DNA of 10,825 nt from an uncultured Ruminococcus sp. Its GTDB lineage: Bacteria > Bacillota > Clostridia > Oscillospirales > Acutalibacteraceae. Location: NCBI GenBank assembly GCA_902772795.1, contig CACYBZ010000090.1, positions 1-10,825 on the forward strand, in the 5' to 3' direction. The position numbers and the translations under genes are program-made. Of the stretch, positions 1-10,825 are shown piece after piece; the first letter of the stretch is position 1, and every line of letters starts with the position of its first letter. The notes beneath the pieces are model-generated. The model saw only the letters and a program-made list of their open reading frames with translations, did not search any database and was not told the origin of the DNA.

Positions 1-6
1 TTACTG

Positions 7-324
7 ATGGACGATGACAAAGAATGGGCCGAAAGCATGAAGAACATCTCTCTGGAAATAAAGAAGATGGTAGGGGAGTTTGATCTGGATAAAAGCGAGG
101 TAGAAAACTTCATGGAACTTCGCAGCCATTTTGAAGACACAAATTGTGCCAACCTATTTGAAGAGTTTATTCAGGAGTGTGACAAGCAGATTGAGTATGA
201 CCTTCTGGAGACAATACACACAGATGAGGACGAAAAGAAACGACTCTTTTCGCAGATGTTGATAGCAGCAGGAGACTTAATGGATATAACGGTGAATTGG
301 AAGGATGAGAGGGAATCGGCGTAA
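7..324 (+). CDS. Small acidic hypothetical protein, possibly 5'-partial
   Basis: I do not recognise this 105-residue protein. It is rich in Glu, Asp and Lys, has no signal peptide or membrane segment, and reads as mostly alpha-helical, so a soluble cytoplasmic protein is likely. The ATG at position 7 overlaps a possible upstream stop (TGATG at 5-9), which would fit translational coupling to a gene outside the window. However, the same frame stays open to the window edge, so the true start could lie further upstream. Its base composition is closer to the DUF72 gene than to the AT-rich ankyrin and R-M genes, so it may belong to the host background. It converges on the minus-strand zinc-ribbon gene, with a hairpin between them at 394-431. 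No function can be assigned. Confidence 0.6.
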   Translation: MDDDKEWAESMKNISLEIKKMVGEFDLDKSEVENFMELRSHFEDTNCANLFEEFIQECDKQIEYDLLETIHTDEDEKKRLFSQMLIAAGDLMDITVNWKDERESA

Positions 325-393
325 GATAAGAATAGAAAAATCTCATATTATTTGGAAATATTTCTGGGAAAAATGGGTGTGAGGAAAAATGGT

Positions 394-431
394 TTTCTGT
401 CCCCATAATAATGTTTTTATAGGGACAGAAA
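394..431. terminator. Candidate bidirectional hairpin terminator between convergent genes
   Basis: Arms 394-408 and 417-431 pair over 15 positions with one mismatch around an 8-nt loop. The core is TTCTGTCCC against GGGACAGAA. It lies midway between two converging genes (ends at 324 and 440), where a shared terminator is expected. The T-tract is poor on the + strand. On the - strand a short T run follows only after several bases. Termination is therefore inferred from position and stem strength. Confidence 0.5.
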
Positions 432-439
432 TTAGGATT

Positions 440-793
440 CTATAGCATATGTGTAAGATGAAAACCTAAATGTTGCTCACATTCATAGATTTTTAATCTT
501 ATATGCTGCTCATGTTCACTTTTTTCTCTTTGTTTTTCTGCATCTTCTTTTGTAAGGTACAAAGCTTTTGGATTTCCATTGGAATCTCGACAAAAACATG
601 CATTATGTTTTACGTTTAATCGGGATTCTTCCGGTGCAAGATGATAAAGCTGACATTTATTACAGAGATAAGGATATAAACTTATTCCTCTTGTAAGGCG
701 TTCATATGAAGCTGCAGAATAAGCTTCCTCTTCACAGTAATAAACAGAAAGTGGTTGGTTGGTTCTTTTACTGAAACATGTATCACTTTTCAT
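440..793 (-). CDS. Duplicated zinc-ribbon-like small protein
   Basis: This 117-residue Cys/His-rich protein is built from two related halves of about 50 residues. Half one has C6, then a helix rich in Ala/Glu, then CNKCQLYHL (C44, C47, H51). Half two has C66 and C68, a Lys/Glu-rich helix, then YECEQHLGFHL (C105, H108, H112). Each half has the pattern Y-x-(T/E)-x-x-(E/D)-A, helix, aromatic, C-x2-(C/H)-x3-H-L, which suggests one metal site per half. In the second half the second Cys is replaced by His. The start at 793 is chosen over an upstream ATG at 832 because a strong GGAGGA (799-804) lies 5 nt before it. It is the second gene of a minus-strand pair and follows the 854-1012 gene by 60 bp. 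Small proteins of this layout occur widely as uncharacterised genes; nucleic-acid or protein binding is a guess. Confidence 0.75.
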   Translation of the reverse strand: MKSDTCFSKRTNQPLSVYYCEEEAYSAASYERLTRGISLYPYLCNKCQLYHLAPEESRLNVKHNACFCRDSNGNPKALYLTKEDAEKQREKSEHEQHIRLKIYECEQHLGFHLTHML

Positions 794-807
794 ACGTGTC
801 CTCCAAT

Positions 808-844
808 ATAGCAGAGGAGTTAAATTAAACATTTCCTCTGCTAT
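808..844 (-). promoter_or_regulatory. Intercistronic hairpin just upstream of an RBS
   Basis: A perfect 11-bp inverted repeat (ATAGCAGAGGA at 808-818, TCCTCTGCTAT at 834-844) encloses a 15-nt loop. In the minus-strand transcript it folds between the two small genes and ends only 3 nt before the GGAGGA ribosome binding site of the zinc-ribbon gene. There is no T-tract, so it does not look like a terminator. The arm itself contains an SD-like AGAGGA, and CCTCT in the other arm could pair with the real SD. A role in RNA processing, stability or translation control is inferred. Confidence 0.5.
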
Positions 845-853
845 GATAAAAGC

Positions 854-1012
854 TTACTTCTTGCCAGATGAAGTCTTATTACCAGAAGAATGGACAGCAC
901 GACTTGGAGGATTATTTCCTCTTCCATTACCACTTGGACGTCCGGTAGTAGAAGGCATTCTACCTCCTTCTGAATAATGAGAGTTTCCTGGTTTTACTGT
1001 TGTTTTTGCCAT
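854..1012 (-). CDS. Small basic Gly/Ser/Asn-rich protein
   Basis: This 52-residue protein has almost no hydrophobic residues and is dominated by Gly, Ser, Asn, Pro, Lys and Arg, with a central GRPSGNGRGNNPPSR stretch. It is probably disordered in isolation and could bind nucleic acid through its positive charge, but that is inference. Short proteins with a similar GRxxGxGRxNNPP core occur in other bacteria as uncharacterised genes, as far as I recall. The start at 1012 is preferred to an upstream ATG at 1048 because a full AGGAGG (1019-1024) lies 6 nt before it. It is the first gene of a minus-strand pair with the zinc-ribbon gene, and it is divergent from the ankyrin gene. The strong SD argues that this is a real gene despite its low-complexity product. 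Confidence 0.65.
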   Translation of the reverse strand: MAKTTVKPGNSHYSEGGRMPSTTGRPSGNGRGNNPPSRAVHSSGNKTSSGKK

Positions 1013-1110
1013 AATAGGCCTCCTATAAAATTGATTTTGTCTTATCAAGACATTTTAAGAATAAGAATAAAACAGAATTTTGTATGTCCATTTTTTAAGG
1101 GAATATTTTT

Positions 1111-1139
1111 TTGACGTGTTTCATGCTATAATTATATTT
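1111..1139 (+). promoter_or_regulatory. Candidate promoter of the ankyrin gene
   Basis: An extended -10 element, TGCTATAAT, occupies 1124-1132 and would start transcription at about 1139-1140, exactly at an in-frame GTG. A TTGACG at 1111-1116 lies too close (10 bp) to serve this -10, but is 16 bp from an alternative -10, TATATT (1133-1138). Which pair is used cannot be decided by eye. Both put the promoter inside the first codons of the longest open frame, arguing against a start at 1080. Confidence 0.35.
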
Positions 1140-3830
1140 GTGGCACAAATTCCCTCTAAATACGGAAACGTTACATTAGGACAAATAGCTCATTTTTTAG
1201 TTCAACTTTGCGGAAAAGATGCATTGCTGGATATGGGCATATTTACAGATTCTGAGATAAATGATGCTTATAAAGAGAAGGGCTCATACTTAAAATTCAG
1301 GTATACGGATGAGAATTCTTTGTTTGGAAAAATTCGAAAGTTTTTCAAGGAATTAGAAACTGAATTTGATATTCCATTAAAAAAAGGAATAAGAAAAAAG
1401 AGTCTTGATGGGAAATATTTCGAAGAAGTAGCATTAAGTGATTTTCAATGGTTTTATTCACATATTGTATGGCATTATGTAATACAAATATGCGGAACCA
1501 GACCTTTTGATAATTTTCAGAATAATCTATCTAAAAAAATATTGTATGATTATTTGTTAAAACAACCAGATTCCTATATTCCTGATTATATCAATTTTTG
1601 TAGCACACTTACATTTGGTGAGTTGATAGAAAGCTTTGTAAAAGATGAAAATTTTACCTACGAAGAGTTTTACTCACTGATAGAAAAGAGTTTACCTTCT
1701 GATGATAAAGATGATAGGGGAGAATATGTAAAAAAAGCATTACAAAAATCAAGAAAAGAAAATACGAATCCTGCATGGAAAGTATTTTATTCATTGGTAA
1801 GAACAGTAAAAAAATATAGCAAAGAATATGTATCCCTTTTTCTGAATTATTACTTTTATAGAAATTTTAAGACTGCTATAGAATGGATTTCAATTACAAA
1901 AACAGATTTATATAATCTTGAAAACTTTTGTTCAAACTATGATGCTAATAAGGTTTTCTCATTTATAGATGAAAATGTCTCAATGGATAAGATAAAAACT
2001 ATTGTAAAATATGGCAATTTCTTTGATAGCATATCATCTAAAAATACAGAATCAAATCTTAATATCTATCAAGAAAATATGAACAATATAAGAAATGACA
2101 TACCGCATTCTATTTCATTCTGGGAATATTGGTTTTGCGCTAAAGATTTTGTGTTTCATTATCTAAACTCTGGAAATTTAGCAGATTTACATAAAGCAGT
2201 AGAGTGGTACCAGAGAGCTTTTAATATTGGTAAGTATTTCATGGGCAAAGATTCCGAAGGATTTATTCATGAAGCAATAGTCGTATCAATCTATTATGAT
2301 ATGAAAAATGACCCCAAGAACGCGAGAACAAGAATCCAGAAATGTTCATTGTGTAATACTGAGACAAAAACCCCTTTAGATAGGATAACAAAAGATTTCT
2401 ACGATTTCGGAATTGCATTTGATTTATTACTCGGTGAAGCTAATGAAGCAACGACCCTTTTTTATCAATGTTATAATAATTTTTGGTGCTATTTTATTCC
2501 GGAAACAGAGGGTGCAAAAAAGATAAAAGAAGACGATTTATTTCAAAATGCAAATATCGAACCGGTTGGAATATCAGAAGAGGATTCAATCTTTAAAACC
2601 AGGGAAACTTTATTAAATATTTCAGATAAAAGAATTAATAATATACTTCCTACAACACATAATGTTGCATATACACCTATTTCAACAGCAATAATGCAGG
2701 AATTCCTTGATATAGTCGAAATATATTTAGATAAGCAAAAGTATCCTTCTTTGAATTTAAATGTGCCTAATACAAATAATTGCTACCCAATACATGAACT
2801 TATTACAAAATATATAAATGGAAGGGGAGATAAAACAAAAGAAAAAGAACTCATATTAAGGATTTTGGAAAGAACAGAAAAGAGAAGCCTTTTTACACAA
2901 ACAAATCGACAAAGATTTTCCCCTCTGCAGATAGCTATCGAATCTTTAGATTTAGATATTAATAAAGAATTCTTGAAAAAAATGTTTGAAAATCAAAAAA
3001 TTCCTGATGATTTTTTAATATCTCCAGATGAAGTATCTCCTTTGTACTATTCTATTATAACAAAACATCGGCTTACGAATTTAAAATCATTTCAGAAGAA
3101 TAGAGATATAGGAAATATCAATTATAAAAATTTATTTGCCCCTGGATTGTCAGATTCTGAGAAAGAAAAATTTGATACCACATCTGTATATATGGGTAAA
3201 TTACTTAAAGCAATTGAAGATATAGAGAGTCATATTCCTAAAGATGAACTAGCAGAAATAAATAGGCAAATAAATAAAAAAGTAGATGATATTATAGACT
3301 TATATATAGAGAATACAGACAACATAGATGGTTTTATTTCTTATAGCATGAGAGATCCATTGATAAATAATCAAGGGTGCACGGTATTGCTTTATGCATG
3401 TGAAATTAACGATGTTGAATTGTGCAGAAAACTTGTAAAAAACGGAGCTAATATTAATCGTATAGTAGGAAAGGTTGAGGCTCTTAAAAATCCTGATGGG
3501 TCAAATATGTGGATGCCTAATAATTTCATTCAAAGGTGTTTTGGCTTTTGTTCATGGGATTGTCTTGAGTTTTATTTAAAAGAAAATAAGTCCGAAGCTT
3601 CAGAAAATATGCATAGAAGGGATTTTAATATGACTTATTTGGTAGCATTTCTCATACAAATGCTAGATGAAATACAAAAAAATCCTTCAGTTCGCAATGA
3701 TAATATCAATCTGATCCGTCGTTTCATTCCTTTGTTTCTTAATGCGGGAGCAAGTTTACAGGAACCTACAATATGGGGTTCTGCGGAACAAATACTAATG
3801 CAATATAATTTAATGAATTGTTGGTTATAA
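1140..3830 (+). CDS. Large AT-rich ankyrin-repeat protein
   Basis: This is an ~896-residue protein with no signal peptide visible from the preferred start. The N-terminal ~330 residues are helical, aromatic-rich and unrecognised. Around 340-440 there is TPR/Sel1-like character (ADLHKAVEWYQRAFNIG), including one CSLC pair. From about 500 on there are degenerate ankyrin repeats. The clearest is at ~742-775 (GCTVLLYACEINDVELCRKL, then GANIN), with weaker copies near 540-620 and 850-880 (FLNAGASL). Such repeats mediate protein-protein contacts; the partner is unknown. The longest frame begins with TTG at 1080, but a promoter-like -10 lies inside it and no RBS precedes it, so GTG 1140 is preferred as a possibly leaderless start; ATG 1233 is a third option. 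The gene is far more AT-rich than the next gene, suggesting transfer. It could be a defence, toxin or effector protein, but nothing in it proves that. Confidence 0.75.
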   Translation: MAQIPSKYGNVTLGQIAHFLVQLCGKDALLDMGIFTDSEINDAYKEKGSYLKFRYTDENSLFGKIRKFFKELETEFDIPLKKGIRKKSLDGKYFEEVALSDFQWFYSHIVWHYVIQICGTRPFDNFQNNLSKKILYDYLLKQPDSYIPDYINFCSTLTFGELIESFVKDENFTYEEFYSLIEKSLPSDDKDDRGEYVKKALQKSRKENTNPAWKVFYSLVRTVKKYSKEYVSLFLNYYFYRNFKTAIEWISITKTDLYNLENFCSNYDANKVFSFIDENVSMDKIKTIVKYGNFFDSISSKNTESNLNIYQENMNNIRNDIPHSISFWEYWFCAKDFVFHYLNSGNLADLHKAVEWYQRAFNIGKYFMGKDSEGFIHEAIVVSIYYDMKNDPKNARTRIQKCSLCNTETKTPLDRITKDFYDFGIAFDLLLGEANEATTLFYQCYNNFWCYFIPETEGAKKIKEDDLFQNANIEPVGISEEDSIFKTRETLLNISDKRINNILPTTHNVAYTPISTAIMQEFLDIVEIYLDKQKYPSLNLNVPNTNNCYPIHELITKYINGRGDKTKEKELILRILERTEKRSLFTQTNRQRFSPLQIAIESLDLDINKEFLKKMFENQKIPDDFLISPDEVSPLYYSIITKHRLTNLKSFQKNRDIGNINYKNLFAPGLSDSEKEKFDTTSVYMGKLLKAIEDIESHIPKDELAEINRQINKKVDDIIDLYIENTDNIDGFISYSMRDPLINNQGCTVLLYACEINDVELCRKLVKNGANINRIVGKVEALKNPDGSNMWMPNNFIQRCFGFCSWDCLEFYLKENKSEASENMHRRDFNMTYLVAFLIQMLDEIQKNPSVRNDNINLIRRFIPLFLNAGASLQEPTIWGSAEQILMQYNLMNCWL

Positions 3831-3831
3831 T
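3826..3831 (+). promoter_or_regulatory. -10-like hexamer before the DUF72 gene
   Basis: A perfect TATAAT overlaps the stop codon of the ankyrin gene and lies 6 nt before the DUF72 ATG, which has no recognisable RBS. This spacing would give a leaderless mRNA. No good -35 is visible and the surroundings are AT-rich, so chance occurrence is possible. Confidence 0.25.
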
Positions 3832-3837
3832 AAAGCT

Positions 3838-4641
3838 ATGTCAGACCTCTTAATCGGCACCAGCGGATACGATTATCCAGAATGGAAGGGTATTTTCTAT
3901 CCGCAGGATTTGAAACGTAAAGATTTTCTCAGTTACTATGCAACTCAGTTTAATGCACTGGAACTGAATAATACGTTTTACAACATGCCAACACCAGAAC
4001 GCCTTTATTCATTCTTCGAACGCAGTGAAGGCAGGCTGCAATTCAGCGTAAAGGCAAACAGGCTTCTGACTCACGAAATAGATTCAACCTGGCAGACCGC
4101 CGCTGAAGATTTCAAAGCCGCATTAACTCCGCTACAAGAAAATGGTGCTCTTTCTGCAGTACTTTTCCAGTTACCGGAAAGCTTTCATTACACAAACGAT
4201 AACCGCATCTACCTAGCAAACCTGATTCAGAAGTTTGAAGGATTCCCGACATTGGTAGAATTCCGGCACCGCGAGTGGATCAAGGAAAGCGTTTTTGAAG
4301 GTCTTGAAAAACGAAATACCGGAATAGTGTTTTGTGATATGCCGCAGCTTAAGAATTTACCAGACGGCACAGTAACAAACACTCCTTTTATTGGCAGCAA
4401 CGCTTACATCCGACTACACGGACGAAATGGGAATGCCTGGTATACAGCCGGTGAATCTCCCAATGGCAGTGCCCGCTATTGTTATGATTATTCGGAAAAT
4501 GAATTATCTCAGTTTGTTCCTATAATAAAGGCAGCAGTAAGGGAAGGTAAGAAAGTCCAGGTGTACTTTAACAATCATCCCAACGGTAGCGGTGCCAAGA
4601 ATGGGCAGAAGCTGAAAGAGAGGTTGCAAAAGAGTATTTAA
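3838..4641 (+). CDS. DUF72 (YecE-like) family protein
   Basis: This full-length 267-residue DUF72 protein belongs to a family with a TIM-barrel fold, and its size matches E. coli YecE. Characteristic segments appear in order: GTSGYDYPEWKGIFYP near the N-terminus, ELNNTFYNMPTPE (~40-55), FSVKANRLLTH (~76-87), LFQLPESFHY (~115), VEFRHREW (~140-148), YIRLHGRNGNAWY (~190-202) and VQVYFNNHPNG near the C-terminus. The biochemical role of the family is not established; it is cytosolic. The gene is clearly richer in GC (about 45% on sampled lines) than the ankyrin gene before it and the R-M operon after it, so it probably belongs to the host background. It starts 7 bp after the ankyrin stop, without a clear SD. 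Transcription is likely to end at the hairpin at 4740-4771. Confidence 0.93.
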   Translation: MSDLLIGTSGYDYPEWKGIFYPQDLKRKDFLSYYATQFNALELNNTFYNMPTPERLYSFFERSEGRLQFSVKANRLLTHEIDSTWQTAAEDFKAALTPLQENGALSAVLFQLPESFHYTNDNRIYLANLIQKFEGFPTLVEFRHREWIKESVFEGLEKRNTGIVFCDMPQLKNLPDGTVTNTPFIGSNAYIRLHGRNGNAWYTAGESPNGSARYCYDYSENELSQFVPIIKAAVREGKKVQVYFNNHPNGSGAKNGQKLKERLQKSI

Positions 4642-4739
4642 AAAATAAAAATATAGATAAAATAGTCTTTTAACGCAAAATTTTGGAAATTAGTTAATAT
4701 CATAACTAAAGTTTTTATGTGTGCTAAATTAGAATTGTA

Positions 4740-4771
4740 CAAAAAGGCGTCAATATATTGACGCCTTTTTG
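4740..4771. terminator. Perfect palindromic hairpin terminator that also holds GACGC sites
   Basis: A 32-nt perfect inverted repeat consists of an A5 run, GGCGTCAATA, its exact complement TATTGACGCC, and a T5 run, closed by a C/G pair at the ends. As RNA it forms a GC-capped stem with a U-tract on either strand, so it fits a bidirectional intrinsic terminator. It would end read-through from the DUF72 gene about 100 bp upstream and insulate the R-M operon. The right arm doubles as the -35 box of the next promoter. Confidence 0.75.
4746..4765. promoter_or_regulatory. Putative methylation-sensitive operator: two inverted GACGC sites
   Basis: The core of the palindrome carries GCGTC at 4747-4751 and GACGC at 4760-4764, head to head and separated by 8 bp. 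GACGC is the recognition sequence of the LlaJI R-M system, to whose protein types this operon belongs. The right-hand site overlaps the -35 hexamer TTGACG by five bases. LlaJI expression has been reported to depend on methylation of GACGC sites in its own promoter. The same control is inferred here from position. By eye I found no other GACGC or GCGTC in the window. Confidence 0.6.
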
Positions 4772-4793
4772 CTATTTTTGTATACTAATTCGT
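4758..4793 (+). promoter_or_regulatory. Sigma70-type promoter of the R-M operon
   Basis: A near-consensus -35 (TTGACG, 4758-4763) and -10 (TATACT, 4781-4786) are separated by the optimal 17 bp. The expected transcription start is at about 4793-4794, which coincides with the ATG of the leader gene, so the mRNA would be leaderless. The -35 lies inside the GACGC palindrome, so either methylation or protein binding there would affect initiation. Confidence 0.7.
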
Positions 4794-5039
4794 ATGGATA
4801 GTTTTGATTCCTTTGAGATATGGTTAGATCAGAATACAGATTTTACAACTAGGACAAAAAGTAATATCAAATCTAGAATTAGAAGAGCAGATCAGATACT
4901 ACCTTTTCAACAGACTGATGTATATGTATTTCATTTATCAAATGAAATGAAAAAGAAAAATCTATCAGTTTCTGTACGTTCGCAAATAAAAAAATCAATA
5001 AGTCTCTATTTGGAATTTTTAAATGGGGTAACAAAATGA
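4794..5039 (+). CDS. Small leader protein of the R-M operon, possibly DNA-binding
   Basis: This is an 81-residue, all-helical protein. The pattern FEIWLDQN, then TKSNIKSRIRRADQIL, then SVSVRSQIKKSISLYLEFL resembles the SAM-like core-binding domain at the N-terminus of tyrosine recombinases, without any catalytic domain. That domain type contacts DNA, so a controller-like or accessory DNA-binding role is possible but unproven. The start is ATG 4794. An in-frame TTG at 4758 would lie inside the terminator palindrome and on the -35 box, so it is rejected. No SD precedes 4794, but it coincides with the predicted transcription start. Its stop overlaps the first methyltransferase start by 4 bp (ATGA), implying translational coupling. 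The LlaJI prototype is described as four genes, so this would be an extra component. Confidence 0.7.
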   Translation: MDSFDSFEIWLDQNTDFTTRTKSNIKSRIRRADQILPFQQTDVYVFHLSNEMKKKNLSVSVRSQIKKSISLYLEFLNGVTK

Positions 5040-6175
5040 AAATTCTTTCACTATTTGCTAACATTGGTGTTGCCGAAGCTTACCTCGAAGATACCCATAA
5101 TGAAGTTGTAGTCGCAAATGAATTAATCGAACGAAGAGCAACTTTATATTCAAAAATTTATCCAAAAACATTTACTATTTGTGGGGATATTACAAAAAAA
5201 GAAATTCAACAAGAGATAATTAATAAGAGTAAGGAATTATCTGTTGAAATAATAATGGCGACTCCTCCATGCCAGGGTATGAGCACTGCTGGTCCACAAG
5301 ACGAAGACGATATAAGAAATGAATTAATTTGCCAAGTAGTAAAGATTACAAAGCAAATAGAGCCAAAGTATATTTTTATTGAGAACGTTCCTCTATTTTA
5401 TAATACATATATAAATGTCGAAGGTGCTAAAATCCTTATTCCAGATTATTTAGAGAAAGAATTAGGAAAAGAATATTTTATTGAAAAGAAGATAATAGAT
5501 ACCGCAGATTATTCTGTTCCTCAGACAAGGGAAAGAGCCATAACTCTTCTATCAAGGAAGGATCAAAAATATAAATGGGTGGTTCCTCAAAAAGATAGCA
5601 AAAAAGTTACAATGAGGGATGCCATCGGTGATTTACCATCTTTAGATCCATTTATTAAAGATGTATCGGATGAAGAATTGTTAGAAATATTTCCGAAGTT
5701 TTATGAAAGGAAAAAAGAAGCTGAAAAAATATCTATTTGGCATAATCCGCCGGTACATGTAAAACGACAAGTAATTGCAATGATGCATACACCATCTGGA
5801 TGTACTGCATTTGACAACAAAATTTATTTTCCTAAAAAGGAAGATGGTACTCCGGTAAAGGGGTATAGAAATACATATAAACGTCAAAATTGGGATACGG
5901 CTGCTTACACTGTTACTATGGATAACAGAAAAATATCCTCACAAAATAACGTACATCCAGGTAGATTATACACTCTAAACGGGGAAGAGTTATATTCAGA
6001 TGCTCGAACACTTACTTTGTATGAATTAATGAAAATTATGAGCCTTCCAACAGATTGGCCAGTTCCTCCAAATACATCCGAAGCATTTTTGCGACGGATA
6101 ATTGGAGAAGGAATACCGCCTTTATTTGTAAAAAAAGTTTTTGAGGAATTAAATAGAGGGGTAAAAAATGACTAA
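5036..6175 (+). CDS. DNA (cytosine-5-)-methyltransferase, first of two (LlaJI-type M)
   Basis: This 379-residue enzyme transfers a methyl group from S-adenosylmethionine to C5 of cytosine in its DNA target. Motifs in order: motif I LSLFANIG (4-11); motif IV ATPPCQG (75-81) with catalytic C79; motif VI IENV (115-118); motif VIII QTRER (163-167); DAIGDLPSLDP (195-205), motif IX-like; and motif X GEGIPP (357-362). The long stretch between VIII and X, including NVHPGR (305-310), should hold the target recognition region. The gene overlaps the leader gene by 4 bp and the second methyltransferase by 8 bp; a GGGG-type SD lies 7 nt before the ATG. It is a clear paralogue of the next gene. In LlaJI-type systems two such enzymes each methylate one strand of an asymmetric site, so the pair probably divides GACGC and GCGTC. 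Confidence 0.95.
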   Translation: MKILSLFANIGVAEAYLEDTHNEVVVANELIERRATLYSKIYPKTFTICGDITKKEIQQEIINKSKELSVEIIMATPPCQGMSTAGPQDEDDIRNELICQVVKITKQIEPKYIFIENVPLFYNTYINVEGAKILIPDYLEKELGKEYFIEKKIIDTADYSVPQTRERAITLLSRKDQKYKWVVPQKDSKKVTMRDAIGDLPSLDPFIKDVSDEELLEIFPKFYERKKEAEKISIWHNPPVHVKRQVIAMMHTPSGCTAFDNKIYFPKKEDGTPVKGYRNTYKRQNWDTAAYTVTMDNRKISSQNNVHPGRLYTLNGEELYSDARTLTLYELMKIMSLPTDWPVPPNTSEAFLRRIIGEGIPPLFVKKVFEELNRGVKND

Positions 6176-7304
6176 ACTTAGAGGATTATCTCTTTTTGCA
6201 AATGTTGGAATTGCAGAAGCATATTTAAAATCGATTGGGGTAGATATTTTAGTAGCTAATGAACTTGATTCTGAAAGAGCTCGATTTTATCAAGAAGTAT
6301 ATAAAGACTCTGAAATGATTTGTGGTGATATTACAGACAAAAGTGTTTTTGATACTGTTATTAATGAATCAAGGAAAAAAAAGGTAGATTTCATTATTGC
6401 AACCCCACCGTGCCAAGGAATGAGTGAGGCAGGTCTTAGATTAGAGTTTGATGAACGTAATTATTTAATAACTTATGCGATTGAGGCCATTCATGAATTA
6501 AAACCAAAATTTGTATTATTAGAGAATGTTCCTAAACAACTTACCACGAAAATAAAGTATAAGGGAGAAATAATCTTAATACCTGAATACATTAAACGAG
6601 AATTAATACAAGATTATAATTTTAATAAAGAAACTTTGGTGATGGCTAAAGATTATGGAGTACCTCAATTGCGGGAAAGAAATATTTTTCTTCTTGTAAG
6701 AAAAGATCTTCCGTATGTTTGGGAATTTCCTGAGAAACAGAAAGAAATAACCTTAAAAGAAGCTATAGGTTCGCTGCCATCATTGGATCCTTTATTGAGA
6801 GAAGGCATAGAAGAAACTCGTAAACATTTTCCAGACTATGACAAGAAAGTCGCAGAGGGACTTAAAGTTTCTAAGTGGCATATACCACCCGTTCATTCTT
6901 GGAAACAGGTTGAGTGGATGATGCATACGCCAACTGGAAAATCAGCTATATATAATGAAGTATTCTATCCTCAAAAATCTGACGGAACTCCAATAAAAGC
7001 TCACCACAATAATTATAGGAGATTAAAGTGGGATATGCCTTGCAGAACCATTACACAAAATAATGGTGTTATTTCATCACTTGCTTGTGTTCATCCAGGA
7101 AGACCTTATACTGTAAATAATGAAATTATGTACTCTGATGCTAGAGTTTTGTCGATATATGAATTAATGATAGTAACATCTTTGCCAATAGACTGGCCAA
7201 TACCTGATTGGGCAACTGAAAGTTTTATTAGAAAGGTTATAGGCGAAGGTATACCATCAAATCTTGTAAAAGTAATTATGCAAAATCTTCTAAGACAACT
7301 ATAA
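6168..7304 (+). CDS. DNA (cytosine-5-)-methyltransferase, second of two (LlaJI-type M)
   Basis: This 378-residue paralogue of the preceding enzyme has the same motif order: LSLFANVG (7-14); ATPPCQG (78-84) with catalytic C82; ENV (119-121); QLRER (167-171); EAIGSLPSLDP (198-208); VHPGR (308-312); GEGIP (359-363). It aligns with the first methyltransferase along its whole length. Conserved blocks are nearly identical, while the 120-160 and 255-300 regions differ, as expected if they recognise different strands of one asymmetric target. All catalytic residues are present, so it should be active. AGAGGGG lies 6 nt before the ATG, inside the end of the upstream gene, and the 8-bp overlap suggests coupled translation and balanced amounts. 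The gene is AT-rich like the rest of the operon. Which enzyme modifies which strand cannot be read from sequence. Confidence 0.95.
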   Translation: MTKLRGLSLFANVGIAEAYLKSIGVDILVANELDSERARFYQEVYKDSEMICGDITDKSVFDTVINESRKKKVDFIIATPPCQGMSEAGLRLEFDERNYLITYAIEAIHELKPKFVLLENVPKQLTTKIKYKGEIILIPEYIKRELIQDYNFNKETLVMAKDYGVPQLRERNIFLLVRKDLPYVWEFPEKQKEITLKEAIGSLPSLDPLLREGIEETRKHFPDYDKKVAEGLKVSKWHIPPVHSWKQVEWMMHTPTGKSAIYNEVFYPQKSDGTPIKAHHNNYRRLKWDMPCRTITQNNGVISSLACVHPGRPYTVNNEIMYSDARVLSIYELMIVTSLPIDWPIPDWATESFIRKVIGEGIPSNLVKVIMQNLLRQL

Positions 7305-7327
7305 TAGAAATATAGGAGTGTATCGTA

Positions 7328-9151
7328 ATGGGTAGTGTGGTAATGCCAAAAAACAGTGCGGATATTGAAGTATTAATCCCTATACTTGAATACTATTACA
7401 ATAATCAAAATTGGATTGATAATGCAAATTATATTGAGTATATAAAACAGTATTTATTGGAAAAAGGCATTGATACAAAGGAAAGGGAACCTCAACACTA
7501 TACAAAGAGAATGCAGATTCTGTCTTATTTTGGCTTTATTGAATGGGAAGATATTAATAATAGTCAATCGGCAAGAAGAATTACAAAATCTGGTCGCCAA
7601 TTTTATAAGGCCATTAAAGACAATGATCAATCCATGATAGCAGAATCTATAATTACTGCACTCGAAAATACTACTTTTGGAAGAATGAATACGGGTGCTC
7701 CAAACTCTGAATCAGATATAGAGGCCCCATGTTTATGTATTCGTCTAATTCTGGAATTGAATTATATAACAAAAACAGAATTTGCTTATTGTTTGTATAA
7801 ACTGCAAGATAAGGGATTTACCTATTCTACTATTCTTCAAGAAATAAAAGATGGAAGAGATGGCACAATAGAATACACTTTGCCGGAAGAAGCAAATAAG
7901 TATACTGACTGGAAACCAATTAATTTCTTAGAACGATTTCATATATTAAAAACAGAAGAATCAGAAACATTTTTAGAGCCAAGTATTAAATCAAATTATA
8001 TAGACAGATTAAGAAATCTCAAGGTTTATAGTATAGATAAAGACATAAAGCCTTCTCCAAACACTGGTGCCATATCATCAATAGACGATGAATTATTATT
8101 GAAAAAAGGCATTACTGATAGTTCTGCGACAAAGCATACTAATCCAAAACAGATAATTTATTATGGTGTCCCTGGTTGTGGAAAAAGCCATAAAATTTCT
8201 GAAATGTTAAGTGATAAGGAACAATTCCAAATTGTTTCTGAGGAAAATCAGATTATAAGAACAGTATTTCATCCTGATTATACAAATGCAGATTTTATTG
8301 GCCAAATACTTCCAGAAGTGAATGATTCAAGAATTGAATATAATTTTAAAGCGGGACCATTCGCTGAAATTCTTGCAAGGGCATTAATTCATCCTGAAAA
8401 TCAATATGTCTTAATTATTGAAGAAATAAATCGTGGTAATTCCGCAGCTATTTTCGGTGAAATCTTTCAACTATTAGACAGAATAGAAGTCGGTGAGACG
8501 ACATGTGAGGATGGCTTAAATAAATATGGAAAAGGGTGGAGTGAATACTTTTTCATGAATGATTATATAAATTATTATGTAAGACAGTCTGCTTGTAATT
8601 CTAAAGACCCGGAAAAGATGGTAAAACTTAATGGAATTGAATTTTCGGATAATACGGGTATTCGACTACCTCCTAATTTATCTCTTTTGGCCACAATGAA
8701 TACAAGCGATCAAAATGTATTTACATTAGATAATGCTTTCCAAAGACGTTGGAATATGGAATATATTTCTAATAAGTTTGATATTAATGCAAAAACTTCA
8801 ACTGATAAACAGAAAAATCAGTTTAATGCAACTATTGGAGAAACCCAGATTTCTTGGGGCAAATTCCGGGATGCTATTAATAAAGAAATTGCAAATCCAG
8901 AAAATAGTTTTGCAAATGCAGAAGATAAACAACTTGGATTGTTTTTTATAAAAGCAGAAAATAAAAAAATTAATGAATCAGATTTTTCAAATAAGGTTTT
9001 AAAATATCTCTGGAATGATGTTTTCAAGAGAGATAAATCTATCTTCAATGACAATGTTTTGACTTTTGGAGACTTGCTTGATGCCTTTAAGGGGTCTGAT
9101 GCTTTTATAAAGAGTTTTAGTACAGATTTTATCCCAAAGCTCTCAGAATAG
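7328..9151 (+). CDS. McrB-like AAA+ NTPase subunit of restriction complex (LlaJI R1-like)
   Basis: This 607-residue protein has a C-terminal AAA+ module of McrB type. It includes Walker A GVPGCGKS (280-287), an FHPDYTNADFIGQI block (314-327), Walker B IIEEINRGN (363-371) continuing AAIFGEIFQLLDR, and ATMNTSD (455-461), equivalent to the McrB GTP-specificity region. D468 to RRW (473-475) holds the arginine finger-type residues. GTP-driven translocation or activation of the nuclease is expected from the family. Residues 1-240 are separate: 10-95 look like a winged helix (ending ARRITKSGRQFY), and 130-235 form a second helical segment ending in a Y/R-rich strand. This region is the likely site-specific DNA reader. 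AGGAGTG lies 7 nt before the ATG. The gene follows the second methyltransferase by 23 bp and precedes the nuclease by 5 bp, as in LlaJI, where both gene products are needed to cut DNA. Confidence 0.9.
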   Translation: MGSVVMPKNSADIEVLIPILEYYYNNQNWIDNANYIEYIKQYLLEKGIDTKEREPQHYTKRMQILSYFGFIEWEDINNSQSARRITKSGRQFYKAIKDNDQSMIAESIITALENTTFGRMNTGAPNSESDIEAPCLCIRLILELNYITKTEFAYCLYKLQDKGFTYSTILQEIKDGRDGTIEYTLPEEANKYTDWKPINFLERFHILKTEESETFLEPSIKSNYIDRLRNLKVYSIDKDIKPSPNTGAISSIDDELLLKKGITDSSATKHTNPKQIIYYGVPGCGKSHKISEMLSDKEQFQIVSEENQIIRTVFHPDYTNADFIGQILPEVNDSRIEYNFKAGPFAEILARALIHPENQYVLIIEEINRGNSAAIFGEIFQLLDRIEVGETTCEDGLNKYGKGWSEYFFMNDYINYYVRQSACNSKDPEKMVKLNGIEFSDNTGIRLPPNLSLLATMNTSDQNVFTLDNAFQRRWNMEYISNKFDINAKTSTDKQKNQFNATIGETQISWGKFRDAINKEIANPENSFANAEDKQLGLFFIKAENKKINESDFSNKVLKYLWNDVFKRDKSIFNDNVLTFGDLLDAFKGSDAFIKSFSTDFIPKLSE

Positions 9152-9156
9152 AATAA

Positions 9157-10482
9157 ATGGCAGATAGTTTAGAAGGTAACAAAATCACCCTTAATGTAGC
9201 TTCCTCAGGGAATCAATTTGTCGGTCTAAGAATTTTAGATTCAGAGAAGACAATAACGTTCCCTATGGGGTACAATCTTGGGGAGAATGATGTTTCTGTT
9301 GATAAATTAAACAAGTCTCAAAGAAAAGCGATTCTAAATTTACTTTCTAGAATTAACGGTTGTAAAAAGCTAAAAGAAGGCGAAAAAATTTTTGAATTCA
9401 ATAATCAGAAAAATGATTCTTCTATGCCTTTACAATCTATGCTCTATATTATTGAGGATTACCTTGAACGTAATACTTATTATACCGAAAAAGAAATCCT
9501 TTATACTGTGGCAAAAAGCGGAAAAATAAGTTGGAATAGAACTGTTAAAAAAAATCAACCTACAGTTTCAGAAAGTGGAATAGCTTTTCTAGATTTTGTT
9601 GTCCGCAAGAATCATATTCAAGAAAATCAGCTTATTACGGAACTTCATGTTTATTGTGTTTATAAATGTTTTGAGGTTTTAGGTTTTTTATATACTCCAT
9701 TTCTCCCAGGAAAAGGGCTCTTATCAGAAACTGATATTATAAAAGATAAAAAATACTTTTTGAGCTTTATTCAGGAAAAAATCGATAATACCCACCTTGA
9801 ATCAAATATCGAGTTGTTTTCAGCAATGTATGATTTTCTTGCAAACTTTAATGCCGATGCAGAATTAAACAATGCCACTTTTGGAACTAAATCATTCCAG
9901 ACTGTTTGGGAAAGTATGGTTGAAAATCTTTTCACAACTATTTCAGAAAATACAAAAGAACGATATTTCTATCCTCGTACAAAATGGACTTTCAAGCGTT
10001 TTAGAAATGCGCCGTTAAGACCTGATACCATAATGATAGATGGCGATAAATGTTTTATTTTGGATTCAAAGTATTATTCTTATTCGTCAAAGGAAAAAGA
10101 AGAAGATACTGAAAATGGAGAAGAAACAAGCGGTTCAATCCCTGGCTCTGATTCAATTCAGAAACAGATTACCTATGCAGAATTTATCGATAAAGGAATA
10201 AATAATAATCCAAATAATAAACGGCCTGATAAATACAGATTTGATTCTAGCAATATTTTTAATGTGTTTATTCTACCTGCCAAAAATACAGACGGAAAGT
10301 TTGACTATTTGGGGTATGCAACGTCTGAATGGAAAGATAACTCTAAGAATTACCATTATGTTCATGCGATTACTTTAGACACACAATTTTTGATGACTAA
10401 TGGAAACAAGAATTCAGATGCACTGAGAAAAGAATTGATTGAATTTATCATGAAAGAAAATAAGGTTACTTTGCAAGGTTGA
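9157..10482 (+). CDS. LlaJI-type restriction endonuclease subunit, PD-(D/E)XK (McrC-like, R2)
   Basis: This 441-residue nuclease partner of the McrB-like protein has a PD-(D/E)XK active site that is visible as P289-D290, then D303-S304-K305. It is preceded by TKWTFKRFRNAPLR and followed by a QIxY segment (Q337-Y340), typical of the helix after the core in McrC-like nucleases. An acidic, Glu/Gly/Ser-rich low-complexity stretch (about 311-331) separates the DSK strand from that helix. The N-terminal ~250 residues include a winged-helix-like part (about 100-155) and probably contact the AAA+ partner, by analogy with McrC. Layout, partner and motifs match the LlaJI restriction endonuclease family. 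The start is 5 bp after the previous stop with no clear SD, so translation is probably coupled. All catalytic positions are intact, so the system looks functional. Confidence 0.9.
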   Translation: MADSLEGNKITLNVASSGNQFVGLRILDSEKTITFPMGYNLGENDVSVDKLNKSQRKAILNLLSRINGCKKLKEGEKIFEFNNQKNDSSMPLQSMLYIIEDYLERNTYYTEKEILYTVAKSGKISWNRTVKKNQPTVSESGIAFLDFVVRKNHIQENQLITELHVYCVYKCFEVLGFLYTPFLPGKGLLSETDIIKDKKYFLSFIQEKIDNTHLESNIELFSAMYDFLANFNADAELNNATFGTKSFQTVWESMVENLFTTISENTKERYFYPRTKWTFKRFRNAPLRPDTIMIDGDKCFILDSKYYSYSSKEKEEDTENGEETSGSIPGSDSIQKQITYAEFIDKGINNNPNNKRPDKYRFDSSNIFNVFILPAKNTDGKFDYLGYATSEWKDNSKNYHYVHAITLDTQFLMTNGNKNSDALRKELIEFIMKENKVTLQG

Positions 10483-10486
10483 TTCT

Positions 10487-10825
10487 ATGAGCAAACACAA
10501 AGAATACAGCAAAACTTTCGGTATTTTTTATGATAATTTTCGCAGATGGTGCAAAGATATGGCTGACAAAGGAGAATTATCTAATCATCCCGAAGAACAG
10601 TTTTATGACTTTTTTCTAAAGAACTTCATGCAGAGTATTGATGATGCTACGGCCATGCAACTTTTTGTGCGTGACATTCGGCATGAACTTCTACATATCT
10701 ATATGTCTGATGCTCATTTGCAGAACTTTCTAAAACAGGCTGATGTAAAAGATATTTCTGGTATCAAAAAATATATCGCTGAAAACGGAAATAAGGTTTT
10801 TGTAAATCAAGACGACCAGATGGAA
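10487..10825 (+). CDS. Unrecognised protein, 3'-truncated by the window edge
   Basis: An open frame begins at ATG 10487, 4 bp after the nuclease stop, and continues without a stop for 113 codons to the window end. The visible part is helical and aromatic-rich (YSKTFGIFYDNFRRWCKDM at residues 7-25), with no motif I recognise and no signal peptide. The tight spacing suggests co-transcription with the R-M genes, with a weak AAGG about 8 nt before the start. Sampled composition (about 38% GC) lies between the R-M operon and the DUF72 gene, so it may be a host gene at the edge of the insertion or a sixth operon member. The rest of the gene lies outside the window. Confidence 0.65.
   Translation, partial: MSKHKEYSKTFGIFYDNFRRWCKDMADKGELSNHPEEQFYDFFLKNFMQSIDDATAMQLFVRDIRHELLHIYMSDAHLQNFLKQADVKDISGIKKYIAENGNKVFVNQDDQME

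Follow-up and report, generated by a model that had tools for sequence, protein, structure and literature searches.

Upon entry of a restriction-modification (R-M) operon into a cell, methylation must precede cutting, and how this timing is achieved in mobile R-M operons is a standing question. C proteins, which are helix-turn-helix (HTH) proteins, are encoded by a small ORF before the R-M genes and are associated with inverted repeats in the promoter. In the case of M.SsoII and M.Ecl18kI, a small extra domain, predicted to be of the HTH type, is attached to a C5-methyltransferase, and the methyltransferase promoter contains a palindromic operator, which according to excerpts of the sources differs from the methylation site (PMC3695355, PMC3978073). 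RptR, a small helical repressor of 79 aa, is encoded before the operons of Type I systems and is associated with TAGCTA sites, for which the part of the source available describes no link between operator and R-M target (PMC12255303). CfrBI, LlaDII, and others carry their own target in the promoter; a partner resembling the core-binding (CB) domain of tyrosine recombinases or a fixed inverted pair of sites is not described for them in the sources seen. The prototype for the locus studied here is LlaJI of the Lactococcus plasmid pNP40 (NC_010901). R1.LlaJI binds in vitro to a promoter probe with two LlaJI sites (excerpts of PMC1459862), and M1.LlaJI is listed among the methyltransferases that repress their own gene, the nuclease gene being unaffected (excerpts of PMC3978073). 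The literature, as represented by these excerpts, backs autoregulation by M1.LlaJI and a part played by the promoter sites, whereas in a related system of C. cellulovorans the site has no known regulatory function according to the available part of one paper. Target sites in R-M promoters and the autoregulation of LlaJI are already known.

The window, i.e. the whole stretch of 10,825 bp analysed here, contains a LlaJI-type R-M operon preceded by a palindrome, which we consider likely to be its autoregulatory operator-promoter, read by a CB-like protein together with a methyltransferase and tuned by methylation. The features are as follows:

4740-4771, no strand: palindrome (operator plus extended arms), from arm complementarity and a terminator-like call
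4746-4765, no strand: operator core GGCGTCAA-N4-TTGACGCC, 16 fixed positions without variation across 15 distinct loci, of which three were chosen by pattern
4747-4751, minus strand: GACGC site 1 (GCGTC on the plus strand), from the site count
4758-4763, plus strand: -35 box TTGACG, from the promoter match and the comparison across loci
4760-4764, plus strand: GACGC site 2, overlapping the -35 box, from the site count
4781-4786, plus strand: -10 box TATACT after a 17-bp spacer, from the promoter match and the comparison across loci
4794-5039, plus strand: CB-like ORF, 81 aa, putative regulator; separate, homologous to the N-terminus of pNP40 M1, predicted fold
5036-6175, plus strand: M1, C5-methyltransferase (PF00145, E 9e-48), ATGA overlap with the CB-like ORF
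6168-7304, plus strand: M2, C5-methyltransferase (PF00145, E 3e-42)
7328-9151, plus strand: R1, McrB-like AAA+ subunit, from family matches; N-terminal domain by predicted structure
9157-10482, plus strand: R2, RE_LlaJI nuclease subunit (PF09563, E 2.3e-34)

Two C5-methyltransferases, an McrB-like R1, and an RE_LlaJI R2 in a single operon constitute the LlaJI-type gene set, which had been named in a previous sequence-only reading and is borne out by the family matches and by the comparison with pNP40, where the order M1-M2-R1-R2 is the same. That the system is diverged, as was also claimed, is evident from the identities to LlaJI, which amount to 71% for M1 and 73% for M2, but to only 32-33% for the R subunits (R1 33%, R2 32%). 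Target recognition resides in the stretch separating motif VIII from motif X, where the identity to LlaJI is 71% for M1 and 77% for M2, and GACGC is therefore predicted as the target. The N-terminal domain of R1 (7328-8047) is predicted to resemble the type IIS recognition domains of Nt.BspD6I, BpuJI, and FokI; a B3 fold is described for LlaJI R1, whereas the N-terminus of the McrB-like motor in the window is not obviously B3, such a fold being absent from the 50 structure matches listed, which is no proof against it. Upstream of the operon, a 916-aa ankyrin-repeat protein (1080-3830) and a DUF72 protein (3838-4641) are encoded.

The palindrome CAAAAAGGCGTCAATATATTGACGCCTTTTTG has overlapping 18-nt arms that are 100% complementary, and it carries GCGTC and GACGC head to head within the core GGCGTCAA-TATA-TTGACGCC. 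The palindrome with two inverted GACGC sites before the R-M operon, as recognized by the sequence-only reading, is thus real, and the coordinates also agree with its statement that the second site overlaps the -35 element of a promoter with a 17-bp spacer, the -35 box being part of the right arm. These are the only two GACGC/GCGTC sites in the window, a number which is ordinary since shuffled sequences lead to an expectation of 3.38; unusual is the location of both within one palindrome. The core is present as a single copy in the host genome (480 contigs, 84.6% complete). Because only 7 nt separate the -10 box from the ATG at 4794, the mRNA starting with the CB-like ORF is probably leaderless. 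A similarly short distance of 10 nt separates the -10 box from the start codon in L015, the closest relative identified, which stems from a bin named Treponema.

The pNP40 operon shows the identical arrangement, with the core GGCGTCAA-ATTC-TTGACGCC and TTGACG followed after 17 bp by TAGAAT, so that the earlier claim of a GACGC pair in the equivalent promoter position of LlaJI holds; by eye, this core lies between the primers of the LlaJI promoter probe, as far as these are given in the available part of the report (PMC1459862). The perfect arms extend over 24 bp in pNP40 and over 14 bp in the window.

The first gene 3' of the palindrome does not encode a methyltransferase but the 81-aa ORF, which the sequence-only reading had left unmentioned. 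Its predicted structure is a four-helix SAM-like fold resembling tyrosine-recombinase CB domains, and it shows 42% identity over 71 residues to the N-terminus of pNP40 M1; in LlaJI the CB domain is thus fused to M1, whereas in the window it is a separate ORF. The CB-like domain is the last part of the ORF, a recombinase catalytic domain being absent, and searches of Pfam (E 0.1) and of PADLOC and NCBIfam (both E 0.001) assigned the ORF to no family. In being small and located before R-M genes it resembles RptR and, including the inverted repeats in the promoter, the C proteins, but it differs from the latter by the lack of a match to any HTH family at E 0.1, and identity as a C protein or other HTH controller was rejected. 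HTH_23 was matched by one of the 16 members of A1 (E 0.062). From M.SsoII and M.Ecl18kI the locus differs both in this predicted fold and in an operator that contains the predicted target.

Named genomes yielded 22 M2 relatives, of which 13 possess a CB domain and 9 do not; addition of pNP40 leads to 14 CB-bearing relatives. When their upstream regions were compared, as had been suggested for verification, the exact core was found in 12 of the 14, located 52-94 bp before the first gene, and in none of the nine CB-less relatives, of which L026 comes near with GGCGTCAAATACTAGACGCC. L021 and L022, both among the 12, are near-identical, and the two exceptions are natural variants, L029 retaining the right half only (upstream of 6586) and L025 having no operator (upstream of 3522). 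The 15 distinct loci with the core include the window and L049, L050, and L062, which were chosen by the pattern itself, and leave out the near-duplicate L022 and the near-core L026. Outside the 16 positions identical in all of them, most bases vary, and the -10 box is found 17-18 bp from the TTGACG of the right arm. At a distance of 16-18 bp from this TTGACG, the best -10 score averages 5.4 of 6, compared with 2.97 elsewhere, and the sum was matched by 0 of 20,000 random draws. It is this comparison across loci that makes the promoter match of the window a strong one, since taken by itself it is unremarkable (3 matches in 4200-5300 vs 4.2 expected from shuffles). The counts exclude the three pattern-chosen loci, L066 (the contig of L062), L067 (contig starting inside M1), L004-L014 except as stated, the weak partial matches L132-L135, and L091 and L096 with weak partial CB matches; the promoter comparison leaves out the distant RE_LlaJI systems L003-L007, and L078-L088 are apparently CB regions of loci already included.

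The same set of loci bears on the notion that the element is an intrinsic terminator, serving the DUF72 gene upstream, and overlaps the promoter only fortuitously. In the window a strong GC-rich stem is followed by a T-rich tail, and two terminator-like elements were counted in 4200-5300 vs 0.6 expected from shuffles. However, across the loci it is the core bases that are conserved, while the perfect arm varies from 8 to 24 bp and reaches 14 bp or more in only 3 of the 15; a T run directly follows the core in only two (the window and L027). A terminator as the main role was therefore rejected and is highly improbable, and of the third job once ascribed to the element, the terminator-like appearance in the window stands, whereas conservation does not.

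A further explanation assigns control of the promoter to the methyltransferases alone, by methylation or binding, with the CB-like ORF serving another purpose such as protein stability or contact with the nuclease. Other R-M systems are known to be controlled by promoter methylation and by methyltransferase binding (excerpts of PMC3695355 and PMC12898733), and L026 has a site pair without a CB domain. All nine CB-less relatives, however, keep M1 and M2, yet eight of them lack paired sites, and in the four tested the recognition regions of M1 and M2 are 58-75% identical to those of the window; the methyltransferases by themselves therefore do not require the palindrome, and we regard this explanation as quite unlikely. 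The presence of the CB ORF follows the palindrome more closely than the methyltransferases do. A second reader besides the methyltransferases is also favoured because the invariance of GACGC is shared by the sixth base (GACGCC) and by the inner CAA/TTG. In three of the nine CB-less loci (L028:6573-6830, L030:377-556, L036:6606-6827), a small ORF that looks XRE-like by eye precedes M1, and the regulator may have been exchanged in these operons.

For the preferred reading, in which a CB-like protein and a methyltransferase share the operator, the anatomy, the conservation, the co-occurrence, the fold prediction, and the reuse with other specificities were obtained directly, and we infer dimer binding, repression, and methylation sensitivity, as well as GACGC specificity in the window host. 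A dimer of the CB-like protein would occupy both half-sites of the operator, which holds the two inverted GACGC copies, the right one being part of the -35 box, probably together with M1, and would shut out RNA polymerase once methyltransferase suffices. 5-Methylcytosine in both GACGC sites would alter CB binding and -35 recognition, and the promoter would therefore sense the protection of the cell, so that an operon new to the cell would stay active until methylation of the cell has taken place. Protection would be gauged directly by the promoter, provided that operator and target are one and the same.

The same layout was found with other R-M families. On plasmids of Citrobacter and E. coli, and judged by position also of Morganella, the CB domain forms the C-terminus of a methyltransferase next to a nuclease of the HindVP family (L073, L074, L092, and L093 inspected; 24 non-Lactococcus plasmid records matched), and in G593 and the viral contigs L129-L131 it is a separate ORF. 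It is likewise separate after M.HhaI-like methyltransferases (L076 vs M.HhaI E 2.7e-162), near which an R.HhaI-like gene is located; the HhaI-type CB ORF matches the window family with an hhalign probability of 92% (E 6.7e-7). In G288 it precedes an unassigned methyltransferase. A domain tree (FastTree, short alignment) unites the HhaI-type members in one fully supported group, several deeper nodes being poorly supported. HindV recognizes GRCGYC, and HhaI recognizes GCGC. In a uniform count of target-like sites within 200 bp before the first gene, LlaJI-type loci with CB have a pair at offset 13 in 13 of 15 rows (counting the window and the near-duplicate L022; L025 and L029 are the exceptions), those without CB in one of nine (L026). 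HindVP-type loci with CB show a GRCGYC pair at offset 14 in seven of eight rows, of which L131 repeats L130; in the exception L094, a methyltransferase is accompanied by a single site, and a match to a HindVP nuclease is lacking, L095 has a third site farther upstream, and L092, read across the record start, has the same pair as L093. A GCGC pair at offset 7 is present in 6/6 HhaI-like loci with CB and in 0/6 without, a contrast which is weakened because none of the latter shows a nuclease; L142 has the pair on a contig that ends before any CB could appear. Two ACGT sites at offset 6 are found in the G288 promoter, and two further ones at L075:2208-2220, about 730 bp before ORFs (2946-4558) that adjoin the G288 methyltransferase and are possibly the nuclease genes of this system.

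These operators could be viewed as plain repressor operators, in which CB reads GRCGYCAA half-sites, overlap with the target is inherited or coincidental, and methylation is irrelevant. LlaJI needs only the five bases of its site, and the invariance extends beyond them; moreover, the frame GRCGYC-AA-N4-TT-GRCGYC is common to operators of the LlaJI and HindVP types, as exemplified by GACGTC-AA-TTTA-TT-GACGTC of the E. coli plasmids and GGCGTC-AA-AATA-TT-GACGTC of G593, i.e. the LlaJI frame with the site of another family; in the plasmids of Citrobacter and Morganella, one side reads CTA instead of CAA. On the other hand, the site varies with the methyltransferase family (GACGC, GRCGYC, GCGC, and ACGT), and each of the two genomes sampled, one for GCGC and one for ACGT, avoids the respective site more than any other 4-mer, which renders a plain operator unlikely. 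In a 200-kb sample of G136, GCGC had an observed/expected ratio (O/E) of 0.20, and in the G288 sample (152,546 bp, locus included) ACGT had an O/E of 0.02, with seven sites, two of which are the promoter pair; the low ACGT count was noticed in the 14-kb G288 locus before the wider count was made. GACGC itself shows no clear avoidance (O/E 0.90 in G179 and 0.73 in the window host), and avoidance as proof of this target was discarded. In the window host (G000 sample L147-L166 plus window), strong avoidance is seen for CGCG (O/E 0.02), GCGC (0.03), and GATC (0.11), which may point to additional R-M systems; the LlaJI-type operon does not explain the avoidance of GCGC and CGCG, and avoidance alone therefore identifies no system.

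All four targets share RCGY, possibly the element recognized by the CB fold. With somewhat less than even confidence we propose portable R-M controllers, in which an integrase CB domain, either free or attached to the N- or C-terminus of a C5-methyltransferase, reads paired RCGY-containing targets of its own system and reports their methylation. A recombinase DNA-binding domain would then have become a regulator travelling with several R-M families, and the operator would be a barcode from which the specificity of uncharacterised R-M systems can be read, as is suggested by the ACGT target predicted for G288. Within the open-licence papers searched, a CB-like controller, its free-standing form, or a paired-site operator across LlaJI-, HindVP-, and HhaI-like systems was not found.

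A chance origin of the core was considered and rejected. Among 398 genomes of the phylum, the core pattern matched only the window and G596, where the surrounding 3 kb hold no R-M gene. Viral contigs yielded 28 matches, three with a LlaJI-type R-M operon (L049, L050, and L062) and 25 without, at least 12 of the latter being near-identical copies of one sequence; the core is therefore not exclusive to R-M operons. Genes for Vsr-type (very-short-patch-repair) endonucleases are located near R-M systems in L095 (6825-7229) and L003 (10493-11008). In L019, L021, and L022, a degenerate second copy, GGCGTTAAT-N-CAATTC, lies immediately upstream of the operator, and its C-to-T change would fit deamination of 5-methylcytosine.
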